Source: Nitrobacter vulgaris
Lineage (GTDB): Bacteria; Pseudomonadota; Alphaproteobacteria; Rhizobiales; Xanthobacteraceae
Assembly (NCBI RefSeq): GCF_002028545.1
Contig: NZ_MWPQ01000049.1
Coordinates: forward strand, 124,001-188,000
Length of the DNA: 64,000 nt
Reading direction: 5' to 3'
Shown: one piece after another, positions 1 to 64,000 of the stretch
Position numbering within the stretch: position 1 is the stretch's first letter
Layout: each line of letters starts with the position of its first letter
The notes under the pieces: generated by a model
What the model saw: the letters and a program-made list of their open reading frames with translations, nothing else
Database searches by the model: none
What the model was told of the DNA's origin: nothing
Made by a program: the position numbers and the translations under genes

Positions 1-1
1 G

Positions 2-118
2 ACCGAAAGCAGGATTTTCCAACCGACCAATTCGCGCGAATCCGGACCTGAATTCGGTCCACGGCCGCGCTCATCCGGCGGCGCGCCGGGCCACAGGGGT
101 GGATGGAAGAAGAAGTGA
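2..118 (+). CDS. possible 3' end of a gene cut by the window edge
   Basis: One forward frame is open from base 2 to a TGA at 116-118 and encodes 38 residues, a Pro/Gly/Arg-rich tail ending in GHRGGWKKK. The other frames here are closed or look random, and a basic low-complexity tail would suit the C-terminus of a protein starting upstream. The family cannot be recognised from so little sequence. It could also be a chance open frame. The following 170 bases hold no gene. Confidence 0.3.
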   Translation, partial: TESRIFQPTNSRESGPEFGPRPRSSGGAPGHRGGWKKK

Positions 119-291
119 ACAGGCGTCGCCGGTCAAACAATCAGGAAAGGCTCACCGTGCGCTCGACATGACGGATGCCGACGCTTCGAAATGCCGCCGT
201 AGTTGATCGTACTTGCCAAATTCCAAGCCTGTGCAATGATGCCAACCTTCGGCAAATGCCGGCTATACTTTTTCAGTTAGTTGTTTCCGGA

Positions 292-825
292 ATGGAGGAC
301 CGCTTGAGCGAGTTGCTTCATCCAAACGCCCCCCACGATCTTCCCTCGTTCATTACAGCGCCCGGTGACACGGATGTCTTGATGGTGGCTGTCGGCGTCA
401 TCCTGCTTGGAGCCGTTCTGGCGGTCGGCAATATCTATCTACGGCTGCATACCCTGCCGGAGCGGATGGCGCACAGATCGCAGAAGCTGCAGTTCGAGAT
501 TGTCGCCGTTCTCGGCTTACTGGCGCTGTTTACCCATATGCATGTGTTCTGGGTGGCGGGACTGTTGCTGGCGATGATCGACCTGCCGGATTTCAGCACC
601 CCGCTGCGCAGCATCGCAGGCTCCGTGGCGACAATTGCCGGCATCCAGCCAGGCACGGCGGCGCCCCGATCGCCGCACGATATCGCGACCGCCGGCGCAC
701 CGGACTTGGCGAAGCCGGACTTGGCGAAACCGAACTTGGCGAAACCGGATTTGGCAAAGGCGTCCGACAAAAAAGAACCCGGCGAGGATGACGCCGGCGC
801 TAGCGGGTTGCCGGGTCATGCTTGA
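292..825 (+). CDS. small inner-membrane protein, DUF3302 (YibI)-like, partner of HlyD protein
   Basis: This 177-residue protein has two hydrophobic stretches, about residues 31-50 and 70-92, linked by a short basic loop (LHTLPERMAHR). It then has a Pro/Ala tail with four DLAKP-type repeats. The membrane part resembles the YibI/DUF3302 family, which accompanies HlyD-type periplasmic adaptors. It overlaps the next gene by 8 bases, so the two are probably translated together. The start is uncertain: ATG 292 has no clear ribosome-binding site, whereas TTG 304 is preceded by GGAGGA four bases away. Assignment to DUF3302 is from memory of the family pattern. The membrane location and link to the adaptor are well supported. 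Confidence 0.65.
   Translation: MEDRLSELLHPNAPHDLPSFITAPGDTDVLMVAVGVILLGAVLAVGNIYLRLHTLPERMAHRSQKLQFEIVAVLGLLALFTHMHVFWVAGLLLAMIDLPDFSTPLRSIAGSVATIAGIQPGTAAPRSPHDIATAGAPDLAKPDLAKPNLAKPDLAKASDKKEPGEDDAGASGLPGHA
703..762 (+). repeat. 15-base tandem repeat, four copies, coding for (D/N)LAKP
   Basis: Four near-identical 15-base units encode DLAKP, DLAKP, NLAKP and DLAKA within the C-terminal tail of the DUF3302-like gene. The units differ at a few third positions. This is a candidate site of copy-number variation that keeps the reading frame. Confidence 0.9.
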
Positions 826-2050
826 ACTGCTGCTCTGTTCGCTGCTGACGATCGTCCCCGATTATCTTTACCGGCGCTACGCGCAGGGAAAGCGGCTTGG
901 CCGCGAAATCACGCTCTACTCCGTCTGGTTCGAGCTGAGGTGGGGCATTACCGCCTGTTTGATGCTCACGGTCGCCCTGATCACGGTGATCTTCTATTTC
1001 CATCCCTCGACGACGACAGCGACCCTGTACTTCAGGACCGTCCCGATCATCCCCGAGACAATCGGGCGGGTGGCCGAGGTTCATGTCGATTTCAGCGCGC
1101 CCGTGAAAAAGAACGACGTGATCTTCAAGCTCGACAGCTCGAAGCAGGAAGCAGCGCTGGAAACCGCTCGGCGCAAGATCGCTGAGGTGGATGCCGCGCT
1201 AGGCGCTGCACAGGTCGATATCATCAAGGCGGATGCCCAGATCCAAGAAGCCAAAAGCGCATACCAGCAGGCGTCCGACGAGCTTAACGTGAAGCGCGAA
1301 CTGCAAAGGCGCAATCCGGGGATCGTCCCCCAGCGCGACATCGAGAAACTCGGGGTCCTGCTCGCGGGACGGCAGGGCACCGTGGATGCGGCAAATGCGG
1401 CGAAAGAATCCGCGATGACCCGCATGACATCGCTTCTTCCCGCGGAGAAGGCTAGCGCCGAGGCGGCGCTGGCACAGGCGCAGGTCGATCTCGACAAGAC
1501 CTACATTCGCGCCGGCGTTGACGGACGCGTCGAGCAATTTTTGTTACGGCCTGGCGATATCGTCAACCCGATGATGCGATCGGCGGGAATCCTGATCCCG
1601 GAGGGCGCCGGCAAACGGTCGCTGGCGGCGGGGTTCGGCCAGATCGAAGCGCAGGTGATGAGGGTCGGAATGGTGGCGGAGGCTACGTGCATTTCGAAGC
1701 CGTGGGCCATTATTCCGATGGTCGTCACGAGCGTACAGGACTACATCGCGGCCGGTCAGTTCCGTGGCGGCGAGCAGCTCGTCGAGGCGGGGCAGACTCT
1801 GCGTCCGGGCTCGATTCTTGTCCTCCTCGAGCCGCTCTACAAAGGCGGCCTGGAGGGCATCACACCGGGAAGCAGTTGCATCGTCAACGCCTACACCAGC
1901 AACCACGACCAGATCGCGTCAAAAGATACCGGTGCCTTCAAGCGCTTCGCGCTCCACGCCGTAGACGCCGTGGGGATCGTGCATGCCATGCTGTTGCGCA
2001 TCCAAGCCCTTGTGCTTCCCGTCAAGACGCTGGTCATGAGTGGGCATTGA
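818..2050 (+). CDS. HlyD/EmrA-family periplasmic adaptor (YibH-like)
   Basis: This 410-residue membrane-fusion protein probably links an inner-membrane transporter to the envelope. It has a hydrophobic N-terminus, a second membrane segment at about 42-63, a lipoyl-like half around 78-105 (TIGRVAEVHVDFSAPVKKND), and a long Ala/Glu-rich coiled coil at about 105-215. The second lipoyl half follows (AGVDGRVEQFLLRPGD). ATG 818 is chosen because it overlaps the upstream stop (823-825) and gives a normal N-terminus; the open frame extends further upstream in another frame of the previous gene. No transporter ATPase or outer-membrane TolC gene is adjacent, so the substrate is unknown. Two N-terminal membrane segments fit YibH better than single-pass EmrA. 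Confidence 0.85.
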   Translation: MLELLLCSLLTIVPDYLYRRYAQGKRLGREITLYSVWFELRWGITACLMLTVALITVIFYFHPSTTTATLYFRTVPIIPETIGRVAEVHVDFSAPVKKNDVIFKLDSSKQEAALETARRKIAEVDAALGAAQVDIIKADAQIQEAKSAYQQASDELNVKRELQRRNPGIVPQRDIEKLGVLLAGRQGTVDAANAAKESAMTRMTSLLPAEKASAEAALAQAQVDLDKTYIRAGVDGRVEQFLLRPGDIVNPMMRSAGILIPEGAGKRSLAAGFGQIEAQVMRVGMVAEATCISKPWAIIPMVVTSVQDYIAAGQFRGGEQLVEAGQTLRPGSILVLLEPLYKGGLEGITPGSSCIVNAYTSNHDQIASKDTGAFKRFALHAVDAVGIVHAMLLRIQALVLPVKTLVMSGH

Positions 2051-2129
2051 GACTTGTGTTTCGATCTCAAGAGCAACATCGTGTCAAAACGATCCCGCGA
2101 TTGCGACACTTCTCGCCGCTTGCTGGCTT

Positions 2130-2235
2130 CTGATTCAACCGTCGTTGAATCAGAATCCAGCATTATCTTTTTTGATTGATCATGATCTTTATCCGAAAAA
2201 CGGTTTTCACTTTTCGGGATCATGCTCTAAGCATG
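2130..2235 (+). repeat. dispersed intergenic repeat, family A, copy 1
   Basis: A palindromic head (GATTCAAC, four bases, GTTGAATC, at 2132-2151) is followed by AGAATCC, an AT-rich spacer, and a tail with an imperfect stem-loop (CATGATC ... CTTTTCGGGATCATG). About 100 bases align closely with the copy at 63701-63800, and its parts recur at 10937-11101. It lies between the HlyD gene and the gene at 2274. Confidence 0.85.
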
Positions 2236-2273
2236 AAGCGATTTTCTCTTCACATTGTGCGGGGGCACCATCC

Positions 2274-2609
2274 ATGGCGGATGCCGATCTTGACGTCATC
2301 ATCCGGCAGCTTGCGAAGCAGCAACACAAAAGCCTGACGGCGGCTGTGAAGACTCGGCGCGACCGCTATCTCGCTCTTGCAGCGAAAGCGAAGGATGTTG
2401 CAGGCAAGCAGCGCTTGCGGCAAATGGCGAAACACACGTTCGAGGAAGGCACCGCCGCCGCAAGGCGGTTGCGGATGTCCGCCGACAACGCAGCCGACAG
2501 CTACGCACGCGCGATGCGGCGGGCGGCGAACACGTTCGCGGCGGAACAGGCCGCCGCGCCGAAGAAAAAATCCGGAAAGACAGCGAAACCGAAAACGGTG
2601 AAGGCCTGA
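2274..2609 (+). CDS. small basic alpha-helical protein of unknown function
   Basis: The 111-residue product is rich in Ala, Lys and Arg and predicted to be almost entirely helical, with a Lys/Pro tail (PKKKSGKTAKPKTVKA) like those of nucleoid-associated or histone-like proteins. No enzyme motif or signal peptide is present. ATG 2274 is chosen because upstream sequence in the same frame belongs to the family A repeat. Nucleic-acid binding is only suggested by the tail. Repeats lie on both sides (2130-2235 and 2611-2680). Confidence 0.6.
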   Translation: MADADLDVIIRQLAKQQHKSLTAAVKTRRDRYLALAAKAKDVAGKQRLRQMAKHTFEEGTAAARRLRMSADNAADSYARAMRRAANTFAAEQAAAPKKKSGKTAKPKTVKA

Positions 2610-2610
2610 C

Positions 2611-2680
2611 GCTTATAGCGTTTCGAGCGACGTGGATACCGGTTCGCCGGAAGAAACGCGTCAATCAAAAAGGGTGGATC
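2611..2680 (-). repeat. dispersed intergenic repeat, family B, copy 1 (degenerate)
   Basis: The stretch reads TATAGCGTTTCGAGCGA, then GTGGATACCGGTTCGC, then GAAGAAACGCGTCAATCAAA. It is the reverse complement of the block seen at 30327-30392, 33960-34023 and 61183-61236. It lies between the converging genes ending at 2609 and 2760. Confidence 0.7.
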
Positions 2681-2759
2681 ACGATGATTTTGAATCGACG
2701 CGATCCGGAATCGAACGTGATCATTCCAATATTTTAACGCGAGATGCGGCTGGAAACCG

Positions 2760-3107
2760 CTACACCTTTTTCTCATCCCGCTCTAGATTTTCGTGCGCCA
2801 TCAGCTTTGCCGCCGCGTCCCTCGCCTGCTCGGCATCCGCTATCAGCAGGAATTCGTTGCGCGCCAGTGTCACGCCGCTCGCCGTCGTCACCGCGCGTTT
2901 GGGACAAATTCCGAAGCAGCCGGTCATCACCACACGCGGGCGCTTCTCGCCGCTCGCCCGACTCAAAGCCTTCAGTTCCGATTTCAGCGCGCGTTTAACC
3001 GCGTGGCCGTTCGCGGCGCGCTTGAGACATTTTCTGCAGATCAGTATCGGTGAAGGCCGACGCGGCCGCGCGGTCGCGGGCGAGATTGAATTTACCATGA
3101 TGAGCAT
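2760..3107 (-). CDS. thioredoxin-like [2Fe-2S] ferredoxin-type small protein
   Basis: This 115-residue protein has four cysteines in two pairs: C24-x2-C27 (ICRKC) and C64-x3-C68 (CFGICPK). This resembles thioredoxin-like 2Fe-2S ferredoxins and the cluster-binding domain of NuoE/HoxE-type proteins. The text between the pairs is basic and the C-terminus is a charged helix. The N-terminal 20 residues are Pro/Arg-rich and may not all be translated; ATG 3098 is an alternative. It is divergent from the exported protein at 3204. The redox partner is unknown. Cluster binding is inferred from cysteine spacing only. Confidence 0.65.
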   Translation of the reverse strand: MLIMVNSISPATARPRRPSPILICRKCLKRAANGHAVKRALKSELKALSRASGEKRPRVVMTGCFGICPKRAVTTASGVTLARNEFLLIADAEQARDAAAKLMAHENLERDEKKV

Positions 3108-3203
3108 ATAGGCATCGCGCCGATGCGCGCATGCCCGCGCGCCATAATTTCGAACACACGCGGCCGCAATGTGCGGCTTCGGATTGGCGGACTGGCAGAA
3201 CCC

Positions 3204-4094
3204 ATGGCTTCGAGGATCATACGACGTACGGGTTTACTGCTTCTGGCGGTTGCTGCCGGCTGGACAACCGGAACCTTATCGGCACAATCGGGAGATGCTG
3301 ACACTCCCGGCAACCCGGCGGAGCACATCGCGCCCGATGGCGACCTACCAACGGATTCCAAAATCGACTGGAGCCAACTCGAGGCCGACGGCTTTACCCT
3401 CTCAAAGGAAATGCCGCCGCAGGTTCGCCATTCACAGTCATCGTCGCAACCCGCATCCGACCCCGAACTTGCCTGGACCTCCCGCGATAATGCGGACGGC
3501 TCCGCCGCCCTTACCGCAAGACGTTCGGTTTCACCGCTCTGGGACACACGGATCGGGACCGATCTGACCGTCATACGTCAGCCGTCGCCGCTGACGGCGT
3601 CGGAACCCGCAGCGAACAAACTTGCAACCGACGCCCGCTCATCGCAGTCCTCGGGTCAGGCATGGGCAGCCGCCACCGCGCCCGGCCTGGGGCGGATCTG
3701 GGACAAGACCGCGCTTGAAGCACGGATTGACCCCGCCCGGGCTCAAACCATGCTCGATACCTCGCTCAGCAAATCGCTGCCTCTCAGCGACGGCCGTTAC
3801 GCGGTTACCCTTCAGAACGGCTACAACGTCACTCAACACGACGCGCTGTCGATCCCGGGCATCAAGGGAACGCGACAGTATAAAACCGACCACTCGGCCA
3901 GGCTGAGCCTGACCGACACCGGCACCAGCCTGATCGCGGGACAGTCGCTTTCAACAAACGATAATAAATGGCTTCGCAGGATCGGTGCCGAACAGAAGCT
4001 GTTCGACGACATCAGCGTCGCCGGCTCGGTCAGCGAAACGCCGCAAGGTCCCCCGAACGCGAGCCTGACCGCAGCGTTCAAGCGTAAGTGGTGA
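3204..4094 (+). CDS. exported protein, possible outer-membrane component, unknown family
   Basis: The start at ATG 3204 gives an N-terminal signal peptide (basic RIIRR, a hydrophobic run, cleavage near TLSAQ at residues 24-28) on a 296-residue protein. The middle is Ser/Pro/Ala-rich. The last 110 residues alternate polar and hydrophobic positions, and the chain ends in an aromatic residue (FKRKW), as outer-membrane beta proteins often do. No known domain is recognised. The open frame extends upstream to 3123, but those residues would bury the signal peptide. The neighbour at 4247 follows in the same direction after a 152-base gap. Confidence 0.6.
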   Translation: MASRIIRRTGLLLLAVAAGWTTGTLSAQSGDADTPGNPAEHIAPDGDLPTDSKIDWSQLEADGFTLSKEMPPQVRHSQSSSQPASDPELAWTSRDNADGSAALTARRSVSPLWDTRIGTDLTVIRQPSPLTASEPAANKLATDARSSQSSGQAWAAATAPGLGRIWDKTALEARIDPARAQTMLDTSLSKSLPLSDGRYAVTLQNGYNVTQHDALSIPGIKGTRQYKTDHSARLSLTDTGTSLIAGQSLSTNDNKWLRRIGAEQKLFDDISVAGSVSETPQGPPNASLTAAFKRKW

Positions 4095-4246
4095 GCCCGC
4101 CAGCGCGGCTGATTTCGGAGATTGAACGCTGCTCGCCGCAGATCGGCCCCGATGTTGTCAAAATCGGCAGCCCTGATACCGTAGCTAGAAACTCGTCGTG
4201 CGGGGGGACAACCGCGCTCGCTCAACGCGAAACAGGGAACAAGCCG

Positions 4247-4681
4247 ATGAATGCCACTCCATCCGAAAAAGAAGAACCAAGCGTGCCCGAAGCCGATACG
4301 AACCTCGCCGCCGTCTCGGAGGTAGAGGCGGGTATTCGCGATTTCGTGCGCAACGACATCGCCTATCTGCGCCGTCCCGCTGCCAGTCCCGCCGCGGGTG
4401 CTCCGAACCCCGACGCGAAGCTGGAGCCGAACACGGAAGCAACGGTGAACAACGTCAACTCGCTGATCCAGCGTGTCGCCGGAACTTCGCTCGCCGAGAT
4501 CGAGAACCTCGTCACCGAACTTGAAACCCTCCGCGATCTGCTTCATGCGGAAGGACAACGGGTCCAGCGCGAGATCTCGGGCTATGCTCAGCTGAGTCAG
4601 GCCGCGATGAAGTCGACCCGGATCATCGCGGACAACGTCGCGCAATGGAAACGCACAGCTGAGAACCTGCGCAACGAGTGA
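4247..4681 (+). CDS. small coiled-coil protein of unknown function
   Basis: The 144-residue product is soluble and acidic at its N-terminus (SEKEEPSVPEADTN). It has a Pro/Ala linker and a helical C-terminal half (about residues 65-144: LAEIENLVTELETLRDLLHAEGQRVQREI) with heptad-like spacing of Leu, Ile and Val. ATG 4247 has AGGGA nine bases upstream. No catalytic motif, signal peptide or membrane segment is visible. It ends just before an inverted repeat separating it from converging prs. No function is proposed. Confidence 0.6.
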   Translation: MNATPSEKEEPSVPEADTNLAAVSEVEAGIRDFVRNDIAYLRRPAASPAAGAPNPDAKLEPNTEATVNNVNSLIQRVAGTSLAEIENLVTELETLRDLLHAEGQRVQREISGYAQLSQAAMKSTRIIADNVAQWKRTAENLRNE

Positions 4682-4709
4682 GCATATTGCTCTTGCAGCG
4701 AGGATATTA

Positions 4710-4742
4710 AAGTTTGATCCAGATCGAGCCTGGATCAGACTT
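4710..4742. terminator. inverted repeat between convergent genes, possible bidirectional terminator
   Basis: Thirteen-base arms (AAGTTTGATCCAG at 4710-4722 and CTGGATCAGACTT at 4730-4742) pair with one mismatch around a 7-base loop. The outer bases are A/T-rich on both strands, which suits termination of the converging genes ending at 4681 and 4768. The T tract is short, so factor-independent termination is not certain. Confidence 0.55.
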
Positions 4743-4767
4743 TAGTGTCCTCACTTCAATCTGCCGT

Positions 4768-5721
4768 TCAGTCGAACAGGCTCGATACTGATTGTTCGGC
4801 AGCAGTGCGGTTGATCGCCTCGCCGATCAATCCGGCGATCGACAGCAGGCGGATGTTGCCGGTCTTGCTCACGGCGTCAGTCGGCTGGATCGAGTCGGTA
4901 ATGACCAGCTCTTTCAGTTTTGAGCCGGCGATGCGCGCGGCGGCGGCGCCGGACAGCACCCCGTGAGTGATGTAGGCATAGACGTCCCGGGCGCCGTTGG
5001 CGAGAAGCGCGTCGGCGGCATTGACCAGGGTGCCGCCGGAATCGACGATGTCGTCAATCAGAATGCACGTATAGCCCGCGACATCGCCGATCACGTTCAT
5101 GACTTCGGATTCGCCCGCGCGCTCGCGACGCTTGTCGATAATCGCCAGCGGAGCACTGATGCGCTTGGCAAGACCGCGCGCGCGCACCACGCCGCCAACG
5201 TCGGGCGATACCACCATCAGCTTGCCGAGTTCGAACCGCTCCTTGATATCGCGAACCATCACCGGGGACGCGTAGAGATTGTCGGTCGGAATATCGAAAA
5301 AGCCTTGAATTTGCCCCGCGTGCAGATCCAGCGTCAGCACGCGATCCGTCCCGGCGCGCGTGATCAGGTTGGCCACCAGCTTGGCCGAAATCGGTGAGCG
5401 CGAACCGACCTTTCGATCCTGCCGCGCATAGCCGAAATAAGGAATCACCGCGGTGATCCGGCGCGCAGAGGCACGGCGCAGAGCGTCCGTGATGATTAAA
5501 AGCTCCATCAGGTGGTCATTGGTCGGATACGAAGTCGACTGAATTACGTAGACGTCCGAGCCGCGCACATTCTCCAGGACTTCGACGAAGATCTCGTTGT
5601 CGGCGAAGCGACGGACGCTGGCTTTCGTGAGTTCAAGCCCAAGCCATCTGCCGATTTCCCGCGCCAGCACCAGATTGGAGTTGCCGGCGACCAGCTTGAC
5701 GGCGCCGTTCTTGGCGGACAT
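4768..5721 (-). CDS. prs: ribose-phosphate pyrophosphokinase
   Basis: Makes PRPP from ribose 5-phosphate and ATP for purine, pyrimidine, histidine, tryptophan and NAD synthesis. The 317 residues are the usual length. Visible motifs are [11 protein letters not shown], the metal/phosphate region [26 protein letters not shown] and the PRPP-binding loop [12 protein letters not shown]. The start at 5721 is chosen over the in-frame ATG at 5763 because it gives the family's normal N-terminus and is preceded by GGGGAG eight bases upstream. In several relatives prs lies next to ctc and pth; here those are 7 kb away. Confidence 0.97.
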
Positions 5722-6039
5722 CGACGCGTCTCCCCGCGATGTGGTGGATACAACGTTCAACATCCCGTCTCCCGAGAGCCTCTCCGATCCCGCGGAGGCG
5801 GTGTATCAAGGAGTGGCCAAGTCTGGCAATACGCCGCCTTGCGGAATCCGGGGTAGATCCCGCCGAATCGGACGTCAATGACCGCTTAATGCGGCGAAGC
5901 CGACCACGCTCGCCGACATCGGCCGTCTGCGAAAAAGGGCCGCCCTGCGGTTGCCGGGTGGTAGCACGCGCCCGTTCTGCCCTGAGCGGAGCTTCGCCAC
6001 ACGGCATGAGCGATCATCGACCGTCGGCATCCGGCGCCG
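5722..6039. other. 318-base gap upstream of prs
   Basis: No credible gene is seen on either strand. It must hold the prs promoter and leader. A weak candidate on the minus strand is TTGCCA then, 18 bases on, TACACC (about 5802-5831). A GC-rich stretch downstream of pgeF has no T-tailed hairpin. Confidence 0.4.
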
Positions 6040-6810
6040 TTAATCAACGTCCAGCACGATCGCGTGGACGTGGCGGCCGAAATCCGGTTCCTCGCGATGC
6101 ACCGAGCGGCGATAGCTGAAGAAGCGTTCGTTTGAATAAGTATCGATGCCGGTATCGTCGATCGTCAGCACGCCAGCGCGTTCAAGCCGCATCCGGATGA
6201 AGCCGCCGAGATCGAACATGGCATGGCCGTCGCGCTCCGACCGAACGAAGAACCGCTCATTGTCCTGATCGGCCTCCATGAATCGCGCGACGAATTCGGC
6301 TCCAACCTCGTAGCTTTGCTGGCGGATCAGCGGACCAATGGCAACGGCCATGTCGCGGCGCCGGCCGCCAAGCGCTTCCATCGCTTCGATGGTCTTTTCC
6401 AGCACGCCCGTCAGCGCGCCCTTCCAGCCGGCATGTGCCGCGCCGATCACGCGGGCCTGCGGATCGGCGAACAGGATCGGGCCGCAGTCAGCCGCGGTCA
6501 CGCCGATCGCAAGCCCGGGGGTTCGCGTGACGATGGCGTCCGCACGCGGCCGGGATGACACGTCCCAAGCCCTGTCGGCGACTACGGCATCGGACGAGTG
6601 GAACTGGTAGAGCGAGAGAAAATTCCCTGGCGCAACGCCCATCATCTCGGCCATGCGGCGCCGGTTCTCGGTGACATGCGCCGGGTCATCCTGCGAACCG
6701 ATGCCAGCATTCAAACTCGCGTAGATGCTCTGCGAGACTCCGCCTTCACGGGTGAAAAAGGCGTGCCGCAGCCCGGAAACCGTCGAAAGCAAGGTGGATG
6801 CCAGCGTCAC
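6040..6810 (-). CDS. pgeF: PgeF/YfiH-family Cu/Zn protein (peptidoglycan editing factor, purine-nucleoside phosphorylase type)
   Basis: This 256-residue protein has the three predicted metal ligands of the family: H71 (YQFHSSDA), C109 (TAADCGPI) and H126 (AAHAGWKG). Family members act as purine-nucleoside phosphorylase/adenosine deaminase-like enzymes, and E. coli YfiH keeps wrong residues out of peptidoglycan stems. Translation starts at a GTG overlapping the upstream midA stop by four bases (GTGA), so it is the last gene of lgt-midA-pgeF. An old name for this family is multicopper polyphenol oxidase (laccase), which should not be used here. Confidence 0.92.
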   Translation of the reverse strand: MTLASTLLSTVSGLRHAFFTREGGVSQSIYASLNAGIGSQDDPAHVTENRRRMAEMMGVAPGNFLSLYQFHSSDAVVADRAWDVSSRPRADAIVTRTPGLAIGVTAADCGPILFADPQARVIGAAHAGWKGALTGVLEKTIEAMEALGGRRRDMAVAIGPLIRQQSYEVGAEFVARFMEADQDNERFFVRSERDGHAMFDLGGFIRMRLERAGVLTIDDTGIDTYSNERFFSYRRSVHREEPDFGRHVHAIVLDVD

Positions 6811-7934
6811 GGCGCCCTCATCCCACCGCGACGCTCCCGATCGCTCAGTCCCACCAATTCGGTGAGACCAGGATCGGAGACGCCGATCACCTTGAACATC
6901 GACCCCATGCCGCCACGCCCCCCCTCGGTTAGACGCTTCAGCGCCGTCGCGATGCTGTCGGATATTTCAGGAGTTGCTTTCTCCATCAGGTTGACGGCGC
7001 GGGACTCGATGCCGAGCCGTCGCAAAAATTCTCCCTGCGTCACCGGCCCGTGCACGCGGGCACCGACATCCTCGGCTGCGCGGGCAAGCGCTTCGAAATC
7101 CACATGGGCTGTCACGTCCACCTGACCGGGATATTTCAGCGGATCGGCGAAGCTGTGCCTTGCGATGGCCTGAAAGGTATCGCCCGCGTCGCTGCGCACA
7201 TGGCCGTAATCGATGATCAGCGCAGCGCCGCCGTGATCGCGAACGCGGGTTGCGATGGACATGATCTCGGCATCCGGGCGCCACTCGAAAATGGCCCCGA
7301 CCGGCGCCGCGCGCACCAGCGGCGGCAGCAGCATGTCGAAGCGCGGCGTTGGCGCAGCGTTGGCGCCGAACACGAGTTGACCGCTGCTGTCGATATCGAC
7401 AACCCGCTCGTGCCAGCCGTCGTCGCGTTTGACCATCTGATGGATCGGAAGCACGTCAAAGTATTCGTTGGCGAGGATGATCGCCGGTCCCTCCGGCACC
7501 TCGTCCAAGCTCGCGTGCCAATGGATGTTCGGCGTGCTGGACAGCGCCGCCTTCTGCTTTTCCCTCAGCTCCGGATTGATCTCGATCAGATGGACGCTGA
7601 GCGCCTGATACATGGGTGGCAGCACCCGCAACGCGCGTAGCGCATCCGCCATCATGGTGCCGCGGCCGGGACCGAACTCAATCAGCCGCAGCGTGGCCGG
7701 AGAGCCGATCGACCGCCACACCGAGGCGCCCCACAACCCGAGCAGTTCGCCGAACATCTGGCTGACTTCGGGCGACGTGATGAAATCACCCTCGCGCCCC
7801 AATGGGTCGCGCGCGATATAGTAACCGTGTTGGGGATGGGTCAGGCAAAGCTGCATGTAGCGCCAGACCGGCAGCGGACCGGACGTCTTGATCAGCTTCT
7901 TGATGTCGGCCAGCAGCGGAGAAGGTTCAGCCAC
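6807..7934 (-). CDS. SAM-dependent protein-arginine methyltransferase, MidA/NDUFAF7 family
   Basis: This family methylates an arginine of the complex I subunit NuoD/NDUFS2 in eukaryotes; the bacterial role is inferred. The 375 residues carry the family N-terminus ([33 protein letters not shown]), the SAM-binding loop ([16 protein letters not shown]), [12 protein letters not shown] and IDYGH. The start is a GTG at 7934 overlapping the lgt stop by eight bases. The open frame continues to 8009 inside lgt, but that extension is not family-like. It shares 4 bases with pgeF downstream. Confidence 0.92.
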
Positions 7935-8793
7935 GATCGACCTTGCCCGGATTCGGAATCGCTCGTGCGTCTGACGCCCGCGAACCGCGGGACCAGGCGG
8001 CATAGACAATAGCGAGTCCAGCGATAACCATCGGTATCGACAATAGCATTCCCATGGTCAATCCACCCCACAGAAATCCGAGCTGTGGATCCGGCTCGCG
8101 AAAGAATTCTGCGACAATCCGCGCCAGCGCGTACAGCGTGATGAAGCTGCCAAGAATCAGCCCCGGCCGCTTGAGCGCGCCGAAGCGGATCATCAGCGCG
8201 AGGATCGTGAACAGTACCAGCCCCTCGAGCGTGGCCTCGTAAAGCTGGCTCGGATGCCGCGGCAGCGGGCCGCCGTTAGGAAACACCATGGCCCAGGGCA
8301 GGCTCGGGTCGGCCGGACGTCCCCACAATTCGCTGTTGATGAAGTTGGCGATACGGCCAAGAAAAAGGCCGATCGGCCCGACCGCGGTGGCGACGTCCCC
8401 AAGCGACAGGATCGGCAGGCCGTGCCGGCGGCAGAACAGGATGACCGCCGCGACGCAGCCCATGAAGCCGCCGTGAAACGACATGCCGCCGTTCCAGAGC
8501 TGAAAGATCTGGGCGGGATGGTGGATGAAGAAATCCAGATTGTAGAATAGCACATAGCCGACGCGGCCGCCGACGATGATGCCGATCGTCACCCACAGGA
8601 TAAAATCGTCGAGCTGCACCACCGAGATCGGCGCCGGTCCCCCCCAGAGCTTCTCGCTCCTGAGCAACGCCCGCGCATAAAGCCAGCCGAGCATGATACC
8701 GCCGATATAGGCCAGCGCATACCAGCGGATCGCGATCGGACCGAGCGAAATGGCAACGGGATCGAAGACAGGATAGGTGATGAGGAGAAACAT
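7927..8793 (-). CDS. lgt: prolipoprotein diacylglyceryl transferase
   Basis: Transfers diacylglycerol from phosphatidylglycerol to the lipobox cysteine of prolipoproteins in the inner membrane. The 288-residue protein has about seven membrane segments and the diagnostic [11 protein letters not shown] and [15 protein letters not shown] motifs, with the invariant HGG and Arg/Asn residues. ATG 8793 is chosen because the upstream extension to 8892 is hydrophilic and unlike the family. It is the first gene of lgt-midA-pgeF and is divergent from ubiK; the 194 bases between them must carry both promoters. The partner lspA is at 47464. Confidence 0.96.
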
Positions 8794-8987
8794 CGGATTC
8801 GTTCTATCCAAGGCGGAATGCCCGCGCTTGCCGTGAGCATCCACCTCTCGAACGGCCACGTAACGATTGCAAGGGAAATCCGGCCCCAACAAGGCTTGCG
8901 ACGGTTCGAGCGGGCTTGAACTGCCGTGTCGGGATCGCCATTCTCTCTCGGTGATATGGCGATCTTGCCGCTAACCGGAGATAGTAG

Positions 8988-9245
8988 ATGACCCAGACCA
9001 GCAACCGGTTTTTCGACGAGATTGGACGACTTATGAACGATACCGCCGGGGTGGCTCAGGGGCTCAAGCGTGAGGTCGACGCGGTAGTCCGCCATCAGGC
9101 AGAGAAGATCCTGCGCGATCTCGATTTGGTCAAGCGCGAGGAGTTCGAGGCTGTGAAGGAGATGGCGCGGCTTGCGCGCGAGGACAATGAGACGCTGAAG
9201 GAACGGATCGCCGCGCTTGAAGCCAGGCTTGGCTCGGCCGGCTGA
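8988..9245 (+). CDS. ubiK: UbiK-family ubiquinone biosynthesis accessory factor (BMFP/YqiC)
   Basis: The 85-residue protein has an amphipathic N-terminal helix (NRFFDEIGRLMNDTAGVAQGLKREV) and a C-terminal trimeric coiled coil (LVKREEFEAVKEMARLAREDNETLKERIAALEARL), the arrangement of UbiK. UbiK proteins bind membranes and support aerobic coenzyme Q synthesis in the Ubi complex. ATG 8988 follows GGAG with good spacing. It is monocistronic and divergent from lgt. Confidence 0.88.
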   Translation: MTQTSNRFFDEIGRLMNDTAGVAQGLKREVDAVVRHQAEKILRDLDLVKREEFEAVKEMARLAREDNETLKERIAALEARLGSAG

Positions 9246-9264
9246 ACGGATGTTTCAGCAGGGG

Positions 9265-9417
9265 TCAGCGAGCGGGGATGTGCGCGACTGCAACACTGTC
9301 CAGCGAATATACGCCATCTGAGTAGCGCTTCACCACGGTCCACGTTGCCAGCGTTACGGCCAGCGTCACGCTCGCGAACAGCAAGCCGACGATCTTCAAT
9401 CCAGCGCGATCTGCCAT
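9265..9417 (-). CDS. 50-residue single-pass membrane protein, unknown
   Basis: A short reverse-strand frame starts at ATG 9417 and stops at TGA 9265-9267. It encodes 50 residues: a short basic N-terminus (MADRAGLK), one membrane helix (about residues 8-27) and a polar tail ending AHIPAR. The clean positive-inside membrane profile and its fit in the gap between ubiK and the MaoC genes make it a believable microprotein. It converges on ubiK 19 bases away. No function can be given. The main doubt is its length. Confidence 0.5.
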   Translation of the reverse strand: MADRAGLKIVGLLFASVTLAVTLATWTVVKRYSDGVYSLDSVAVAHIPAR

Positions 9418-9537
9418 GGCGTCCCCCTGCCCCTTACCCTGACGCGTTTCGACAAGACTGTCTGAGGGTTCACAATTCCTTAAAAGAGGCTCGTTTTCGA
9501 ATAAAATTCCTCCAAACTAGGTCAATCGTGCACCCCC

Positions 9538-10020
9538 TCAATCCTGCGGAAGCCGGCGCGGGACGAAAACTGAGCCCAAAAAGGAAAAGACCAGTTCGCC
9601 GCGCTGGTTCGTGCCGGTGTTACGTATTTGCATAACGCCCCATTCCGGACGAGAGTGGGTGGCTCTCAGCGATTCGACTTCGCTGGCATAACTGACAGTA
9701 TCCCCCGCCAGGACCGGTTTCAGCCAGCGCAGGTCGCGAAATCCGGGCGACGGCCCCCACATCCCCGGCTTTTCGCCGCGCGCGGCGGCTTCCGCCGCCT
9801 CACGCTGACTGTCCGCGACCATCAGCTTCATCCAAACCGAAACGACATGCCAGCCGGAGGCTGCCAGACCGCCGAATAGTGATTTGCGGCCTTCATCCTC
9901 GTCGAGGTGAAACGGCTGCGGGTCGAATTGTGACGCGAATGTCTTGATGAGATCGCCGGTGAAGATAAACGAACCGAGATCACGACGCTGCCCGACCCCC
10001 ATGTCTTCGAAATAACCCAA
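9538..10020 (-). CDS. MaoC-family hotdog dehydratase, second of a pair
   Basis: This 160-residue R-specific enoyl-hydratase-type protein keeps the hydratase signature with Asp and His (FDPQPFHLDE) followed by GLAASGWH. The start is a TTG at 10020: it directly precedes the conserved GYFEDMGVGQ motif, lies four bases after the upstream stop, and has GGAG upstream. The pair with the gene at 10025 suggests a heterodimeric or tandem hotdog enzyme acting on an acyl-CoA; the substrate is not predictable. An ATG at 10002 is an alternative start that would remove part of the conserved N-terminus. Confidence 0.88.
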   Translation of the reverse strand: MGYFEDMGVGQRRDLGSFIFTGDLIKTFASQFDPQPFHLDEDEGRKSLFGGLAASGWHVVSVWMKLMVADSQREAAEAAARGEKPGMWGPSPGFRDLRWLKPVLAGDTVSYASEVESLRATHSRPEWGVMQIRNTGTNQRGELVFSFLGSVFVPRRLPQD

Positions 10021-10024
10021 GAGC

Positions 10025-10486
10025 TCAGCTCCGCGCCGTCTGCTCCGCGCGGCGCCGGATCATGATCGGAGACACCGCCTCGAGCAATACCTGGCCAGAA
10101 GCATTGCGCATGCGTATCGCGAAGGTCACGATTCCCATCTCCGGACGGCTGCGCGACGCCCGCGCCGCAGTCACATCGACGTCCAGCATCAGATCGTCGC
10201 CCGGCCGCAGCGGCGACAGCCAGCGGACTTCATCAACGCCGGGAGAGCCGAGCGAAGCGGTCCGTCGGATATAGCCGTCAAACATCATGCGCATCATAAG
10301 CGAACACAAATGCCAGCCCGAACCCGATAGCCCGCGCAGCATGGTATGCTTCGCCGCCGCCTCATCGAGATGCATGGGCTGCGGATCGAACTCGGATGCG
10401 AATGCGATGATGTCGTCACGACTGACATGCCGCGGCCCGAAAGTGCCGAAATGGCCGAGGGGGAAATCTTCAAATGTCAGGGTCAT
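10025..10486 (-). CDS. MaoC-family hotdog dehydratase, first of a pair
   Basis: The 153-residue protein has the MaoC signature EFDPQPMHLDEAAA then GLSGSGWHLC, the same architecture as the following gene but only moderately similar to it, so the two are not a recent duplication. ATG 10486 starts at the conserved MTLTFEDFPLG. The upstream extension to 10555 is not family-like. Four bases separate its stop from the TTG of the second gene, so they are co-translated. The family hydrates or dehydrates (R)-3-hydroxyacyl-CoA; a role in fatty-acid breakdown or a carboxylic-acid pathway is possible. Confidence 0.88.
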   Translation of the reverse strand: MTLTFEDFPLGHFGTFGPRHVSRDDIIAFASEFDPQPMHLDEAAAKHTMLRGLSGSGWHLCSLMMRMMFDGYIRRTASLGSPGVDEVRWLSPLRPGDDLMLDVDVTAARASRSRPEMGIVTFAIRMRNASGQVLLEAVSPIMIRRRAEQTARS

Positions 10487-10642
10487 GGCGAGAGCTGTTG
10501 AAGGATGCCCGATTGTGGCCGCTATTTGCAGCAATCTCAACCCGTACGCCAGCATGCCGCGGCGCGAGCTTGCCGGGAGCGGCCCTTGGGGTAAGTGCCG
10601 CCCGGCTCATGACGGCCGCGCGACGCGCGAGGGGAACGGCAA

Positions 10643-10939
10643 ATGTTTGAAATCCGGGATCTGTTTCAGTGGGATCGCTTCATCACGCCCACCATCATCA
10701 AGGTATTTTATTGGCTGGTCATTGTCCTGATCGTGCTGTCGGGATTATCCGGCATCTTCGCGGGCCTGACCTCGATGGCCGTCAGTCCCTTTAGTGGTTT
10801 CATCACGATCCTTCTGAATGTCGCCGGCGTCCTCGTTGGCATCGTGTTTTCGCGGATCGCGGCCGAGTCGATCCTGATCGTCTTTCGTATCAACGAACAT
10901 CTCGGTGCTATTCGCGATCAGGGCACGACCCGGTCGTAG
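10643..10939 (+). CDS. DUF4282 inner-membrane protein
   Basis: The 98-residue protein has two membrane helices (about residues 19-43 and 51-72) after a short amphipathic lead (FEIRDLFQWDRFITP), and a conserved-looking end (RIAAESILIVFRINEHLGAIRDQ). This matches the DUF4282 pattern. ATG 10643 has GAGGGG about ten bases upstream. The TAG stop (10937-10939) lies exactly at the edge of the repeat block shared with converging ychF. Function is unknown; a membrane location is clear. Confidence 0.85.
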   Translation: MFEIRDLFQWDRFITPTIIKVFYWLVIVLIVLSGLSGIFAGLTSMAVSPFSGFITILLNVAGVLVGIVFSRIAAESILIVFRINEHLGAIRDQGTTRS

Positions 10940-11101
10940 CATGATCCGATCCAAGGATCGGTTTTCTTTCGGGATTCATGCTGAGCATGATCCCGACTCG
11001 AATGGCCGCGCCAGCGCAACGTGAAAACCGGTCCGGATGAGAGCATGCTCAGCCGGAAGAACTAAGCAAAGCTTGATTCAACGCAGTTGAATCGGACTCT
11101 A
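10937..11101. repeat. composite intergenic repeat filling the gap between convergent genes (family A, copy 2)
   Basis: The block runs from the TAG of the DUF4282 gene to the reverse TAG of ychF. It holds CATGATCCGATCC ... GGATTCATG, a second CATGATCCC, GAAAACCGG, and the palindromic head GATTCAAC, three bases, GTTGAATC (11075-11093) followed by GGACTCTAGG. The same modules occur at 2130-2235 and 63701-63800. Confidence 0.75.
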
Positions 11102-12196
11102 GGTATTGAACCGGAAATGCATGACGTCGCCGTCAGCGACGACGTATTCTTTTCCTTCCAGCCGTAGCTTGCCGGCGTCGCGCGCGCCTGCTTCGCCATT
11201 GAGCGCCATATAGTCGGCGCAAGCGATGGTTTCGGCGCGGATGAAGCCCTTTTCAAAGTCGGTGTGAATGACGCCCGCCGCACCTGGGGCCTTGGTGCCC
11301 TTGGTGACGGTCCAGGCGCGCGCTTCCTTCGGGCCTACCGTGAAATAGGTGATGAGATGCAGCAGGTCGTAGCCCGCGCGGATCAGGCGGTCGAGACCCG
11401 CCTCTTCCAGCCCCAGCGTTTCAAGGAAATCGGCGCGCTCCTCACGCGACAGCGTCGCGATCTCAGACTCAATCTTCGCGGAAATCACGACCGCGACCGC
11501 GCCTTCCTTCGCCGCATGTTCGAACACGGCTTGCGAGAAGGCGTTGCCGCTCGCCGCCGAGCCTTCCTCGACGTTGCAAACGTAGAGCACCGGCTTTGAG
11601 GTCAGCAATCCCAGCATGCGGAAATTGCGTTCTTCCTCAGGCTTGCGCTCCATGCCGCGCGTCGGCTTGCCGTCGCGCAGGAGCTTGAGCGCGCGCTCGA
11701 CCAGATCGAGCTGCTCCTTGGCTTCCTTGTCGTTGCCCTTGGCCTTTTTCGAAAGATTGTCGACGCGCTTCTCGAGGCTTTCGAGATCGGCCAGCATCAG
11801 TTCGGTCTCGATGGTCTCGATGTCCGCGAGCGGCGCGATTTTGCCCTCGACATGGGTAATGTCGGAATCCTCAAAACAGCGCACGACATGCGCGACCGCA
11901 TCGACCTCCCGGATGTTGGCGAGAAACTGGTTGCCGAGCCCTTCACCTTTGGATGCGCCGCGCACCAGACCGGCGATGTCCACAAACGTTAGTTGCGTCG
12001 GAATGATCTGCGCCGATTTGGCAATCGCCGCGAGCCCGTCGAGGCGCGAATCCGGCACCGCCACGGCGCCGACATTAGGCTCGATGGTGCAGAATGGATA
12101 GTTCGCCGCCTGCGCCGCCGCCGTTTCCGTCAACGCGTTGAACAGGGTCGACTTGCCGACATTGGGCAACCCGACGATACCGCATTTGAAACCCAT
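11099..12196 (-). CDS. ychF: ribosome-associated ATPase YchF (OLA1 family)
   Basis: A P-loop ATPase of the Obg class that binds the ribosome and takes part in stress and translation responses. The 365 residues give the full family: P-loop GLPNVGKST, the variant G4 motif, the helical insert (about 120-200) and the C-terminal TGS domain (TYFTVGPKEARAW, HTDFEKGFIRAE). It is last in the ctc-pth-ychF order common in Rhizobiales. Its TAG stop is formed by the adjoining repeat (reading outward TAGAGTCCGATTC). Confidence 0.96.
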   Translation of the reverse strand: MGFKCGIVGLPNVGKSTLFNALTETAAAQAANYPFCTIEPNVGAVAVPDSRLDGLAAIAKSAQIIPTQLTFVDIAGLVRGASKGEGLGNQFLANIREVDAVAHVVRCFEDSDITHVEGKIAPLADIETIETELMLADLESLEKRVDNLSKKAKGNDKEAKEQLDLVERALKLLRDGKPTRGMERKPEEERNFRMLGLLTSKPVLYVCNVEEGSAASGNAFSQAVFEHAAKEGAVAVVISAKIESEIATLSREERADFLETLGLEEAGLDRLIRAGYDLLHLITYFTVGPKEARAWTVTKGTKAPGAAGVIHTDFEKGFIRAETIACADYMALNGEAGARDAGKLRLEGKEYVVADGDVMHFRFNT

Positions 12197-12330
12197 GATT
12201 CATTCCGATATTTGGCGCGGATTGCGCAACCGACCCGGATCGCCATAAGCGGGGCTTAACCCGCCTATCCATTTTATTCGAGGAACCAATCGCCGGACCG
12301 CTGGCGATGAAGACGATTTGACCTGGCCGT

Positions 12331-12945
12331 TTACTTGGCGCCGTTGTTGTCCTCTTTATCCTTCTCGGCAAATCCCTTCGCCTGCATCGCGAGATGCACC
12401 TTGTTCTGGAATGCCGAATCCCTGGCGGCGACGAGCAGTGCTGCGTTTTCCGCAACGACGTCCACCAGCGCCTCGACCCAGGGACGTTCGCTTTTGGGGA
12501 AGTCGTTCAGCACGTGCGCATGCACTAGTTCCTTGATGCCCGGGTGACCGACGCCCAGTCGAACGCGGCGATAGTCGTTGCCAACATGCGCCGAGATCGA
12601 TCGCAGGCCGTTGTGTCCGGCAATGCCACCGCCGACCTTGACACGAACCTTGGCCGGTGGGAGTTCGATTTCGTCGTGAAACACCACGACATCACCCTGC
12701 GTCAGCTTGAAGAACTGCGCGGCGTCCTGAACCGCGTTGCCGGAGTTGTTCATGTAGGTCGTCGGCTTGAGCAGGATGACCCGCTCCCGGTCGAGCGTGC
12801 CTTCGGAAGCTTCACCCTGAAAGCGGCGGCGCCACGGTGCGAAACCGTGACGCCGCGCAATCTCGTCCACGACCATGAACCCGATGTTGTGTCGATTCCC
12901 CTGATACTTCGTGCCGGGATTTCCCAGTCCGACGAACAGGCGCAT
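12331..12945 (-). CDS. pth: peptidyl-tRNA hydrolase
   Basis: Frees tRNA from stalled peptidyl-tRNA. The 204 residues include the conserved N-terminus ([23 protein letters not shown]) with the catalytic His, [20 protein letters not shown] with the supporting Asp, and [12 protein letters not shown]. The C-terminus has an extra Lys/Glu/Asp-rich tail ([13 protein letters not shown]). It lies 116 bases after ctc and 134 bases before ychF. A copy of repeat family C lies in the upstream gap. Confidence 0.97.
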
Positions 12946-12959
12946 GACGCGGATCCCCT

Positions 12960-12995
12960 AGAGCATTTTCCGGCTAAGTGGAATCCGGTTAGCCG
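12960..12995 (+). repeat. dispersed intergenic repeat, family C, copy 1
   Basis: AGAGCATTTTCCGGCTAAG, then TGGAATCCGGTTAGCC, is nearly identical to 17734-17770. The segment contains a GAATC site and weak dyad symmetry (CCGG ... CCGG). It sits between ctc and pth. Confidence 0.8.
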
Positions 12996-13061
12996 TAAGA
13001 CATTCGCGTTGCGAAACCTCGGCAGGCGGCGTCGCGAATGTCAAATCGCTCCACCGGCCGC

Positions 13062-13793
13062 TTACTTCTTTTTGTCGCCGCCACCTGCGGGCGCCTTCGC
13101 TCCGCCACCTGCGGGCGCCTTCGCGCCACCGGCGGCCGCGCCTGCAGCAGCAGCAGCGGGAGCCGCACCGGCGGCGGGAGCCGCGGTGCCGGCCGCAGCG
13201 GCGGCGGCTGCCTTGAGTTCTTCCGCGTAGCCTGACGGCGGCACGATGGTCACCAACGTGACGTCCTCGCGTGCTAGCGGTTTCACGCCGGGCGGCAACT
13301 CAACGTCTGACAAATGGAGCGAATGGTTGATTTCCAGTGCGCCGACGTCGGCCTCGATGAACTGCGGGATGTTTTCAGCCGCGCACTCGACATCGATCGC
13401 GTGGGTCACGAGATTGACGGTGCCGCCGCGCTTCACGCCGGGCGCGACATCTGCCTTCAGCAGGCGAAGCGGAACGCTGACGCGGATGGTGGCGCCTTCG
13501 CCGAGCCGCATGAAGTCCACATGGATCGGCAGATCCTTGACCGGATCAAGGTGGAAGTCGCGCGGAATCACGCGGTGCTTCTTGCCGTCCAGGTTGATGT
13601 CAAAGATCGTCGTCAGGAAACGGCCCGCCAGAATGCGCTGACGCAGTTCTGGTTCTTCGACCGAGATCGGCTGCGGGGGCTGCTTGTTTCCATAGATCAC
13701 GCCCGGCACTCGGCCGGCGCGACGCTCAGCCCGGGCGGCCCCCTTGCCGCTCTTCGGACGCGCGTTCGCCTTCAATTCCCTGACGGTCGCCAT
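13062..13793 (-). CDS. rplY: 50S ribosomal protein L25/general stress protein Ctc
   Basis: Binds 5S rRNA. The 243 residues contain the L25 N-domain (RAGRVPGVIYGNKQPPQPISV) and the Ctc C-domain typical of alphaproteobacteria. A 50-residue Ala/Gly/Pro/Lys tail (AAAAAGTAAPAAGAAPAA then two GGAKAPAG units) follows. ATG 13793 is chosen because it starts the universal MATVRELKANAR and follows AAGGA; the frame upstream to 14093 is spurious. A T-tailed hairpin 30 bases before the start suggests attenuation. It heads ctc-pth-ychF. Confidence 0.96.
   Translation of the reverse strand: MATVRELKANARPKSGKGAARAERRAGRVPGVIYGNKQPPQPISVEEPELRQRILAGRFLTTIFDINLDGKKHRVIPRDFHLDPVKDLPIHVDFMRLGEGATIRVSVPLRLLKADVAPGVKRGGTVNLVTHAIDVECAAENIPQFIEADVGALEINHSLHLSDVELPPGVKPLAREDVTLVTIVPPSGYAEELKAAAAAAAGTAAPAAGAAPAAAAAGAAAGGAKAPAGGGAKAPAGGGDKKK
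13080..13127 (-). repeat. 24-base tandem repeat in the ctc tail
   Basis: Two 24-base copies (13080-13103 and 13104-13127), differing at one base, encode two GGAKAPAG-type units in the L25 tail. This suggests slippage-driven length variation of a disordered end. Confidence 0.85.
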
Positions 13794-13810
13794 CGATTTA
13801 TCCTTGCTTT

Positions 13811-13839
13811 TCAAAAAGTTAAAGGCCGCAATCGCGGCC
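13811..13839 (-). promoter_or_regulatory. T-tailed hairpin in the ctc leader, candidate attenuator
   Basis: Read on the reverse strand, GGCCGC, loop GATT, GCGGCC (13839-13824) is followed by TTTAACTTTTTG. This looks like an intrinsic terminator but lies only about 30 bases before the ctc start codon on the same strand. Either an upstream transcript ends here or ctc is controlled by attenuation. Confidence 0.5.
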
Positions 13840-14214
13840 CGTTGCACGTCACCGGCAAGCCTCCAGGGGTGCGGGGGCCATGAGACGTGGCGGCGTTCTA
13901 ACCGCAAACGCCCGAAATAACAAGAAATTGGGCTGAATTTTTCGAACTCTCCGGCTGTCGCGTAAGTCGCTTTTAGCCGTTGGACAGGCTGATCTTTCCG
14001 CGTCGGGGAGATTGAGAAAAGGCAGACCCAGGGTCGCCCCAAGAAGGCGCTTCGGTCGTACCCATGCATCGTAACGAGAGATTGCTGGGACAAGGATCAA
14101 CATCCGAAAATTTTCGAAGATGAAGCGATTGATCGCTCCTTTGAGAACAAGCGGCGTAGCCGTGCGACACACCAACCTCGTTATCGCCGAGGGTGTAGAC
14201 ATCATCCGGCGTCG

Positions 14215-14396
14215 GAATCTTTCGTCGATCATCGGATGATGCCGGACTCGCGGCAGGCGAGTCGCACCCGCAAGACTCGCGCAACGCGAGTCCCGAGTCC
14301 GTTTTGTTCACGGCGTAAACCGTCTCTGCTTTCGATCAGTTGTGGACGACGCGCGCTTTGCCTGTGGACGGACTCCAGGCGGCGTTGCGCCGATTC
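14215..14396. promoter_or_regulatory. dense cluster of GANTC (CcrM-type) sites with paired hairpins
   Basis: GANTC occurs at 14215, 14245, 14259, 14274, 14288, 14295, 14371 and 14392: eight sites in 182 bases, where about 0.7 is expected by chance. The second to fifth form two stem-loops with the same stem GACTCGC/GCGAGTC (14245-14263 and 14274-14292). CcrM methylates GANTC in alphaproteobacteria, and clusters often mark methylation-sensitive promoters. Confidence 0.55.
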
Positions 14397-14548
14397 CGCA
14401 AATCACATCACTTGATCCGCGCAGGACATCATCCTCATTCGATCAACGCGTGTGATGGATCGTCTGAAAGATTGATATCCGCCGCGTGCCAGCACCGGCC
14501 GTTCTATGAGTGCGTATCAACACAAGCAAAAGCAAGGATCGGGACGGC

Positions 14549-15049
14549 ATGTCGCTGCTCGAAGGCGCTATCGATTCCAAGAACAATCCGCTGGCGGTGG
14601 TCGAGGACATTGCCGCCACCAACGATTGGGCGTTCGAGCGTTCCGGCGAAGACGAAATCACAATCGTCTCGAAAGGCAACTGGACCGATTATCACCTCAC
14701 CTTCACCTGGATGGGTGAGATCGATGCGTTGCATCTCGCCTGCGCCTTCGACATGAAGATTCCGGTCGCCCGGCGCAGCGAGGCCCAGCGCGTGATCGCC
14801 GCGATCAACGAGCAATTGTGGGTCGGTCATTTCGATATCTGGACCCAGACCGGAACGATCATGTACCGCCATGCGCTTGTCCTTCCCGAGGGGCTGATTG
14901 CGTCGAACGCGCAGTGCGAGACCATGATGGCGGGCGCGATCCACGCCTGTGAGCGCTACTACCCGGCGCTGCAGTTCGTGGTCTGGGCCGGAAAGTCGGC
15001 GGCCGAGGCGATGACCGCCGCAATGTTCGACACCGAGGGCGAGGCGTAA
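14549..15049 (+). CDS. YbjN-domain protein
   Basis: The 166-residue protein has the YbjN fold pattern, which is related to type III secretion chaperones: two central beta/alpha halves (SKGNWTDYHLTFTWMGEIDALHLACAFDMKI and GHFDIWTQTGTIMYRHALVL). A conserved C-terminal helix follows (CERYYPALQFVVWAGKSAAEAM). ATG 14549 gives the usual alphaproteobacterial start MSLLEGAIDS; the frame upstream to 14510 lies in the leader. It is followed in the same direction by proC after 171 bases. The molecular role is unknown; enteric YbjN affects motility and stress genes. Confidence 0.85.
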   Translation: MSLLEGAIDSKNNPLAVVEDIAATNDWAFERSGEDEITIVSKGNWTDYHLTFTWMGEIDALHLACAFDMKIPVARRSEAQRVIAAINEQLWVGHFDIWTQTGTIMYRHALVLPEGLIASNAQCETMMAGAIHACERYYPALQFVVWAGKSAAEAMTAAMFDTEGEA

Positions 15050-15057
15050 TCTCGCGC

Positions 15058-15190
15058 AATTGCTTTTTGCGTCATGGCCGGCTTGACCTGGCTGCCCATC
15101 CTCTTGCAATTCGTTCAATGAATGACGGATCGTGGGGTTGTCCGTGCGAAGGTATGCTTCGTCCTCAACCCGCGATGACGGGTCTTTTCG
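15058..15190. repeat. possible degenerate copy of a clade-wide intergenic repeat
   Basis: GCGTCATGGCCGGCTTGACC followed by TGGCTGCCCATCC and, further on, CCCGCGATGACGGG resembles a long inverted repeat common between Bradyrhizobium genes (arms based on GTCATGGCCGGGCTTG and its complement). The match is by memory and the arms are degraded. It lies between ybjN and proC. Confidence 0.35.
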
Positions 15191-15220
15191 CGAACGCTCT
15201 TTGACCATCAGGAACCCGCC

Positions 15221-16057
15221 ATGACGATAACGCCGGACATGCAAACTCTCGCGGATATTTCAGGCACTGTCGTTCTCGCCGGCGCCGGGAAGATGGGCAG
15301 CGCATTGCTGACGGGATGGCTCGCGCGCGGATTGGATCCGAAGCGCGTCATTGTGATCGAGCCATATCCTTCCGCCGATACCCGCTCGTTCGCCGCCGGC
15401 GACATTCGGCTGAATCCCGCAGCCGAGGAAATCGGTGACGTCGCGGCGCTCGTGATCGCGGTCAAGCCGCAGACCTTCGGCGACGCCGCTCCGACGCTGC
15501 GGCCGCTGGTGGGATCTCCGACCCTTGTGGTGTCGATCATGGCGGGCACGACGATTGCCATGCTCGACACGGCCTGCGGCGGCAACATCGTCCGCGCGAT
15601 GCCCAATACGCCTGCCGCGATTGGCCGCGGCATGACCGTGGCGGTCGCCGCGAAAGGTGTGAACGAGACACAGCGCACCGTGGCCGACGCGCTGCTGCGC
15701 GCGACCGGAGCGGTGGAATGGGTCGATGACGAAGCGCTGATGGACGCCGTCACGGCTGTGTCGGGATCGGGACCGGCCTACGTCTTCCTGCTCGCCGAGG
15801 AGCTCGCGCGCGCCGGCGTCAGCGCAGGTCTGCCTGCCGATCTCGCTGCAAAGCTGGCCCGCGAGACTGTCGCCGGGTCAGGCGAGTTGCTGCATCGATC
15901 CGATCTCGACGCCGCGACGCTGCGTCAGAACGTCACCTCGCCCGGCGGCACCACGGCCGCAGCGCTCAACGTATTGATGAGCGAGCACGGTCTGAAAGAA
16001 CTGATGACGCGCGCGGTGGCCGCCGCGACAAAGCGATCGCAGGAACTGGCGAAGTAG
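15221..16057 (+). CDS. proC: pyrroline-5-carboxylate reductase
   Basis: Last step of proline synthesis: reduces pyrroline-5-carboxylate with NAD(P)H. The 278 residues show the Rossmann N-terminus (VVLAGAGKMGSALLTGW), VIAVKPQTF, RAMPNTPAAIGRGMT and the C-terminal signature (LRQNVTSPGGTTAAALNVL). ATG 15221 follows AGGAAC. The ornithine aminotransferase at 17810 would supply the same pyrroline intermediate, so the two may form an ornithine-to-proline route, although they are on opposite strands. Confidence 0.95.
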   Translation: MTITPDMQTLADISGTVVLAGAGKMGSALLTGWLARGLDPKRVIVIEPYPSADTRSFAAGDIRLNPAAEEIGDVAALVIAVKPQTFGDAAPTLRPLVGSPTLVVSIMAGTTIAMLDTACGGNIVRAMPNTPAAIGRGMTVAVAAKGVNETQRTVADALLRATGAVEWVDDEALMDAVTAVSGSGPAYVFLLAEELARAGVSAGLPADLAAKLARETVAGSGELLHRSDLDAATLRQNVTSPGGTTAAALNVLMSEHGLKELMTRAVAAATKRSQELAK

Positions 16058-16216
16058 TTTTTTGCTGCAGGACTGAAGCGTCCCTGACGATCCGAGGATT
16101 TCCGCGAGCGCTTGACGCATCGTCGCAACATGCTGCGGGAACGCTCATCCGGCTTGAAGAACTGTCATGACTTGCCGCAACATGGGCCACCCGGACCCGT
16201 TTGGGAGAAAGCTCTT

Positions 16217-17728
16217 ATGCTTGCCGACGAGGTTGCATCCCTGCTCGATCATCTCGGGGTTTCACCCGATCGTCGGCACGGCACGCGCGCCGTACGCTCG
16301 CCTCTGACCGGCGAGACCATCGCGCACCTCGAGGATGCAAGTTCGCAAGGTGTGGCCGAAACCGTCGCGCACGCTGAAGCGGCGTTCCGGCAATGGCGGT
16401 CGGTCCCTCCACCGCGGCGTGGCGAACTGGTTCGCCTGCTCGGCCTTGAATTGCGCGACGCCAAGGATGTTCTGGGCCGCCTGGTCACCATTGAAGCCGG
16501 CAAGATCGTCTCGGAAGGCCGTGGCGAGGTGCAGGAGATGATCGACATCTGCGACTTCGCGGTCGGCCTGTCGCGCCAGCTTTACGGGCTCACGATCGCC
16601 AGCGAACGGCCCAATCACCGCATGATGGAGCAATGGCACCCGCTCGGCCCGACCGGCGTCATCACCTCGTTCAATTTTCCCGTCGCGGTATGGTCGTGGA
16701 ATGCGGCGCTGGCGCTGGTCTGCGGCAATCCGGTGATCTGGAAGCCGTCGGAAAAAACCCCACTCACGGCGCTGGCGGTGCAGGCGCTGTTCGAACGCGC
16801 CGCCGTCAAGGCGGGCAACATCCCCGACGGCCTATGCACCGTGCTGATCGGCGGGCGCGATGTCGGCGAGGCCCTGGTCAACGATCCACGGGTGCCGCTG
16901 ATTTCCGCGACCGGATCGACAGCGATGGGCCGCGAGGTTGGAACGCAACTTGCGCGGCGGTTCGCGCGCGGCATTCTCGAACTCGGCGGCAACAATGCCT
17001 CGATCGTCTGCCCGTCGGCGAACCTCGATCTGGCGCTCCGGGCCATCGCCTTCGCCGCCATCGGCACCGCCGGCCAGCGTTGCACCACGCTGCGGCGGTT
17101 GTTCGTTCATGACAGCGTCCACGACGAATTCGTAGCGAAGCTGACACGCGTCTATGCCTCGGTCCGGATCGGCGACCCGCTCGCAAGCGACGAGGTGCTG
17201 GTCGGTCCGCTGATCGACGAAGCCGCATTCGAGACCATGCAATGCGCGCTTGCGGAGGCACGGGCGCACGGCGCGCGAATCCACGGCGGTGAGCGTGTCG
17301 AGGAGAAACGGTTTCCCAACGCGTATTATGTCCGGCCGGCATTGGTGGAGATGCCGGCGCAGACCGGCCCGGTGCTGCGGGAGACCTTCGCACCGATTTT
17401 GTATGTCATGAAATATACCGACCTCAACGCGGCGATAGAGCAGCACAATGCGGTCGCTCACGGACTGTCGTCCTCGATCTTCTCGACCGACATGCGCGAG
17501 GTGGAGAAGTTTCTCTCAGTGGCGGGCTCCGATTGCGGCATCGTCAATGCGAACATCGGCCCCTCCGGCGCCGAGATCGGTGGTGCGTTCGGCGGAGAAA
17601 AGGAAACGGGCGGCGGCCGCGAAGCCGGCTCCGACGCCTGGAAAGCCTACATGCGTCGCGCCACCAGCACGGTGAATTACGGCGACGATCTTCCGCTCGC
17701 CCAAGGCGTCCGCTTCGACATCGATTGA
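16217..17728 (+). CDS. ALDH7-family aldehyde dehydrogenase, probably alpha-aminoadipate-semialdehyde dehydrogenase
   Basis: The 503-residue NAD-dependent aldehyde dehydrogenase has the nucleophile Cys in GQRCTTLRR, the general-base Glu in ILELGGNNA, the ENFPVAVWSWN-like block TSFNFPVAVWSWNAAL, and the end signature GGAFGGEKETGGGREAGSD. GQRCTTLRR and GGEKETGGGREAGSDAW are typical of ALDH7, which oxidises aminoadipate semialdehyde in lysine breakdown. ATG 16217 is chosen over 16112 on the basis of family length and GGGAGA upstream. No other lysine-catabolism gene is adjacent, so the substrate is an inference from the family. Confidence 0.87.
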   Translation: MLADEVASLLDHLGVSPDRRHGTRAVRSPLTGETIAHLEDASSQGVAETVAHAEAAFRQWRSVPPPRRGELVRLLGLELRDAKDVLGRLVTIEAGKIVSEGRGEVQEMIDICDFAVGLSRQLYGLTIASERPNHRMMEQWHPLGPTGVITSFNFPVAVWSWNAALALVCGNPVIWKPSEKTPLTALAVQALFERAAVKAGNIPDGLCTVLIGGRDVGEALVNDPRVPLISATGSTAMGREVGTQLARRFARGILELGGNNASIVCPSANLDLALRAIAFAAIGTAGQRCTTLRRLFVHDSVHDEFVAKLTRVYASVRIGDPLASDEVLVGPLIDEAAFETMQCALAEARAHGARIHGGERVEEKRFPNAYYVRPALVEMPAQTGPVLRETFAPILYVMKYTDLNAAIEQHNAVAHGLSSSIFSTDMREVEKFLSVAGSDCGIVNANIGPSGAEIGGAFGGEKETGGGREAGSDAWKAYMRRATSTVNYGDDLPLAQGVRFDID

Positions 17729-17733
17729 GGCGG

Positions 17734-17813
17734 AGAGCATTTTCCGGCTAAGTGGAATCAGGTTAGCCAAAATCGAGAGCCCGCTTCTGATCCCATCAGA
17801 AAGCGGACTCTAG
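17734..17813 (+). repeat. dispersed intergenic repeat, family C joined to the family B hairpin
   Basis: AGAGCATTTTCCGGCTAAG, TGGAATCAGGTTAGCC is followed by a stem-loop (CCGCTTCTGAT, CCC, ATCAGAAAGCGG) and ACTCTAG. The first half copies 12960-12995; the hairpin half matches 33929-33955 and 61144-61172. It fills the gap between converging genes and provides the TAG stop of the aminotransferase at 17810. Confidence 0.85.
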
Positions 17814-19075
17814 GGATCAGCTTCCGCGCGAGCGAATTCGTCCAGCACTTCGGCGACCCGGTCCGCCACCCAATCGATCTGGGATTCTTCGATAATCAGC
17901 GGGGGCGCAAAACGAATGGTGTTGCGGTGAGTGTCCTTGGTCAGCACGCCCGCCTGCAACAGCCGCGTTGCGACCGCGGCGGCGTTGGCCAAATCGCGAT
18001 CCAACTCGACGCCCGCGAACAACCCCCGCCCTCGCACCTCGCGAATGATGGGATTTTCGATCGCGCGAAGTCGTGCGAGCAAATGCGTGCCAAGGCGCGC
18101 GGACCGCTCGACCAGTCTCTCGTCCATCAACGTATCAAGTGCGGCCAATCCGACCGCGGCCGCAATCGGATTACCGCCGAAGGTGCTGCCATGGTCGCCG
18201 GGCGTGAACACCTGCATCACCTCGCGCCGCGCCAGGAACAGCGACACCGGCAGAAGTCCGCCGCCCAACGCCTTGCCCAGTGTTATCGCGTCCGGCGTCA
18301 CGCCGTCGTGCTGGCAAGCTAGCAGCTGCCCGGTGCGACCAAGGCCGGACTGGATCTCGTCGCAGATCAACAGGACATTGTGCTCCCGGCAGATGCGCGC
18401 GACCTCGGCAAGGTAGCCCGGCGGCGGCACGTTGATGCCGCCTTCGCCCTGGATCGGCTCGACCAGGAAGGCCGCGGTGTTCGGCGTGATCGCGGCTCGA
18501 AGCGCCGCCACGTCGCCGAACGGCACCGACCTGAAACCGGGCGGAAATGGACCGAAGCCGTCGCGATATTGCGCCACAGACGAGAAGCCGACGATAGCGA
18601 TGGTGCGGCCGTGAAAATTACCGTCACAGACGATGATCTCAGCGCGGTCGGCCGGCACCCCCTTGACCGTGTAGGCCCATTTGCGCGCGGCCTTCAGCGC
18701 CGTTTCCACCGCCTCGGCGCCGCTGTTCATCGGCAGCGCCAAGTCCATCCCGGTCAAACTGCAAGCGCGGGCGAGAAAGGCTCCGAGACGATCGTTGAAA
18801 TAAGCGCGCGAAATCGTGTCCAGTTGTCGCGCCTGGTCAGTGAGCGCCTGTATCAATCGGGGATGAGAATGTCCGAAGCTTGCCGCCGAATAGGCGCCCA
18901 TCATATCGATGTAGCGTCGCCCGTTTTCGTCCCACAGGTAGACGCCCTTGCCACGCACGATGGTGACCGGCATCGGCGCATAGTTGGAGGCACCATAGCG
19001 CATTTCCAGCTTAACCGAGCCGTCCATGTCACCCGCTCCCTCAATTCGAGTGTGCTCGAGGCCGTAGAGCATCAT
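17810..19075 (-). CDS. rocD: ornithine aminotransferase
   Basis: A PLP enzyme of class III transferring the delta-amino group of ornithine to 2-oxoglutarate, giving glutamate semialdehyde/pyrroline-5-carboxylate. The 421 residues show MNSGAEAVETALKAARKW, the PLP Asp in LICDEIQSGLGRTG, the Schiff-base Lys in TLGKALGGGLLPVS and GDHGSTFGGNP, an ornithine-aminotransferase pattern. The start at 19075 (or the next ATG at 19072) follows AGGAGG; the longer frame to 19114 lacks this. Its TAG stop is formed by the repeat at 17734-17813. proC at 15221 can use its product. Confidence 0.9.
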   Translation of the reverse strand: MMLYGLEHTRIEGAGDMDGSVKLEMRYGASNYAPMPVTIVRGKGVYLWDENGRRYIDMMGAYSAASFGHSHPRLIQALTDQARQLDTISRAYFNDRLGAFLARACSLTGMDLALPMNSGAEAVETALKAARKWAYTVKGVPADRAEIIVCDGNFHGRTIAIVGFSSVAQYRDGFGPFPPGFRSVPFGDVAALRAAITPNTAAFLVEPIQGEGGINVPPPGYLAEVARICREHNVLLICDEIQSGLGRTGQLLACQHDGVTPDAITLGKALGGGLLPVSLFLARREVMQVFTPGDHGSTFGGNPIAAAVGLAALDTLMDERLVERSARLGTHLLARLRAIENPIIREVRGRGLFAGVELDRDLANAAAVATRLLQAGVLTKDTHRNTIRFAPPLIIEESQIDWVADRVAEVLDEFARAEADP

Positions 19076-19176
19076 GCGCTCCTCCTGGCCAGACCGCAAC
19101 GAGCCCGTATTCAATGTGGGACCTCAGAACCGGGAAAGCTAGGCATGATCCGAGCGCAGAAAGAACACGCTTGCAC

Positions 19177-20577
19177 CTACACCGGCACCCGCACGGTCGC
19201 GCGCAGACCGCCCATCGGACTGTCACCGAGTGTAATGTCGCCGCCATGGGAGCGCGCGATGTCTCGCGCAATAGCAAGGCCGAGACCGGAGCCGCCCTCG
19301 TCCTGATTGCGCGCGCTGTCGAGTCGCAGGAACGGCTTGAAGACCTCCTCGCGCATGTCCCGCGGGATGCCCGGGCCATCATCATCGACCATGACGGTGA
19401 GCCATCGGTGATCGCGATGGCCGTTGATGGCGATGGAGTCGGCGTATCGTGCCGCGTTTGACACCAGATTGCCAAGGCAGCGCTTGAACGCTGCCGGCTT
19501 GACGGTGGCGACGGGAAGTCCGTTAAATATCGCCGTTGCTGCGTGACCGTTGCGCTCGGCATCGCTTCGTAACTCCTCGAGAGCGGAAGCCATGTCGGTC
19601 GGCTGCGCATGCTCGCCGCTGTCACCGCGCGCGAAAGCGAGATAAGCCTCAAGCATCCCGTGCATCTCGTCGACATCCTTCCGCATGCCATCGACTTCCG
19701 GACTGTCGCCGATCAGCGCCAGCTCCAGCTTGAAGCGGGTCAGAATCGTGCGCAGGTCATGCGACACGCCGGCCAGCATCGCGGTGCGCTGCTCGATACT
19801 GCGCTCGATACGCATCTTCATTTCGATGAACGCATGCGCCGCGCGGCGGACCTCGCGCGCCCCGCGCGGACGGAAGTTCGGCGCGTCGCGGCCCTTGCCA
19901 AAACTCTCGGCGGCGTCCGCCAGCCGCAGGATCGGCTTGATCTGGTTGCGAAGAAACAGCACAGCGACGAACAGCAGGATCGACGACGTGCCCAGCATCC
20001 AGAAGATGAAGATTTCCGAGTTTGACGCGTAGGCGGCGCTGCGCTGCGCAAACACCCGCATCACAGTGTCGTCGAGCTGAATTCTGATCTCCACCAGATT
20101 GGACCGTCCGACCGTATCGATCCAGAACGGCTTGCCGATCTGCCTGCTGATCTGCACCGACAGCGACTGGTCGAGCAGGGTGAAGAACGGTTTCGGCCCG
20201 GGCGGGGGCATATCGCCCGGAGGCAGGAAATCGACGACCAATCCGAGCCGCTGCTGTGCGATGCGCCGGATCGCCGTACGGTCCTTGTCCTGCGGGTAAT
20301 CCTTGTACACATCGATCAGCGCGGCGACGTCCTGCACTACTGCCGCCGACAGACGTCGCGTCACCGTATTCCAGTGGCGCTCCATGAACACGAAGGCCAC
20401 GACCGATTGCAGCACCACCATAGGAACAATCATGATCAGCAGCGCACGGGCATAAAGGCCCTCGGGCATCCACTTCTTGAACGCGTGCCCAATCCGGCTA
20501 TTGACGACCATGACCCGTCGCAACGCCGTGCGGGCTAGCGTGAGACCGGCATCGAGGGTGGTCGTGATCGACGTCAA
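19177..20577 (-). CDS. EnvZ-like sensor histidine kinase
   Basis: The 466-residue inner-membrane kinase has membrane helices at about 42-66 and 186-209 around a 120-residue periplasmic sensor. A HAMP domain, the H-box with H273 (AGVSHDLRTILTRF), the N-box (NLVSNAARYAD, N374), DDGPGIP and GGSGLGLAIARDI follow. The layout and H-box resemble EnvZ, but the usual Pro after HDLRT is Ile. It overlaps the regulator gene by four bases and is the third gene of marR-regulator-kinase. The signal is unknown; osmotic or envelope stress is inferred only from EnvZ similarity. Confidence 0.92.
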   Translation of the reverse strand: MTSITTTLDAGLTLARTALRRVMVVNSRIGHAFKKWMPEGLYARALLIMIVPMVVLQSVVAFVFMERHWNTVTRRLSAAVVQDVAALIDVYKDYPQDKDRTAIRRIAQQRLGLVVDFLPPGDMPPPGPKPFFTLLDQSLSVQISRQIGKPFWIDTVGRSNLVEIRIQLDDTVMRVFAQRSAAYASNSEIFIFWMLGTSSILLFVAVLFLRNQIKPILRLADAAESFGKGRDAPNFRPRGAREVRRAAHAFIEMKMRIERSIEQRTAMLAGVSHDLRTILTRFKLELALIGDSPEVDGMRKDVDEMHGMLEAYLAFARGDSGEHAQPTDMASALEELRSDAERNGHAATAIFNGLPVATVKPAAFKRCLGNLVSNAARYADSIAINGHRDHRWLTVMVDDDGPGIPRDMREEVFKPFLRLDSARNQDEGGSGLGLAIARDIARSHGGDITLGDSPMGGLRATVRVPV

Positions 20578-21302
20578 GGGGCTGCGACCAGGCGATAGCC
20601 TACCCCGCGTACCGCCTGGAGGAATAGCGGATTGGCGGGATCACGCTCGATCTTCCTCCGCAACCGGTTGATCTGGACATCGACGGCGCGCTCGTTCACG
20701 GTGCCGCCGCCGTTGAGTTCGCCGCGGCGAACCGTCTCGCCCGGGGTGGCCGCGAGCATACGCAGCATCTCGCGCTCGCGATCAGTGAGATGAATGACGT
20801 CGTCGCCCTGACGCAGCTCACCGCGCTCCAGATGATAGACATAGGGTCCGAACGCAATCGATTCGCTTCGCATCATCGGCAGCGGCATCGTACGCTTGAG
20901 GATATTCCCGATCCGCAGCACCAGTTCGCGCGGCTCGAACGGCTTGGCGAGATAGTCGTCAGCGCCGATCTGCAAACCCTCGATGCGGTTCTCGGCCTCG
21001 TGCAGGGCCGTCAGCATGATGATCGGCACCGGAGACGAGGCACGGATGGAACGGGCGAGATCAAAGCCGGTTTCGCCGGGCATCATGATGTCCAGGATCA
21101 ACAGGTCGAAATGCAGACCGAGCAATTTCGAGCGGGCGGCCTTGGCGCTCATGGCCGTGGTGACACGGTAACCCTCCCCCGCCAGAAAGCGCGACAACAG
21201 ATCCCGGATGCGCCGGTCATCGTCGACCAGCAGCAGATGCGGGGCGTCGTCGGCCAGCTTCACCTGCGCTCGCGCGGTCCCTGCCGTTTGCGTTACTGTC
21301 AT
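20574..21302 (-). CDS. OmpR-family response regulator
   Basis: The 242-residue regulator has a receiver domain (acidic DDD at 27-29, phospho-acceptor D71 in LILDIMMPGETG, K120 in DYLAKPF) and a C-terminal winged-helix DNA-binding domain (HLTDREREMLRMLA, ERAVDVQINRLRRKIE). It is the partner of the kinase at 19177, with which it shares four bases. It also overlaps the upstream marR by four bases, so all three are likely made together. Targets cannot be read from the sequence. Confidence 0.94.
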   Translation of the reverse strand: MTVTQTAGTARAQVKLADDAPHLLLVDDDRRIRDLLSRFLAGEGYRVTTAMSAKAARSKLLGLHFDLLILDIMMPGETGFDLARSIRASSPVPIIMLTALHEAENRIEGLQIGADDYLAKPFEPRELVLRIGNILKRTMPLPMMRSESIAFGPYVYHLERGELRQGDDVIHLTDREREMLRMLAATPGETVRRGELNGGGTVNERAVDVQINRLRRKIERDPANPLFLQAVRGVGYRLVAAP

Positions 21303-21844
21303 GCCTTCACCATCTTGCCGTCCGCTCGCAGGATCGCCTCCAGCACCTTGTCAGGATCATCATGGTCGACCATCCCGAGCAAAAATTTGCGCACCACCTC
21401 GGCACCGGATGCGTCGAGGCCCCGCAGCGCGCGTTTGATGCGATCGGTCTGAAGACCCGCGAGCTGCGCTACCAGCGCCTCGCCTTTCGGGGTGGCGAAA
21501 AGAAGGCGCTGCCGGCGGTCGGCGTCGCCAGCCTTCTGCACGATATAGCCCTCGTCGAGGAGTTGCTTGAGCACTCGCCCCAGCGATTGCTTCGTGATCC
21601 GCAGAACATCGAGCAAATCGGCGACGGTAAGCCCGGGGTAACGATGGACGAAATGCATGACTCGATGATGCGCGCGGCCGAAGCCGAATTCCTCAAGCAC
21701 ATGATCAGGATCGTCAACGAAATCGCGATAGGCAAAGAACAGCAGTTCGATGATGTCCCAACGCGTCTCCGCGGATCGCCTGCCGGGCGTCTCAGGGCCG
21801 GAAGTGACCATGGCGGTCGGGGCCGAGAGTTTTATGTCAGCCAT
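21299..21844 (-). CDS. MarR-family transcription regulator
   Basis: The 181-residue winged-helix regulator has HYPGL-like RYPGLTVADLLDVLRITKQSLGRVLKQLLDEGYI as the helix-turn-helix and DRRQRLLFATPKG as the wing. It has a longer N-terminal arm than most MarR proteins. It heads a three-gene operon with an OmpR-like regulator and its kinase. A perfect inverted repeat overlaps its start codon and is a natural autoregulatory site. ATG 21811 is an alternative start that would leave the palindrome in the 5' leader. The ligand is unknown. Confidence 0.9.
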   Translation of the reverse strand: MADIKLSAPTAMVTSGPETPGRRSAETRWDIIELLFFAYRDFVDDPDHVLEEFGFGRAHHRVMHFVHRYPGLTVADLLDVLRITKQSLGRVLKQLLDEGYIVQKAGDADRRQRLLFATPKGEALVAQLAGLQTDRIKRALRGLDASGAEVVRKFLLGMVDHDDPDKVLEAILRADGKMVKA

Positions 21845-21853
21845 ATTGACATA
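21833..21853. promoter_or_regulatory. palindromic candidate operator over the marR start
   Basis: TATGTCA (21833-21839), seven bases, TGACATA (21847-21853) is a perfect 7-base inverted repeat with half-site centres 14 bases apart. It covers the ATG of marR (21842-21844). MarR dimers bind palindromes of about this size, so it is likely the regulator's own operator. It could also affect divergent ilvE, whose start is 257 bases away. Confidence 0.6.
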
Positions 21854-22100
21854 TCTGGTTTCAATGTTACAAGTCGGCTGTCTGATGCGAAATATAATAA
21901 CGTTTCGTCCGGGGCCGACTGTTTATCGACCCCCGACACGAGCGTGCGAAACCACGCAGCCCGGAATTCTGATCGGTGCGATTGCCGGGCGGCATTTCGG
22001 TTAACATACTGGACTTCGCGCCTTCCGCCAAAGCGGAAACCGCCTTCGCATGGCAGGCAGGGGCACGCAGACACGGTGCTGCAAAGCCGGGAGAATGTTC

Positions 22101-23213
22101 ATGGGAGTTTCGCTTGATACGATCGATGGCGGGACGTCGTTGAGATTCGATATCCAACCGACGGCCAATCCGACGCAGGCGACCGTGCGCGCCGAAAAAC
22201 TTGCGAACCCTGGTTTTGGCCGGGTGTTTACCGATCACATGGCCGTTGTGAACTTCAATCAGGCGAAAGGCTGGCACGGGGCGAGGGTCGCGTCGCGCGC
22301 CAACTTCCCGCTCGATCCTGCGACCGCCGTTCTGCACTACGCGCAGGAGATTTTCGAAGGCCTCAAGGCCTACAAGCGTGACGACGGTGGCGTCAACCTG
22401 TTCCGTCCCGACGCCAATGCGAGACGCTTCCGCAATTCGGCCGAGCGCATGGCGATGGCGCCACTACCCGAGACCGTTTTCATCGAGGCCATCGAGCAAC
22501 TCGTGCGCATCGACCAGGACTGGATTCCTGGCGGTGAAGGCAGCCTATACCTGCGGCCCTTCATGATCGCGAACGAGGTCTTCCTCGGCGTGAAGCCATC
22601 GGCGGACTACATCTTCGCCGTCATCGCCTCTTCGGTCGGCTCCTATTTCAAGGGCGGCCCCGCACCAGTCTCGATCTGGGTATCGGAAAACTACACGCGC
22701 GCGGCAGTCGGCGGCACCGGCGCCGTCAAATGCGGCGGTAACTATGCCGCCAGCCTGCGCGCGCAGGCCGAAGCCATCGATCGCGGCTGCGATCAGGTGG
22801 TTTTTCTGGATGCGGTCGAGCGACGCTATGTCGAAGAACTCGGTGGCATGAACGTTTTCTTCGTTTTCGACGACGGTTCGCTCTCGACGCCGCCGCTCGG
22901 CACCATCCTGCCGGGCATCACCCGCGATTCGATCATCACACTCGCAAGGGAATCCGGCACGAGCGTGCGCGAGGAGCCCTATACAATCGATCAGTGGCGC
23001 ACGGATGCCGCCAGCGGCAGGCTCCGGGAAGCGTTCGCCTGCGGCACCGCCGCCGTCATCTCGCCGATCGGCAAGGTGTGCTCGGCGCACGGCGATTTCA
23101 CCATCAATGGGGGCGCCGCCGGGTCCGTCGCGATGGGCTTTCGCAAGAAGCTAGTCGACATCCAGTATGGCCGCGCGACCGACCCGCACAACTGGACCCG
23201 CAAGGTGCTGTGA
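22101..23213 (+). CDS. ilvE: branched-chain amino acid aminotransferase
   Basis: Class IV PLP aminotransferase for the last step of Leu, Ile and Val synthesis. The 370 residues are of the longer BCAT type: ALHYAQEIFEGLKAY-like VLHYAQEIFEGLKAYKR, RPFMIANEVFLGVKP, the Schiff-base Lys in GGTGAVKCGGNYAASL, and a C-terminal EAFACGTAAVISPIG. ATG 22101 follows GGGAG with good spacing; ATG 22095 is also possible. The upstream gap contains an AT-rich TATAAT (about 21894) that could be its -10 box. It converges with the MATE gene. Confidence 0.95.
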   Translation: MGVSLDTIDGGTSLRFDIQPTANPTQATVRAEKLANPGFGRVFTDHMAVVNFNQAKGWHGARVASRANFPLDPATAVLHYAQEIFEGLKAYKRDDGGVNLFRPDANARRFRNSAERMAMAPLPETVFIEAIEQLVRIDQDWIPGGEGSLYLRPFMIANEVFLGVKPSADYIFAVIASSVGSYFKGGPAPVSIWVSENYTRAAVGGTGAVKCGGNYAASLRAQAEAIDRGCDQVVFLDAVERRYVEELGGMNVFFVFDDGSLSTPPLGTILPGITRDSIITLARESGTSVREEPYTIDQWRTDAASGRLREAFACGTAAVISPIGKVCSAHGDFTINGGAAGSVAMGFRKKLVDIQYGRATDPHNWTRKVL

Positions 23214-23233
23214 CCGGCGCGCATTCACGCGAT

Positions 23234-24664
23234 TTATTTCGCGGCCAAGACCTCGCGAAACTGCCTGCCGTTTAGGGGCACCAGACCGATCCGCTCACGT
23301 CTGACCCAGCGCGAAATCATCAGGATGGCCACGGCCGCGAGGCCCGACGCCAGGCCGATCCAGATACCGGTGCCCTGAAATCCGAGTTTGAAGGCAAACA
23401 GCAAACTCAACGACATGCCGAAGCCCCAATAGCCCAGGCCGGCATAAATCATCGGCACGCGGGTATCCTGCAAACCACGCAGCATACCGGCGCCGACCAC
23501 CTGCGCGCCATCGGCAATCTGAAATACCGCTGCACAGGTGAGAAACGACACCGCAAGTCCGATCACCTCGGCGTTTGCCGCATCGTTGACGTCGATAAAT
23601 GCGCCGATCAGCCATCGTGGCGCGGTAATCATCAACACACTGGTGCTCACCATGAATGCAATCGCCAGGGCAAACGACGTCCATCCTGCGCGGGTAATCC
23701 CGTCGAAGTCTCGCGCGCCGTACGCGCGACCGACACGTACCGTCGCCGCCTGCGCCAGTCCCATTGGCACCATGAAGGAAACCGACGCGATCTGAATTGC
23801 AATGGCATGAGCCGCGATCGAGGCTGTTCCGAACTGTCCCATCAGGAATACCGCGGCATTGAACACGGTGATCTCGAAGCCGAGCGCCGCGCCAATCGGC
23901 AGACCGACGCGCCACAGCGTGACGAGACGCGGCCAATCGGCGTGCCACCAGTTCCCGAAAAGATGATAGCGACGGAACTTGTGGCCAAAGCTCACCACCA
24001 CTACCAGCCCGGCGAACAGGAAGGTGTTCGACAACGTCGTTGCGATGCCGGAGCCGCGCAGTCCAAGTGCCGGCAGACCAAGATGACCGAACACAAGCGC
24101 CCAGTTTGCGACGATGTTGAACAGGATCGCGACCGCCGTCACCATCATCGCCGATAACGGCCGTTCCAGCGCGGCGAAGAACGAGCGTAACGCGATGAAG
24201 CCGAGCGTCGGCAGCATGCCCCATTGCAAGGCGCGCACGAACAGCTGAGCATCTGCTGCAAGCTGCGGTTCCTGATCAAACCGAAGGAGGATCGCCTCGG
24301 TATGCCAAAGCAGCAGCCAGCTCGGCACCGCAATCAGAACCGACGCCCATATCCCCTGCCGAAACGTCCGCCGCACGTCGCGCACCATATGCAGCTTGCG
24401 GCCAAACGCCTCGGCCATCATCGGCGAGGTCGCGGTGACGACGCCAATGCCGAAAATCAGGATCGCGAAGTACAGATTGACGCCAAGGGTTCCGGCGGCC
24501 AGCGCGGAAGCACCAACGCGGCCCAGCACGATCACATCTGTCGTGGTCAGCGCGATTTGCGCGAGGTTGGTGAGGACCAGAGGCCAACCGAGCGTCAGGG
24601 TGGCCCGGAATTCTCCGAGCCAAACATCGCGCCAGAGTGCGCTATGGCGAGCGTCAAAAAGCAT
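23234..24664 (-). CDS. norM: MATE-family multidrug/toxin exporter
   Basis: The 476-residue inner-membrane antiporter has about twelve membrane helices and the MATE pattern of two repeated six-helix halves (LGWPLVLTNLAQIALTTTDVIVLGRVG near the start; LPIGAALGFEITVFNAAVFLMGQFG midway). It is expected to export cationic compounds using Na+ or H+. ATG 24664 is preferred; the frame upstream to 24724 adds 20 Cys/Asp-containing residues unlike the family. A degenerate copy of repeat B lies upstream at about 24776-24815. No regulator is adjacent. Confidence 0.93.
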   Translation of the reverse strand: MLFDARHSALWRDVWLGEFRATLTLGWPLVLTNLAQIALTTTDVIVLGRVGASALAAGTLGVNLYFAILIFGIGVVTATSPMMAEAFGRKLHMVRDVRRTFRQGIWASVLIAVPSWLLLWHTEAILLRFDQEPQLAADAQLFVRALQWGMLPTLGFIALRSFFAALERPLSAMMVTAVAILFNIVANWALVFGHLGLPALGLRGSGIATTLSNTFLFAGLVVVVSFGHKFRRYHLFGNWWHADWPRLVTLWRVGLPIGAALGFEITVFNAAVFLMGQFGTASIAAHAIAIQIASVSFMVPMGLAQAATVRVGRAYGARDFDGITRAGWTSFALAIAFMVSTSVLMITAPRWLIGAFIDVNDAANAEVIGLAVSFLTCAAVFQIADGAQVVGAGMLRGLQDTRVPMIYAGLGYWGFGMSLSLLFAFKLGFQGTGIWIGLASGLAAVAILMISRWVRRERIGLVPLNGRQFREVLAAK

Positions 24665-24831
24665 GGCGACTTCGTCATCAACACGGCAATCGGGGCAGAA
24701 AGACAGTATCGGGACGACGGGCACCTTTCACCGTGTCGCCGGAGGCGTCGTATCTCGTTCATTGACCAGCGTTTATAGCGCTTTCAAACGATCAGGCACC
24801 GGTTCGCAAGAACAAACGCAACGCCACACGC

Positions 24832-25872
24832 TCATGCCGCGCCGGCCGAATGTGCAGACCTATCCGCAAGCCGCGCGACCTCGATCCAGAACACCTCGCC
24901 CTCAGATTCCTCGGTATCGAGCCAGAGCAAATCCGCGCGCGGATAAGCCTTTTCGATCGCCGGCTTGCAGCGACCGACCTCGCACAACAGTCCACCGCCG
25001 GGCGCGAGATGAGTATTGGCGCCGTCGATGATCTGTCGCACCAGATCGATGCCATCGGCACCGCCGTCGAACGCCATCCGCGGCTCCGCAAGACACTCGT
25101 GCGGCAGGCCCGCCATGCCCTTCGCATCGACATAAGGCGGGTTCGAGATAATGAGATCGTATCGCTTGCCACTGACTGCTGTGAACAGATCGCCCTGCGC
25201 AACATGGATGCGATCGGTAAGGCCGTGCTCGCGTACATTGCGCGCTGCGACCGCGAGCGCGTCCGCCGACAGGTCAGTCGCATCGACCGTCGCATTCGGA
25301 AATGCGCGCGCGGCCAAAATCGCAAGGCATCCCGAGCCGGTACATAGATCGAGCACACGGGTTACGGTTGCAGGATGACGCAAACGCAGCACATCGTCGT
25401 CGCCGAAATGCGAATCCAAAATTTCCCCGATGAACGAACGCGGCACGATCACGCGCTCGTCGACATAGAACGGCAAGCCGCGCATATACATCCTGTTGAC
25501 GAGATAGGCGGCGGGCTTGCGGGTTGCGATGCGCTGCTCAATCCAGCCAAGAATGCGCCGGCCCGCCGCCTTCGGTACGCGCCGCGCCGCCTGCGGTTCG
25601 ACCTCGTCCGGATGCAGGTGCATGGCCTCGCCGACCAGGAAGGCCGCCTCTGCGACCGGATCGGTGGTGCCGTGCGCGAAAATGACATGCGCGCGCTCAA
25701 GCCTTGCGGCTGCATGATGAACATAGTCGAAAATCGTCTCGAGTTCCGGAGTCGAGGTTCTGGCAACGGCAGAGTTTGCAGCCTTTGCTGTGGCTCGCTC
25801 CGGCGGGCGTTTTCGGTTTGAGCTGGCGGCCGCGACTTTCGATCGTCCGCCGCGTGCGGCGGTCCTCGCCAT
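24832..25872 (-). CDS. prmB: ribosomal protein L3 glutamine N5-methyltransferase
   Basis: Methylates a glutamine of L3. The 346 residues have a 40-residue basic/Ala-rich N-terminal extension, a helical domain, and a SAM fold with LDLCTGSGCLAIL and the glutamine-binding NPPYVD. The family's FIGEILDSHF and RMYMRGLPFYVDERVIVPRS identify PrmB rather than PrmC. Its ATG shares one base with the moaE stop, so it ends the uvrC-pgsA-moaD-moaE-prmB row. The extension could be trimmed if an internal start is used. Confidence 0.93.
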   Translation of the reverse strand: MARTAARGGRSKVAAASSNRKRPPERATAKAANSAVARTSTPELETIFDYVHHAAARLERAHVIFAHGTTDPVAEAAFLVGEAMHLHPDEVEPQAARRVPKAAGRRILGWIEQRIATRKPAAYLVNRMYMRGLPFYVDERVIVPRSFIGEILDSHFGDDDVLRLRHPATVTRVLDLCTGSGCLAILAARAFPNATVDATDLSADALAVAARNVREHGLTDRIHVAQGDLFTAVSGKRYDLIISNPPYVDAKGMAGLPHECLAEPRMAFDGGADGIDLVRQIIDGANTHLAPGGGLLCEVGRCKPAIEKAYPRADLLWLDTEESEGEVFWIEVARLADRSAHSAGAA

Positions 25873-26351
25873 CAGGATTTGGCCCAGCGCGCCGCAGCAG
25901 TGTCGTCGCGGTCGTGAGCGTCCACCCAGCTTGACCCGGCGGCGCCCTCCTCGCGTTTCCAGAACGGCGCCTGCGTCTTGAGATAGTCCATCAGGAATTC
26001 GGCGCCCTGAAATGCCGCCTCGCGATGCGACGACGCAGTGACCACGAGAACGATGTTCTCACCAGGGACGATCCGGCCGTAGCGATGAATGATGGTGATG
26101 CCTGTGAGCGGCCAGCGCGAGAGCGCTTCCTCGGCATGACGCGCGATCTCAGCCTCCGCCATACCGGGATAATGTTCCAGCATCAGCGCGGCGATCGCAT
26201 CGCCACCCTCGCCGCCAGCCTGGTCGCTTCTGCAAATGCCAGAGAAACTCACGACGGCGCCGATGTCGGTGCGGCCGCGCGACAGCGCCGCGACTTCGCG
26301 CGCGACATCGAAGTCGGCTTCCTGCAGGCGTATGGTGACGGGAACGGTCAT
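25872..26351 (-). CDS. moaE: molybdopterin synthase catalytic subunit
   Basis: Together with MoaD it inserts sulfur into precursor Z to make molybdopterin. The 159 residues include VVSFSGICR, LEHYPGMAEAEI, HRYGRIVPGENIVLVVTASSHREAAFQGAEFLMDYLKTQAPFWKRE, which hold the conserved His/Arg and catalytic Lys residues. A 20-residue Asp/Ala tail follows. It lies 22 bases after moaD and touches prmB. Molybdoenzymes using the cofactor are not in this window. Confidence 0.96.
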   Translation of the reverse strand: MTVPVTIRLQEADFDVAREVAALSRGRTDIGAVVSFSGICRSDQAGGEGGDAIAALMLEHYPGMAEAEIARHAEEALSRWPLTGITIIHRYGRIVPGENIVLVVTASSHREAAFQGAEFLMDYLKTQAPFWKREEGAAGSSWVDAHDRDDTAAARWAKS

Positions 26352-26373
26352 CGACGGAGCCGGAGTTGACAGA

Positions 26374-26625
26374 TCAGCCGCCGGTCATCGGCGGAAAGAA
26401 GGCAATTTCGCGCGCGCCCGCGATCGTCGTGTCCTGGTTGACATGCATCCGGTCGATCGCGGCGCGGATCACCTTCGGCTTCTCGAATGCGTGGGCATAT
26501 TCATCGCCCCGCTGCGACAACCATGCGATCAGATCGGCAACCGTCGCGACGGCCGGCGGGGGATCGAGCGCCTCCTCGGCCTTGCCGACCCGCTCGCGCA
26601 CCCAGGCGAAATAAAGCACCTTCAT
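26374..26625 (-). CDS. moaD: molybdopterin synthase sulfur-carrier subunit
   Basis: This ubiquitin-like 83-residue protein ends in the required Gly-Gly (PPMTGG), which becomes the thiocarboxylate that gives sulfur to precursor Z through MoaE. YFAWVRERVGKAEE at the start and INQD-like VNQDTTIAGAREIAFFPP near the end are family signatures. It overlaps pgsA by four bases and precedes moaE by 22, so the pair is translated with the phospholipid gene. Confidence 0.95.
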   Translation of the reverse strand: MKVLYFAWVRERVGKAEEALDPPPAVATVADLIAWLSQRGDEYAHAFEKPKVIRAAIDRMHVNQDTTIAGAREIAFFPPMTGG

Positions 26626-27239
26626 TTCTCATCCTCCGCCATGAGGTGGTGAATACCGGCGTGGAAATAGTCCCAGCCTGTATAGATGGTGAGGATCGCC
26701 GAGACCCACAACAACAGAAGTCCGACCTGGGTCACGAATGGGAATACCAGATCGCCGGCCTCCCCCGCGAGCAAAAACCCGATCGCGACGAGTTGCGCGG
26801 TGGTCTTCCACTTCGCAAGCTTGGTCACCGGCACGCTGACGCGCAACGCCGCCAGATATTCGCGAAGCCCAGATACGAGAATCTCGCGGCACAGGATCAC
26901 GATTGCCGCCCACAGCGTCCAGCCATGGATGATGCCGTCCGCCGCCAACATCAGCAGGCAGGATGCAACCAGAAGCTTGTCGGCGATCGGATCGAGCATC
27001 TTGCCGAGGGCGGAGTGCTGATCCCAGATTCGTGCATAGTAGCCGTCGAAAAAGTCCGTCACAGCGGCCGCAATGAACACTCCGAGCGCCACCCAGCGCA
27101 GCTGTAACGGCCCGTCCATGATCGATTGCGCATAGACGCAACCCACCACCACCGGGATCGCGGCGATGCGAGCATAGGTGAGGATATTCGGTAGCGACAG
27201 CATGTGCTTCGCGGTCGCCTGGCTGGTTACGGTGCTCAT
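26622..27239 (-). CDS. pgsA: CDP-diacylglycerol-glycerol-3-phosphate 3-phosphatidyltransferase
   Basis: Makes phosphatidylglycerol phosphate in the inner membrane. The 205 residues carry the CDP-alcohol phosphotransferase motif D-G-x2-A-R-x8-G-x3-D-x3-D, seen here with Tyr before Ala (DFFDGYYARIWDQHSALGKMLDPIAD), and five or six membrane segments. ATG 27239 is used; ATG 27203 (MLSLPNIL) also fits. It lies between uvrC (134 bases upstream) and moaD, with which it overlaps. Confidence 0.95.
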   Translation of the reverse strand: MSTVTSQATAKHMLSLPNILTYARIAAIPVVVGCVYAQSIMDGPLQLRWVALGVFIAAAVTDFFDGYYARIWDQHSALGKMLDPIADKLLVASCLLMLAADGIIHGWTLWAAIVILCREILVSGLREYLAALRVSVPVTKLAKWKTTAQLVAIGFLLAGEAGDLVFPFVTQVGLLLLWVSAILTIYTGWDYFHAGIHHLMAEDEK

Positions 27240-27373
27240 TTCATCTTACCAATACTGTCGCAGGGCGAACGTCAACCGGCCGCGCCGCGCAATTTTGCCG
27301 ACCTCGCGGCTGCCGTAGTCTTAATTCATTGATCTTAGTACGAAAAAGAAGACCGGATATCATAACAAATCCC

Positions 27374-29428
27374 CTACGCCGGCCGAGCGTGGAAAAAATC
27401 GAAGATCCTGCGGGCACTTTCGGCGCTTATGCCCGGAACCTTGCCGAGGTCTACCAGCGACGCCCGCTCAATCTCCTTTAACGTCCCGAAGTGATGCAGC
27501 AGCGCGCGCTTACGCGCGGGGCCAATACCGGGAACTTCCTGCAATCCGGCTTCTCTGATGTCCTTTCTACGCAGCTTGCGATGCGATCCGATGACAAACC
27601 GATGCGCCTCATCACGCAATCGTTGGATAAAATACAAAATCGGATCCCGCGGTTCGAGCTTGATGGCTGGACGATCCGGCAGGAACAGGGTTTCGCGGCC
27701 GGCATCACGGTCCGGTCCCTTGGCGACCGCCACCAACGAGACCCGGCTCAGACCCAGCGCCTCGAATATCCCGCGGGCGGCATTGAGCTGGCCGAGGCCG
27801 CCGTCGATGATCACGAGATCGGGCCATTGCGGAACGGCGTCCTGTTCCGATTCAGCTTTCTGCGTCAGCAATCTCTTGAACCGGCGCTCCAACACCTCAC
27901 GCATCATCGCGTAGTCGTCACCGGGGGTCAGGTTATCAGACTTGATGTTGAACTTGCGGTACTGATTCTTGAGAAAGCCATCGGAACCGGCGACGATCAT
28001 CGCCCCCACCGCATTGGTGCCCTGGATGTGACTGTTGTCGTAGACTTCGACGCGCTGCGGCGCCTGCGGCAGGCCGAGCACCGTCGCCAACCCCTGCAGC
28101 AGCCGCGACTGCGTCGCGGTATCCGCCAGTTTGCGGCCCAGCGCTTCGCGGGCGTTGGTCAACGCGTGCGCGACCAGCTCCTTCTTTTCGCCCCGCTGCG
28201 GCATTAAAACCTTGACCCCGTAACCAGCCTTGATCGACAGCGCATGGGCGAGCAATTCGCCTTCCTCGATCGGGCGCGATAACAGGATCAACCTGGGCGG
28301 AGGCTTGTCGTCGTAGAACTGGGCGAGGAATGATCCAAGCACCTCCTCCGGCGTGAAAGATTTTTCCGCGCGCGGAAAATAGGCCCGGTTGCCCCAGTTC
28401 TGTCCGGTGCGGAAGAAGAATACCTCGACGCAGAAATAGCCGCCCTCCTGATGAATGGCGAAAACGTCCGCTTCTTCCACCGTGCGCGGGTTGATGCCTT
28501 GTTGCGACTGGATCGCCGACAGCGCGGCCAGTCGGTCGCGATAGAGCGCAGCGCGCTCGAAGGCGAGATCGTCGGAGGCTTTTTCCATTTCCCGCGCCAG
28601 CTCCTCCTTCACGGCGCGGCTGCGACCGGACAGGAAATCGGTCGCCTCGCGAACCAATGCCGTATAGCCGGGAAAATCGATCTCGCCGGTGCAGGGACCG
28701 GCGCAACGCCTGATCTGATACAGCAGGCAAGGCCGCGTTCGGCTTTCGAAAAAGGAGTCGGTGCAGGAGCGCACCAGGAACGCTCGCTGCAACGCCGTAA
28801 TGGTGCGGCCGACTGCACCGGCGGACGCGAAAGGCCCAAAATAGCGCCCCGGCCGCGACTGGGCGCCGCGATGTTTGAGGATCTGCGGCGCCCAGTGGTC
28901 GCCAGTAATCAGAATATAGGGGAACGACTTGTCGTCGCGAAGTTGCACGTTGAAGCGTGGTCGCAACTGCTTGATCAAATTCGCTTCGAGCAGCAACGCC
29001 TCGGTCTCGGTCTCGGTCGATACGATCTCGACGGTGGCCGTCGCCGCAATCATGCGCGCGATGCGCATCACCTGGCCTGTCGGCCGCGCATAAGACGACA
29101 AACGCTTGCGCACGTTCTTGGCTTTGCCGACATACAGCACGTCGCTTGCGGCATTCATCATGCGGTAGACGCCGGGCGAGGTGGGCGCATGGCGAACCGC
29201 GTGTTCGATCGCCGCACGTCCGATCGCGAGCGGAGCCTCCGCGATCGTATCGGACGTATCGTCCGGAAGATCAGGCAGCCGCGGCTCGTCGTCCTCGTCG
29301 GTCTCAATGGTTGCGGGATCGACGTCCTGTTCCGTCGGCACCCCGCCGCGCCGCCGCATGTCCGCTCCGGAACCAGGCGGCTGTCTTGGCCCGATCGGCT
29401 TCGCAGGATCGGAGGAATCGGTCGTCAT
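27374..29428 (-). CDS. uvrC: excinuclease ABC subunit C
   Basis: Makes the two cuts in nucleotide-excision repair. The 684 residues include the GIY-YIG nuclease ([29 protein letters not shown], about 85-110), UVR domain, the RNase H-like C-terminal nuclease ([18 protein letters not shown]) and a C-terminal helix-hairpin-helix ([17 protein letters not shown]). The first 75 residues form an acidic Pro/Asp/Glu-rich extension ([21 protein letters not shown]) not present in E. coli UvrC. It is first in the uvrC-pgsA-moaD-moaE-prmB row. Confidence 0.96.
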
Positions 29429-29552
29429 GTCCCTCAGTTAAGCGATGAAGCCGGCCGATGCCAGCGATCCACTCCCAGGCAGGGCGAGGCTTTGGCTCTG
29501 CGCAAAGCGTCACGCGACCGGTTCCCGGCGCGGCCATGCCGATAACACTTTT

Positions 29553-29590
29553 TTAAGGACAAGAGACGGCGGGGGCACCGTCTTAAGGAC
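29553..29590 (+). promoter_or_regulatory. direct repeats and small hairpin upstream of the porin gene
   Basis: TTAAGGAC occurs at 29553-29560 and 29583-29590, 30 bases apart (about three helical turns). AGACGG ... CCGTCT between them can pair (29564-29569 with 29578-29583). A regulator site for the gene at 29706 is possible. The rest of the 277-base gap is AT-rich without a clear promoter. Confidence 0.4.
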
Positions 29591-29705
29591 CGTTTAACTT
29601 AAAACTTTCGATAAATCCTACGTATCGAATTTAGCATTTCGTAGCCATACGGACCTGGCTCGCGCGATGTCACGGTGGGAACGGTAAAAGGGTTGGAGTG
29701 CCGAG

Positions 29706-30326
29706 ATGACCAAGACAATGATCGCAGCATTGGCTGCAGTGGCATCCACAGCGCTGATCGGCACCGCGCAGGCCGCCGATTTCTCTTACCGGGCGCCCTA
29801 CACCGTCAACCAGCCGCTCAATGCCTTTAGCTGGGCGGGGCCCTATCTGGGCGGCAACCTGGGATATGCCTGGGGCAGCGTCCAGAACAGCCTCACCAGG
29901 CCGGACGGCGTGTTTGGCGGCGTGCAGGCCGGCTACAACTGGCAGAGCGGTGCGCTGGTGTTCGGCCTCGAAGGTGACATCCAGGCCAACGCCGCCAACG
30001 ATACTTTCGCGGCCTGGAAATTCTCAAATCCCTGGTTCGGCACTGTACGCGGCCGTGTCGGCTACGCGTTCAACAACGTCCTGGTTTACGGCACCGGCGG
30101 TCTTGCCTTCGGTAAACTGCGCGCCGAAACCTTTGCTCTGTCGGAATCCCACACCAACGCGGGCTGGACGGTCGGAGTAGGCGCTGAAGTCGGCATCTAC
30201 CAGAACTGGACCGCAAAGGTCGAGTATCTGTATGTCGATCTGTCGAGCAGCAATTTCACGATTACAGGCGCGCCGCACAGCTACCAATCCGGAATGGTCC
30301 GCGCCGGGGTAAACTATCACTTCTAG
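29706..30326 (+). CDS. outer-membrane beta-barrel protein (Omp25/31 family)
   Basis: The 206-residue precursor has a clear signal peptide cleaved after GTAQA (residue about 23). An eight-stranded barrel pattern follows (FSWAGPYLGGNLGYAWGSV, GVQAGYNWQSGALVFGLEGD, VRGRVGYAFNNVLVYGTGGLAFG, WTVGVGAEVGIYQNWTAKVEYLYVDL) and the chain ends in Phe (VNYHF), the usual assembly signal. This is the Rhizobiales/Brucella Omp25-Omp31 type. ATG 29706 has GGAG upstream. The TAG stop starts repeat family B and a strong terminator follows at 30420. Confidence 0.93.
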   Translation: MTKTMIAALAAVASTALIGTAQAADFSYRAPYTVNQPLNAFSWAGPYLGGNLGYAWGSVQNSLTRPDGVFGGVQAGYNWQSGALVFGLEGDIQANAANDTFAAWKFSNPWFGTVRGRVGYAFNNVLVYGTGGLAFGKLRAETFALSESHTNAGWTVGVGAEVGIYQNWTAKVEYLYVDLSSSNFTITGAPHSYQSGMVRAGVNYHF

Positions 30327-30392
30327 AGATCTTTTTGATTTGACGCGTTTTCTTCGAGCGAACCGGATCCCACTTCGCTCGAAACGCTATAA
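30324..30392 (+). repeat. dispersed intergenic repeat, family B, copy 2
   Basis: From the TAG stop: TAGAGATC, TTTGATTTGACGCG, TTTTCTTCGAGCGAACCGG, then CACTTCGCTCGAAACGC. GAGCGAA/TTCGCTC form a dyad. The same block ends the copies at 33921-34023 and 61139-61236. Confidence 0.85.
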
Positions 30393-30419
30393 CGAGAACA
30401 ATAATCATCACACCAACCT

Positions 30420-30445
30420 CCGGCCGCTTGCGGCCGGATTTTTTT
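30420..30445 (+). terminator. rho-independent terminator of the porin gene
   Basis: CCGGCCG, loop CTTG, CGGCCGG (30420-30437) is followed by ATTTTTTT. It is the clearest intrinsic terminator in the window and ends the transcript of the gene at 29706, before converging rlmJ. Confidence 0.92.
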
Positions 30446-30473
30446 GACGGCAATCCGCCCAGGCAAGGCCGGC

Positions 30474-31328
30474 TCAATCGGTGATCGCCTCAAGCTTGAA
30501 GCGGGCGGCGCCGCCCTGGCCCAGCGGTTTCTCCAGTTCGGGAAGGATGGACTTGAGTTCGGCTCTCAACGTCCATGGTGGATTGACGATCAGAAGCCCG
30601 GCCGAAGTGAGTGGCCCGTCCGCGGTCTGCGGCGCCACGCTGAATTCCAGTCGTAGGCATTTGTCGGCGTCGCCTCCCGCGACGGCACCGACCCTGCGGG
30701 CCAGATCGTCCGTCGCCCGGCGCCGCTTGGCCGGATACCACAACAGGTAGCAGCCGGTCGGCCATTTGGCGAAGGCTTCGGCGAATCCGCCGGCGAGGCG
30801 TTCGAACTCGTCCTTGCGCTCGAACGGCGGGTCGATCAGCACCAGCCCGCGCCGCTCCTTCGGAGGCACGAAAGCGGCAAGCCCCATCCAACCGTCAAGA
30901 TCGACCACGTTGGCCTGGGTGTCGCGGCGCAGCGCACCGATCAGGTGCTTGCGTGCAACGGGCTCGATTTCGCAGGCGACCATCCGGTCCTGCGGCCGCA
31001 GCAAAGCACGCGCGATCAAGGGTGACCCCGGATAACATTTCAGGTCACGCTGGGGATTGAAGGCCCTGACGATATCGAGATAGGGCGCAACCAACTGAGC
31101 AACGGGGTCGGAAAAACGTGCCTGCATCAGCCGCGCAATGCCGGTCAGCCATTCTCCGCCGCGATCTGCCTCCTCACCGGTCAGATCGTAGACGCCCGCG
31201 CCCGCGTGAGTGTCGATGACACGGAATGCCGCCGGCTTCTCGTGCAGATAGGTTAGGACGCGGACCAGCACGATATGCTTGATGACGTCGGCGAAGTTGC
31301 CGGCGTGGAAGGCGTGGCGGTAATTCAT
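30474..31328 (-). CDS. rlmJ: 23S rRNA (adenine-2030-N6)-methyltransferase
   Basis: Methylates A2030 of 23S rRNA. The 284 residues show the family N-terminus (NYRHAFHAGNFADVIKH), the SAM loop region (VIDTHAGAGVYDL) and the N6-methylase motif DPPFE (LVLIDPPFERKDEF). ATG 31328 is supported by the family start. It converges with the porin gene and lies 93 bases downstream of the RNase T2 gene on the same strand. Confidence 0.95.
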   Translation of the reverse strand: MNYRHAFHAGNFADVIKHIVLVRVLTYLHEKPAAFRVIDTHAGAGVYDLTGEEADRGGEWLTGIARLMQARFSDPVAQLVAPYLDIVRAFNPQRDLKCYPGSPLIARALLRPQDRMVACEIEPVARKHLIGALRRDTQANVVDLDGWMGLAAFVPPKERRGLVLIDPPFERKDEFERLAGGFAEAFAKWPTGCYLLWYPAKRRRATDDLARRVGAVAGGDADKCLRLEFSVAPQTADGPLTSAGLLIVNPPWTLRAELKSILPELEKPLGQGGAARFKLEAITD

Positions 31329-31421
31329 GGTGCTGAAGTTCTTTTGGTATTTCTCGGAGCAACGCCATCAAGTCCGGCCAGACGTCTTACCGCTCCAATA
31401 CGCGCAGAAGGAGACGAAATA

Positions 31422-32114
31422 CTACCCGCCGCGCACCGGAGGCATCACCACCTGGTCCCGGACGCAGGCGCGCCGGTCGATTTCCTCACACGCGCGGAAT
31501 TGCAAGTCCTTGTTCATGCAGATTCGCACCTCGCTAAGCCTGGTCCGGTCGCAGATCACCGCAATTGCGGATTGGCTGAGGCCCGGATTATTCTTGATGA
31601 AGGCGCTCTCGATAGCATCAGGCGTCATACTCTTCGGTGCGGCAAGATCGAGAAATTCCGCCGGAATCTTCACAGCGGCGCGTGATTTGCGGACAGTCTC
31701 GAAGTAAGCCTCTGCGCTGAGCCCTGAGCAGGTGCCGTGCTTATCCCACTGGCTGTAGATCAGACCCGGCGCCGGCATCAAATCCAGCATCGAGGTCATG
31801 ATGCGGCGATCAAGCCGCGGAGCAGGACGCTGACAATAATCGGGAAAGCCGTGCTCGTATTGCGGCCAAAGGCCGTGCACCACAAAAGAGAACGGTCGCT
31901 CGCCGCACTGGCCCTGCTGCGACCGGCTGGTACTGCCGCGTTCCGCCGCGGCAGCGCAGAACGACGGAGACCATGACAGCGAAAGCACATAGAAATCGAA
32001 TGCGCCGGGCGCATTCTGTCGTTGGTCTTTTGCCGCCGCATCGGCCGTCCACCCCGCAAGCAGGATCAGCCACGACAGAACAGACGCGGCCGCCGCGCGA
32101 GACACCCATTTCAT
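31422..32114 (-). CDS. secreted/periplasmic ribonuclease T2
   Basis: The 230-residue precursor has a signal peptide (about residues 1-28, ending DAAA) and both catalytic signatures: FVVHGLWPQY and WDKHGTCSG, each with its catalytic His. T2 enzymes cut single-stranded RNA with little base preference, in the periplasm (RNase I type). Cysteines C53, C71, C93 and later ones could form disulfides, as expected outside the cytoplasm. It may salvage nucleotides. It is upstream of rlmJ, with no tight coupling. Confidence 0.93.
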   Translation of the reverse strand: MKWVSRAAAASVLSWLILLAGWTADAAAKDQRQNAPGAFDFYVLSLSWSPSFCAAAAERGSTSRSQQGQCGERPFSFVVHGLWPQYEHGFPDYCQRPAPRLDRRIMTSMLDLMPAPGLIYSQWDKHGTCSGLSAEAYFETVRKSRAAVKIPAEFLDLAAPKSMTPDAIESAFIKNNPGLSQSAIAVICDRTRLSEVRICMNKDLQFRACEEIDRRACVRDQVVMPPVRGG

Positions 32115-32314
32115 GACGCCAACTCCTCAGCCCAGCCGGAATCCGGTCCTCGCGCGATATCCGACGAGAACCAGCCCACCATAGCATAACGACCCGAGGC
32201 CGGGACATCTCTGAAGCTTTACAAGGATAGTGTATAAGGGGTTTCCGCCCGCCCTCGTGATGAGAACACGGGTCAAGCCTTTCCCTTCCGGGATCAGAAC
32301 CGAGCCTATCTTAA

Positions 32315-32770
32315 TTATGGTTGGGCGGTAAGGCAGCCCGGATTATAGGCCCAGTTGCGATCGAGGCCGACCACGCACCACTCGACGCCCTGCCCCATGC
32401 TGGCAATCCCGCCGTCCTCTATGATGGAATAATGCACGGTGCGGACTTTGCCGTCGCTGACCATCGCTTCGGCGGTGCAGTAGCGGCGGGGAATATTGTT
32501 GGACTCCCGGGGCCGGAACGCCTTTTCATGGACGTTGCCATAGGCGGTGATGCGCAGCGGGGAGTTCCAGAATTTCCTTTCCTTCTCCCAAAATTGCGTC
32601 GTGATGGTCGGCAACCCGGCCTCACAGCCCGGCAACCGACCCTCATAGGACGGCCCGAACACAGGAAAATTGAATGCGTGCGCAACCGGCATCGTAGCGA
32701 ACAGCCCCAATGCTGCGCCGAGCATCGTGCCGACAGCGGGTTTCTTCAAGGATGTGATAAGGTTGCGCAT
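32315..32770 (-). CDS. small exported protein of unknown function
   Basis: The 151-residue precursor starts at ATG 32770 with a signal peptide (RNLITSLKKPAVGTMLG ... MPVAHA, cleavage about residue 31). The mature part has four cysteines (GCEAG, RYCTAE, EWCVV, PGCLT), suggesting two disulfides. Family members recalled from Bradyrhizobium/Rhodopseudomonas are annotated only as hypothetical. The open frame upstream to 33037 has no gene character and overlaps the divergent gene at 32937. Function unknown. Confidence 0.75.
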   Translation of the reverse strand: MRNLITSLKKPAVGTMLGAALGLFATMPVAHAFNFPVFGPSYEGRLPGCEAGLPTITTQFWEKERKFWNSPLRITAYGNVHEKAFRPRESNNIPRRYCTAEAMVSDGKVRTVHYSIIEDGGIASMGQGVEWCVVGLDRNWAYNPGCLTAQP

Positions 32771-32936
32771 GGAGTTCCGCCGATGAATCTGAGCCTTGCG
32801 ACGGTGCCGCGAAGCACGCGCAAGGTCAAGTGCGGCAAGGCAACACCCGCGGCCTAACTCCATGATGACCGGCTCGCCGTTCTTTTCACAGCCCGCTCGG
32901 CGTTCTAAGGTTCGAGTCGCAACAATGGAGATGAGG

Positions 32937-33227
32937 ATGAGATTGTTCGGAGCGGCTTTGCTGGCGGCGATGACCAGCACGCTGGTTTGCGGATCAGCAT
33001 GGGCCGACTGGGTGCCTCCGCTCAAGGGCAACGACACCGGCGGTATTATCTCCTATTCGCTGGTGCATCAGGCAGATTTTCGCGTGATTGCGGTCGATCA
33101 CTGTGCGCGCTACGGCAAAGTGGCGAAGTTCCTCGGCGTCCAGGCTTATCCCGGCGGCTATATCTCGTTCGCTTGCCGCTGGGTGCCCTATGGTCCGGAT
33201 CAGCCTCCGCTGCGGACACGCTACTGA
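32937..33227 (+). CDS. small exported protein of unknown function
   Basis: The 96-residue precursor has a signal peptide cleaved after GSAWA (residue about 23). The mature 73-residue part is rich in aromatic residues and Gly, with two cysteines (DHCARYGK and FACRWV) that could pair. ATG 32937 has GGAG six bases upstream; ATGs at 32925 and 32931 are alternatives. It is divergent from the exported gene at 32315. Function unknown. Confidence 0.7.
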   Translation: MRLFGAALLAAMTSTLVCGSAWADWVPPLKGNDTGGIISYSLVHQADFRVIAVDHCARYGKVAKFLGVQAYPGGYISFACRWVPYGPDQPPLRTRY

Positions 33228-33392
33228 GCCTGCACCCTCGTGGAGTGAATTCGAGTTCGCTGCCAATTTTTTTACAGCAAACGCGGCAAGCGAAACTCCC
33301 ATCAGAAACTTTTTAGTGTGGCTGTCCCCGGCTATTCAAAGGGGATACGAATGGCAGGTCCGCGCCACGACATTCCACCGACGGAGCTTGCG

Positions 33393-33923
33393 ATGCGACG
33401 GTCTCTTCGGCTCTCGATTTCACTCCTGCCGCTACTTCTTCTCTCCGCCGCGCCTGCGCTGGCGGAGGTGCAACTGCCGCTGCGCAAGGCCGGGCTTTGG
33501 GACATCAAGCTGGACCACGAGGGCGGCAGAATGCCGGCAGTTGTGGTTCAGCAATGCACCAGCGAGGCCGTGGACCGTGAGTTCATGTCGGATTTTGCCC
33601 CCTCCGCCAAGCAGAACTGCTCCAAGACCGAGATCCAGAAAGCCGCAACCGGCTACGTCATGGATTCGGTCTGCACCATGGCCGGCACGACCGTGACATC
33701 GCACGCCGAAACCTCAGGCGATTTCAACTCCGCCTACACGGTGAACGTCACATCGCATAGCCAAGGCGGCAAGCTCGGAAGCCAAGACAACAAGGTCACC
33801 ATAGCGGCGAAATGGGCCGGCCCTTGTAAGGAGGGCCAGAAACCCGGCGATGTCGTGATGCCCGGCGGCTTCAAGATGAACGTGCGCGACTTTGAAAAAT
33901 ACAAGTCGATGGTGCCGCATTAG
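33393..33923 (+). CDS. DUF3617-family periplasmic protein
   Basis: The 176-residue precursor has a signal peptide (RRSLRLSISLLPLLLLSAAPALA). The DUF3617 pattern follows: KAGLWDIKLDHEGG at the start, a central QQCTSEAVD, QNCSKTEIQ, SVCTMAGTTV set of cysteines, and AKWAGPCKEGQKPGDVVMPGG. Proteins of this family are annotated only as periplasmic. ATG 33393 is chosen because it gives the signal peptide directly. The TAG stop is the first base triplet of a family B repeat. Confidence 0.8.
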   Translation: MRRSLRLSISLLPLLLLSAAPALAEVQLPLRKAGLWDIKLDHEGGRMPAVVVQQCTSEAVDREFMSDFAPSAKQNCSKTEIQKAATGYVMDSVCTMAGTTVTSHAETSGDFNSAYTVNVTSHSQGGKLGSQDNKVTIAAKWAGPCKEGQKPGDVVMPGGFKMNVRDFEKYKSMVPH

Positions 33924-34023
33924 AGCTTTGTCCGCTTCTGACAAAATCAGAAGCGCAGCTCTATGATTTTGATCGAACGCGCTGTCTTCACGCGAACGGT
34001 ATCCACTTCGCTCGAAAACGCTC
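33921..34023 (+). repeat. dispersed intergenic repeat, family B, copy 3
   Basis: From the TAG stop: TAGAGCTTTGTCCGCTTCTG, ACAAA, ATCAGAAGCG, then GATCGAACGCG, TCACGCGAACGGTATCC, ACTTCGCTCGAAAACGC. It carries both the CGCTTCTGAT hairpin and the CGAAAACGC tail, so it is a full copy like 61139-61236. It lies between converging DUF3617 and hisS. Confidence 0.88.
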
Positions 34024-34047
34024 AAGCCTGCGCAGGCAAGACGATGG

Positions 34048-35634
34048 CTAATCCCACCTCACGCCGTGACGCGTGAGCAGTTTCCGTACTTCGACAACAA
34101 GATCGGTCTCGCTGACTTCAATCTGCGCCTCCGCCTGCTTCTTCAGATACTCAGTGCGGTCCTCGATCGAGGTCAGCCCCGCGCCCGCGATCAGATCCTT
34201 GATCTGCACCTTGCCGTTCGCTTTCTCATCGGTGCCCTGGATGATGGCGCACGGTGCGTTGCGCTTGTCGGCATATTTCATCTGCTGGCCGAGCGAATGC
34301 TTCGGATTGCCGAGATAAAGCTCCGCGCGAATGCAAGGCCCATCCGGCCTTGAAGGATCAATAGGAGAGTTGCGCAGCTCCGCGACCATTTTCTGGTAGC
34401 CCGCGATGTCGCCGCCGAACACGGTGACGACCACGGGGCCTGCTTGCGGCTTCGTGTCGAGCTTTCCGAGCATGGTCAGCGCCGCCTGCAACCGCGACAC
34501 CCCGATGGAGAAACCTGTGGCGGGAACGGGCTCGCCGCGAAAGCGCGAGACTAATCCGTCATAACGCCCGCCGCCGCCAACCGAGCCGAAGCGCACCGGG
34601 CGACCCTTCTCGTCCTTGGTTTCGAGCAGAAGTTCAACTTCGTAGACAGGGCCGGTGTAATATTCGAGGCCGCGCACGACGGAGGGGTCGATGCGGATGC
34701 GATCCTCCCCGTAACCGCTTGAAATGACGAGTTCGGCGATATCGCCCAACTCTGAAAGAGCGGCATTCATTGTAGCAGCGCCCTTCATAGCGCGGAACTT
34801 CTTAGGAAGTTCGCCATCCATGTGCCTATGCCATGTATCGTCGGGGAGTCGATTCACGGTAATTTTGAACTTCAAGCACTGACGAATTGCTTCGATCTGA
34901 TCTTCGTCGAGATTAGCACCCTTAGTGAAATCTCCGCTGTCATCCTTACGTCCCGAACCCAATAGTTTTTCGATTTCACTCCATTCAAACTTGTCAGCCT
35001 TATCGATCGCGCGCAGCACCGTCAGCCTTCGTCCCGCATTCTCATCGCCGCCGAGTCCAATGCTTTCCAGCACGCCATCGAGCACCTTGCGGTTGTTGAC
35101 CTTCACCACGTATTGCCCGCGCGGGATGCCGAGCGCTTCCATCGTATCGGCGGCCATCATGCACATCTCGGCGTCGGCGGCACAGGCCGACGGACCGGAC
35201 AAAGCCCCACCCACCGTATCGGCGTCGAACTGCATGAACTGCCGAAAGCGTCCCGGTCCCGGCTTCTCGTTGCGGTAGACATAGCCGGCGCGATAACTGC
35301 GATAGGGCAGCGCGAGGTTCTGGAAATTTTCCGCCACGTAACGAGCCAGCGGCGCGGTGAGATCGTAGCGCAAGCTGATCCACTGCTCGTCGTCGTCCTG
35401 GAACGAGAACACGCCCTCATTGGGTCGGTCCTGATCGGGCAAGAATTTGCCGAGCGCGTCGGTATATTCAAAAGCGGGCGTTTCGACCGGCTCGAAGCCG
35501 TAGCGCTCGTAGACCGCGCGGATTGTGTCGGTCATCGCGCGCGTGGCTGATATGGCCGCGGGACCGCGATCCTCCAGCCCGCGCGGCAGGCGGGCGCGAA
35601 GTTTCTGCGGTTTTTTCGGTTTCTTGTCGGACAT
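34048..35634 (-). CDS. hisS: histidyl-tRNA synthetase
   Basis: Class II synthetase. The 528 residues carry motif 2 ([25 protein letters not shown]), HisA ([12 protein letters not shown]), HisB and motif 3 ([19 protein letters not shown]) plus the C-terminal anticodon-binding domain. The insertion region (about residues 210-300) is encoded by DNA (34741-35010) of about 48% G+C, with some lines at 42-43%, against a much GC-richer remainder. The frame is intact, so it is a complete gene, possibly mosaic. A Lys/Pro-rich start ([11 protein letters not shown]) is normal for the clade. Confidence 0.96.
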
Positions 35635-35747
35635 GGCGCTCGCTGCTGTGTTTGTAGATTTCCGTCGTCTACAAAATCAGCGTCGGGTTACCAGCCGACG
35701 GGCAAGCGGGCAAGGCGAACTCGTTATCCCTCTCCCCTTGCGGGAGA

Positions 35748-37412
35748 TCAATTCACTAGCACCGCGCCGTCGCAGCGGATGCTGGAGACCCAGACATCCG
35801 CCTGCCCGATGCCGACGCCGAGCGTCGCCAACACCTGCGCCAGCACCTGATCGATTGACGCCGTGGCGCCGCTGATGATGCCCGTCACGGTCGGCCCGAG
35901 ACCGGGGACGGGCAGGCCCAGCGGCCCCACATTGATCTTGAGCGAGAGATCGCCGAGCAGGCTCGCGGTCAATGACGAGGTGAAATCGGTCGTGGTCACG
36001 GTCTTCTTCGTTTGCGCGGCAATGTCCACGTAGCTGAAGGACACCGGCGTCGGCGCGGTGTTGCCCATGCCGGCATGAGCGCGGCCTGTCACGGTGACTG
36101 CGCCGAGATTGACCAGAGTCGCCGCGCCCGGGTCCGGTTTGCTGGTGAAGTTGGTCATCTCGGCCGCCGACACGTTGCCGATCCAGGCGTCGACGATGCC
36201 GGGCGTGACGCCGAGCGTGACGCTGGAGGTGCTGATATCGGGACGGCCGCAGCTCACGGCGTTCAGCGTGGCCGTACCAGAGGCGACCTCGATATAGACC
36301 GGGAGATTGACGGCCGCGACCGGGCCGCTGCCAAGCAACTTGATCGATACCAGCACGCGGGTCTGCGCGGTGTGCACGCTCGCGCCTTCAGTCCCGACCG
36401 TCATCCAGCTTGTCCCTTGCGGGTGCTCGCCGATCGTCGCCATCACGGAGACGCTGGCGATGCCGGGTAGTCCGAGATTGACGGAGGCCGCGATCTGGTT
36501 GCTGCCATTGGCGATCGCACCGGTCGCCGAAAGCAGATCGAACGCCGAGACGCTGACGCCTGTTTTCGGTTTTGAGCCGACCGTCATCGCCGCATAAGGG
36601 CCGACGTCGATCAGCTTCCCCGGCACGATGGTGGTGGTTAGCCCGGCAAGCGCCAGCGAGACCTTCGACAGCGCCGTGGTCGCGGCATTCATGCCGTTCG
36701 CCGCCTGCTGCGCACTCAGCATCGCCGCCACGATGTCGCCGACCTTCACGTCGCCGGACAGCACGGAGTCGTAGGTGACGCCGGTCAGGTCGAGCCGCGT
36801 CGCCAGCGCATTGATGAAATCAAAGGCGTCGATGTGAGCGTCGATCAGCGACTGATAGTCCATCGCCGAAAGCGATAATGTCGTTCCCAACATCTGACCG
36901 AGAATCGCATTAAGCAGGCCGCCATTGAGCGAGACCAGCCGCGAGCCGATCGCGAACGAGGCAAGCGCGGTGCTCGCGGCCGTTGCCCTGCTGGTGATAT
37001 CGAAGTGGCTGCTGCCGCCGGTGAACATGCGCGCGAAATAAAGCGGCGTCTCGGCACGCAGCGTGACCCGCGCCGCGTTGGGCGCGCCGGTCGCGGGGGT
37101 GACAAAGCGCGCCTGCGGCGCCAGCGCTGCGTTCGCGGTGAACGTGCCGAGTTCGATGGAAAGCAGCGCGTTCGCCGGATAGCCGTTGGCCATCACGGTG
37201 GCGGCGGCCGCGCTCGTGGCTTTGCCAAGGTTGCCGGCGGCGACAATGGCCGCAAGGTCGGCGGCGCTCTGCGCCTTACGGCGGTCGGCATAGATCGACC
37301 CGACATCCACGCCGAGCGCGGCGCAACCGAGCACCAGCACCATGCACCCGGCTCCCATGATCGCGAAATTGCCGCGCGTATCCGAAATGAAGCGCCGAAG
37401 CAGGTTCCGCAT
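35748..37412 (-). CDS. TadG-like pilus-assembly/surface protein
   Basis: The 554-residue protein begins with the TadG hallmark: a short basic lead and one membrane helix (RGNFAIMGAGCMVLVLGCAALGVDVGSIYADRRKAQSAADLAA). It continues with a long Ala/Gly/Thr/Ser-rich, beta-type periplasmic region and only two late cysteines (VSCGRPD, IRCDGAV). No von Willebrand A signature (DxSxS) is evident. ATG 37412 is chosen; the 156 residues upstream in the open frame overlap tadE out of phase. It follows tadE by 11 bases. No cpa/tad motor genes are near. Confidence 0.8.
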   Translation of the reverse strand: MRNLLRRFISDTRGNFAIMGAGCMVLVLGCAALGVDVGSIYADRRKAQSAADLAAIVAAGNLGKATSAAAATVMANGYPANALLSIELGTFTANAALAPQARFVTPATGAPNAARVTLRAETPLYFARMFTGGSSHFDITSRATAASTALASFAIGSRLVSLNGGLLNAILGQMLGTTLSLSAMDYQSLIDAHIDAFDFINALATRLDLTGVTYDSVLSGDVKVGDIVAAMLSAQQAANGMNAATTALSKVSLALAGLTTTIVPGKLIDVGPYAAMTVGSKPKTGVSVSAFDLLSATGAIANGSNQIAASVNLGLPGIASVSVMATIGEHPQGTSWMTVGTEGASVHTAQTRVLVSIKLLGSGPVAAVNLPVYIEVASGTATLNAVSCGRPDISTSSVTLGVTPGIVDAWIGNVSAAEMTNFTSKPDPGAATLVNLGAVTVTGRAHAGMGNTAPTPVSFSYVDIAAQTKKTVTTTDFTSSLTASLLGDLSLKINVGPLGLPVPGLGPTVTGIISGATASIDQVLAQVLATLGVGIGQADVWVSSIRCDGAVLVN

Positions 37413-37423
37413 CGTGCGTCTCC

Positions 37424-37861
37424 TCAAAAGCCGCCGAACGGAATCGCCGCTGAGCGGATGATGGTCGAAGGCGGCGCCGGCACGAACGGCAACGTGTAAA
37501 TGATGTTGTCGGAGGCGCCGTAGTTGACTGTGACGACGAAGACGTCGCTGCCGGAGGTTGCCGCGCTGACGGTGAGATGTCCGGGCTGCAACAGAGGATA
37601 CGACCCGGCATTCGTCGTGACGTAGTTTTCGGCAAGGCTGATGCGCTCTGTCTCGCTCAAGCCCGCGACCGACGAACGCGCCGCTTCCGCGGCAAGTTGC
37701 TGCACGCCATGCACCATGGTGAGGTAGGCACCGAACACGACGATGCCGAACACCAGCACCAGGAACAGCGGCAGAAGCATCGCGAATTCGACCGCGGACG
37801 CGGCGCGGATGCAGCGGGCAAAGCGCGGAAGGCACAGGGCGTGGCGTGGCGAGTCTGTCAT
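37424..37861 (-). CDS. TadE-like minor pseudopilin
   Basis: The 145-residue protein carries the TadE signature: a basic leader then AASAVEFAMLLPLFLVLVFGIVVFGAYLTMVHGVQQLAAEAARSSVAG, where Glu five residues after the probable prepilin cleavage point starts the membrane helix. ATG 37861 is preferred to 37882. It precedes tadG by 11 bases, so they form a two-gene unit without the rest of the tad locus. The leader is AT-rich with TATAAT at 37907-37902 as a possible -10 box. Confidence 0.83.
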   Translation of the reverse strand: MTDSPRHALCLPRFARCIRAASAVEFAMLLPLFLVLVFGIVVFGAYLTMVHGVQQLAAEAARSSVAGLSETERISLAENYVTTNAGSYPLLQPGHLTVSAATSGSDVFVVTVNYGASDNIIYTLPFVPAPPSTIIRSAAIPFGGF

Positions 37862-38254
37862 GCGACTTATTGAGCCACACAACTATTAAGTGTGTGTGAA
37901 TATTATATCAATCAATAGTAGTATATTTCGACCGCAAAACGAGCGCGCGTCCGGCCACCGGACGACGCCGCAGATGTCCCGGCATTTTCAGCACGCGATC
38001 GATCACGCAAACTGCGTTTCGCAGGTGCGCAAAAAGTTCTAGGGTGGTTCAAGCTCAGACGTTCGGTTCATTTTCGCTGTAGGCAAGCAAATTTCTGAAC
38101 CTGAACACGCTGGAATGGTTGAGTTGACTCCAGTCCTTTCGAATCCTGAGTTGGCACCGAAGGCGCCGCATAGTGAAGTGCCCACCAACGCTGATGTTGC
38201 GCGGCGGAGGTCCGACATCATCCGCAACGCGCTGAAAAAAATGAGGGATCCCCG
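37862..38254. other. 393-base divergent region between tadE and the omega-aminotransferase
   Basis: The tadE side (37862-37930) is AT-rich, with a small dyad CACACA ... TGTGTG (37877-37898). The middle is GC-rich and featureless. The aminotransferase side contains a 48-codon frame (38115-38261) that overlaps the aminotransferase start; it is treated as doubtful. Confidence 0.5.
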
Positions 38255-39592
38255 ATGTTAGACAAGAGCCTTGCCCTCAACGTGCCGAACGATCTTGCTG
38301 CGTTCTGGATGCCCTTCACCGCTAACCGCGCCTTCAAAAAAGCGCCGCGGCTGCTCGCCGGCGCCAAAGACATGCACTACATCACCACCGACGGCCGCAA
38401 AATCCTCGACGGTGCCGCCGGCATGTGGTGCTGCAACGCCGGTCACGGCCGTGCCGAGATCGCGGCGGCTATCGCCAGGCAGGCCGAGGCGCTGGATTTC
38501 GCGCCGCCGTTCCAGTTCGGCATTCCGCAGGCCTTTGAACTGGCAAGCCGCATCGCCGAGCTCGCGCCGGAGGGGCTCGATCACGTATTCTTCTGCAATT
38601 CCGGATCGGAGGCCGCGGACACCGCGTTGAAGCTCGCGCTGGCCTATCACCAGCTCAACGGTCAGGGGAACCGCATCCGCCTGATTGGCCGCGAGCGGGC
38701 CTATCATGGCGTCGGCTTCGGCGGCACTTCGGTCGGCGGCATCGTCAGTAACCGCAAAATGTTCGGCGCGCTGCTCACCGGTGTCGACCATCTGCAATCC
38801 ACCTACAACCGCGACAAGCAGGCGTTCAGCAAAGGCGAACCGCAATGGGGCGCGGAACTTGCCGATGAGCTGGAGCGCCTCGTCAATCTGCACGGCGCCC
38901 AAACCATCGCCGCCGTGATCGTGGAGCCGATGGCCGGGTCGACGGGCGTGCTGCCCGCGCCGAAAGGCTACCTCAAGCGGCTGCGCGAGATCACGCAGAA
39001 GCACGGCATCCTCCTTATCTTCGACGAAGTCATCACCGGCTTCGGACGCCTCGGTTACGCCTTCGCCGCCGAGCGTTATGGCGTGCTCCCCGACATGATC
39101 ACCTTTGCAAAGGGAGTGACGAACGGCGCGGCCCCGATGGGCGGCGTGCTGGTGCGCGACACCATCCACGACGCCTTCATGACCGGCCCGGCGAATGCCG
39201 TGGAGCTGTTCCACGGCTATACTTATTCGGCGCACCCGCTGGCCTGCGCCGCAGGGCTTGCCACGCTCGATATTTACCGCGACGAAAAGCTGTTCGAGCG
39301 TGCTCGCGGCCTGGAACCGAAGTTCGCGGACGCGATGATGAGTCTGCGCGACGAACCTAACGTGGTGGACATCCGCACCGTCGGCATCACGGCGGGCATC
39401 GAGCTCGCCCCCAACGAAAACGGGCCGGGCGACCGCGGCTTTGCGGCCCTGAGATCCGCCTTCCACGATTACGATCTGATGATGCGCGTCGCAGGCGACA
39501 CGCTGGCACTTACCCCGCCGTTGATCGTCAGCGACGATCAGGTGGGCGAGATCGTCGAAAAGACCGCCAAGGTGATTCGCGCCGTCGCCTGA
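38255..39592 (+). CDS. omega-amino acid/beta-alanine-pyruvate aminotransferase
   Basis: Class III PLP aminotransferase, 445 residues. FWMPFTANRAFKKAPRLL, FCNSGSEAADTALKLAL, the PLP Asp in LIFDEVITGFGRLG and the Schiff-base Lys in FAKGVTNGAAPMGGVLV match omega-amino acid:pyruvate aminotransferases, which move amino groups from beta-alanine or other terminal amines to pyruvate. GAGGGA precedes ATG 38255. It differs from the ornithine enzyme at 17810. The exact amine donor cannot be told from sequence. Confidence 0.9.
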   Translation: MLDKSLALNVPNDLAAFWMPFTANRAFKKAPRLLAGAKDMHYITTDGRKILDGAAGMWCCNAGHGRAEIAAAIARQAEALDFAPPFQFGIPQAFELASRIAELAPEGLDHVFFCNSGSEAADTALKLALAYHQLNGQGNRIRLIGRERAYHGVGFGGTSVGGIVSNRKMFGALLTGVDHLQSTYNRDKQAFSKGEPQWGAELADELERLVNLHGAQTIAAVIVEPMAGSTGVLPAPKGYLKRLREITQKHGILLIFDEVITGFGRLGYAFAAERYGVLPDMITFAKGVTNGAAPMGGVLVRDTIHDAFMTGPANAVELFHGYTYSAHPLACAAGLATLDIYRDEKLFERARGLEPKFADAMMSLRDEPNVVDIRTVGITAGIELAPNENGPGDRGFAALRSAFHDYDLMMRVAGDTLALTPPLIVSDDQVGEIVEKTAKVIRAVA

Positions 39593-39713
39593 ACCATCGG
39601 CCCGATTTTCGGCGGACAACTTCAGAAAGACCCATCCGCCGAATCAGCAATAATGGTAGTGCGGGGGACTGGAAGCGCCGCAGATCGCTCCACGCCGGAA
39701 GCATTTACGCCAG

Positions 39714-41156
39714 ATGATTCGTATTTCCACGATTTTCATTGCTCTCTGCATGGTGCTGGTCTCCGCCTCGGTGGGTATCGTGCTCTACACGATTACGGGC
39801 CTGCGCGCGTCGGAGTCAGCCATCGTAGCGCTGACCGTCCTGGCATTCCTCATCCTCTACAATGCAGTGTCCATGCGGTTACGCGACGGCAACAACGCCG
39901 AAGGCCAGATCGCGGACCTGTCGCAGGGCGTCGCTGACCTTGCCCGCCAGATCTCCGATTTCGGGCGCCGCCTCGCGGCAGCCGAAAGCAAGATTGCCTC
40001 GGCGAATTCCGGTGGTTCGGACCGAGTTCAATCCGGCCTTCAATCCGCGCTTGGTGAAATCAACGAGCTGGGCGGACTGGTCAAGCAGCTCGCCGCCACG
40101 GTCGCCGCCCATGACGACATGCTGACCGACTTGCCATCAGCCGCTTCCGCGCCCGCATTCGAACCGGTGGCACCGGAGAGACCCGTCCACCGTGAGCCCC
40201 TCGCGAGGGCGATTGCACCGGCATTGCCTCGGACGGCCATCAATTCGGCACGGACTGACACCGACCTACAGATCCTGGCCATCCAAAACGCCATCGAGAC
40301 CGGCAGCATCGATACCTTCCTGCAACCGATCGTTACGCTTCCGCAGCGCAAGATACGCTACTACGAAGCGATGACGCGGCTGCGCAATGCCCGTGGCGCA
40401 TACCTCGCAGCCGGCGAGTTCATTCCAGCCGCCGAAGCTGTGGGCTTGATGGGGCAACTGGACAACACGATCTTGCTCCGCTGCATGCAAGTTCTGCAGC
40501 GGCTTCAATCGCGCAACAAGGAGGCCGGCCTGTTCTGCAACGTCGCCTTGGCGACGCTCGGAAACCCCACCACATTCGCGCAGTACCTCGACATTCTCGA
40601 AGCCAATCGTGCGTTGGCCTCCTCGCTGATTCTCGAATTCAAGCACGATACGCTGCGCGCTCTGGACATCACCGGAAGCAAACGCCTGGCCGCGATGACG
40701 CAGCTCGGCTACAGGTTCTCGGTCGACCATGTAGCGAACCTGCGAATTGAACCGCGCGAACTGGCCGACCGCGGCGTCCGCTTCATCAAGGTGCCCGCCT
40801 CGCTCTTGCTGGACCAGAAACAAACGTCGACCTCCGATATCCATCCGGCCGACATATCCGATCTGCTGGGACGCTTCGGCATCGACCTGATCGCAGAGCG
40901 GATCGAAGAAGAAGCGGCGGTCGTCGATTTGCTCGACTACAATGTTCGCTTTGGCCAGGGTTTCCTATTCGCCGCGCCGCGGCCGCTACGCCAGGATGCG
41001 GCGGAGGACACAGCTGACAAGGCAAAGTCGCGCGCCAACAGCGCAGCCAGACCGGGTGAAGTGGGAGCCGTGAAAACTGACGCGATCAAGCCCGAACGTT
41101 CGTCTCGCGTGACCGGCAACGCTGCCCTGGCACGTCGCGCTGGCGGCGCTGCCTGA
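39714..41156 (+). CDS. membrane-anchored EAL-domain protein, probably catalytically impaired
   Basis: The 480-residue protein has two membrane helices (about 5-27 and 36-52), a coiled coil (about 65-135), a linker and an EAL domain (about 183-425). EAL landmarks are E218 (YYEAMTRL), N276, E308 (LILEFKHD), K359 (RFIKVP), E395 (AERIE) and Q415. The metal-binding DDFG motif, however, reads SVDHVANL, with His339 in place of the second Asp and no Gly-Thr-Gly loop. Hydrolysis of c-di-GMP is therefore doubtful; it may bind it or act as a scaffold. It precedes the HAD gene by 14 bases. Confidence 0.88.
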   Translation: MIRISTIFIALCMVLVSASVGIVLYTITGLRASESAIVALTVLAFLILYNAVSMRLRDGNNAEGQIADLSQGVADLARQISDFGRRLAAAESKIASANSGGSDRVQSGLQSALGEINELGGLVKQLAATVAAHDDMLTDLPSAASAPAFEPVAPERPVHREPLARAIAPALPRTAINSARTDTDLQILAIQNAIETGSIDTFLQPIVTLPQRKIRYYEAMTRLRNARGAYLAAGEFIPAAEAVGLMGQLDNTILLRCMQVLQRLQSRNKEAGLFCNVALATLGNPTTFAQYLDILEANRALASSLILEFKHDTLRALDITGSKRLAAMTQLGYRFSVDHVANLRIEPRELADRGVRFIKVPASLLLDQKQTSTSDIHPADISDLLGRFGIDLIAERIEEEAAVVDLLDYNVRFGQGFLFAAPRPLRQDAAEDTADKAKSRANSAARPGEVGAVKTDAIKPERSSRVTGNAALARRAGGAA

Positions 41157-41170
41157 AAGCATCCGACTGA

Positions 41171-42025
41171 ATGACTGCCCTTCGTTTTATCGATCATCTG
41201 CGCGAGCCCGCCGCCGAAAGGGATGTCGTGCTCTGCGACGTCTGGGGCGTCGTCCACAACGGTGTCATGTCGTTTTCCGAGGCCTGCTCCGCGCTGAAAA
41301 CCTTCCGCAGCCGGGGCGGCACCGTCATTTTTATCACCAATGCGCCGCGCCCGGCCGACGCAGTGCAGCGGCAGTTGCGCAAGTTCGGGGTTCCGGACGA
41401 TGCTTACGATGGCATTGCTTCCTCCGGCGACCTGACGCGCAACTTCGTCGCAGAGCATCCGGCCAAGGCGATTTTCTGGCTGGGGCCTGAGCGCGACAGC
41501 GCGATCCACCAAGGCCTCGATCCGGTATTCGCGCCGATCGAGCACGCCGATTACATCGTCTGTACCGGCCCCTTCGACGACGAGACCGAAACCGCGGAGG
41601 ACTATCGTGCCCTTATGATGCAGGCGCGCGAGCGCAAGCTGCCGCTGATTTGCGCCAATCCCGATATTGTCGTTCAAAGTGGCGACCGGTTGCTTTATTG
41701 CGCCGGCGCCATCGCAGAACTTTATCGCGAACTCGGTGGCGAGGTGGTCTTCTACGGCAAACCGCACCGGCCGATCTACGAGCGCGCCATGGCCTTGGCG
41801 CGAGAGCAGCGCGGCAAAGACACGCCGTTAAACCGGGTGCTGGCCATTGGCGATTCCGTACGCACCGACCTCATGGGCGCGCACGCCTTCGGCATCGACC
41901 TGCTGTTTCTGACGCGCGGCATCCATTCCGAGCAATTCGCCGGCATCGACCAGCTCGATCCGGCCTCGGTCAAGGAACTGTTCGGCCATCCGCCTCTGGC
42001 GCTGATGCGCGAGCTGAGATGGTAA
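41171..42025 (+). CDS. HAD-superfamily hydrolase, TIGR01459 type
   Basis: The 284-residue enzyme has the family nucleophile motif DVVLCDVWGVVHNG, the motif II Thr/Asn region (GTVIFITNAPRP), CANPDIVV and the metal-binding end GDSVRTDLMGA. This is the NagD/PGP-like class, found in alphaproteobacteria next to ribF or EAL genes. The phosphoester substrate is unknown. It follows the EAL gene by 14 bases and precedes ribF by about 700 bases with cheY opposite between them. Confidence 0.9.
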   Translation: MTALRFIDHLREPAAERDVVLCDVWGVVHNGVMSFSEACSALKTFRSRGGTVIFITNAPRPADAVQRQLRKFGVPDDAYDGIASSGDLTRNFVAEHPAKAIFWLGPERDSAIHQGLDPVFAPIEHADYIVCTGPFDDETETAEDYRALMMQARERKLPLICANPDIVVQSGDRLLYCAGAIAELYRELGGEVVFYGKPHRPIYERAMALAREQRGKDTPLNRVLAIGDSVRTDLMGAHAFGIDLLFLTRGIHSEQFAGIDQLDPASVKELFGHPPLALMRELRW

Positions 42026-42094
42026 ACGAACAGGACGCGGCGAAGCCGCTGCGTCGCACGTATTCTGATCGCAAACCTGGGCTCGCCGGAAACG

Positions 42095-42490
42095 CTACGC
42101 CGGGACGTTGTCGGGAAATACCGCTTCGATCTTGTTCTTCAGCGTCGCGGCGTTGAACGGTTTGACGATGTAGTTGTTCACACCGGCCTTTTTGGCGGCG
42201 ATGACGTTCTCGGTCTTGGACTCGGCCGTGATCATGATAAACGGCGTCATCGCAAGATTGGCATCGGCACGGACTTCCTTGAGCAGGTCGTAGCCGGTCA
42301 TCGGCTCCATGTTCCAGTCGGAGATCACGAGACCGTACTTCTTGGTGCGCATCTTGTTCAGCGCCGCCGAACCATCGCTGGCGTCGTCGATATTCTCAAA
42401 ACCAAGCTGCTTGAGCAGATTCCGGATGATGCGGATCATGGTGTTGTAATCATCCACCACCAGAACAGACATCGACAAATCAACCGCCAT
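42095..42490 (-). CDS. cheY: CheY-like single-domain response regulator
   Basis: The 131 residues form a stand-alone receiver with D13/D14 (VVDDYNT), phospho-acceptor D58 (LVISDWNMEPMTG) and Lys in NNYIVKPF. It closely resembles the motility CheY of the group (MSVLVVDDYNTMIRIIRNLL). No che or fla genes are adjacent, so its chemotaxis role is inferred. It faces the HAD gene and is divergent from ribF. Confidence 0.93.
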   Translation of the reverse strand: MAVDLSMSVLVVDDYNTMIRIIRNLLKQLGFENIDDASDGSAALNKMRTKKYGLVISDWNMEPMTGYDLLKEVRADANLAMTPFIMITAESKTENVIAAKKAGVNNYIVKPFNAATLKNKIEAVFPDNVPA

Positions 42491-42731
42491 CTCGAGCCCC
42501 CTGCGTCAGATTTTCTATGTGCGCCGAAATCGCCAAAAGCCCGCTGAAGTGGGCCATCCTCGAAGCAAACACCGGTATTTTCCGCCGGTCACTCGCCTCG
42601 CGGGTAGTTTTGCATGATACCACCAGCCCTTAAACAGCGCGTTAACCGGCCGTCGAAAGGTGCCGCCGGACGCCAAGCCGACTTGACTTCGATCCGGCCG
42701 CAACGTCACGGTCCGCCACTGAAACCCTTCA

Positions 42732-43727
42732 ATGAACGCGATAATGGCCTCGGGATTCACGATTATCCGCGATATCGCTCCCGCTGCCGCTATTCCTAAA
42801 GGAGGAGTGGTGGCAATAGGAAATTTCGATGGTGTACACCTCGGCCACCGCGCGGTCATCGCGGCCGCGTTCGAAATGGCCCGCTCCCGCGGAAAGCCTG
42901 CCTTCGCGGTGACCTTCGAGCCGCACCCGCGGAAGTTCTTCAGTCCGAATGCCTCGCAGTTTCGCCTGACCGACGAAACCAACAAGCTGCGGCTTTTGGC
43001 GGGCACAGGTCTCGACGGCGCCGTGGTCATGACCTTCGACGCCGCGCGGGCCGGCACGACAGCGCAAGATTTCATTCACCAAGATCTGATCGAACGCCTC
43101 GGAGTCAGCGGCATCGCCGTCGGATACGATTTCCGTTTCGGCAAGGGCCGGGTGGGATCGCCGAGCCTGCTTGTCAGCGAAGCCCCGCGCCTCGGGATCG
43201 AGGTGGACGTGCAGCCTCCTATCGACATCGACGAACGCGCGGTCTCGTCCAGCGCCGTCCGCATGGCGCTTGCGGAAGGCCGGATCGCGGACGCCACCAC
43301 GATGCTCGGTGGGCCATGGTTCGTGACCGGCGAGGTGATCCACGGCGAGAAGCGAGGCCGCAGCCTCGGCTATCCCACCGCCAACATCCGCCTCGATCAG
43401 GATTGCGGCCTCAAGCATGGTATCTACGCCGTGCGCATCGGCCGCGGCAAGGGAAAGGATCACCACCGCTTGGACGGCGTCGCGAGCTTCGGCCGCCGGC
43501 CGACATTCGACAATGGCGCGCCACTGCTCGAGGTATTCGTGTTCGACTTCCAGGGCGACCTCTACGGGACCATGCTGGACGTCGCCTTCATCGGCTTCAT
43601 CCGCGACGAACTGAAGTTTGATGGTGTCGAGGCGCTGGTTCATCAAATGGACGATGACGCCGCCCGTGCCAAAACCCAGCTCGCCGCCGCGCCTGATGTA
43701 TTTCCGAAGCTGGGAGAGATCGGCTGA
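42732..43727 (+). CDS. ribF: bifunctional riboflavin kinase/FAD synthetase
   Basis: Makes FMN from riboflavin and then FAD. The 331 residues have the N-terminal FAD-synthetase (nucleotidyltransferase) domain (VAIGNFDGVHLGHRAVIAAA, about 29-45; GYDFRFGKGR; SSSAVRMALAEG) and the C-terminal kinase domain (GRSLGYPTANIRL, GVASFGRRPTFDNGAPLLEVFVFDF). ATG 42744 is an alternative start. The leader shows no FMN riboswitch core. The gene for the acetyltransferase follows 17 bases later in the same direction. Confidence 0.96.
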   Translation: MNAIMASGFTIIRDIAPAAAIPKGGVVAIGNFDGVHLGHRAVIAAAFEMARSRGKPAFAVTFEPHPRKFFSPNASQFRLTDETNKLRLLAGTGLDGAVVMTFDAARAGTTAQDFIHQDLIERLGVSGIAVGYDFRFGKGRVGSPSLLVSEAPRLGIEVDVQPPIDIDERAVSSSAVRMALAEGRIADATTMLGGPWFVTGEVIHGEKRGRSLGYPTANIRLDQDCGLKHGIYAVRIGRGKGKDHHRLDGVASFGRRPTFDNGAPLLEVFVFDFQGDLYGTMLDVAFIGFIRDELKFDGVEALVHQMDDDAARAKTQLAAAPDVFPKLGEIG

Positions 43728-43744
43728 AGACCGAAAAGCAGAAG

Positions 43745-44281
43745 ATGCTCGCGGGCGAACTGTATCGCCCCGGCGACCCGCAGATACAGGCCGAGCAAGG
43801 TGCGAACAGCGTATGGCTCGCGCGCTACAACGCGGCGATGGGGCTTCCGGAAGCCCAACGCTACGAACTGCTCACGCAGCACCTGGGCCGCGTCGGCGCA
43901 GGCGTCGTGATCCGGCCTCCGTTCTCCTGCGATTTCGGCTATAATATCTTTCTGGGCGACGGCGTATTTCTCAATTTCAACTGCGTTATCCTCGACGTGG
44001 TCCATGTTACGGTCGGTGACCGCACCCAGATCGGTCCAGCGACCCAGATCTATGCCGCCGACCATCCCCGTGACGCTCAGACAAGGCACGAAGGGCTCGA
44101 GTTCGGCAGGCCTGTTCGAATTGGCTCCGATGTCTGGATCGGCGGAGGCGCGATCATCCTTCCCGGCGTCGCTATCGGCGACGGGGCGGTGATAGGCGCG
44201 GGCAGCGTGGTGACGCGGGATGTCGCAGCAGGCGTCACGGTGGCGGGAAATCCTGCGCGTCGCCTCCGGAGCGGAAGTTGA
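43745..44281 (+). CDS. sugar O-acetyltransferase (maltose acetyltransferase/NodL/LacA type)
   Basis: The 178-residue protein is a left-handed beta-helix enzyme: the mac domain (KMLAGELYRPGDPQIQAEQ), hexapeptide repeats (GVVIRPPFSCDFGYNIFLGDGVFLN), and the catalytic His region QIYAADHPRD with the typical IGSDVWIGGGAIILPGVAIGDGAVIGAGSVVTRDV. It transfers acetyl from acetyl-CoA to a sugar hydroxyl. The acceptor cannot be predicted. It is 17 bases after ribF and likely co-transcribed; 174 bases separate it from ileS. Confidence 0.92.
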   Translation: MLAGELYRPGDPQIQAEQGANSVWLARYNAAMGLPEAQRYELLTQHLGRVGAGVVIRPPFSCDFGYNIFLGDGVFLNFNCVILDVVHVTVGDRTQIGPATQIYAADHPRDAQTRHEGLEFGRPVRIGSDVWIGGGAIILPGVAIGDGAVIGAGSVVTRDVAAGVTVAGNPARRLRSGS

Positions 44282-44455
44282 ATCACGACCCAGCGCTTTG
44301 CCATTCCCTCGGCTGACTGCTATGGACAGTCCCATGTTTGCGCGGCGCACCATTATAAGCATTAGCAGCCCGGCTTTCGCCTGAGCTTCGCTCGGCGCAA
44401 GACCGGGACCACCCCACTTTCCGCGCCATTCAGCCAAAGCCAGAAGCCTAGCCAT

Positions 44456-47400
44456 ATGTCCGACAAGTCGCAGAAATCCGCCGCGAAAGCCGACGCCCCC
44501 GATTACGCCAAAACCCTCTTTTTGCCGCAGACGGAATTTCCGATGCGCGCGGGGTTGCCGCAGCGCGAACCGGAAATCCTGAAGCGCTGGAAAGACATCG
44601 ATCTTTACGGACAGCTCCGCAAGACCGCGAAGGACCGCGCGAAATTCGTGCTGCACGATGGCCCGCCCTATGCCAATGGCAACATCCATATCGGCCACGC
44701 GCTCAATAAGATCCTGAAGGACGTGGTGACCCGAAGCCAGCAGATGCTGGGGTATGATTCCAACTACGTGCCGGGATGGGACTGCCACGGCCTGCCGATC
44801 GAATGGAAGATCGAGGAGGAGAACTACCGCTCCAAGGGCAAGACGAAGCCGAACTTCAAGGACCCCGCAGCGATGGTGGCGTTTCGCAAGGAATGCCGTG
44901 CCTATGCGGAGAACTGGCTGAATGTGCAGCGCGAACAGTTCAAGCGTCTCGGCATTATCGGCGACTGGGATCATCCCTACGCCACCATGACCTATCCGGC
45001 CGAGGCGCAGATCGCGCGCGAACTGATGAAGTTCGCCGCTAATGGCACACTCTATCGCGGCTCCAAGCCGGTGATGTGGAGCGTGGTGGAGAAAACGGCG
45101 CTGGCGGAAGCCGAGGTCGAGTATGAGGACCACACCAGCGATACGGTGTGGGTGAAGTTTCCGGTGACCTCGCCGGCGCACGGCGCGCTGGCGCAGGCGA
45201 GCGTGGTGATCTGGACCACGACGCCGTGGACGCTACCGGGCAACCGCGCCATCAGCTTCTCGAACAAGATCGCCTATGGTCTTTACAAGGTCACCGATGC
45301 ACCTGCCGACAACTGGGCGAAGGCCGGTGATCTTCTAATCCTCGCGGATAAACTTGCCGAGGACGTGTTCAAACAGGCGCGCGTTACCGCCTTCGAGAAG
45401 ATTCGCGACATTCCCGCCGACACGTTAGATGCGGTGGAGTGCGCGCATCCGCTGAAAAGCTTTTCCGGCGGCTACGAATTCATCGTGCCGCTGCTGGAAG
45501 GCGATCACGTCACCGACGACACCGGCACCGGCTTCGTCCACACCGCGCCTAGCCACGGTCGTGAGGATTTCGACATCTGGACTCACAACGCGCGCGAGCT
45601 TGAGGCGCGCGGAATCATTTCGACAATTCCTTATACCGTCGACGAGAACGGCGCGCTGACCGCGCAGGCCCCGGGCTTCGAAGGTAAACGCGTCATCGAC
45701 GACAAGGGCAACAAGGGCGACGCCAACGAAGCGGTCATCAAGGCGCTGGTCGAACGCGGCATGCTGCTCGCCCGTGGCCGTTTGAAACATCAATATCCGC
45801 ATTCGTGGCGCTCGAAGAAGCCGGTGATCTTCCGCAACACGCCGCAGTGGTTCATCGCAATGGATCGGGACATCGCTGATGACGGCAAGGCGAAGCCCGG
45901 CGACACGTTGCGCGCCCGCGCATTGCAAGCAATCAGCGTCACCCAATGGGTACCGCCAGCCGGGCAGAACCGCATCACCGGCATGATCGCCAACCGCCCA
46001 GATTGGGTGATCTCGCGCCAGCGCGCCTGGGGCGTGCCGATCGCGGTGTTCGTGCGCGAGACGGGCGATGGCTCCGCCGAAATCCTGATCGACGACGCCG
46101 TCAACCAGCGCATCACCGACGCCTTCGAAACGGAAGGCGCGGATGCCTGGTACGCCGATGGCGCGCGAGAGCGTTTTCTGGGATCGCGCTCCAACGAGGA
46201 CTGGCGCAAGGTCGACGACATTCTCGACGTCTGGTTCGACTCCGGCTCGACGCACGCTTTCGTGCTGGAAGACCCCCTGCACTTCCCCGGCCTCAAAGAC
46301 ATCAAACGCAAGGCCGACGGCGGCCAGGATACCGTGATGTATCTGGAAGGCAGCGACCAGCATCGCGGCTGGTTTCACTCATCGCTCTTGGAAAGCTGCG
46401 GCACCCGCGGCCGCGCGCCTTACGATGTGGTGCTAACCCACGGCTTCACGCTCGACGAGAACGGCCGGAAGATGTCGAAGTCTCTCGGCAACACCGTCGA
46501 TCCTCAGAAAGTCATCAAGGACTCGGGCGCCGACATCCTGCGGCTGTGGGTCTGCGCAACGGATTATGCCGACGATCAGCGCATCGGTCCGGAAATTCTC
46601 AAGAACACCATTGAGACCTATCGCAAGCTGCGCAACACCATTCGCTGGATGCTCGGCACGCTGCATCATTTCAATCGCGGCGAGGCCGTTGCGATCTCCG
46701 ACATGCCCGAACTCGAGCGCTTGATGCTGCACCAACTTGCAGAACAGAGCGCGGTGGTGCGCAAGGCCTATGCGGAATTCGACTACAAGACGGTGGTCGC
46801 AAGTCTCGCGGCTTTCATGAACACCGAACTGTCGGCGTTCTATTTCGATATCCGAAAGGATACGCTTTACTGCGAACCGCCGTCGTCGACGGCGCGCAAG
46901 GCCGCGCTGACCGTGATCGACAAACTTTGCGATTCAATCCTGAAATGGCTGGCCCCGGTGCTCTCGTTCACGACCGAAGAGGCGTGGCGGCTCTATCGGC
47001 CGGATGCAGAACCGTCGGTGCATCTGACGCTGTTCCCGGAGAGCTTCGACAACTTTCGCGACGACGCCCTGGCTGTGAAATGGGAGACCATCCGCGCGGT
47101 GCGCAGCGTCGTCACCGGCGCGCTGGAGCTTGAGCGTGCCGCCAAGCGGATCGGCTCCTCGCTCGAAGCCTCGCCGATTGTCTATGTCGCCGACCGCGCG
47201 ATGCTTGGCGTGTTGTTCGACGTCGATCTTGCAGAGGTCTGCATCACTTCAAATTTTGAAGTGCGCGAGGGTAACGCCCCGGCCGACGCGTTCCGTTTGC
47301 CGAGCGTCCCTGGCGTGGCCGTGGTGATCGAGAAAGCTGCCGGGGCCAAGTGCGCCCGATCGTGGAAGATCCTGCCGACCGTCGGCAGCGACAGGGAGTA

Positions 47401-47467
47401 TCCCGACGTATCGCCACGCGACGCGCAGGCGCTGCGGGAATGGAAGGCGCTGGGAGTAACTGTGTGA
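44456..47467 (+). CDS. ileS: isoleucyl-tRNA synthetase
   Basis: Class I synthetase of 1003 residues with the HIGH motif ([10 protein letters not shown]), the CP1 editing domain ([32 protein letters not shown]) and KMSKS ([10 protein letters not shown]). The C-terminus is of the bacterial type but lacks the last zinc-binding cysteine module, as many alphaproteobacterial IleRS do; this absence is judged by eye. Its stop overlaps the GTG start of lspA by four bases, the common ileS-lspA unit. Confidence 0.96.
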
Positions 47468-47961
47468 CGCCGGCAGTTCGCTCCGGCATCATTGCGGCCA
47501 TCGCGGCGCTGATTGCGGATCAGGCGTCCAAGCTCTGGCTTCTGTTTGCGTTTGATATCGGCCGCCGTGGCGCCGTCAGCGTCACGCCGTTCTTCGACCT
47601 CGTGCTGGCCTGGAACACCGGCATCAGCTATGGCTGGTTCCAAACTGAAAGTCCGACGGCTGCCGCTATTCTGCTCGCGATCAAGGCTGTCGCAGTAGTC
47701 CTGCTGGCGGTCTGGATGGCGCGGTCGCATACCCGCACGGCGACAATTGGCCTCGGCCTTATTATCGGCGGAGCTATCGGCAACGCCATCGACCGGTTCG
47801 CCTATGGCGCGGTGGTGGATTTCGCCCTGTTTCACGTCCAGATCGCAGGTAAAACCTATAACTGGTACGTATTCAACCTTGCTGATGTGGCGATCGTTGT
47901 CGGGGTGATAGCCCTGTTGTATGATTCTTTCCTCGGGACTTCCGCCGCAAAAGCGCCCTGA
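47464..47961 (+). CDS. lspA: prolipoprotein signal peptidase
   Basis: Aspartic membrane protease that cuts lipoprotein signal peptides after Lgt has acted (lgt at 7927). The 165 residues have four membrane helices and the catalytic Asp motifs [19 protein letters not shown] and [12 protein letters not shown]. The start is a GTG at 47464 in GTGA overlapping the ileS stop; the open frame upstream to 47350 is inside ileS. The length matches the family. Confidence 0.96.
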
Positions 47962-48029
47962 TCACGGACGATAGGGCTTACTCGGGGTGATAGCGGCTTT
48001 TGCTGCGATCCGCTGAAAAGCTGAACAGG

Positions 48030-48773
48030 ATGAACGTGATGCGCAACACCGAACGAAACGGTTGGGACGTGCTCGGGGCCACGGCAACACTGCTGCGCGG
48101 CGTTCGTCTGGCCGCGGTCGCCACGGGCGTTGCCGTCGTGCTGTCGGCGGGCATGGCCCGTGCCCAGGACGATGAAAACGCCAGCTTCGAAGACAAAATC
48201 ATCACGAAAATCATGCACGGCCTCGGCGCCACCAATATGGAAAACTCAAGCATCGAGTATCGTGAGCGGTCGCCGCTGGTGATTCCACCCAGCACCGAAT
48301 TGCCGCAGCCCGGCTCGGGCGTGGCTGAAGCCAGGGACCCGAACTGGCCCAAGGACCCCGACGTTGAGCGTCGCAAGGAGGCGGCCGCCGCCAAGAAAGA
48401 CCGCAAGCCATCGCCTTGGCAAGGCGGACAATCGGAAGGCGGACATTCGATTCTGCCGAGCAAGCTCGCGACGAATGGTTCGGCGGTCACCGCCACACAA
48501 CAGGCTGAGACGCGTCACTTGGGCACGGCGGATAATGTGAATCCATCACTCAGCCCCACGCAACTTGGCTTCGCGAGCAAGTTCAGCAATCTATTCGGCG
48601 GCAACAAAACGGAGACTGCCCCGTTCACGGGCGAGCCTGATCGTGAAAAACTGACGCAACCGCCGGCGGGCTATCAGACTCCATCGCCGAACTTCGCTTA
48701 CGGCACCGGACCCAAGGAAGCTCTCGGCAACACCTATATCGACGTCAACAGCGGCAAAGAACGGACTTACTAA
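48030..48773 (+). CDS. exported protein of unknown function
   Basis: The 247-residue precursor begins with a basic lead and a long hydrophobic segment (VRLAAVATGVAVVLSAGMARAQ, cleavage about residue 46). Its mature part is polar and probably disordered, rich in Asp, Pro, Ser, Lys and Thr, with DDENASFEDKIITKIMHGLG at the start and ASKFSNLFGGNKTETAPFTGEP later. It has no known domain. In relatives a comparable gene often sits between lspA and M16 peptidases. Start 48039 is an alternative. Function unknown. Confidence 0.72.
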   Translation: MNVMRNTERNGWDVLGATATLLRGVRLAAVATGVAVVLSAGMARAQDDENASFEDKIITKIMHGLGATNMENSSIEYRERSPLVIPPSTELPQPGSGVAEARDPNWPKDPDVERRKEAAAAKKDRKPSPWQGGQSEGGHSILPSKLATNGSAVTATQQAETRHLGTADNVNPSLSPTQLGFASKFSNLFGGNKTETAPFTGEPDREKLTQPPAGYQTPSPNFAYGTGPKEALGNTYIDVNSGKERTY

Positions 48774-49234
48774 CCGACCGCGGCGGGAAGCGGATCACGC
48801 GACCAGACGGCCCACGTCTTCCTGCCGGATCGCAGAACATGATGCAGGCAGTCTTCGGCGTTAGGCAGGAGCGGACGACACTCCACCGGAATAACCACAT
48901 TCGCTGCCGTAGTCCGATCCCGACATCGTCCGATCCTGACATTGCATTTCGTTTAAGCGAGCCTTGCCTTCTTACGAATGTCAGAATCGAAGGACCGCTA
49001 GTAATGCACGTCGCCCGTGGAGTTTGAATCGATATCGCGTCCAAGACGCGCGGCTCGCGGGGCGCGAATGTCAATTTCCCTCCCACCAAAGCGTCCCTTT
49101 TGATGGGATCTGAAGCGATATCCCCGTTTTCGATTTGACGTGTTTCCCCATGCCAACCATATGCACTTCGTAAAACGCTCCAGCAAAGGATTGACGATAA
49201 CGTGATCTCTCAGACAAATCGCCGGAGATGCGCC
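48774..49234. other. 461-base gap before the M16 genes
   Basis: No convincing gene. It includes a degraded repeat B copy on the plus strand (about 49085-49186: TTTGATGGGATCTGAAGCG, TTTCGATTTGACGTGTTT, CACTTCGTAAAACGC) and must contain the promoter for the M16 pair. TTGACG at about 49191 is too close to the start to judge. Confidence 0.45.
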
Positions 49235-50629
49235 ATGATGGCAGCGCGACGAGCGGCCATCCCCGCTTTCGCGGCACTGGCGGTGTGCCTTGCGGTCCTT
49301 CTGGCCGTGCCAGCAGCAATGGCGCAGACCGTCACCTCCCAACCTCCCATCACGTTTACCCTGGCCAACGGGCTCGCGGTCGTCATCATTCCCGATCACC
49401 GGACGCCGGTGGTCACTCAGATGATCTGGTACAAGGTCGGGTCGGCGGACGAAACGCCCGGTAAATCCGGACTCGCACATTTCCTCGAGCATCTGATGTT
49501 CAAGGGCACCGCCAAATATCCGGCCGGCGAGTTTTCCCAGACCGTGCTGCGCGTTGGCGGCGAGGAGAATGCTTTCACCAACTTCGATTACACCGGCTAC
49601 TATCAGCGCGTAACCCGCGATCAACTCGCGACCATGATGGCGTTCGAGGCCGACCGCATGACCGGCCTGGTGCTGAAGGATGAAAACGTGCTGCCTGAGC
49701 GCGACGTCGTGCTCGAGGAATACAACATGCGCGTCGCTAACAATCCGGACGCGCGGCTCACCGAACAGATCATGGCCGCGCTGTATCTCAACCATCCGTA
49801 TGGCCGCCCCGTGATCGGCTGGCGTCATGAAATCGAGAAGCTCACCCGCGAGGATGCGCTTGCCTTTTACAAACGATTTTATGCCCCGAACAATGCAACG
49901 CTGGTGATCGCGGGCGACGTGGACGCGCAGAAGATTCGTCCTGAAATCGAAAAGACGTTTGGCCATGTGCCGCCGCAGCCCGCTATTCCGAGCGCTCGTA
50001 TCCGCCCGCAGGAGCCGCTGCCGGTCGCGCCGCGGACGGTCACGCTTGCGGACACTCGCGTCGAGCAGCCGATGCTGCGGCGGTATTACCTCGTGCCCTC
50101 CGTGACCACCGCTGCGGCGGGAGAAAGTCCCGCGCTGGATGTGCTTGCGCAATTGATCGGCGACGGTAGCAACGCCTATCTCTACCGCGCGCTCGTTGTC
50201 GACAAACAGCTGGCCGTCGCCACCAACGCGACCTACCAGGGCACCGCGCTCGATCCGGGTCAGTTCTCGATCGCGGTGGCGCCGAAACCGGGCACCGGTT
50301 TTGCTGAGGTCGAGCAGGCCATCGATGCCGTGATCGCAAATCTCATCAAAAACCCGATCCCCGCGGAGGACCTCGAGCGCGTCAAGACTCAGTTGATCGC
50401 GCAGGCCGTCTACGCTCAGGACAGTCAAACGACACTGGCACGCTGGTACGGCACGGGCATAACCATCGGATTGAGCGTCGACGAGATCAGGAACTGGCCG
50501 GACCGCATCCGTGCGGTGACCGCCGCGCAGGTTCGGGACGTCGCGCAGAAGTGGCTGGTAAAAACGCGCTCGGTCACCGGTTACCTCATCAAGGACTCGA
50601 CGCCGGCGCACGAGGAGAAACGATCGTGA
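49235..50629 (+). CDS. M16 zinc metallopeptidase, catalytic member
   Basis: The 464-residue precursor has a signal peptide (ending AMA at residue 30) and the inverted zinc motif H82-F-L-E85-H86 (LAHFLEHLMFKGT) with the distal Glu at 161-162 (VVLEEYNMR). The paired C-domain (RRYYLVPSV) completes the PqqL/mitochondrial-processing-peptidase-like fold. ATG 49235 follows GGAG with a seven-base gap. The next gene overlaps by four bases and lacks the zinc motif, so the two probably form a periplasmic heterodimer. Confidence 0.92.
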   Translation: MMAARRAAIPAFAALAVCLAVLLAVPAAMAQTVTSQPPITFTLANGLAVVIIPDHRTPVVTQMIWYKVGSADETPGKSGLAHFLEHLMFKGTAKYPAGEFSQTVLRVGGEENAFTNFDYTGYYQRVTRDQLATMMAFEADRMTGLVLKDENVLPERDVVLEEYNMRVANNPDARLTEQIMAALYLNHPYGRPVIGWRHEIEKLTREDALAFYKRFYAPNNATLVIAGDVDAQKIRPEIEKTFGHVPPQPAIPSARIRPQEPLPVAPRTVTLADTRVEQPMLRRYYLVPSVTTAAAGESPALDVLAQLIGDGSNAYLYRALVVDKQLAVATNATYQGTALDPGQFSIAVAPKPGTGFAEVEQAIDAVIANLIKNPIPAEDLERVKTQLIAQAVYAQDSQTTLARWYGTGITIGLSVDEIRNWPDRIRAVTAAQVRDVAQKWLVKTRSVTGYLIKDSTPAHEEKRS

Positions 50630-52020
50630 GACGCCCCCGGACAAGAGCGGGGCGCAGCCTGCTCGTCACCGTATGTTTCGCATTGATCTGCTTTGCTGCT
50701 GGTCCCTCGTTCGCCGGGACGAAAATCCAGCATCTGGTGACGCCGGGAGGTATCGAGGCCTGGTTCGTTCAGGACGCCACCGTACCTCTGGTGGCAATGG
50801 AATATGCGTTCTCTGGCGGCTCGGCGCAGGACCCGCCCGACAAGCCGGGCGTCGGCCACATGGTTGCCAGCCTGCTCGACGAGGGCGCCGGGGATCTCCC
50901 CTCCAAGACCTTTCGTGAACAGCTCGATCGCCGCGCCATCGAGCTCAGCTTTACGATCCAGCGCGACGAGCTCCGCGGCTCATTGCGAATGCTCAAGGAA
51001 CACAGTGGCGAAGCATTTGGCCTGCTGCGGCTCGCTTTAACCTCGCCGCGCTTTGACGCTGATGACGTCGAGCGCATCGGTGCGCAGGTTCTGTCCCACC
51101 TGCGCCACAACTCAACCAATCCGAATGCACTTGCCGGCCTCAACTTTTCCAAGCTCGCATTCGGCGGTCATCCCTACGGTCATCCCTCGCACGGTACGCT
51201 CGAAAGCATTCCAACGATCAAGACCGACGATCTCAGAAATTACGTGCGGCGGGTGCTGGCGAGAGACAAGCTGAAGATCGCGGTGGTGGGCGACATCGAG
51301 CCGGCGACTCTTGCAAAGATGCTGGATCAAACTTTCGGAGGTCTACCGGCGAAGGGCGATCTCACACCCGTTCCTGACATCCTCGCCGCAAAGCCGCCGC
51401 AAAGTGCATTCGTTCCGCTCGACGTACCGCAAACCGTGGTCATGTTCGGAGGCCCCGGCGTCAAGCGTGACGACCCCGATTTCATGGCAGCCTACATTGA
51501 TAACCACATTCTCGGCGGCGGCTCGCTGTCGTCGCGGCTGTATCGCGAGGTGCGCGAAAAGCGCGGCCTCGCCTATTCCATCTCGGAATCTCTTTTGTGG
51601 ATGGACCATTCAGCGCTGTTCGCGGGCACCACCGGGACCCGCGCGGACCGCGCCGGCGAGAGCATCGAGGCCGTTAATAAGGAAATCCAGCGCTTTGCCG
51701 ACAACGGACCGACGCCGAAGGAGCTCGACGAAGCCAAATCCTATCTGAAAGGATCGCAGATGCTGGAGCTCGATACCTCTTCGAAGCTCGCTACGGGTCT
51801 GTTGCAATATCAGACGGATAATCTGCCGATCGACTACATTGAGAAGCGCAATTCCATCGTCGATGCCGTCACCCTCGACCAGGCGAGAGCAGTCGCGAAG
51901 AGGCTGTGGGGACAGGGGCTTCTCACCGTGATCGTGGGACGCTCACCTCAGACGGAAGCGCAACCCGCAGCGGCGCAGCCGACTGCAGCTCAGCCCGCGC
52001 CTCAACCTGCCGCGCATTGA
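50626..52020 (+). CDS. M16-family protein, non-catalytic partner
   Basis: The 464-residue precursor starts at a GTG overlapping the previous stop (GTGA) and has a signal peptide (SLLVTVCFALICFAAGPSFA). The position of the zinc motif reads GHMVASLLDEGAG, so the HxxEH set is absent. The C-domain keeps the substrate-binding Arg/Tyr block (LSSRLYREVREKRGLAYSI). It ends with AQPAAAQPTAAQPAPQP repeats. Such pairs (catalytic plus inactive) resemble the two subunits of mitochondrial processing peptidase. Confidence 0.9.
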   Translation: MRRPRTRAGRSLLVTVCFALICFAAGPSFAGTKIQHLVTPGGIEAWFVQDATVPLVAMEYAFSGGSAQDPPDKPGVGHMVASLLDEGAGDLPSKTFREQLDRRAIELSFTIQRDELRGSLRMLKEHSGEAFGLLRLALTSPRFDADDVERIGAQVLSHLRHNSTNPNALAGLNFSKLAFGGHPYGHPSHGTLESIPTIKTDDLRNYVRRVLARDKLKIAVVGDIEPATLAKMLDQTFGGLPAKGDLTPVPDILAAKPPQSAFVPLDVPQTVVMFGGPGVKRDDPDFMAAYIDNHILGGGSLSSRLYREVREKRGLAYSISESLLWMDHSALFAGTTGTRADRAGESIEAVNKEIQRFADNGPTPKELDEAKSYLKGSQMLELDTSSKLATGLLQYQTDNLPIDYIEKRNSIVDAVTLDQARAVAKRLWGQGLLTVIVGRSPQTEAQPAAAQPTAAQPAPQPAAH

Positions 52021-52099
52021 CGGCGCAGGCAGGCAACAAACGAGGTATGGTGCCGCTGCCTGATTCCTGCCGTCGGACAGGCGAATCCAGGTGAGTGCC

Positions 52100-52519
52100 A
52101 TGCTGCGGATCACCCGCAATATCGCCATCGACGAAAACGACGTTGAGATCAGCTTCATTCGCGCTTCTGGCCCTGGCGGCCAAAACGTCAACAAGCTCTC
52201 GACTGCGGCGCAGTTGCGCTACGACACTCGCCGCTTGGCGCTCGACCCAGACATCGCCGCGCGGCTCGTCCGGCTCGCCGGGCAGCGTCTGACCAAGGAT
52301 GGCGTGATCGTGATCCATGCCCAACGCTTTCGGACCCAGGAACGAAACCGCGCGGACGCCACCGACCGCCTGATCGAATTGCTGCGCGAGGCTGCGATTC
52401 GGCCGACCCCGCGCCGCGCTACCAAGCCGACTCTCGGCTCGAAGCAACGCCGGCTTGAGAGCAAGAAGCGCCGCGGCGATGTGAAGGCGAGACGTGGACG
52501 GACGTCTTCCGAGGACTAA
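52100..52519 (+). CDS. arfB: alternative ribosome-rescue peptidyl-tRNA hydrolase ArfB
   Basis: Releases stalled peptides from ribosomes without a stop codon. The 139 residues have the class-1 release-factor GGQ (SGPGGQNVNKLS, residues 26-28) and the Lys/Arg-rich C-terminal tail (KQRRLESKKRRGDVKARRG) that enters the mRNA channel. ATG 52100 is chosen; a GTG at 52091 would add three residues. It follows the M16 pair by 79 bases in the same direction. Confidence 0.94.
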   Translation: MLRITRNIAIDENDVEISFIRASGPGGQNVNKLSTAAQLRYDTRRLALDPDIAARLVRLAGQRLTKDGVIVIHAQRFRTQERNRADATDRLIELLREAAIRPTPRRATKPTLGSKQRRLESKKRRGDVKARRGRTSSED

Positions 52520-52694
52520 TCTCGCGCAGACGTGCCGCCGATCCCATGGGGCGAGAAGCGAAGCATCGCGCGTTGCACGCGACCGCCGCGCTCCGAACGC
52601 AGACCCTAAATCAACCCGGGACATCCGGATTTGCCCCCATGCAATCGGCGCGGCGAACGCCTAAACTCGCCCGCAGCCAGAACCGAGCCGCACC

Positions 52695-54506
52695 ATGCCC
52701 GTCCGCCAGCTTCCCGAGACTGTCGTCAACCGCATCGCCGCAGGCGAAGTGGTCGAGCGTCCGGCTAGCGTCGTCAAGGAGCTGGTTGAGAACGCGATTG
52801 ACGCCGGCGCGGCCCGCATCGACGTCTTCACCGACGGCGGCGGGAAGCGACGGATCGGCGTCACCGACGACGGCGCTGGCATGGCGAAGGGCGACCTCGC
52901 GCTGGCGGTCAATCGCCATGCCACCTCGAAACTGGAAGACGAGGATTTGCTGCGCATCCATACGCTGGGCTTTCGTGGCGAGGCGCTGCCGTCAATCGGA
53001 GCGGTAGCCAGGCTCTGCATCACCACACGCGACGCCCGCGAGCCGCATGCGTGGTCGCTCACCGTCGAAGGTGGACGAAAATCCGCGATCACGCCGGCCG
53101 CACTGACGCAAGGCACGCGCGTTGAAGTCGCCGATCTCTTTTATGCCACACCCGCGCGGCTTAAATTCCTCAAGACCGATCGGACGGAAGCCGAGGCGAT
53201 CCGCGAGGTGGTGCGGCGGCTGGCAATGGCGCGGCCTGATATCGGTTTTACCCTCGCAGGCGAAGGGCGTGCGCCAGCGACCTGGACGGCGGCGCTGCCG
53301 GGAGCGGCGGGACGGTTGACGCGACTAGGCGACATTCTCGGCGGAGACTTCCGTTCCGCTGCCATCGCGGTGCGCGCCGAACGCGAGCGCGTAATCGTCG
53401 AGGGGTTCGCTGCCGCGCCGTCGCTGACCCGCGCGAATGCGCTCGGCCAGTATCTGTTCGTCAACGGCCGTCCGGTGCGTGACAAGCTGATTCTGGGCGC
53501 GGTGCGCGCGGCCTATTCCGATTACCTGCCGCGCGACCGTCATCCGGTGGTGGCGTTGTTTGTCACAACGGACCCGCAAGAGGTCGACGCCAATGTCCAT
53601 CCCGCGAAGACGGAAGTGCGATTCCGAAATGCCGGACTGGTGCGCGCGCTGATCGTGCATGCGCTGAAGGAAGGTCTGGCGCGCGAAGGACGGCGCACGG
53701 CCGCGAACAGCGACGGCGCGGTACTCACGGCTTTTCGTCCCGCGACGTCCCCGCGCCCTGCCGATTGGGATTGGCGGCGATCGCCTGCCTCGCCTGCCGG
53801 AGCGCGGCCATGGATGGGCGGACCGCCTGCGACCGCCTTCGCCGAGGCTGGCCAAACCGCGTTTGATGTGGGCGCGCCCAGCGCGGACGTGCGCTTTGAC
53901 GCTCATCTTCCGATGGATCTGATCGATCGGCCGCTCGGCGCGGCGCGCACCCAGATTCACGAAACTTATATCGTGTCGCAAACCCGCGACGGCCTGATCG
54001 TCGTGGACCAGCATGCCGCGCACGAACGCATCGTTTACGAGCGGCTGAAGGCAGCGCTGGAGCGGGACGGCGTGCAGCGACAGATCCTTCTCATTCCCGA
54101 TATCATCGAACTGGATGAGGCGACCGTCGAAAAGCTTACCGACCGTGCAACTGAGCTGAAAAAATTCGGGCTCGCCATCGAGTCCTTCGGACCCGGCGCG
54201 GTTGCCGTGCGCGAGACGCCGTCGCTGCTCGGCAAGACCAATGCGGCCGCGTTGCTGCGCGATCTCGCCGAACACATGGCGGAATGGGATGAGACGCTTC
54301 CACTTGAACGGCGGCTGATGCATGTCGCGGCCACGATGGCCTGTCACGGTTCGGTGCGCGCTGGACGAATCCTCAAGCCGGAAGAAATGAACGCGCTGCT
54401 GCGCGAGATGGAGGCCACGCCAAATTCAGGTCAGTGCAACCACGGCCGCCCGACCTATGTGGAGCTGAAGCTCGCCGATATCGAGAAGCTTTTCGGGCGG
54501 CGATAA
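52695..54506 (+). CDS. mutL: DNA mismatch repair protein MutL
   Basis: The 603 residues have the GHKL ATPase N-domain (RIAAGEVVERPASVVKELVENAIDAG, TDDGAGM, TLGFRGEALPSIG) and the C-terminal dimerisation domain (QHAAHERIVYERLK, HGSVRAGRILKPEEMNALLREMEATPNSGQCNHGRPT). No endonuclease motif DQHAxxExxxxE is clear beyond DQHAAHERIVYE, which fits that pattern and suggests a nicking MutL. It is followed by converging rsmD after 60 bases. Confidence 0.96.
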   Translation: MPVRQLPETVVNRIAAGEVVERPASVVKELVENAIDAGAARIDVFTDGGGKRRIGVTDDGAGMAKGDLALAVNRHATSKLEDEDLLRIHTLGFRGEALPSIGAVARLCITTRDAREPHAWSLTVEGGRKSAITPAALTQGTRVEVADLFYATPARLKFLKTDRTEAEAIREVVRRLAMARPDIGFTLAGEGRAPATWTAALPGAAGRLTRLGDILGGDFRSAAIAVRAERERVIVEGFAAAPSLTRANALGQYLFVNGRPVRDKLILGAVRAAYSDYLPRDRHPVVALFVTTDPQEVDANVHPAKTEVRFRNAGLVRALIVHALKEGLAREGRRTAANSDGAVLTAFRPATSPRPADWDWRRSPASPAGARPWMGGPPATAFAEAGQTAFDVGAPSADVRFDAHLPMDLIDRPLGAARTQIHETYIVSQTRDGLIVVDQHAAHERIVYERLKAALERDGVQRQILLIPDIIELDEATVEKLTDRATELKKFGLAIESFGPGAVAVRETPSLLGKTNAAALLRDLAEHMAEWDETLPLERRLMHVAATMACHGSVRAGRILKPEEMNALLREMEATPNSGQCNHGRPTYVELKLADIEKLFGRR

Positions 54507-54566
54507 GAATATAGCGATGCGGCGGGCGGACTGCACACTCAACCAAGCCTGCGCTTCGGGCAACAG

Positions 54567-55121
54567 TCATGTGCTCCGCAGGAACACGAACTCGGTGTCG
54601 TCATAGGCGCGCCGCTCGAGTTGCTCAAATCCCTCTGGCGCGGCGAAGCCCGCGGCCTTGGCCTCCTCGACAACGAGCAGCGCCTTGTCGGTCAGCCAGC
54701 CTCCATCGCGCAACGAGACGAGCGCCTTGTCGGCAAGCTGCATCCTGTACGGGGGATCGAGAAACACCAGCGAGAACGGTGTGAGGGGATGCGCAGGCCC
54801 GAGATTGGTCGCATCGCGGCGATAGACCTTCGTCACGCCACCGAGCCCGAGCGCCTCGACGTTGTTGCGGAGCAGCGCGCGCGCCTCGGCGCCGTTATCG
54901 ACGAACAGCGTGAACTTCGCTCCTCGCGACGCCGCTTCGATGCCGATCGCACCGGTGCCCGCAAACAGATCAAGCACGCGCGCATCCGCGACCGGATCGT
55001 CATAGGCATGAACGAGGATGTTGAACAGCGACTCACGCAGCCGATCGGCCGTTGGCCGGATCTGTTGTGTTGATGGCGATGCGAGATTGCGGCCTTTCAG
55101 CCGCCCGCCGACGACGCGCAT
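54567..55121 (-). CDS. rsmD: 16S rRNA (guanine-966-N2)-methyltransferase
   Basis: The 184 residues include the family start (RVVGGRLKGRNLASPSTQQIRPTADRLRESLFNIL), the SAM motif VLDLFAGTGAIGIEA and the N2-methylase motif DPPY (LVFLDPPYRMQL). It lies three bases after the pseudouridine synthase gene on the same strand, so the two RNA-modification genes are co-transcribed. Confidence 0.95.
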   Translation of the reverse strand: MRVVGGRLKGRNLASPSTQQIRPTADRLRESLFNILVHAYDDPVADARVLDLFAGTGAIGIEAASRGAKFTLFVDNGAEARALLRNNVEALGLGGVTKVYRRDATNLGPAHPLTPFSLVFLDPPYRMQLADKALVSLRDGGWLTDKALLVVEEAKAAGFAAPEGFEQLERRAYDDTEFVFLRST

Positions 55122-55124
55122 CGA

Positions 55125-57248
55125 TCAGTCCCGCGGCGTCAGATCGCGCTTGCCGTGATAGCCGCGCTTCGGCCGGCGAGGCGGACCGTAGCCATTGGCC
55201 TCAGATTCGTTGCGCGCCCGCGCCTCATCGCTGCCGGTCCGCTGCACCACGACGCTGCGGCCCTTGCGATCCGCGATCACCGCGCGCTTGGTTCTTGCCT
55301 TGTTGTCTTTCTTGCTGCGCAACGGTGTACCGTCGCGGCCGAGCTTTGGTTCGGTGTCGGCTTCGGCGGCCGCGCCTGCGAAATTCGCGTTGGCGAGCGC
55401 GGCAATCTTCTCACCAAGCTGTTCACGCAGCACGCGGGTCTTGACCTCCTCCACCTCACCTTCCGCGATCTCGGCAAGCTGGAACGGCCCGTAGGAGATG
55501 CGGATCAGCCGGTTCACTTCAAGCCCGAGATGCGCCATCACATTGCGCACTTCACGATTCTTGCCCTCGCGGATCGCAAAAGTCAGCCACACGTTGGCAC
55601 CCTGATCGCGTTCCAGCGTGGCGTCGATCGAACCATACTTGACGCCATCGACCTCGACGCCGTTTTTCAACTGATCAAGCTGAGCCTGCGTCACCTCACC
55701 ATGGGCGCGAACACGATAGCGCCGCAGCCAGCCAGTGTCGGGCAGTTCCAACGCGCGTGCCAGGCCGCCGTCGTTTGTCAGCAGTAGCAGTCCTTCGGTG
55801 TTGAAATCGAGCCGGCCAACACTGATCAGACGCGGCAAACCTTCGGGCAGGTTGTCGAATACGGTCGGCCGACCTTCGGGATCGGCGTGGGTCGTCATTA
55901 GTCCGCGCGGCTTGTGATACAAGAACAGCCGCGTGCGCTCGCGCTCCGGCAACGGCTGGCCATCAACCGTGATGACGTCGCGCGAGGTCACATCAAGCGC
56001 TGGCGAATTGATGACGCGGCCGTTGACGGCGACGCGACCTTGCGTGACCCATTCCTCAGCGTCGCGGCGCGAGGCGAGGCCCGCGCGCGAGATCACTTTG
56101 GCGATGCGTTCGCCGGCTTTCTTTGGCTTTGGCTCGGGCCGTGTACCGCGCCGGTCGTCGTCAGGCTTGCGTTCACGATAGGCGCCGCGTCCCCCGAACG
56201 CCGGACGTTTTGCGAAAACCTTGCTGTCGTCCTCATTGTCACGACGCGGGCGATCGTCGCGATCACTGCGACGGGGACGATCCTCGCCATCGTCGCGGCG
56301 TGGCCGCTCCTGCCAGGCATTGCGGGCACCACGAGGACGGTCGCCGTCGGGACGATCCTGTCGCGGGCGATCGAAGCGCGGACGATCATCGGAGTAGCGA
56401 TCATAACGCGGACGATCGCCTTGAGGACGGTCAAACTTGCGAGGACCGCGATCGGCACCCGCAGCGCGCTCAGGGCGATCCTCGCGTGGTTTCGAAAATC
56501 GTGGACGCCCTGCGCCGCCGCGATCATCGCGCGGGCCGGCGTCGCGCTTCTGCCACGGCTTTTCGTCACCCCTGTCGCGGCCCTCACGGTCACCAAACTC
56601 TTTGCGCGGTCCACGCGAGCCGCGGTCGGGTGTCCCGCGTGAAAACTTCTTGTCGCCGAAGGGGCGATCTCCGCGCGGCGTATACGGACGTTTCTCGCCG
56701 CCACCCTCGCGCGGCGGACGCGCGCTATAAGGCCGATCACCTTGCGGCCGCGCACGCTGCGGACGGTCGCCGTCTTTCCGAAAACCCTCGCCGCGTGGGG
56801 TGTAGGGACGCTTCTCGCCAAATTTCTTATCGGCAAAACGGCCTGCAGGACGTGTGTCGCCACTGTCACGCGCGCGATCGTCACGTTTGAAGGCTGAGCG
56901 CTCGCCGCGAGGTGAATCCCCGCGCGGCGTGTAGGAACGCTTCGCGCCGCCGTCGTCGCGATTGAACCGAGGCCGCGCGGTCTCACCATCCTCACGCTTG
57001 CCCGCGCCCGCATACGGCTTCCTGGCATAGGACTTCTTGCCAGAAGGCTTCGCGCCATCGGATTTGCCGGCATAGGGCCGCTTGTCACCTTCGCCTCTGT
57101 CGGACTTGCCAGCCAAGCCGCGCTTGGCGAGCTTCTTTTCCGGACCGCGCGCCACGCCGGATCGGCTCTTGGGCTTGTCCTTGCCGCCGGAGGGCCGATC
57201 ACGCCGGCCGCGCGGGCGCGCATTGTCTTTATCGTTATCGCGGGGCAT
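55125..57248 (-). CDS. RluB/RsuA-family pseudouridine synthase with a giant disordered N-terminal extension
   Basis: The 707-residue protein has an S4 domain at about 378-430 (AGERIAKVISRAGLASRRDAEEWV) and the catalytic domain with Asp481 (SVGRLDFNTEGLLLLTNDG) and KNREVRNVMAHLGLEVNRLIR. Before this come about 375 residues of Arg/Asp/Gly/Pro/Lys-rich disorder with repeated YTPRG (106, 149, 189) and DRP(R/D) units. A basic 80-residue tail follows. ATG 57248 gives MPRDNDKDNA; upstream is non-coding and overlaps divergent tadA. It precedes rsmD by 3 bases. The target base is probably in 23S rRNA, by family. Confidence 0.93.
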   Translation of the reverse strand: MPRDNDKDNARPRGRRDRPSGGKDKPKSRSGVARGPEKKLAKRGLAGKSDRGEGDKRPYAGKSDGAKPSGKKSYARKPYAGAGKREDGETARPRFNRDDGGAKRSYTPRGDSPRGERSAFKRDDRARDSGDTRPAGRFADKKFGEKRPYTPRGEGFRKDGDRPQRARPQGDRPYSARPPREGGGEKRPYTPRGDRPFGDKKFSRGTPDRGSRGPRKEFGDREGRDRGDEKPWQKRDAGPRDDRGGAGRPRFSKPREDRPERAAGADRGPRKFDRPQGDRPRYDRYSDDRPRFDRPRQDRPDGDRPRGARNAWQERPRRDDGEDRPRRSDRDDRPRRDNEDDSKVFAKRPAFGGRGAYRERKPDDDRRGTRPEPKPKKAGERIAKVISRAGLASRRDAEEWVTQGRVAVNGRVINSPALDVTSRDVITVDGQPLPERERTRLFLYHKPRGLMTTHADPEGRPTVFDNLPEGLPRLISVGRLDFNTEGLLLLTNDGGLARALELPDTGWLRRYRVRAHGEVTQAQLDQLKNGVEVDGVKYGSIDATLERDQGANVWLTFAIREGKNREVRNVMAHLGLEVNRLIRISYGPFQLAEIAEGEVEEVKTRVLREQLGEKIAALANANFAGAAAEADTEPKLGRDGTPLRSKKDNKARTKRAVIADRKGRSVVVQRTGSDEARARNESEANGYGPPRRPKRGYHGKRDLTPRD

Positions 57249-57324
57249 GAATGATCTCGCTACGGGCACAAGGTCCGACTGAGTGAGAGCGCCTCTTAAC
57301 AGGGTTCGCGGCGGGATACGAGGC

Positions 57325-57771
57325 ATGACCGCACCATCTTTCATGGACATGGCGCTCGGAGCCGCCGAAAAGGCGGGCAAAGCAGGGGAAGTGCCGATCG
57401 GCTGCGTGATCGTGCGGGGAAATGAAGTCATTGCATCGGCAGGAAACCGCACCCTGATCGATCGCGACCCCACCGCCCATGCCGAAGTTCTGGCCCTCCG
57501 GGCCGCCGCGCGCATTCTCGGCAGCGAACGACTGACGGACTGCGATCTCTATGTGACGCTGGAACCCTGCACGATGTGCGCGGCGGCGATCTCGTTCGCG
57601 CGGATTCGGCGACTCTATTACGGCGCAGGAGACCCCAAAGGCGGCGCGGTGGAGTCCGGCGTGCGATTCTTTGCCGCGCCGACCTGCCATCATCGGCCGG
57701 AGGTGTATCCGTCCGTCGGCGAAAACCAGGCGGCGGCGCTGCTGCGGGATTTCTTCAAGGCGCGGCGGTAA
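57325..57771 (+). CDS. tadA: tRNA adenosine(34) deaminase
   Basis: Deaminates the wobble adenosine of tRNA-Arg(ACG) to inosine. The 148 residues have the zinc/catalytic motifs HAEVLAL and EPCTMCAAAI and PTCHHRPEV near the end. ATG 57325 is chosen because it precedes the family start (FMDMALGAAEKAGKAGEVPIGCV); the frame to 57283 lies in the divergent leader. It is divergent from the pseudouridine synthase and converges with purD 13 bases away. Confidence 0.93.
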   Translation: MTAPSFMDMALGAAEKAGKAGEVPIGCVIVRGNEVIASAGNRTLIDRDPTAHAEVLALRAAARILGSERLTDCDLYVTLEPCTMCAAAISFARIRRLYYGAGDPKGGAVESGVRFFAAPTCHHRPEVYPSVGENQAAALLRDFFKARR

Positions 57772-57784
57772 AGATTCGCATCTA

Positions 57785-59062
57785 TCAGCCCCTCTCCCGC
57801 GCCACCGCCCGAAGGCCGATGTCACGGCGGCAGAAACCCTCAGGCCATTTGATGCGATCGACCGCCTCATAAGCGTGGGCTTGCGCCTCCGCGACGGTCT
57901 TGCCTGACGCGCAGACGTTCAGGACGCGACCGCCACCCGCGAGAATCTGCCCGTCCTCTTCCCTGGTTCCTGCATGAAAAATCTCCACGCCCTCAACCTT
58001 GGCGGCATCGTCGAGTCCCTCAATGCGCGTCCCCTTCGCGTAATTGCCGGGATAACCCTTCGCCGCCATCACCACCGTCAATGCCGGATCGGGAAACCAG
58101 CGCAGATCGAAATGCTTCAACTGTCCGTCACAGACCGCGAATAGCGCCGGCACGATGTCCGACATCATCCGCAGCATCAGCACCTGGCATTCCGGATCGC
58201 CGAAACGGACGTTGTACTCGATCAGTTTCGGTCCCTGTTCCGTGATCATCAGGCCGGCAAACAGCACGCCCTTGAAAGGCGCGCCTTTTTCCCGCATGGC
58301 GCGCAATGTTGGAACGATGATCTCATCCATGGTGCGGCGGCACATCTCGGTGGTCATCACGGGCGCCGGCGAATAAGCGCCCATCCCGCCGGTGTTCGGC
58401 CCTTGGTCGCCATCGAACGCACGCTTGTGGTCCTGCGCCGTCGCCAGCGCCAGCGCGTGTTCGCCGTCGCACAGCGCGAAGAACGAAGCCTCCTCGCCAC
58501 GCAGGAACTCCTCGACCACGATCTGAGCGCCGGCGGCGCCGAAGCCGCCCTCGAACATCATGTCGACCGCCGCCAGCGCCTCGTCCAGCGTCGTCGCGAC
58601 CACGACACCCTTGCCGGCTGCAAGCCCGTCGGCCTTGATGACGACCGGTGCGCCCTGCGCGTGGATATAGCTCTTCGCCGCCGCGGCATCGTCGAAGCGT
58701 CCATAGGCCGCTGTCGGAATGCTGTTGGCGTTGCAGATATCCTTGGTGAAGCCCTTCGAGCTTTCGAGCTGCGCGGCGGCTTTGCAGGGGCCGAACCCCT
58801 TGATGCCCGCAGTCGCGAGATCGTCGACAATACCTGCGGCGAGTGGCGCTTCCGGACCGACCACCACCAGATCAACCTTGTTGGTCTTGCAGAACGCGAT
58901 CACCGCGGCATGGTCCGCGATATCGAGCACCACGCATTCGGCCTCGCGCGCGATCCCGGCATTCCCCGGCGCGCACCAGAGTTTCGTCAGCAGCGGCGAA
59001 CCGGCGATTTTCCAGGCCAGCGCATGTTCGCGGCCGCCGGAACCAAGCAGAAGAATGTTCAT
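57785..59062 (-). CDS. purD: phosphoribosylamine-glycine ligase
   Basis: Purine synthesis, second step: joins glycine to phosphoribosylamine (made from PRPP, see prs). The 425 residues show [20 protein letters not shown]-grasp features ([16 protein letters not shown]), [14 protein letters not shown] and [19 protein letters not shown] 59062 fits. It is divergent from xseA. Confidence 0.97.
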
Positions 59063-59143
59063 GAACGACCGCCGATCCAGCCTTTCGTGTGGTTTCCAAG
59101 CGGTTTAGCATGGTAATGCGGACGAGCAACAGAAGTGAGCCTG

Positions 59144-60766
59144 ATGCCCGCAAACCCAGCACAGCTTTTGGCGAACTCGCCGGAATATACCGTCTCCGAG
59201 TTGTCCTCGGCGCTGAAACGCACCGTGGAGGACACTTACGGCCATGTGCGGGTTCGCGGTGAGATATCCGGCTTTCGCGGGCCGCACGCTTCGGGCCATT
59301 GCTATTTCGCGCTGAAGGACGAAAGCGCCAAGATCGAGGCGGTGATCTGGAAAGGTGTCCACGGCCGAATGCGGTTCAAGCCGCAGGAGGGTCTAGAAGT
59401 CATCGCCACCGGCAAGCTGACCACCTATCCGGGCTCGTCGAAATACCAGATCGTGATCGAGGCGATCGAGCCTGCCGGAATCGGCGCGCTGATGGCGCTG
59501 ATGGAGGAGCGCAAGAAGAAGCTCGCGGCGGAAGGACTATTCGATGAAGCCCGCAAGCAGTTGCTTCCCTGGCTGCCTGAGGTCATTGGGGTGGTGACCT
59601 CCCCGACCGGCGCAGTGATCCGCGACATCCTGCATCGACTGGAGGATCGTTTTCCTCGCCGGGTGCTGGTATGGCCGGTGCGGGTGCAGGGCGAAGGCTC
59701 GGCGGAACAGATTGCCGCCGCCATCGACGGATTCAATGCGCTGCCGGACGGCGGACACATTCCGCGCCCCGATCTCCTGATCGTCGCGCGCGGCGGCGGC
59801 TCGCTCGAAGACCTCTGGTCGTTCAACGAGGAAATCGTGGTCCGCGCCGCAGCCGGCAGCATGATCCCGCTGATCTCGGCGGTGGGTCACGAGACCGACG
59901 TGACGCTGATCGACTTCGCCGCCGATCAGCGGGCGCCAACACCGACTGCGGCCGCCGAAATGGCAGTGCCGGTCCGGTCTGATCTGGTGGTCGAAGTCTC
60001 TAGCCTCGCGGCCCGCGCCCTCGTCGCGTGGAAACGAGGTCACGACGACCGGCGGACCGAATTGCGCTCCGCCGCCCGCGCGCTACCAGGGGCGAGCGAG
60101 CTGCTCGCCATTCCCCGCCAGAAGGTTGACAGCGCCGCGGCAGCGCTACCGCGCGCCTTGCGCGCAAGCACGAACGTGCATCATCGCCGCTTCACGCGGA
60201 TTTCCGGCGGACTCACGCTGCGCGTGCTGCGCTCTCAGGTGGCCCACGCAAAACAATCCGTCGCCGCAACCAGCGCGAGGCTCTCACACTGCACGCAGGT
60301 CGGGCTGCGTCACCGCCGCGACCGCTTCGCGGGACTGGCCGTCCGGCTCAGGACGTCAAGATTCGCCAACGCCCAAGCGCAGCGCGATCGGATCACGCGC
60401 GACGACGAGCGCACCCAGCGGCTTTTCGAGCGCGCGCGACGAGCGCTCGTCACCTTGCTACAGCAGCATGAGACGCGCATGACGCATTCGGCCAAGTTGC
60501 TGGCGGCGGTCTCCTATCGGGGCGTGCTCGCGCGGGGCTTCGTGCTGGTTCGCGACGACGCCGGACGCGCCCTGCGGTCCGCAGCGGCGGTCGGTTCCGG
60601 CGCACGACTCACGCTGGAATTCGCTGACGGACAGGTGAACGCAACCTCCGACGTCAATCGAACCGCAGCGACATCATCCAGCCCAGGGTCGAGCCCCAAG
60701 AGCCAGCCCAGACCGGCATCCAGCAGGCGCGCAACCAAGCCTGCCGATCAAGGAAATCTTTTCTAA
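59144..60766 (+). CDS. xseA: exodeoxyribonuclease VII large subunit
   Basis: Single-strand DNA exonuclease subunit. The 540 residues have the OB-fold ([43 protein letters not shown]), the catalytic domain with [30 protein letters not shown] and [29 protein letters not shown], and a long coiled C-terminal part. ATG 59144 is preferred; a GTG at 59135 adds three residues. The small subunit gene xseB is not in the window. Confidence 0.95.
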
Positions 60767-60907
60767 AAGGATCATTCGCCAAATTGAAGCGTGAGCGCCG
60801 GCAGCAGGCTGGTGTATGTTGCCGCATGGTCCAATATGCTACTGATGGGACCGAACTCCGAAAGGCGGCCGGATAGCAATGAAATATTGTGATCCTGGAG
60901 AGAAGCA

Positions 60908-61135
60908 GTGCTGAATAAATTTGGCCAATCCAGTCAGAGCGAAGCGCGTGTGCAGTATCTCGATGGCGATTTCCGGGTGATTTCGCCGGGAACCTACGTC
61001 CGTTGCGCTGTCACCGACGCTCGCATTCCACTCGACGAGCTAAAATACTGGAGTGTCGACCTGCAGGAAGCCTACGCTCTCCCGAGCGCAGTCTTGCAGC
61101 GCCATTACCCGGGCGCATTCAAGACGTCCTCATAA
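60908..61135 (+). CDS. DUF2093 protein
   Basis: The 75-residue protein matches DUF2093 throughout: EARVQYLDGDFRVISPGTYVRCAVTDARIPLDELKYWSVDLQEAYA. It probably starts at the GTG 60908, which has GGAGAG nine bases upstream. No membrane helix is present. DUF2093 genes regularly sit beside lpxK in Rhizobiales, as here (converging, with a repeat in between). A link with lipid A synthesis is a guess from this neighbourhood. Confidence 0.85.
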   Translation: MLNKFGQSSQSEARVQYLDGDFRVISPGTYVRCAVTDARIPLDELKYWSVDLQEAYALPSAVLQRHYPGAFKTSS

Positions 61136-61138
61136 CCA

Positions 61139-61238
61139 TAGAACCCGCTTCTGATGGAATCAGTAGCGGACTCTATGATTTGCGTTCGACGCGTTTTCTT
61201 CACGCGAACCGGTATCCGCTTCGCTCGAAAACGCCCTA
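61139..61238 (+). repeat. dispersed intergenic repeat, family B, copy 4
   Basis: ATAGAACCCGCTTCTGAT, GGA, ATCAGTAGCGGACTCTATG is a hairpin arm pair. It is followed by GTTCGACGCGTTTTCTTC, ACGCGAACCGGTATCCGC, TTCGCTCGAAAACGCC. It closely matches 33921-34023. It fills the gap between the DUF2093 stop and the lpxK stop, whose TAG (61236-61238) is at its edge. Confidence 0.88.
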
Positions 61239-62243
61239 TCGCCGCGCACGGTTGAGCCTGTCGGTCAGAAACGACCGCAACAACGGTTCATCGTCAAAGG
61301 CAAGCCTGACTGCGAAGGGTACGACGGTCTGCGCGAACGCGGCCAGACTTTCACTATTGCGCAGCCGCGCCAGATCTTTTTCCGTCGTCACCAACGTTAA
61401 ACCATCCTGCTCGCCAGCGGCTTGTAGCTCGGCTACGTCGCGTTGCGAAAACGGATAATGATCCGCGAACGCACGCTCTGTCACCACATCGACGCCGCAG
61501 GCCCGCAGACTGCGGAAGAACCGCGAGGGATCGCCGATTCCAGCAAAGGCTAGGACACGTCTGCCGCGAAGGGCCGCAATCGAAGCGTCATCCGGAACAA
61601 CCCGTGCCCGAAATACAGGTCCTCCCCGCACCTTCACACGTGCTGCAACTTCGTCCGCGGCGGCACCAATGCCGACGATCACCAGCGCATCGGTGCGGGC
61701 CAGTTGGGGCGGCAGCGGCGCCCGCAGCGGTCCGGCCGGAAAAACCTGGCCGTTACCGAGGCCGCGATCGCCATCGATCACGATCAGCGAGATATCCTTC
61801 GCGAGCGCCGGGTTCTGAAAGCCATCGTCCATCAAGATCACGCTGGCCGCCAACGCGCGGGCCGGCGCGACGCCCGCCCTCCGTTGCCGTGACACGATCA
61901 CAGGGATCGTCCGTGCCATCATCAACGGCTCATCGCCGACATCGGCAGCCGCATGTCGGTGCGGATCGACGTGCACCGGGCCGTGCAGCCGTCCGCCATA
62001 GCCGCGGCTGAGCACCACCGGCGTTTCACCGAGCGAGCGGAGAATGCCAGCCAGCGCCATCACGGTCGGCGTCTTGCCCGCGCCGCCGACATGATAGTTT
62101 CCGACACAGATCACCGGCACCCCCGCGCGCAGACCCGTCCGTGTCAGCCGCCCCGCGGCGATCGCGCCGTAAAGCGCGCCAACAGGCATGAGCAACCGCG
62201 AAAGCAATGATGATTGCCTGTGCCAAAAGGCCGGCTCACGCAT
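61236..62243 (-). CDS. lpxK: tetraacyldisaccharide 4'-kinase
   Basis: Phosphorylates the 4' position of the lipid A disaccharide. The 335 residues show FWHRQSSLLSRLLMPVGALYGAI, the P-loop region VGNYHVGGAGKTPTVMALA, VILMDDGFQNP and FAGIGDPSRFF. ATG 62243 overlaps the waaA stop by eight bases; 62261 is unlikely. It is the last gene of the acyltransferase-waaA-lpxK row, and its TAG stop lies in the repeat at 61139. Confidence 0.95.
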   Translation of the reverse strand: MREPAFWHRQSSLLSRLLMPVGALYGAIAAGRLTRTGLRAGVPVICVGNYHVGGAGKTPTVMALAGILRSLGETPVVLSRGYGGRLHGPVHVDPHRHAAADVGDEPLMMARTIPVIVSRQRRAGVAPARALAASVILMDDGFQNPALAKDISLIVIDGDRGLGNGQVFPAGPLRAPLPPQLARTDALVIVGIGAAADEVAARVKVRGGPVFRARVVPDDASIAALRGRRVLAFAGIGDPSRFFRSLRACGVDVVTERAFADHYPFSQRDVAELQAAGEQDGLTLVTTEKDLARLRNSESLAAFAQTVVPFAVRLAFDDEPLLRSFLTDRLNRARR

Positions 62244-63561
62244 CGGCCGCCCGTCGTTCAAATTGCAACTGCAGAAGATATGGCTCGAGCGCGGTCAGCG
62301 TGCGATCCAGCGCCCCGCCGAGCCTTTCCACCACCTGAGTCGCGGCCGCCGCCGCGGCATCGCGGGCCGCGGAATCGTTGAGAAGGTAGCCAAACTGCTT
62401 CGTCAGCGCATCGCCGTCGTCAACCCGCCATGCGCCACCCGCGCGGTCGAGCGCGTAATAAACATCTGGGAAGTTGAAGACGTGCGGCCCATGCACAATG
62501 GATGCATTGAGCTTGACTGCCTCAATCGGATTCTGCCCGCCATGCGGCACCAGCGACCCCCCCATGAAAACGATTGGCGCCAGCCGGTAGAACAATCCCA
62601 GTTCGCCGATGGTATCGGCGATATAGATGTCCGTTCTCGCCGTCGGCAATTGTTCCAGCGAGCGCCGCGTCCCTTGCGCGCCGGACGCCACCACCATCCG
62701 GGCGATGGCCTCGCCCCGATCCGGGTGGCGTGGAACGATCACCGTCAGCAGCGATGGAAAATGATTGGCCAACGTTCGATGCGCGGTGAGCAGCATCTCT
62801 TCCTCGCCCGGATGGGTCGAGGCCGCCACCACCACCGGACGGCCGCGGGTGACGAACAGCAGTCGTTCCAGCTTGGCGTCGTCGGCCGGAGGCGCCTGTA
62901 CGTCGAGCTTGAGATTGCCGGTGATGACGACGTTGCGCGCCCCGAGTGTTGTGAAACGCTCCGCGTCGATTTCGGACTGGACCAAGCAGATATCGAACCG
63001 GCTCAACAGCGCAGCGATTGTTCGGGACGCCCGCCGCCAGCGCGGGAACGAGCGGCGCGACATCCGCCCGTTGATCAGCACAATCGGTATATGGCGCCTA
63101 GCACCAGCCAGAATCAGATTGGGCCACAAGTCTGATTCGATAAAGAGCGCAAGGCCGGGTTGCCAATGATCGAGAAAACGCTCCACGAAGCGGGGCGAGT
63201 CGTAGGGGATATACTGGTGAATGATATCCGGCGGGAACCGCTTCGCGGCGACGGCCGCCGACGTGACCGTGCCCGACGTGACCAAAATGCCCATTCCGAG
63301 CGCGCGCAGCCGCTCAATCAACGCCGCTGCCGCCAGCACTTCGCCAACGCTGGCCCCGTGGATCCAGACCAGCGGGCCTCCGGGGCGGGGCTGTCGGGCG
63401 ATGCCACGACGCTCATTGATGCGCGCCGGGTCTTCCTTGCCCTGTTTCAAACGCCGCTTCAGAAGAATGGGCGTCAGCGGCCCGGCAGCGGCGGACAGTC
63501 TGCGATAGAAGCGCAGCGTCGCCGGCAGGCTGGTACCCGCTTTCCGAAGTTCGTGAGACAT
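62236..63561 (-). CDS. waaA: 3-deoxy-D-manno-octulosonic-acid (Kdo) transferase
   Basis: Adds Kdo to lipid IVA in the inner membrane. The 441 residues have the family start (LRFYRRLSAAAGPLTPILLKRRLKQGKED), the GT30 motifs VWIHGASVGEVLAAAALIERL, IPYDSPRFVERFLDHWQPGLALFIESDLWPNLI and FMGGSLVPHGGQNPIEA. ATG 63561 is preferred to the GTG at 63564. It overlaps lpxK. The acyltransferase gene (63794) lies upstream beyond a repeat. Confidence 0.96.
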   Translation of the reverse strand: MSHELRKAGTSLPATLRFYRRLSAAAGPLTPILLKRRLKQGKEDPARINERRGIARQPRPGGPLVWIHGASVGEVLAAAALIERLRALGMGILVTSGTVTSAAVAAKRFPPDIIHQYIPYDSPRFVERFLDHWQPGLALFIESDLWPNLILAGARRHIPIVLINGRMSRRSFPRWRRASRTIAALLSRFDICLVQSEIDAERFTTLGARNVVITGNLKLDVQAPPADDAKLERLLFVTRGRPVVVAASTHPGEEEMLLTAHRTLANHFPSLLTVIVPRHPDRGEAIARMVVASGAQGTRRSLEQLPTARTDIYIADTIGELGLFYRLAPIVFMGGSLVPHGGQNPIEAVKLNASIVHGPHVFNFPDVYYALDRAGGAWRVDDGDALTKQFGYLLNDSAARDAAAAAATQVVERLGGALDRTLTALEPYLLQLQFERRAADA

Positions 63562-63613
63562 CACAACACCCCCTTAACGAACCTCGGAAAGCAAAGGGTA
63601 CCAGCAACTTTAT

Positions 63614-63700
63614 GATTCTAGTACCGCTTTCGATTTGAAATTCCCGAAGATGACCCCGCTGCAAGGGGTGCAGGAATTTCAAATCGGCGGTACTAGATTC
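63614..63700. mobile_element. short inverted-repeat element flanked by GATTC (MITE-like)
   Basis: The 77-base core (63619-63695) begins TAGTACCGC and ends GCGGTACTA, and is flanked by direct copies of GATTC (63614-63618 and 63696-63700). Arms continue inward as TTTCGATTTGAAATTCC and GGAATTTCAAATCG with a three-base slip, enclosing a CCCC ... GGGG hairpin. It lies next to a family A repeat. Confidence 0.6.
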
Positions 63701-63800
63701 TGATTCAACTGTGTTGAACCAGAATCTAACCCTACCCCTTTGATTGAGCATGATCTCATCCGAAAACCGGATTCCACTTTTCGGGATCATGCTCTAGGCA
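63701..63800 (+). repeat. dispersed intergenic repeat, family A, copy 3
   Basis: TGATTCAACTGTGTTGAACC, AGAATCTA, then TTGATTGAGCATGATC, GAAAACCGGATTCCAC, TTTTCGGGATCATGC and CTCTAGGCATGA. It aligns along its whole length with 2130-2235. Its CTCTAG forms the TAG stop of the acyltransferase gene downstream on the reverse strand. Confidence 0.88.
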
Positions 63801-64000
63801 TGACCCGCCTCGTATTCGGGACCAGCCTCGAGTTCGGGCCGGCCGACTTTCGTGTAAGCGCGTCGCGTCGCATCGTTCAATGTCGCCTCCAGCCGCACCC
63901 TCAGCATCTCCATCATCTGCGCATCGGCGTCGGCAGGAACCGCAATCGGCTCCCCGCCAACCAAGGCGCCGCGTCCGAACGGCAGGTTAATCGTCGTGCG
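63794..64000 (-). CDS. lysophospholipid acyltransferase family (DUF374), 3' part
   Basis: A reverse frame enters from the window edge and stops at TAG 63794-63796; 68 residues are visible. RTTINLPFGRGALVGGEPIAVPAD is the end of the DUF374 domain, an acyltransferase-like family seen beside waaA in Rhizobiales. The visible tail ends in LEAGPEYEAGHA. It is upstream of waaA on the same strand and presumably starts the lipid A-related row. The catalytic motif is outside the window. Confidence 0.8.
   Translation of the reverse strand, partial: RTTINLPFGRGALVGGEPIAVPADADAQMMEMLRVRLEATLNDATRRAYTKVGRPELEAGPEYEAGHA

Follow-up and report, generated by a model that had tools for sequence, protein, structure and literature searches.

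A conserved, GANTC-bearing putative control region upstream of ybjN–proC in Nitrobacter and its relatives

The window analysed here, a stretch of 64,000 nucleotides of Nitrobacter vulgaris DNA, contains an intergenic region between rplY, which starts at position 13793 on the minus strand, and ybjN, whose ATG lies at 14549; the original prediction had correctly placed this gene-free region upstream of ybjN and proC. The gene ybjN is conserved in Alphaproteobacteria and has been little studied. A sequence scan found the pentamer GANTC eight times within 14215–14396, at 14215, 14245, 14259, 14274, 14288, 14295, 14371 and 14392. The features of the region, including two palindromes and four conserved blocks, are collected in Table 1.

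Table 1. Features upstream of and including ybjN and proC (coordinates are those of the window)
Feature	Position	Strand	Conservation or support
GAATC, outermost site of the cluster, not conserved	14215–14219		GANTC in 1/9 Nitrobacter-genus genomes
Palindrome 1, GACTCGC-N5-GCGAGTC, with GANTC at 14245 and 14259; Nitrobacter-specific	14245–14263		GANTC in 9/9 and 7/9 Nitrobacter genomes
Palindrome 2, GACTCGC-N5-GCGAGTC, with GANTC at 14274 and 14288	14274–14292		GANTC in 9/9 and 8/9 (8/9 after allowing for a gap-placement artefact in the alignment)
Block I, GANTCCGKTTTGTTC (in the window GAGTCCGTTTTGTTC)	14295–14309		Found in 76 Bradyrhizobium-clade loci
Block II, TGTGGACGA box, DnaA-box-like; TGTGGAC or TGTGGAT in relatives	14341–14349	+
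Block III, TGTGGACGGACTC, second box and GANTC site 14371	14363–14375	+
Block IV, GTTGCGCCGATTCCGCAAATCACATCACTTGATCC, TTGC-N9-GCAA palindrome and GANTC site 14392	14384–14418	+
ybjN (PF10722), gene constantly adjoining the element	14549–15049	+	Pfam, 5.3e-31
proC, pyrroline-5-carboxylate reductase, downstream of ybjN	15221–16057	+	Pfam

The eight sites in 182 bases, five of them in the 55 bases 14245–14299, are as first described, but the assumed spacing of about 256 bases is not: GANTC occurs once per 383 bp in the window and once per 359 bp in the 1.236 Mb of the Nitrobacter-type genome over which its density was measured, so the site is rarer than had been supposed. When 167 sites were placed uniformly, none of 5000 trials gave eight within 182 bp, and a single one of 5000 dinucleotide-type shuffles of 14180–14420 reached that number. 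The cluster is the densest run in the 1.236 Mb sampled, every other run having six sites or fewer; the next densest, L359:15120–15245 and L334:6–153, have six each. The densest run of a sampled Bradyrhizobium-clade genome (G031), with five sites, likewise lies upstream of ybjN (locus L220). The window as a whole holds 167 GANTC against 338 expected from dinucleotide shuffles, about half, a shortfall that agrees with the published depletion of GANTC in Alphaproteobacteria (PMC3973325). Intergenic DNA of this class is generally enriched in the site (PMC3973325), and part of the local excess is therefore background.

The most conserved part of the region, 14295–14418, lies past the hairpins and consists of the four blocks. 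These are conserved among nitrite-oxidising and root-nodule bacteria, being common to almost every one of 80 genomes of the Bradyrhizobium clade, and three of them (I, III and IV) contain GANTC. The 80 loci were gathered by YbjN, those closest to the window being from Nitrobacter. The GCAAATCACATCA of block IV is present in 80 of 81 sequences, the lone exception stopping at the end of its contig, and the TGTGGA boxes together with GTTGCGCnGATTCnGCAAATCACATCA are shared, nearly gapless, by every one of the 80 sequences whose upstream DNA was long enough. Two TGTGGAC words had been assigned to 14340 and 14363, with a likeness to replication-initiator sites described as faint. The second position is correct and the first is in fact 14341, and the description understated the case, as the words belong to an ultraconserved, evenly spaced array. 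A 26-base core occurs once per genome in 84 of 297 genomes of the family, representing 11 of its 47 genera; in other genera of the family a diverged form is often kept upstream of ybjN, with GAGTCAACTTGTCGCA replacing the first box. Outside the family, the number of core matches at two mismatches is about what chance predicts by our estimate. Four loci from distant families (L238, L239, L245 and L256) carry GTGGAC-N15-TTGCGACTC, which has the spacing of the Bradyrhizobium clade. A coding explanation of the core was rejected, third codon positions being, by inspection, as invariant as the others, as was a dispersed repeat, given the single copy of the element in the genome. Plasmid and tRNA searches of the region returned no match, and the region is not a mobile sequence.

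The arrangement of the blocks is nearly as constant as their sequence. The TGTGGAC words of the window are exactly 22 bases apart, and among the relatives the distance from block II to block III is 22 bp in 73 of 80 loci, 21–23 bp in 79 and 32 bp in one, while that from block III to block IV is exactly 22 bp in all 80. Block I stands at distances from block II that cluster at 32–34, 43–48, 55 and 67–68 bp, so that the longer spacings shift by roughly whole helical turns. The concentration of spacings has a broad peak at 11–11.5 bp, measured on related sequences with their kinship uncorrected, and helical phasing is accordingly suggestive, short of proof. The spacing would fit proteins bound on one face of the DNA.

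The array is a single-copy element, always upstream of ybjN, and was present at every YbjN-fetched locus with sufficient upstream DNA (80 loci). Since proC follows ybjN in 78 of the 80 loci, whereas rplY is the divergent upstream neighbour in just four, the element belongs to ybjN. The sequence upstream of ybjN in several other families ends, by inspection, a putative ubiK-like coding region on the same strand, which again indicates ybjN as the target. On the strength of the sequence comparisons, the region around the cluster is a cis-regulatory DNA element of ybjN–proC, real and selected, in which selection is clearest on the CcrM sites.

The way in which the individual sites vary is informative as to what has been selected. 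Conservation of the cluster in relatives, a check proposed with the original prediction, was indeed found, the sites being kept as GANTC. Site 14371 reads GACTC in 67 loci, GAGTC in nine, GATTC in two and something other than GANTC in two, and is thus GANTC in 78 of 80. The central base of site 14295 in block I is T in 73, C in two and G in one of 76 loci, and among nine Nitrobacter genomes seven have GAGTC, GACTC or GATTC there. Site 14392 in block IV is GATTC in 80 of 80. As the GATTC of blocks I and IV hardly varies, GANTC could there be part of another protein's motif. The two hairpins with the identical stem GACTCGC/GCGAGTC exist as predicted, and Nitrobacter genomes have hardly any copy of GACTCGC-N5-GCGAGTC outside this locus. 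In four of the nine Nitrobacter genomes, the central pair of palindrome 2 is C.A, with GAATC facing GACTC, so that the stem is broken but GANTC retained, and compensatory changes were found in none of the nine. It therefore appears that the GANTC methylation site, rather than the hairpin, is under maintenance, and no support was found for a role of the hairpins as such.

GANTC is also over-represented upstream of ybjN in wider groups, exceeding shuffled sequences 2.7-fold in the Bradyrhizobium clade, 3.1-fold in the wider family, 1.6-fold in the order and 1.8-fold in the class; among 16 palindromic pentamers it ranks first in the family, order and class samples and second in the Bradyrhizobium clade. 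TGATTCG or CGATTCG is common upstream of ybjN in other genera, and GATTCG was found at 20 of the 30 loci in the order sample, where 4.2 would be expected, with a maximum of 11 in 300 shuffles. TATAnT followed by GATTCG, mostly at 12–14 bp and typically at 13, is present at 23 of the 36 loci in the family sample and at 15 of the 30 in the order sample, as compared with an expectation of about 0.01; if TATAnT is a −10 element, GATTC would lie near +8. Other Rhizobiales (for example L236, L240, L246 and L247) have TATATACTGATTC-N8-GATTCG, that is, two GANTC sites 13 bp apart directly after a TATA-type −10. In other Alphaproteobacteria, TTGC-N17-YANNNT is present in 15 of 28 loci against 0.66 expected, several of them with GANTC in the spacer. 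Motif searches of the order and class sets scored well above shuffles and recovered promoter-like patterns. By analogy, the TTGCGC in block IV is a candidate −35 element; no good −10 is visible after it in the Bradyrhizobium clade, and a consensus promoter scan of the region found no match. Words of the form TTAACnAT (TTAACGAT/TTAACCAT), which resemble the CtrA motif, occur in 48 of 80 Bradyrhizobium-clade loci against 0.4 expected (L016–L084), starting some 80–182 bp ahead of the anchor in block IV, and are absent from the Nitrobacter loci.

The genome encodes GcrA (a single match above the cut-off) and one CcrM-type methylase (likewise a single match above the cut-off, assigned by its RAMA domain alone). 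Methylation of GANTC sites reaches 99.77% in B. diazoefficiens (PMC4840208), and GcrA is thought to act at the subset YGAKTCK (PMC7987155). This pattern fits only two of the eight sites, 14258–14264 and 14273–14279 (minus strand), neither of them in the ultraconserved blocks; as the sites in those blocks fall outside YGAKTCK, control by GcrA remains presumptive. In outline, the CcrM reading put forward originally is supported: as at CcrM/GcrA promoters, GANTC sites are conserved in the promoter region, here the control region of ybjN–proC, and GcrA and a RAMA methylase are encoded. The identity of the bound proteins is what we infer, as are the methylation state, the transcription start and the effect on the cell cycle. 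We consider it reasonably probable that this is a control region of ybjN–proC in which GANTC is kept as CcrM sites and methylation modulates transcription over the cell cycle. Given that evolution keeps the methylation sites, the switching of this gene pair probably depends on the methylation machinery that follows the cell cycle.

Such control might operate as follows. Proteins would probably be bound on one helix face along the four blocks upstream of ybjN–proC, the TGTGGA boxes probably by DnaA or another regulator, and the GANTC sites would most likely be kept for methylation by CcrM. Passage of the replication fork would turn fully methylated GANTC into hemi-methylated GANTC, and GcrA or another methylation-sensitive factor, together with sigma-70 RNA polymerase, would modulate ybjN–proC during the cell cycle; Nitrobacter has added the two GANTC-bearing palindromes upstream. 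A bolder proposal, which we regard as speculative and rather unlikely, is that the fixed array of about 120 bp constitutes, clade-wide, a methylation-gated nucleoprotein switch, which would combine CcrM methylation and RNA polymerase with a DnaA-like protein so as to time ybjN–proC with fork passage at mid-replichore. Such a switch would be previously undescribed. It counts against methylation control of ybjN–proC in general that ybjN is absent from the main text of the GcrA/CcrM regulon literature examined. No description of the element was found in the literature open to search, which leaves out supplementary files altogether and the bulk of the subscription journals.

Alternatively, a dedicated transcription factor may bind the blocks as an array, GANTC being incidental to its motif and methylation having no part in the matter. 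The blocks are long, evenly spaced and conserved far beyond what GANTC would need, TTGC-N9-GCAA is palindromic, and GATTC is invariant in block IV and changed in only three of 76 loci in block I, all of which would suit such a factor. This explanation is nevertheless doubtful, since the variation confined to N at 14371, 14295 and the Nitrobacter palindromes is that of a GANTC site, and GANTC is enriched in orders that have no other upstream block in common. Moreover, no second TGTGGAC-N15-TTGCG composite was found among the other shared loci, so that no regulon is seen.

The TGTGGA boxes call to mind a different possibility, namely a DnaA-titrating or -reactivating locus, or a replication origin, where GANTC would serve in sequestration. 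The loci datA and DARS carry DnaA boxes away from oriC. The two TGTGGA(C/T) boxes, set at a 22-bp interval, look like DnaA boxes, TTATCCAC lies nearby in relatives, the density of GANTC is like that of known origins, and the locus is single-copy and mid-replichore. The boxes are, however, one to two bases off the DnaA-box consensus, and in other families the box is CGTGGACA, a poor DnaA box. As regards an origin, GC skew in a complete genome from the genus Nitrobacter indicates one near 0 Mb, with the locus at 2.73 of 3.40 Mb, and parS lies 0.8–1.5 Mb from the locus in five genomes; oriC is thereby ruled out, and the reading of the region as a replication origin is not upheld. Taken as a whole, this possibility seems improbable.

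A structured RNA (a leader, an attenuator or a small RNA) containing both hairpins is less probable still. The region does fold somewhat better than shuffles (z of −2.3 and −2.75), but it has no match in Rfam, the hairpins show no compensatory pair, the consensus fold of the conserved blocks is weak and without covariation of note, and block spacing shifts by helical turns; by these tests a structured RNA was rejected. Finally, a chance cluster or a by-product of two GC-rich palindromes can be dismissed with near certainty: two copies of one stem do supply four of the eight sites, but uniform placement never produced as many and the sites are conserved as GANTC.

So strongly constrained a control region with selected methylation sites indicates a tight, possibly cell-cycle-linked need for ybjN. 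The element also brings methylation, spacing and protein boxes together in a single short sequence, where each can be tested separately, in nodule bacteria too. It is closest in kind to the Caulobacter CcrM/GcrA promoters ctrA P1, mipZ and ftsZ, with which it shares GANTC in the promoter or leader, several sites per promoter, and a genome that encodes GcrA and a CcrM-type protein (PMC3667746, PMC7987155, PMC3973325). In contrast to these, a far longer and strictly spaced array of blocks is conserved here along with the sites, dependence on methylation is putative, and ybjN–proC is not among the targets described in the literature consulted. An unusual density of GANTC upstream of one gene is shared with the Agrobacterium gcrA and repABC-Ch2 promoters (six sites in 250 bp for gcrA; PMC11514494), although the gene is another one and the accessible part of that account describes no conserved, evenly spaced boxes. 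With datA and DARS, the element has in common short DnaA-box-like repeats in intergenic DNA away from oriC; unlike theirs, its boxes, which are imperfect, go with a single gene pair and lie in a promoter-proximal array.

Follow-up and report, generated by a model that had tools for sequence, protein, structure and literature searches.

What is the long inverted repeat that lies at the beginning of waaA in Nitrobacter vulgaris, how far does it reach, and what has it done to the gene? In the window (the whole 64,000-nucleotide stretch of DNA analysed here), a sequence-only reading had described a 77-base inverted-repeat unit with identical GATTC flanks.

Structure and borders of the element

We confirmed a long near-perfect hairpin (hairpin 1) at 63618-63696 in minus-strand sense, and the stretch 63612-63702 folds with an energy of -48.4 kcal/mol (z = -9.6), a value equalled by 0 of 200 shuffles. 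The unit and its borders had been misjudged: in other copies the homology continues for about 85 bp past the left GATTC (window orientation), up to 63530, and because of this extension we define the element as 167 bp long, with a second hairpin (-49.5 kcal/mol, z = -8.9). The reported hairpin is thus one half of a 167-bp two-hairpin mobile element. The features are as follows:

63530..63696, minus strand: complete two-hairpin element, 167 bp (covariance model match, positions 1-167, 168 bits, E 3.6e-38; the model was built from 38 rows, this copy among them)
63618..63696, minus strand: hairpin 1 (79 nt), feet CTAG/CTAG (fold z = -9.6)
63605..63617, minus strand: linker AATCATAAAGTTG, 13 nt, conserved in the family (alignment of copies)
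63530..63604, minus strand: hairpin 2 (75 nt), feet CTGG/CCAG, 3' arm coding (fold z = -8.9)
63567..63575, minus strand: putative Shine-Dalgarno-like (SD-like) AAGGGGGTG in the hairpin 2 loop (from its sequence)
63559..63561, minus strand: ATG within the element, proposed waaA start (reading frame)
63695-63727: third palindrome AGATTCTGATTCAAC...GAACCAGAATCT, source of the right-hand GATTC

On the minus strand the order is hairpin 1, 13-nt linker and hairpin 2, with feet of CTAG or close variants. Terminal inverted repeats are present, the outer arms reading CTAGTRCC.../...GGYACTAG and the inner arms alike. No Rfam family scored above its gathering score within 63500-63900. That the element runs into coding sequence is absent from the sequence-only reading.

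Distribution and conservation of the family

The element belongs to a dispersed family without a name that occurs in Nitrobacter, Bradyrhizobium, Rhodoplanes, Pseudolabrys and other Hyphomicrobiales. The search for the core in this genome and its relatives, suggested earlier, succeeded in the genus, where hairpin 1 matched six of nine Nitrobacter genomes (that of the window included) and many unlinked places in four of them; in its own genome it matched only here. Neither DNA nor pattern searches found a second copy of this subfamily elsewhere in the window genome, which does hold a decayed remnant at lepA and sister subfamilies. A pattern scan of named genomes gave at least 120 matching stretches, and among the matches listed are Bradyrhizobium, Rhodoplanes piscinae, Pseudolabrys, Nitrobacter and many Hyphomicrobiales MAGs. 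One row from Sutcliffiella (L147), in which no element is visible, was taken as a chance match.

The 38 full-length copies that we aligned, hand-picked from 82 parsed and including the window copy, align end to end. On this alignment the two-hairpin structure pairs 98.1% of cells, and 17 of its 50 pairs have changed on both sides; neither value was reached by any of 500 shuffles or by any slid version, and the number of further pair types was reached by one shuffle in 500, with the reservation that the structure was drawn from the same alignment, a bias in its favour. The covariance model found matches in all nine Nitrobacter genomes, 28 to 115 per genome at E <= 0.1 with 150 candidates scored in each, counts that include both-strand duplicates and sister subfamilies. 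Under stricter filters, with 35 candidates scored per genome, eight of 81 genomes sampled across the order (its own included) match at E <= 1e-10; the sole Bradyrhizobium of that sample (G031) has no match at this threshold. One consensus-like copy had no match in plasmid and phage collections.

Target site and mobility

The interpretation as a non-autonomous mobile element (MITE) in the sequence-only reading is supported: copies are dispersed, their ends are defined, and sister genomes contain empty sites. We joined the flanks of 20 copies, searched nine of these joints in the genus and compared the matches for seven. For three copies a single CTAG stands exactly at the joint of the empty sites (1 of 1 for the G008 copy, 4 of 6 for the G001 copy, 1 of 1 for a copy in G000, the genome of the window), where the filled sites hold two, and because of this the element is a CTAG/TA-targeting MITE. 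In keeping with a MITE it is 167 bp long, has no transposase coding and is dispersed in many copies, and most empty sites have the TA core expected of IS630/Tc1-mariner elements. The other four of the seven comparisons, without a single CTAG at a continuous joint, count against a CTAG target: the empty sites have CTAC in 4 of 4 sequences for G004C37b, GTAG twice, TAG and TTGG for G006_617, TCAG for G004C37, and GTAG twice and CTAG once for G007_2637, whose right side is unaligned. For these four copies a TA core, though no clean CTAG joint, is present in 10 of the 12 sequences compared. At waaA itself the empty sites read CTAG in G005 and G006, CTAA in G007 and CTGA in G001. The empty-site data are compatible with a CTAG or TA target, and they point to transposition of the element.

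Among 108 full-length copies, CTAG forms the left foot in 63, the right foot in 74 and both in 44; CTAG is lacking at either end of the lepA copy and at the left foot in the ubiA copies, which again counts against this target. Since CTAG contains TAG, a preference for stop codons was tested and was not found: an ORF of 100 or more codons is closed by 31 of 137 CTAG ends and by 108 of 464 CTAG sites taken as background from these loci.

The GATTC target duplication proposed earlier did not survive these comparisons. GATTC does stand on both sides of hairpin 1 in the window genome, but the left one reaches into the conserved linker (AATCAT in minus-strand sense) and the right one is part of the separate palindrome at 63695-63727, so their resemblance to a target duplication is coincidental. 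None of the other copies listed has GATTC as its outer flanks, the clean empty sites show a single CTAG, and no copy was seen that ends at hairpin 1 with GATTC flanks and has a single-GATTC empty site. A 77-bp MITE with a GATTC duplication is hardly credible on this evidence, and the idea that a GATTC-bearing repeat was the target falls with it, the target being CTAG (TA core).

Hairpins with a complementary tetranucleotide foot resemble REP logic, and here the foot has stayed complementary through two-sided change. Spread by a REP/RAYT-like single-strand mechanism, rather than by a cut-and-paste TA/CTAG transposase, is nevertheless improbable in our view, given the duplication of CTAG at the target and the CTAG ends that are found as well on some IS630-type and IS5-type elements resident in the genus. 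The hairpins, of 79 and 75 nt with CTAG-type feet, also differ from a REP/BIME unit of 20-40 bp with a GTAG or CGTC tag.

The resemblance to the IS630- and IS5/IS427-type insertion sequences of Nitrobacter lies in the CTAG at which some copies end; their terminal sequences do not match the element. No autonomous partner was found among the IS630-type, IS5-type and other loci scanned, and no IS with the TAGTACCG ends that had been proposed, or with TAGTGCC ends, was among them. In the genus, 30 of 56 listed IS630-type matches and 30 of 105 listed IS5-type matches were fetched, and none of these loci has element-type ends at the IS border. The IS630 copies compared in G007 end in TAGAGCATGATG, which does not match the ends of the element, and the remaining fetched IS630 loci had no element-matching ends. 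At L309 and L319 the candidate arms are part of separate elements next to the IS, and that at L304 is a single weak match. In a scan of 245 loci for unpaired arms at a spacing of 0.5-3.5 kb, nine loci yielded 27 pairings, three being the same place, and of ten open frames between such arms six match host families in Pfam and none a transposase.

Probable replacement of the waaA start

Comparison of the waaA loci reveals both the ancestral and the derived start region:

62236..63564, minus strand: waaA (lipid IVA Kdo transferase) ORF (NCBIfam PRK05749.1-3)
63799..63801, minus strand: ancestral waaA ATG (ATGCCTAG), now cut off (comparison of waaA loci)
63746..63794, minus strand: GAGCATGATC palindromic repeat, distinct from the element and located between it and the ancestral start

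The best NCBIfam match of waaA, PRK05749.1-3, has 450.8 bits, under the curated cut-off of 617, and its NCBIfam matches in general lie below the curated cut-offs of their models. In the element-free genomes G001, G005, G006 and G007, as in several other genera whose loci were read, the waaA start either shares bases with the stop of the upstream acyltransferase gene or adjoins it (in G006 the junction reads CATGCCTAGCCCGATGCC). The ancestral ATGCCTAG start, which overlapped that stop, was split at its CTAG; the TAG within it is still the stop of the acyltransferase gene, and about the first 11 codons of the waaA ORF are element-derived. The gene now appears to be read from AAGGGGGTG and the ATG of the element, both of which lie in the hairpin 2 loop in the window genome, with a new N-terminus MSHELRKAGT-; this sequence or a close variant is the predicted WaaA N-terminus in the filled genomes. 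A GTG at 63562-63564 directly precedes the ATG and lies likewise inside the element. In G000 no in-frame ATG, GTG or TTG occurs between the element ATG and the conserved WaaA sequence.

At this locus the nine Nitrobacter genomes hold three full copies (G000, G003, G004), two right-part remnants (G002, G008), both of which retain the ATG and the frame, and four empty sites. In G004 the ancestral CTAG is the left foot of the complete element, whose right foot leads into waaA. In G000 the GAGCATGATC repeat and another palindrome separate the ancestral CTAG from the element. The GAGCATGATC repeat, which begins at that CTAG, lies outside the element; the similar ends of the IS630 copies of G007 suggest a possible IS630 MITE, and the Brucella sRNA model RF02600 overlaps the repeat below the gathering score. 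In G002 (L037) the acyltransferase gene continues through the remnant in a different frame (...ERCDVSRTSESGY) as far as the TAG within the right CTAG, so that one stretch would code both for the C-terminus of the acyltransferase and for the N-terminus of WaaA; in G003 (L038) the acyltransferase frame is closed in similar fashion by a first remnant.

In the tree G000 is sister to element-free G001, and G008 to element-free G007, and such filled and empty pairs may reflect repeated insertion, loss or exchange. The waaA copies form no clade in the element tree, but most of its forks do not resolve, and it can be read as one insertion or several.

The same replacement at lepA and ubiA

The same replacement is seen at lepA and ubiA, whose matches to TIGR01393 and TIGR01474, respectively, are above cut-off. 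Two of the nine Nitrobacter genomes have an element start at lepA. In G006 the element follows the third lepA codon, separating it from the remainder of the gene, and the predicted LepA start is MSDELRKRGT; in G000 a decayed copy would provide the start MSDELQKQGT; the other seven genomes have MTTSPIANIRNF or similar. In both filled genes no ATG, GTG or TTG occurs between the element start and the conserved LepA sequence.

An element-derived UbiA start, M(E/D)YELRK, is present in 7 of 60 sampled Bradyrhizobium genomes, and in the other 53 the best match to the UbiA query begins at residues 9-13. Of the 60 loci 30 were read: the 7 filled ones and 23 that lack the element. The ATG and frame are kept, free of indels, in 15 of 15 rows (13 distinct ubiA sequences), and no alternative start codon follows the element in the loci read. 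The filled genomes are scattered on the gene tree, yet their copies share an unusual left foot (CACG in most). The element-free sites do not look like excision products, because ATGAGCGA, found in 16 of the 23 read, is absent from the filled flanks. Allele exchange fits the ubiA data best.

Among 51 distinct right arms with ATG, GTG or TTG at the start place, 12 are the waaA, lepA and ubiA cases, and two of the remainder were checked by NCBIfam. L128, with a GTG in the element and an open frame (heme A synthase model, 332 bits against a cut-off of 550), and L179, with an open frame into the element, were set aside as start donations, each having a plausible native start. The 511-codon frame at L078 has no NCBIfam match.

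Proposed origin of the new start

We propose that a 167-bp non-autonomous element transposed into the CTAG at the acyltransferase stop and the first codons of waaA, duplicating the CTAG, and that a CTAG/TA-specific transposase would have moved it. The insertion would have separated waaA from its ATG, and would have been tolerated because the hairpin 2 loop brings an SD-like sequence and an ATG whose frame exits the open right end of the element and joins that of waaA. Translation of the gene would then begin within the element, MSHELRKAGT would stand in place of the first few residues of the ancestral protein, and selection would leave only start-restoring insertions visible. As a whole, insertion at CTAG plus start donation to waaA is the best explanation, to which we assign a probability of about 80%. 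Initiation at the element starts is predicted because no ATG, GTG or TTG follows the element in G000 waaA, at lepA and in the ubiA loci read.

Several observations also suit an ordinary 5'-leader insertion, after which waaA would start just past the element and the open frame of hairpin 2 would be accidental. In four of the five filled waaA loci a codon that could serve as start stands directly after the element (ATG in G008, GTG in G002 and G003, TTG in G004), which counts against start donation, as does the presence of the element ATG in only 33 of 98 full-length subfamily copies, hence not essential to the element. Such a codon is lacking after the element in G000 waaA, in G006 and G000 lepA and in the ubiA loci read, and the remnants in G002 and G008 have retained the ATG end, so we regard a simple leader insertion as unlikely. 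A further point against start donation is the position of the SD-like sequence and ATG: both are in a hairpin loop, and the high stability of that hairpin could impede ribosomes. Very stable, covarying hairpins in a 5' leader would equally be expected of a conserved regulatory RNA or attenuator of waaA that is not a mobile element, but the many unlinked copies in sister genomes and the patchy presence at waaA speak against this, and the one-CTAG empty sites contradict it as a sole account; we judge it very improbable, a secondary regulatory role of the element being possible.

For start donation itself, the cautious reading is that some insertions could be survived thanks to a frame that was open by chance, and that selection left those, in view of the alternative codons in four waaA loci, the minority of copies with an ATG and the 12 of 51 right arms with a start codon that are the waaA, lepA and ubiA cases. 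It is tempting but doubtful to go further and see in the element a portable translation-initiation module, with its SD-like sequence and ATG in the loop and its right-arm frame open outward, maintained for such use. If this were true, insertions at operon stop/start overlaps would be survivable, essential genes would be re-started repeatedly across lineages, and the family could maintain itself where genes are densely packed, since it would render its insertions tolerable.

Comparison with known repeats

In the cited part of the source, Rickettsia palindromic elements (RPE) are palindromic mobile repeats of about 150 bp fused in frame into existing ORFs (PMC10969869). By this description they resemble the present element, in that a palindromic mobile repeat enters coding sequence in frame and adds its own peptide; unlike RPE, the present element supplies a start codon and an SD-like sequence. 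The ERIC/RU repeats of enterobacteria, likewise small and mobile, carry ORFs that have fused with those of the host, some of them N-terminally, mostly in hypothetical or small proteins, and the part of that paper drawn on here, whose text does not contain the words 'start codon', offers no empty-site proof of a replaced start (PMC2759123). Here, by contrast, three core genes have orthologous element-free sites. Br-REP1 and Br-REP2 of Bradyrhizobium, from the same bacterial family, are also dispersed palindromes, placed in 3'-UTRs in the portion cited; their printed consensus differs from the element by eye, and no 167-bp two-hairpin unit appears there (PMC5082802). GTAG/CGTC-tagged REPs, which occur in Bradyrhizobium and Rhodopseudomonas, share the hairpin with a tetranucleotide tag but are units of 20-40 bp, and the words CTAG and Nitrobacter do not occur in the text of that source, cited in part (PMC3733652). 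QMITE1 and QMITE2 of Coxiella are structured MITEs that overlap functional genes as well, though at 3' ends, and their direct repeats are variable (2-3 or 7-11 nt) in the section cited (PMC5896051).

A word search for the arm sequences across 5.39 million papers gave four, all unrelated by title, and searches on MITEs, palindromes, RPE and mobile-element start codons returned, among the top-ranked titles, none on this family or on start donation. In-frame fusion by palindromic repeats (RPE, ERIC/RU) is known; repeated donation of start codons, as predicted here, was not found in the literature searched. The waaA, lepA and ubiA loci provide a comparative case in which core genes received a new start codon and N-terminus from a mobile repeat, and with element-free sites persisting in sister species the origin of new gene starts and N-termini is directly testable. 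A widespread two-hairpin element family without a name is now described in Hyphomicrobiales, and start codons near these repeats may be misannotated.

Related repeats and other neighbourhoods

Sister subfamilies with the same hairpin-linker-hairpin plan and length and other arms (e.g. CTAGTGTGGTGGTTCAGAAGTTCGC) occur at L202, L207-L211, L215-L219 and L223. In the CTAGTGTGGTGGTTCAGAAGTTCGC-type subfamily the frame from the loop ATG closes with TAG at the right foot, so that it could not donate starts in this way. In the window, 48923-49089 on the minus strand is a weak model match (E 0.035) that resembles a decayed sister-subfamily copy. Chimeric or tandem arrays, in which elements share a CTAG and one lies beside or within another, were seen at L106:4425-4753, L098 and L138. 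Full-length relatives occur in MAGs labelled Marinimicrobia and Rhodospirillaceae (L118, L161), through transfer or binning error. Another high-copy repeat of about 45 bp (AGAGCGGGATGAGGAAAAGTGTG...) is found at many places in G006, G007 and G008. In five Bradyrhizobium loci (L063, L100, L121, L129, L151) a gene, presumably flhB, has its ATG immediately next to a copy whose right foot is CTAC; a match to the FliR family PF01311 in the frame that precedes the element at L063 is compatible with that assignment.
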